8,850 nucleotides of DNA from Candidatus Poribacteria bacterium (GTDB taxonomy: Bacteria; Poribacteria; DTPJ01; WJIO01), in contig WJIO01000232.1 of NCBI GenBank assembly GCA_014730235.1, forward strand, positions 1 to 8,850, read 5' to 3'. Below, one piece after another: positions 1 through 8,850 of the stretch. The position numbers and the translations under genes were made by a program. Positions within the stretch are counted from its first letter, which is position 1. Each line of letters opens with the position of its first letter. Under the pieces are notes generated by a model. It was not told the DNA's origin. It saw only the letters and a program-made list of their open reading frames with translations, and made no database searches.

Positions 1-38
1 ATTAATGAGCAAGGTGGAATTCCACCTTGCTCATTAAT
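1..38. repeat. Perfect 38-bp palindrome upstream of the DUF6807 gene
   Basis: Two 19-base arms meet at a central GGAATTCC with no spacer and no mismatch, and the repeat may extend left of the window. As RNA it would form a long hairpin ending six bases before the AAAGGAA ribosome binding site of the next gene. No T-run follows on the + strand, so it is not a textbook intrinsic terminator. It could be a transcript-end hairpin of an upstream gene, an mRNA-stabilising 5' structure, or a dimeric regulator site. The palindrome is certain; its role is not. Confidence 0.9.
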
Positions 39-56
39 AAAACAAAGGAATAAAAA

Positions 57-911
57 ATGTTTAAAATCAGCTCAGATAATAACGGTATAACAGTTAAATG
101 GAATAAGCAAATATTAACTCGCTATAACTTTCAGATTGATGGATACAGGCCTTACTGGCATCCCATCCGACTTCCTGATTCCCCTGTTCTTACCATGAAC
201 CAACCCCATGATCACGTTCACCATCAGGGAATGTGGATCGCATGGAAAAGCGTCAACGGCGTGAACTTCTGGGAACAGCCAAAACCCAATGCTAATCCGG
301 AAGGTTACGGTAAAATAATACATAAAGAATTGTTTGAATGTTCCTCAGATTCTCATTCAGCCCAATTTATTACAAAAAACGAATGGGTAGACTGGAAGCG
401 AACAACACACCTCGTAGAAGAGCGGCAAACAAAAATATATACTCCTGAAAGCAAATACATGTTAATGGATATAAAAATCCAACTGAAGCCAGTAGATAAT
501 GATGTCATCCTGGATGTTAAAAGGGGAAAACCGGGTGGTATGGGTCTTTTTTACAGCGGTTTGACTATCAGATTCCATAATAATCTGACACCCGGAAAAA
601 TGCTGAATTCTCAGGATATAAATGAAACATCAGAGATTTACGGGAGTAAAAGCAGTTGGTGCGACTTTGCAGGTAAAAATCAGGAAGACAATCAGGTATA
701 CGGTATAACAATTACAGATCATCCTGATAATCCTCGCTATCCGACCCCCTGGTGGGTACGAAATACCGAAAATTATGCCCTTCTGCAACCCTGTTTATGC
801 TATAACCAACCTTACAAAATACCATCGAATGAAAAACTAATTCTAAAATACAGGATTATAATACACAGAGAGTATGTAAACAAGGAACTTATAAATAACT
901 TATCGTTTTGA
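57..911 (+). CDS. DUF6807 / 'PmoA family' protein
   Basis: A 284-residue protein, about the usual length for this family. The family hallmark is in the first quarter: RPYWHPIR at residues 31-38, then the histidine-rich HDHVHHQGMW at 51-60 and NGVNFWE at 67-73. There is no signal peptide or membrane segment, so it is probably cytoplasmic. The label 'methane oxygenase PmoA' is misleading: nothing here resembles the membrane subunit of particulate methane monooxygenase. The function of the family is not established; relatives often sit in sugar or polyol catabolic clusters, and the clustered histidines suggest a metal or substrate site (inference). The start follows AAAGGAA (44-50) with six bases between. 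It is separated from infC by a mobile element and a strong promoter, so it is not part of the translation operon; its own promoter lies outside the window or is not visible. Confidence 0.85.
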   Translation: MFKISSDNNGITVKWNKQILTRYNFQIDGYRPYWHPIRLPDSPVLTMNQPHDHVHHQGMWIAWKSVNGVNFWEQPKPNANPEGYGKIIHKELFECSSDSHSAQFITKNEWVDWKRTTHLVEERQTKIYTPESKYMLMDIKIQLKPVDNDVILDVKRGKPGGMGLFYSGLTIRFHNNLTPGKMLNSQDINETSEIYGSKSSWCDFAGKNQEDNQVYGITITDHPDNPRYPTPWWVRNTENYALLQPCLCYNQPYKIPSNEKLILKYRIIIHREYVNKELINNLSF

Positions 912-967
912 AAAACCAGACCCAAACTGGATGAGCCAAAACTTCTGATACAGACTAAAAACTTTAT

Positions 968-1087
968 GGTTCTTCCGGGTTCAGCGTGGTTATAATTGAA
1001 AATTCTCTCAGCTTTTCATTCCTGCGAAAGCAGGAATGACAGCATATAGAAGTTTCTTATCTTTACCACGCTGAACCCGGAAGAGCC
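968..1087. mobile_element. 120-bp MITE-like element with ISL3-type ends
   Basis: Terminal inverted repeats of 23 bp (968-990 and 1065-1087) match at 22 positions and begin GGYTCTTCCGGG. The element is flanked by a perfect 8-bp direct repeat, AACTTTAT, at 960-967 and 1088-1095, the expected target duplication. Ends starting GGCTCTTCC with 8-bp duplications are typical of the ISL3 insertion sequence family (from memory). The interior has no coding capacity, so it would need a transposase in trans. The centre holds one palindromic hairpin unit (1017-1038). It lies between the DUF6807 gene and the infC promoter and disrupts neither. A related copy at 7285-7500 is in the opposite orientation. Confidence 0.85.
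1017..1038. repeat. Solo palindromic hairpin unit inside the first element
   Basis: The core is ATTCCTGCGAAAGCAGGAAT, an 8-bp perfect stem closed by GAAA, with one further C/G pair outside. The same unit occurs as two inverted arms at 3230-3308 and, with a different loop (TAAG), at 7382-7453. Here only one unit is present. The ATTCC...GGAAT form resembles widespread short palindromic repeats such as neisserial dRS3; that is a resemblance, not a demonstrated relationship. Confidence 0.85.
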
Positions 1088-1161
1088 AACTTTATTTGTT
1101 ACACCGTTCTTCGCAATAACACAGGGATATAAAATTTATGCTTGATAAACACTTCAGATGC

Positions 1162-1190
1162 TTGACTTTGGTATATGTCTATGGTATAAT
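1162..1190 (+). promoter_or_regulatory. Strong sigma-70-type promoter for infC
   Basis: TTGACT at 1162-1167 and TATAAT at 1185-1190 are separated by 17 bases, with an extended -10 TGG just before the -10 hexamer. Transcription should start near 1197, giving an infC leader of about 125 bases. It lies just downstream of the first mobile element. Confidence 0.85.
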
Positions 1191-1196
1191 TTCAAT

Positions 1197-1321
1197 GTTA
1201 ATTCAATCCCAACCAAGGTAGGGATTTTTATATCTACATATATTTATATTTTTACCAAATACTAGATAATTTCCATTATTTACCAGACTGGTTAAATTAT
1301 CTAATCCGGAGGTGGTATTTT
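1197..1321 (+). promoter_or_regulatory. Structured infC leader with two hairpins
   Basis: AATCCC (1205-1210) pairs with GGGATT (1221-1226), running into a short T-run at 1225-1229 and forming a small terminator-like hairpin. A 10-bp perfect inverted repeat, 1263-1272 with 1294-1303, encloses a further small hairpin (ACCA/TGGT, 1282-1292) and ends three bases before the CCGGAGG ribosome binding site. In Firmicutes and E. coli, L20 represses this operon through leader RNA structures that mimic its 23S rRNA site; a similar role here is inference. The GGATT bases could alternatively pair with AATCC at 1303-1307, next to the Shine-Dalgarno. Confidence 0.55.
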
Positions 1322-1819
1322 ATCGTAAGAGTAAACCAGCAAATACGAGCACGGGAAGTGCTTGTAATTGATGAAGAAGGAAACAAACTTGGGGTTATGT
1401 CTCCTACACAGGCTATAACTCATGCTGAGGAACAGCAGCTTGATCTGGTGGAAGTTTCTCCTAAAGCTAATCCGCCAGTTTGTAAAATAATGGATTACGG
1501 CAAATACAGATATGAACAAAGCAAACGCGCAAAAAACGCCAAGAAACGCCAGAAATCCGTTAAAGTAAAAGAAATTAGAATCCGACCAAAAATCGCAGAA
1601 CACGATTATCAATTTACTAAACGACATATAGAAAAATTTATTGAAAACGGTGCAAAAGCTAAAGTAGCGGTAAATTTCTGGGGAAGAGAGATAACCCATA
1701 CAGATATAGGGCGTGAAAAGCTTCAGAGATTAGCTTCTGAACTTAATGAAATAGCTGAAGTAGAACAAGCACCCAAGATGGAAGGCAGAAGTATGGTTAT
1801 GATACTTAGCCCCAAGTAA
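1322..1819 (+). CDS. infC: Translation initiation factor IF-3, non-canonical ATC start
   Basis: IF3 binds the 30S subunit, checks the start codon and initiator tRNA, and prevents premature 50S joining. I place the start at ATC 1322, giving 165 residues beginning MVRVNQQIRAREVLVIDEEG, which recovers the conserved N-terminal 'N..IRAREV' segment. GGAGG (1308-1312) lies nine bases upstream. The first ATG/GTG-type start, GTG 1358, would remove 12 conserved residues and has no suitable ribosome binding site. The N-domain covers about residues 1-71, including the signature PPVCKIMDYGKYRYE near 60-74. A lysine-rich linker follows, then the C-domain from about 86. Rare AUU/AUC starts are known for infC and allow IF3 to repress its own translation. 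The usual 'FRGRE' is FWGRE here. First gene of the infC-rpmI-rplT cluster. Confidence 0.95.
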   Translation: MVRVNQQIRAREVLVIDEEGNKLGVMSPTQAITHAEEQQLDLVEVSPKANPPVCKIMDYGKYRYEQSKRAKNAKKRQKSVKVKEIRIRPKIAEHDYQFTKRHIEKFIENGAKAKVAVNFWGREITHTDIGREKLQRLASELNEIAEVEQAPKMEGRSMVMILSPK

Positions 1820-1844
1820 CACAGTTGCACAATCTGATCCGTTC

Positions 1845-1873
1845 TTGACTTCAATGTATATATATGATATAAT
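1845..1873 (+). promoter_or_regulatory. Internal promoter for rpmI-rplT
   Basis: TTGACT (1845-1850), 17 bases, TATAAT (1868-1873), with an extended -10 TGA. Hexamers and spacing are the same as in the infC promoter. It starts 26 bases after the infC stop codon. Transcription should begin near 1880, giving a leader of about 208 bases before rpmI, so ribosomal proteins L35 and L20 can be made independently of IF3. Confidence 0.85.
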
Positions 1874-1952
1874 TTAGGATTGATAAGTAAACTATAGCCT
1901 TTAAATTTTTGATAATATTAGAGCTGGCTTCACTTTATTAATCCAATATATT

Positions 1953-1998
1953 AAACAGATAAGGGGTTATTGGCCTTTTTATCCTGTTTTTTCAGGAT
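1953..1998 (+). terminator. Attenuator-like terminator/antiterminator pair in the rpmI leader
   Basis: AAACAG (1953-1958) pairs with CTGTTT (1984-1989), and the inner stem continues through ATAAGG with CCTTTTTAT (some bulged bases), followed by a T-run at 1987-1992. This is a plausible intrinsic terminator. Its 3' strand can instead form ATCCTG (1981-1986) with CAGGAT (1993-1998), a 6-bp hairpin whose loop is the six Ts. The two structures exclude each other, as in transcription attenuation. The likely ligand is L20, by analogy with known L20 leaders (inference). The rest of the 1880-2087 leader is T-rich with no open reading frame I trust. Confidence 0.55.
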
Positions 1999-2087
1999 GG
2001 TCTTTATTTCCTTTGTTTCTTTTGGGGAAAGTGTTTTAATACTTTACAATTGTATTTAAGCCAGTTTTGCTTTAATTGAGGATAGTA

Positions 2088-2285
2088 ATGCCAAAAATTA
2101 AGACTCATAAAGGAGCAAAGAAGCGATTTAAGTTTACCGGCAGTGGTAAGATCAAAAGAAAAAGTCCTTACACAGGCCACCTTTTCAGTAGTAAAACAGC
2201 TAAAAGGAAGCGAAATCTGCGAAAATCCAAAATAGTTCATAATACTGATGAAAATCGTATTAAGCGTCTGCTTCCATATGGCTAA
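2088..2285 (+). CDS. rpmI: 50S ribosomal protein L35
   Basis: A 65-residue, very basic protein, the standard length for L35. It begins [15 protein letters not shown], the diagnostic N-terminus, followed by the expected [11 protein letters not shown] and a lysine/arginine-rich middle ([13 protein letters not shown]). I use ATG 2088 rather than the in-frame TTG 2076, because GAGG (2078-2081) is six bases before the ATG and the family starts at MPK. L35 is a late-assembling component of the large subunit. It is driven by the promoter at 1845-1873, and probably also by read-through from infC, and precedes rplT by 35 bases. Confidence 0.97.
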
Positions 2286-2305
2286 CTACATTTATATATA
2301 GTTAG
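2282..2305 (+). promoter_or_regulatory. Hairpin overlapping the rplT ribosome binding site
   Basis: CTAACTA (2282-2288) and TAGTTAG (2299-2305) are a perfect 7-bp inverted repeat. The left arm contains the rpmI stop codon (TAA 2283-2285) and the right arm touches the start of the rplT Shine-Dalgarno AGGGAG (2304-2309). A ribosome finishing rpmI would open the hairpin, which would couple L20 translation to L35 translation. The repeat is seen; the coupling is inferred. Confidence 0.5.
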
Positions 2306-2320
2306 GGAGTAAATTTTCAT

Positions 2321-2677
2321 ATGCCAAGAGTTAAACGTGGCGTAGCATCAAAAAAGAGAAAAAATAAAGTCTTAAAACGAGCTTCAGGTTTCAGGGGTGG
2401 AAGAAGTAAGCTGATACGCACAGCGAAAGAGGCTGTTGATAAAGCGCTTAAACATTCCTATAGAGATCGAAGAGCGAGAAAAAGAAATTTCAGAAGGTTA
2501 TGGATTAGCAGGATCAACGCAGCGGCAAGGCTTCATGACCTGTCATATAGCAGGTTTATAGATGGGCTGAAGAAGGCCGGGGTACAAATAAACAGAAAAA
2601 TGCTAGCTGATATAGCTGTACGTGATCCAAATGCTTTTGCCGAACTCGCCCGACTTGCCACTCAGCATAAAAGCTAG
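2321..2677 (+). CDS. rplT: 50S ribosomal protein L20
   Basis: A 118-residue basic protein, normal length for L20, starting [19 protein letters not shown], with the conserved [11 protein letters not shown] around residues 33-43 and the block [23 protein letters not shown] around 48-70. L20 binds 23S rRNA early in 50S assembly through its long N-terminal extension. Its globular C-terminal domain (about 60-118) is the part that recognises its own mRNA leader in bacteria where autoregulation is known. Start ATG 2321 follows AGGGAG (2304-2309) by 11 bases. It is the likely regulator of the leader structures at 1953-1998 and perhaps 1197-1321. Confidence 0.97.
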
Positions 2678-2706
2678 CATGTAATATTGAGGGGGAAGCT
2701 AGGAAT

Positions 2707-2850
2707 ATGGAAAAAGGTGTCTATTGGGCGGTATTCGAAACCATAGGTTCAATAGAAGCCTATCTGACATATTGTAAAGCTGATGAAATCTTTTCGGATT
2801 CATCTGCTGACTCAAATGTTGTAGAAGAAAAAGACGTTGATGGAGATTAA
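2707..2850 (+). CDS. YqzL-like small protein
   Basis: A 47-residue ORF too short for most gene callers: MEKGVYWAVFETIGSIEAYL followed by an acidic tail ending EKDVDGD. The segment W-A-V-F-E-x-x-G-S-I-E-A-Y-L at residues 7-20 matches the core of the YqzL family (small Firmicute proteins of unknown function, 'W.vF..TGsieaYL'). GAGGGGGAAG (2689-2698) is the ribosome binding site, and the gene begins 29 bases after the rplT stop. The strong SD, family match and operon position argue for a real gene. Its stop codon lies inside stem I of the pheST T-box, so its translation may affect that riboswitch. No function is claimed. Confidence 0.75.
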   Translation: MEKGVYWAVFETIGSIEAYLTYCKADEIFSDSSADSNVVEEKDVDGD

Positions 2851-3123
2851 GTAAGCCGGGATTAACTTTTAAACAGGGAACAGGTGTCATCGATTGAAAG
2901 CACCTGATGAAAGACCTGGGCTGAATTTCACTCCGAAGTCGTCAGGCTGAAATTTCCCAAAAAGGTTAAATTAAGCCTGTACCGGTGTGTATTCACCGTT
3001 ATCAAAGAAAGAGGGTTCAATTTCTATTTTTATGGCAGATAGAAGTGAACCAAATAGGGTGGTACCGCGAATAATTAAGCTTGTGATTTTCGTCCCTTGG
3101 GATGGATCACAAGCTTTTTTTTT
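2842..3123 (+). ncRNA. T-box riboswitch, tRNA-Phe specific, controlling pheST
   Basis: The hallmark T-box AGGGTGGTACCGCG is at 3056-3069, followed by an intrinsic terminator. Stem I can be drawn: GGAG (2842-2845) with CTCC (2931-2934); AGCC (2853-2856) with GGCT (2919-2922); CAGG (2874-2877) with CCTG (2915-2918); distal hairpin CAGGTG (2881-2886) with CACCTG (2901-2906). Facing AGTA (2850-2853) is the specifier loop GAATTTCA (2923-2930), whose TTC at 2927-2929 is a phenylalanine codon. Next come stem II (CAGGCT 2943-2948 with AGCCTG 2974-2979), a CGGTG/CACCG hairpin (2983-2998), and stem III (GGTTCA 3014-3019 with TGAACC 3046-3051). Uncharged tRNA-Phe should stabilise the antiterminator and allow pheST transcription. 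I see no promoter between rplT and stem I, so it is probably fed by read-through. Confidence 0.95.
3077..3123 (+). terminator. T-box intrinsic terminator
   Basis: AAGCTTGTGAT (3077-3087) pairs perfectly with ATCACAAGCTT (3106-3116), 11 bp, followed by a run of nine Ts (3115-3123). The CCCT within the loop (3094-3097) is the strand that would pair with AGGG of the T-box (3056-3059) in the antiterminator form. Confidence 0.93.
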
Positions 3124-3164
3124 CGGAAAATTTTTTATAATATAGTAATGAGAAATTCTATAAT

Positions 3165-3337
3165 GTAATCGTTAAAAAATGAAAAATGTGTTTAGAAAAT
3201 ACCTTTATAATGATGGTAAATTACAAAATTTGTCATTCCTGCGAAAGCAGGAATCCAGAAAAAACACTATACTGGGAGACTGGATTCCTGCTTTCGTAGG
3301 AATGACAACTAAATTATATCCATTTTTTAACGATTAC
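3165..3337. mobile_element. Nested palindromic element between the T-box and pheS
   Basis: The outer inverted repeat is 19 bp and perfect (3163-3181 with 3321-3339, ATGTAATCGTTAAAAAATG). ATAAT occurs at both ends (3160-3164 and 3338-3342) and may be a 5-bp target duplication; it overlaps the last base pairs of the repeat. Inside is a second inverted repeat (3230-3308). The outer ends differ entirely from the ISL3-like ends of the elements at 968 and 7285, although the core is shared. No transposase is present, and a 72-codon ORF crossing it is an accident of the repeats. It lengthens the gap between the T-box terminator and pheS without damaging either. Confidence 0.7.
3230..3308. repeat. Double-hairpin core repeat (REPIN-like)
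   Basis: Two 29-bp arms (3230-3258 and 3280-3308), inverted, with one mismatch and a 21-base spacer. Each arm is itself a hairpin: ATTCCTGC, a four-base loop, GCAGGAAT on the left. The right arm's GTAGGAAT keeps a G-U pair in RNA. Two inverted hairpin units with a short spacer resemble REPIN organisation. The same module is at 7382-7453. Confidence 0.88.
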
Positions 3338-3341
3338 ATAA

Positions 3342-3370
3342 TTGACTATAGAAAAAGCAATTATTATAAA
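3342..3370 (+). promoter_or_regulatory. pheS promoter downstream of the T-box
   Basis: TTGACT (3342-3347), 17 bases, TATAAA (3365-3370). The -35 and spacing are identical to the other two promoters in the window. The start near 3377 would leave a leader of about 24 bases holding only the AGAGG ribosome binding site. It lies beyond the T-box terminator, so transcripts from it would not be controlled by tRNA-Phe. The -35 box abuts the right end of the palindromic element. Confidence 0.75.
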
Positions 3371-3400
3371 CAAATTTTTCATTCAAAAAGAGGATAATAA

Positions 3401-4417
3401 ATGGAACAGAAGATTAAGAATATAGAAGCAGAAGCCGTTGAGCAAATGAAAGCCGCCGGTGACCTCAGGGAACTTGATTCAATACGTGTCAAGTACCTGG
3501 GTAAAAAAGGGGCTTTAACTGAAATCCTGAGAGGGATGAAAGATGTATCTCCTGAAGACCGTCCTGTAATTGGTAAACTTGTCAACGAAGCAAAAGAAAC
3601 CATCGGCAAAGCTCTGGATTCCGCTACAGAAAGGTTAAGAAAAAAGGAACAGGAAGCAAAATTAGCGGCAGAACATATTGATATAACCCTTCCGGGACGA
3701 CATCCAGCACTGGGAAAAAAGCATCCCCTTACCCAAACCCGTAATGAAATTATAAGCATATTCCGGGGGATGGGATTTCAGGTGGCAAATGGCCCGGAAA
3801 TAGAGATTGATTATTATAACTTCGACGCCCTTAATATGCCCGAACACCATCCAGCCAGAGATGATCGGGATTCCATGTATATTACCGATGGTGTTTTATT
3901 AAGAACCGAAACATCCGCAGTACAGATAAGAGTCATGGAAAAACAAAAACCTCCAGTAAGGGTAATTGTTCCAGGCAAAGTTTACCGTAGAGACGCAGAC
4001 ATTACCCATACCCCCATGTTTCATCAGGTAGAAGGACTTATGGTCGACAAACACATAAGATTCAGTGACTTAAAAGGAGTATTAGTATCCTTTATACATC
4101 AGATGTTTGGAAAAAACATGAAATACCGTTTCTCACCAGATTTCTTCCCATTTACAGAACCAAGCGCTCAGGTTTGCATAGGATGCAAAGTCTGTAATGC
4201 CTCAGGATGTTCCACATGCTCAGGTACTGGATGGCTGGAAATATTAGGCTCTGGTTCAGTTGACCCGGAGGTATTTAAAGCCGTTAATTACGATCCAGAA
4301 GAGGTAACCGGTTTTGCCTTTGGTATGGGCATAGAACGCATCACAATGCTGAAATACGGAATAGATGACATAAGGCTTTTATTTGAAAACGACCTGAGAT
4401 TCCTCCAGCAGTTTTAA
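3401..4417 (+). CDS. pheS: Phenylalanyl-tRNA synthetase alpha subunit
   Basis: The catalytic subunit of the heterotetrameric class II synthetase that charges tRNA-Phe. At 338 residues it has normal length. The N-terminal coiled-coil arm that contacts tRNA covers about residues 1-90. HPLTQTRNEI (108-117) lies in motif 1; RTETSAVQ (168-175) and VYRRDADITHTPMFHQVEG (194-212) form the motif 2 region; FTEPSAQV (251-258) belongs to the phenylalanine pocket; GMGIERI (308-314) is motif 3. A cysteine cluster at 259, 262, 265, 270 and 273 precedes GTGWLEILG (275-283), as in many Firmicute-type enzymes, and may bind zinc. AGAGG (3389-3393) is seven bases before the ATG. It is controlled by the T-box and probably by the nearer promoter at 3342-3370, and is followed by pheT. 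Confidence 0.98.
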   Translation: MEQKIKNIEAEAVEQMKAAGDLRELDSIRVKYLGKKGALTEILRGMKDVSPEDRPVIGKLVNEAKETIGKALDSATERLRKKEQEAKLAAEHIDITLPGRHPALGKKHPLTQTRNEIISIFRGMGFQVANGPEIEIDYYNFDALNMPEHHPARDDRDSMYITDGVLLRTETSAVQIRVMEKQKPPVRVIVPGKVYRRDADITHTPMFHQVEGLMVDKHIRFSDLKGVLVSFIHQMFGKNMKYRFSPDFFPFTEPSAQVCIGCKVCNASGCSTCSGTGWLEILGSGSVDPEVFKAVNYDPEEVTGFAFGMGIERITMLKYGIDDIRLLFENDLRFLQQF

Positions 4418-4446
4418 GTAAATCAATGAAACTATCACATTTCAAG

Positions 4447-4488
4447 AATCACTGATCACCGATCACGGATTACTGATTATTGATCACT
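4447..4488. repeat. Tandem heptamer repeat GATYAYN in the pheS-pheT gap
   Basis: Six consecutive 7-base units: AATCACT, GATCACC, GATCACG, GATTACT, GATTATT, GATCACT, starting at 4447, 4454, 4461, 4468, 4475 and 4482. Five match GATYAYN and the first has one change. It fills about half of the 98-base gap between pheS and pheT and ends 12 bases before the pheT ribosome binding site AGGAG. It resembles the short tandem heptamers described in cyanobacteria only in form. I see no promoter or terminator in this gap. Confidence 0.85.
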
Positions 4489-4515
4489 ATATTATTATCG
4501 AGGAGAATATAAATA

Positions 4516-6930
4516 ATGCTAGTTAGCTTGGAATGGTTAAAGGAATACGTTGACTTTGACATGTCATTGTCAGAGTTATCTGATAAACTTACCATGGTCG
4601 GTCTTGAAGTGGAGAGTATTAAAATACCTCCCCTGGAAAAATTACAAAAGGTAGTTGTTGGTAAAATAATAAAGCACGAATCTCACCCCAACGCCGATAA
4701 ATTATCCCTTTGCACTGTAAGCATTGGTGATGGTAAAGAATTACCAATTGTATGCGGGGCTCCAAATACTCGTGTGGGTCTCATTTCTCCCCTTGCTCTG
4801 GAAGGCGCAGAACTCCCTAATGGTTTAAAAATAAAAGCTGCAAAAATCAGAGGCCAGGTATCTCATGGTATGCTTTGCTCAGAACCTGAATTAGGCCTTG
4901 GAGATGATGCCAGTGGAATAATGGAGCTATCATCCGAATTGGAGCCGGGTACCTCGATCATTGAGGCGTTAGGATTGGATAACCCGGTTCTGGAGTTGGA
5001 ACTTACACCCAACAGATCTGATTGTCTTAGTATTCTGGGTGTGGCAAGAGAAGTTTCAGCCATAACCGGAAATCTACTAAAAAAACCGGATATATCTTTT
5101 TCAGAAAGCGATAAAATAGCTTCAGACTTAACTTCAGTAACCATAGAAGCTCCGGATTTATGCAGAAGATATGCTGCAAGATTAATAACAGGAATTAAAA
5201 TCGGGCCTTCACCTCAATGGATATGCAGACGACTTAACGACATGGGCCTAAGACCTATTAATAACGTTGTGGACGTAACTAACTACGTCCTTATGGAATT
5301 TGGACATCCACTTCACGCCTTTGACTTTGATCTTTTGAAAGAAAAACGGATAATAGTAAGACGGGCAGATTATGGTGAACACATAACGACAATAGATGAT
5401 ATGGAACGCAGATTAAGTAACGAAATGCTTGTGATTGCCGATGCAGAAAAACCCGTCGCAGTAGCCGGAGTAATGGGCGGTGCTTATTCTGAAGTAAGTG
5501 AAAAGACAACAAACATACTTCTGGAAAGTGCTTATTTCAACCCTGTTAGTATAAGCAAAACGGCCAAAATGCTTGGTATGCACACCGAAGCCTCCCACAG
5601 GTTTGAAAGAGGTACAGACATAAAGGGTCTTATAACCGCATTGGACAGAACAGCACAGTTAATACAGGAACTGGCTGGAGGTGAAATCTGCAAGGGAATA
5701 GTTGACGCATATCCTGTACCTTACACTCCGGTTGAGGTAGAACTTCGACCTGAAAGGGTGAATTCCATGCTGGGCACAGACATATCTATCCAGCAAATGG
5801 AAGATCATCTGAAAAGCATTGAATTCCAGGTAACTCAAAGTGAAAATAACCTGCATGTAGTTGTTCCAAGTTTCCGTCCTGATGTGGAAAGAGAAATTGA
5901 CCTTATAGAGGAGATAGCAAGACTCTACGGGTATGATAATATACCTGTCACTATGCCTGTCAGCGAAGTAAGAACCAAGTCAGAAGATGATATCATGATG
6001 GACTTGCGAAACAAGGCCAGGGATGCTATGGTATCATGCGGGTTAAATGAAGTGATAAATTACTCTTTTCACAGCCCTGATGTATATGATATGATACATA
6101 TGGAAGAGGACAGCAAATATCGTAATGTTCTGGTAATAAGAAATCCTATAAGCGAGAATCAATCAGTAGTACGCACAACATTGATTCCCGTTATTCTGGA
6201 AAACATAAGATACAACTTCAACCAACGCACTACAGACGTTGGAATATTTGAAATAGGTAAGGTATTTCATCCAAAAGATGATGGTAGCAAACAACCGGAT
6301 GAACCTGAATTCATATCCGGTGCTATAACAGGAATGATAAATGCTCAGGTATGGAATCAGCCAACAAGGCCAGCAGACTTCTACGACATTAAGGGAGTGG
6401 TAGAAGTTCTTATGGATAAGATGGATGTGGATGAATATCTTGTAAGACCAAGCGTCCATCCTTCTTTTCAGCCGGGTCGCTCCGCTGAAATCGTATCAGG
6501 TGAAATTGTTTTGGGTAACTTTGGTGAAATAAAACGCCAGATACTGGACAATTATGAATTTGAGCAAAATGTCTATATATTTGAAATAGATTTCACCAAA
6601 ATGCTGACATGCACTACCAGAGAAATTATTTTCCAGTCTTTACCGGTATTTCCATCAGTATACAGGGATATGGCTGTAGTTCTGCCTTTTGATATCCCCG
6701 CTTCTGATGTAGTTAAAACTATAAAGGAAGTTGGTGGAAAATTGATCAGGTCATTAAATCTGTTTGACGTTTACAAAGGCAAACAAATCCGTGACGGCAT
6801 GAAAAGTCTGGCTTATGCTATTGAATACTTTTCACCGGAAGAAACACTTACTGATGAAAAAGTTGATTCCATACATAATGAAATTGTCTCAGTTCTGAAA
6901 CAAAAATTTAATGCAGAACTAAGAAAATAA
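4516..6930 (+). CDS. pheT: Phenylalanyl-tRNA synthetase beta subunit
   Basis: An 804-residue, full-length bacterial PheT. Domains in order: N-terminal segment (MLVSLEWLKEYVDF); an OB-fold tRNA-binding domain about 39-152 with HPNADKLSLC at 57-66; the B3/B4 domain about 212-385, site of editing of mis-charged Tyr-tRNA-Phe, with PINNVVDVTNYVLMEFG at 247-263 and EASHRFERG at 358-366; the B5 domain about 403-475 ending DLIEEIARLYGYDNIP; the inactive class II-like core about 490-695; and the C-terminal ferredoxin-like anticodon-binding domain 711-804 (FPSVYRDMAVV at 712-722). It pairs with PheS as alpha2beta2. Start ATG 4516 follows AGGAG (4501-4505) by 10 bases. It is most likely co-transcribed with pheS; the gap holds the heptamer repeat. 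No frameshift or missing domain is seen. Confidence 0.98.
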   Translation: MLVSLEWLKEYVDFDMSLSELSDKLTMVGLEVESIKIPPLEKLQKVVVGKIIKHESHPNADKLSLCTVSIGDGKELPIVCGAPNTRVGLISPLALEGAELPNGLKIKAAKIRGQVSHGMLCSEPELGLGDDASGIMELSSELEPGTSIIEALGLDNPVLELELTPNRSDCLSILGVAREVSAITGNLLKKPDISFSESDKIASDLTSVTIEAPDLCRRYAARLITGIKIGPSPQWICRRLNDMGLRPINNVVDVTNYVLMEFGHPLHAFDFDLLKEKRIIVRRADYGEHITTIDDMERRLSNEMLVIADAEKPVAVAGVMGGAYSEVSEKTTNILLESAYFNPVSISKTAKMLGMHTEASHRFERGTDIKGLITALDRTAQLIQELAGGEICKGIVDAYPVPYTPVEVELRPERVNSMLGTDISIQQMEDHLKSIEFQVTQSENNLHVVVPSFRPDVEREIDLIEEIARLYGYDNIPVTMPVSEVRTKSEDDIMMDLRNKARDAMVSCGLNEVINYSFHSPDVYDMIHMEEDSKYRNVLVIRNPISENQSVVRTTLIPVILENIRYNFNQRTTDVGIFEIGKVFHPKDDGSKQPDEPEFISGAITGMINAQVWNQPTRPADFYDIKGVVEVLMDKMDVDEYLVRPSVHPSFQPGRSAEIVSGEIVLGNFGEIKRQILDNYEFEQNVYIFEIDFTKMLTCTTREIIFQSLPVFPSVYRDMAVVLPFDIPASDVVKTIKEVGGKLIRSLNLFDVYKGKQIRDGMKSLAYAIEYFSPEETLTDEKVDSIHNEIVSVLKQKFNAELRK

Positions 6931-6953
6931 CTAAAAGGAAGGAGATAGCTAAT

Positions 6954-7256
6954 ATGGCGGATGAAGGGATGGAGCTTCTCCAGAAAAAAGTCCAACAAGC
7001 CGTAACTCTAATAGAAAAGCTTCGGGAAGAAAATAATAACCTCAAAGATCAGATCGCTGAGATGGAAGAGCTAATTCAGGAAATGAAACAGGAAGTTGAA
7101 TTAATGAAATCGGAGCGCAGCACCATCAAGGGTAAAATAGATAACGCGGTATCTATGCTGGATAAAGTTGATGTTGACAATATGCTGGAGGATATGGCAA
7201 AGGAAGTTAAGGCAGAGACTGATAACCCGGAAAGCAATAAAAACAGCGAGAAGTGA
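6954..7256 (+). CDS. Short coiled-coil protein, ZapB-like
   Basis: A 100-residue, highly charged protein. Residues about 5-72 form a continuous predicted coiled coil (LIEKLREENNNLKDQIAEME and following heptads). A short segment around 75-90 (AVSMLDKVDVDNMLEDMAKE) and a polar, probably disordered tail follow. There are no cysteines, signal peptide or membrane segment. The LREENxxLK pattern and position directly after pheT match the ZapB/DUF904-like coiled-coil genes found between pheT and zapA in several bacteria, where ZapB helps organise the FtsZ ring. No zapA follows here; a mobile element does. Coiled coils give misleading similarity, so the name is tentative. A very strong ribosome binding site, GGAAGGAG (6937-6944), is nine bases before ATG 6954. 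The gene starts 23 bases after pheT, so it is in the same operon. Confidence 0.7.
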   Translation: MADEGMELLQKKVQQAVTLIEKLREENNNLKDQIAEMEELIQEMKQEVELMKSERSTIKGKIDNAVSMLDKVDVDNMLEDMAKEVKAETDNPESNKNSEK

Positions 7257-7284
7257 ATTCTATAAAATTCTTACGAAAGAATAT

Positions 7285-7500
7285 GGCTCTTCCAACTTGA
7301 GTGTGGAAATGTAAAAGAGATTGTCTAATTAGTATTCACTGTTTTTCTGCAAATAATTCTAAAAAAGTAAAGATTAGTTTCTGTCATTCCTGCTAAGGCA
7401 GGAATCCAGAAAATCCTCATAAAGACTGAATTCCTGCCTTAGCAGGAATGACAAGCTGAGAGAATTTTCAATTATAACCACAATAAAACTCAAAAGAACC
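7285..7500. mobile_element. 216-bp degenerate ISL3-like MITE, inverted relative to the first copy
   Basis: The left end GGCTCTTCCAACTTGAGTG (7285 on) and the right end AAGAACC (to 7500, reading GGTTCTTTTGAG on the other strand) correspond to the two ends of the element at 968-1087. Next to the core, 29 bases (7453-7481) are the exact reverse complement of 986-1014. The flanks AAGAATAT (7277-7284) and AAAAATAC (7501-7508) agree at six of eight positions and could be a decayed 8-bp target duplication. No ORF is present. It fills nearly all of the 269-base gap between the coiled-coil gene and the URO-D-like gene and ends 13 bases before that gene's ribosome binding site. I find no clear promoter; ATGACA-19-TATAAC (7448-7478) is weak. 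Confidence 0.72.
7382..7453. repeat. Double-hairpin core repeat, second full copy
   Basis: Inverted arms of 28 bp (7382-7409 and 7426-7453) with one mismatch and a 16-base spacer. Each arm is a perfect small hairpin, ATTCCTGC-TAAG-GCAGGAAT on the left and its complement on the right. The stem sequence is identical to the units at 1017 and 3230, while the loop differs (TAAG against GAAA). The loop bases in the two arms remain complementary, so the long hairpin is also kept. Confidence 0.88.
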
Positions 7501-7525
7501 AAAAATACTAAACAGGAGTGTTAAA

Positions 7526-8701
7526 ATGACTCATCGCGAAAGATGGATAAAGTGCATGCACTTTCAGCCGGTAGATCATATACCCGACGAGGAATTCGGG
7601 TATTGGGCGGAAAATTTTCCTGTATGGCACAAACAGGGATTGCCGGAAGATGTAACAAACAACGGACAGGCAGACAGATACTTTGAATTTGCACCTCGCA
7701 GCGGCGTTCCAGCAAATGTGGGATTGACCCCGGGATTCAAATCCGAAGTTATAGAGGAAACAGACGAATACCGTATCTTAGTTGACGGCAACGGAGCCAA
7801 ACAGCAGGTATTCAAAGACGGCACATCCACCATACCCCATTATCTGGAATTTGGCTTAAAGGGCAGAAAAGAATGGGAAGAGATATATAAACCCCGCCTG
7901 GATATCAATCTCAGCAGCAGGTATCCGGAAAATCGGGATGATTGGGAACAGATAAAGGCAAGATATAACGATCCGGAATGGGACAGACCAGTGGGAATCA
8001 CTATCGGAAGTATGTTCGGATGGTTGAGAAACTGGGCAGGCTTTGAAGGTATATCCATGCTGGTATATGACGATCCTGATCTGGTTCAGGAAATGGTTGA
8101 CCATCTGGGCGATCTGGTTTCTACAGTAATAAAGAAAGCCGCAGAGGAAATAAACATAGATTACGGCGCAGGTTGGGAAGATATGTGTTTCAATCAAGGA
8201 CCTATTATTTCCCCGACCATGATCCGCAAATTTATGGTTCCCAATTACAGGAAAATCACCGATATCCTCAGACCAAACGGTTGTGATATTATTTACACTG
8301 ACTGTGACGGCAACATAAACGATATGCTGGATCCCTGGCTGGAAGCTGGCCTGAACGGTATATTCCCGGTTGATGTTGTAGGCGGTTCAGATCCTGTGGA
8401 AATTCGTAAGAAATACGGCGACAAAATCGTCATTCTGGGTGGTGTAAATAAACATTCGCTCATTGCAGGAAAAGAGGCCATCAGGGAAGAAATAAAAAGG
8501 ATAAAACCTTATGTCCTGGAAGGCGGCTGGATCCCTCATGTTGACCACCGATGTCCTCCAGATGTTACCTTTGAAAATTACCTTTACTATTTGGATGTAA
8601 AACGCGAAACCTTTGGTATACCAAAGCCGGAAGAATTTGAATCACGACCAGAAGTCAAAAAGATAAAGTCCAAATGGAAAGGTAAATCCCTGGCTGTATA
8701 A
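7526..8701 (+). CDS. Uroporphyrinogen decarboxylase-fold protein, methyltransferase-like (URO-D/MtaA superfamily)
   Basis: 391 residues with the superfamily layout: RERWIKCMHFQPVDHIP at 4-20 (the usual 'RxxxxxxxPDRVP' opening), GYWAENFPVWHKQGLP at 25-40, a middle barrel, YGAGWEDMCFNQGPIISP at 213-230, NGCDIIYTDCDGNINDML at 251-268, VILGGVNKH at 302-310, and GGWIPHVDHRCPPDVTFENY at 333-352. True HemE is shorter, about 340-360 residues, and has a different N-terminal substrate motif, so haem synthesis is unlikely. Relatives are often corrinoid or other methyltransferases that bind zinc through His/Cys; Cys260, His338, His341 and Cys343 are candidates here (inference). Substrate unknown. AGGAG (7514-7518) is seven bases before ATG 7526. 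The FAH gene begins 62 bases after the stop, probably in the same operon. Confidence 0.82.
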   Translation: MTHRERWIKCMHFQPVDHIPDEEFGYWAENFPVWHKQGLPEDVTNNGQADRYFEFAPRSGVPANVGLTPGFKSEVIEETDEYRILVDGNGAKQQVFKDGTSTIPHYLEFGLKGRKEWEEIYKPRLDINLSSRYPENRDDWEQIKARYNDPEWDRPVGITIGSMFGWLRNWAGFEGISMLVYDDPDLVQEMVDHLGDLVSTVIKKAAEEINIDYGAGWEDMCFNQGPIISPTMIRKFMVPNYRKITDILRPNGCDIIYTDCDGNINDMLDPWLEAGLNGIFPVDVVGGSDPVEIRKKYGDKIVILGGVNKHSLIAGKEAIREEIKRIKPYVLEGGWIPHVDHRCPPDVTFENYLYYLDVKRETFGIPKPEEFESRPEVKKIKSKWKGKSLAV

Positions 8702-8730
8702 AGATGGTTAATTGATGCAGGAAGGAGGAA

Positions 8731-8755
8731 TTGTATACCAAATTAGAGTATACAA
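8731..8755 (+). promoter_or_regulatory. Hairpin between Shine-Dalgarno and start codon of the FAH gene
   Basis: TTGTATAC (8731-8738) and GTATACAA (8748-8755) are a perfect 8-bp inverted repeat with a nine-base loop. It sits between a strong ribosome binding site, GGAAGGAGG (8720-8728), and ATG 8764. The linear gap is 35 bases, too long for normal initiation. Removing the 25-base hairpin leaves 10, close to ideal. The alternative is a DNA operator for a dimeric repressor. Confidence 0.6.
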
Positions 8756-8763
8756 AATAAAAT

Positions 8764-8850
8764 ATGAAACTTGTTACTTTTGAAACTGATGGCAAGAAAC
8801 GCCTTGGTGCATGGGTTGATGATAAAGTATTCGATCTACACGATTGCTAC
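8764..8850 (+). CDS. Fumarylacetoacetate hydrolase family protein, 5' end only
   Basis: Twenty-nine codons run in frame to the window edge: MKLVTFETDGKKRLGAWVDD, then KVFDLHDCY. The opening 'MKLVTFE..G..RLGAWxxDxVxDL' is the usual start of FAH-family proteins (fumarylacetoacetate hydrolase, 2-keto-4-pentenoate hydratase, ureidoglycolate lyase and related C-C hydrolases/lyases), whose N-terminal lobe precedes the metal-binding catalytic domain. That domain lies outside the window, so the reaction cannot be named. The start is fixed by a TAA stop three bases upstream in frame (8758-8760). It probably shares an operon with the URO-D-like gene, which fits a small-molecule catabolic cluster. Confidence 0.75.
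   Translation, partial: MKLVTFETDGKKRLGAWVDDKVFDLHDCY

Follow-up and report, generated by a model that had tools for sequence, protein, structure and literature searches.

A yqzL-like open reading frame ends within stem I of the predicted pheS T-box leader of a Candidatus Poribacteria bacterium

Introduction

T-boxes are usually studied as free-standing leaders. The locus described here lies on a stretch of 8,850 nucleotides of Candidatus Poribacteria contig WJIO01000232.1 (assembly GCA_014730235.1), the whole of which is referred to below as the window, and it has the stop codon of a small open reading frame (ORF) inside stem I of the T-box leader of pheS. A sequence-only reading of this stretch had proposed that a ribosome terminating there would cover the 5' half of stem I, and that the T-box response could in this way be linked to translation of the small protein. 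This raises the question of whether the overlap is real, whether it is shared by relatives, and whether it points to such a link.

Results

The pheS T-box leader

The plus strand of the window carries, in this order, infC (from 1358), rpmI (from 2076), rplT (2321..2677, ribosomal protein L20; Pfam PF00453, E 8e-46), a 47-codon ORF (2707..2850), the T-box, pheS (3401..4417; Pfam PF01409, E 2e-98), which is the gene under T-box control, and pheT (4516-6930). The T-box leader (2828..3100, plus strand) matches Rfam family RF00230 over the full length of the model (1-219) with 97.7 bits (cut-off 93, E 4e-21). Its stem I, delimited by the Rfam alignment and the fold, spans 2833..2943: the lower helix begins at 2833, the 5' side of the K-turn occupies 2836-2841, GGAG (2842-2845) is paired with CUCC (2931-2934), and the AGUA of the specifier loop is at 2850-2853. 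The same alignment and fold place the specifier UUC (Phe) at 2927-2929, which matches the downstream gene pheS. The antiterminator follows with AGGGUGGUACCGCG at 3056-3069, including the T-box bulge UGGU (3060-3063), and then a terminator hairpin with U tract, recognised by sequence and fold (3077..3123), at which the rpmI-rplT-yqzL message probably also ends while pheST is not expressed. The pheS T-box is thus predicted to be an ordinary, intact member of RF00230, of the transcription-attenuating type and of the tRNA-Phe class.

The stretch from the T-box terminator to the start of pheS contains the palindromic repeat GTCATTCCTGCGAAAGCAGGAATCC with 29-nt arms (3230-3308). The motif is present again at 7383-7407 of the window, and at more than 400 places in the genome of the window when up to two mismatches are allowed (reversed control, 0). 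A second inverted pair with 25-nt arms, 92% complementary (3157-3181 and 3321-3345), encloses this repeat, and because of this arrangement the whole, outer arms included, may represent a small insertion resembling a mobile element within the 5' untranslated region of pheS.

The yqzL-like ORF

The ORF between rplT and pheS encodes 47 amino acids and ends with a UAA stop at 2848-2850. It scores 17.3 bits against the Pfam family YqzL (PF14006), below the curated cut-off of 27, which is reached with 29.1 bits by the homologue of G001. Homologues are present in three other families of the phylum (genomes G001, G016 and G057) and in Bacillota. By alignment, the core W-x2-F-x2-(T/I)GS-(I/L)-x-A(Y/F)L-x-Y is common to the homologues of the phylum, and the motif W-x2-F-x2-TG-x2-x-AYL-x-Y is common to the ORF and the YqzL of Bacillota; since the core motif is present while the Pfam cut-off is missed, the gene is called yqzL-like. 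Over the 16 codons of the core the window differs from G001 at 0, 3 and 5 and from G057 at 1, 4 and 11 of the first, second and third codon positions, respectively. A chance ORF is ruled out by the homologues in three other families together with the third-position changes; the ORF is very probably a real coding gene, presumably translated in vivo. Its tail, which is the part overlapping the T-box, is unconserved among the homologues in the alignment.

The alternative of a leader-peptide attenuator was also considered. No run of Phe codons was found, the ORF having two in 47 (positions 10 and 29), the first of which encodes the conserved motif residue F10. A function of yqzL as leader peptide is ruled out by its conservation at the protein level, the few Phe codons, and the presence of the gene in G001 without a T-box.

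Overlap of the ORF with stem I

Sequence, Rfam alignment and fold agree that the last six codons of the ORF (2833..2850, plus strand; GAC GTT GAT GGA GAT TAA) are the 5' strand of stem I. The sequence-only reading had remarked that GGA GAT TAA (2842-2850) contains the GGAG strand and leads straight into AGTA. This is borne out, the final base of the stop codon, A2850, being also the first base of AGUA, and the stop does lie inside stem I; the extent of the overlap had however been underestimated, as it starts at the lower helix (2833) and comprises over 18 nt the lower helix, the whole 5' side of the K-turn, GGAG and the first A of AGUA.

Transcription of the locus

The two top-scoring promoter sites of the window are found upstream of infC and rpmI. 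The site upstream of rpmI (1845..1873, plus strand; TTGACT-17-TATAAT) has 11 of 12 consensus matches, a TG before the -10 box and a score of 14.5, far above the background of 290-nt windows (mean 7.4, range 5.3-11.1); its twin upstream of infC (1162-1190) is likewise TTGACT-17-TATAAT. Judged by their consensus, these two sites are likely the source of the transcript that runs through the T-box. From the end of rplT to AGUA the consensus scan detected no site above background level, in keeping with the earlier remark that the T-box has no visible promoter; this absence holds at consensus level, since such scans miss other sigma factors. The best site of this interval (score 9.2, 2655-2685) is 5' of the yqzL start, so that its transcript would include yqzL, and the best one 3' of the yqzL start (2764-2792) has a score of 6.5, which does not reach the background mean. 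The best sites of G016 and G057 are likewise 5' of yqzL.

The only other T-box found in the genome of the window (L001 1501-1757, minus strand) precedes a gene which, from its translation, we take to be ilvD-like. It has a near-consensus promoter a few tens of bases upstream (TTGACA-17-TATACT, score 13.7), which indicates that promoters of this genome are recognisable. As no promoter above background lies in between, the pheS T-box would be transcribed as a continuation of the ribosomal protein and yqzL message, and probably, to judge from these consensus matches, only as its 3' part.

Relatives within the phylum

pheS was found in all 58 genomes of the phylum. yqzL and T-box were found together in three genomes of the phylum, those of the window, G016 and G057, which belong to three families, and in all three they overlap; the T-boxes of G016 and G057 match Rfam with 111.8 and 112.4 bits. 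In G016 the ORF continues through AGUA with its stop about a dozen bases beyond, and in G057 the UAG stop has its AG in common with AGUA. The first A of AGUA is consequently a third codon base in the window, a second one in G057 and a first one in G016, and these three frames in three families rule out a single inherited in-frame overlap. In the PheS tree the three genomes do not form one clade; the branch of G057 is very long and the deep forks are unsettled.

In 33 relatives lacking yqzL the T-box follows rplT, with 26-276 nt (median 59) from stop to AGUA and no overlap, which means that a pheS T-box can do without the overlap. In two other lineages of the phylum the pheS T-box is apparently absent: in L114 (f4 g4) rplT runs almost directly into pheS, and in L117 (f8) pheS is located elsewhere and no T-box motif was seen.

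The nearest relative of the window, G001 (PheS 77% identical), retains infC-rpmI-rplT-yqzL (L128 1400-1850). There is no Rfam T-box match after its yqzL, where sequence and fold reveal a hairpin with U tract like the T-box terminator (omitted by a simple terminator scan, for which its loop is too long), and its pheS is on another contig (L113), also without T-box match. The persistence of yqzL and hairpin without the T-box suggests that yqzL is independent of the T-box, and that the ribosomal protein message also uses the T-box terminator as its end.

Bacillota

Of 159 genomes from the phylum to which the Pelotomaculum genome G058 belongs, 106 were found to have YqzL, and many Bacillota loci carry yqzL immediately before a pheS T-box. 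A T-box could be measured in 77 loci, where 0-168 nt (median 38) separate the stop from AGUA, the values being partly hand-corrected and the final table hand-checked. Taking stem I to start about 15 nt before AGUA, yqzL overlaps the T-box in six of these loci, while in most the two are tens of bases apart. The UAA is directly before AGUA in L146, the UGA of the K-turn serves as stop in L213 and L226, and the stop falls within the K-turn in L142, L143 and L145; all six T-boxes match Rfam (108-117 bits). Amongst L142, L143, L145 and L146, whose region is 79-89% identical, the overlap is kept while stop codon and position shift, the stop moving by 10 nt between close relatives. The proportion of overlaps differs between the two phyla (3/3 vs 6/77; Fisher p 0.001, kinship ignored). 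None of 26 other Bacillota T-boxes scored in eight genomes overlaps an upstream ORF of at least 90 codons, a different ORF criterion which makes this a rough control.

Some Bacillota loci, including L064, L152, L180, L183, L197 and L221, keep the yqzL-pheS order with the T-box lost or reduced, and in some of these its decay has left a terminator-like hairpin between yqzL and pheS.

The overlap of the yqzL-like ORF with the T-box is therefore real and found again in distant relatives, though not universally. Its conservation, which the sequence-only reading had proposed to check, holds for all phylum genomes with both elements and for a minority of the Bacillota, yet with a different frame and with many separated loci; relatives in which ORF and intact T-box are well apart, named beforehand as evidence against a link, do exist in part, with gaps of tens of bases. 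The view that the switch is always read on a transcript being translated up to this point agrees with the overlap and with the lack of a good promoter in between; as a necessity it is not supported, relatives being separated or without yqzL.

Discussion

We regard the locus as an ordinary intra-operon tRNA-Phe T-box in which the 5' strand of stem I is the end of yqzL, a reading to which we give a probability of about 0.5 and in which co-transcription, as well as the sign and size of any coupling, are inferred. Transcripts would start at the rpmI and infC promoters, continue through rplT and yqzL, and either end at the T-box terminator or enter pheST upon binding of uncharged tRNA-Phe. A ribosome at a stop codon covers roughly the last codons and about a dozen bases downstream. 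When terminating at 2848-2850 it would thus sit on the lower helix, on the K-turn and on that side of the specifier loop which holds AGUA, in keeping, for the base of stem I, with the earlier suggestion that it would cover the 5' half of the stem. In folding with bases covered to 2850 or 2862 the base helix is lost; with bases covered to 2862 the distal hairpin alone remains of stem I. The terminator is more than 220 nt beyond the stop, so that any influence would be confined to stem I. If a leading ribosome followed the RNA polymerase closely, it would depart ahead of the synthesis of the 3' half of stem I (about 2930-2943), and later ribosomes would briefly unzip the stem I base before the polymerase reaches the terminator. 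The net effect would be that yqzL translation modestly inhibits antitermination, and that this is relieved by ribosomes stalling upstream, e.g. at Phe codons. Such a translational coupling of yqzL and T-box is plausible by analogy: terminator hairpins of E. coli are repressed by a ribosome sitting at a stop codon, provided that they are no further away than about 27-30 nt (PMC4824070), and expression under the metE B12 riboswitch rose more than tenfold once an ORF within its aptamer had lost its start codon (PMC11260477). In B. subtilis transcription is reported to outrun translation, according to a work cited in PMC7858274; if this were so here, ribosomes would come too late and have no effect on the T-box.

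The overlap may also be neutral, a reading that we rate as somewhat less likely, yqzL having run into the adjacent T-box without regulatory effect. A variable tail could end anywhere, stem I offers stops, and ribosomes would clear before the decision or arrive after it. The three frames in three families, the stop shift of 10 nt in close Bacillota relatives, the unconserved tail and the tight gaps without overlap common in Bacillota are all consistent with this, but the excess of overlaps in the phylum over Bacillota, the absence of overlap in the 26 other T-boxes and the known disturbance of nearby hairpins by ribosomes at stop codons (PMC4824070) argue against it.

If instead yqzL translation were a selected second input, with ribosome traffic or stalling gating the folding of stem I, pheST expression would report both the charging of tRNA-Phe and translation activity. 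Overlap or close spacing of yqzL and pheS T-box recurs in two phyla, Phe codons are present at positions 10 and 29, and the upstream ORF (uORF) of the B12 riboswitch offers a precedent (PMC11260477). This reading is nevertheless unlikely, because the overlap is not obligatory, most of the phylum having yqzL-less and assumedly functional T-boxes at the same place, and because its frame, differing in every family, disfavours one maintained frame-specific device; moreover G001 keeps yqzL though the T-box is lost, and of the few Phe codons one belongs to the conserved protein motif. Rather than a dedicated sensor, the likelier case is a modest inhibition that is not essential, or the lack of any effect.

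A promoter within yqzL that serves the T-box, giving regulated transcripts without translated yqzL, is very improbable, since the site at 2764-2792, which would place the start just before stem I, scores below the background mean and the best sites here, in G016 and in G057 are 5' of yqzL, even if other sigma factors escape consensus scans.

In the open literature searched, in which the main T-box survey was not covered, no prior description of the overlap or of the yqzL-T-box-pheS order was found, nor any paper pairing 'T-box' with 'YqzL'. This recurrent gene order is now documented, and overlaps of varied extent, separated relatives and T-box-less relatives represent natural constructs for the study of ribosome interference with tRNA sensing.

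Comparison with known systems

The pheS leader resembles other RF00230 leaders in its stem I with K-turn and specifier loop, its antiterminator with UGGU bulge, its terminator and the downstream pheST; it differs from the usual leader in lacking a visible promoter and in having the 5' strand of stem I within the coding sequence of the gene before it. A T-box between genes of one operon is known from gltX-(T-box)-cysE-cysS of Bacillus, for which the part of PMC4342826 describing this operon reports no overlap with an upstream ORF. The local gene order is the same as in Bacillota yqzL-T-box-pheS, where YqzL has about 30 amino acids and mostly stops tens of bases short of AGUA, in contrast to the overlapping 47 of the window, and where the stop is in stem I in 6/77 loci; in L055, by our reading of the locus, yqzL comes after rplT, a TrkA-like ORF and an rRNA-methyltransferase-like ORF. 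The closest parallel for an ORF overlapping a riboswitch aptamer is the uORF of the M. tuberculosis metE B12 riboswitch (PMC11260477), a translational B12 switch with a measured effect, whereas the pheS leader is a predicted transcriptional tRNA switch known from its sequence.
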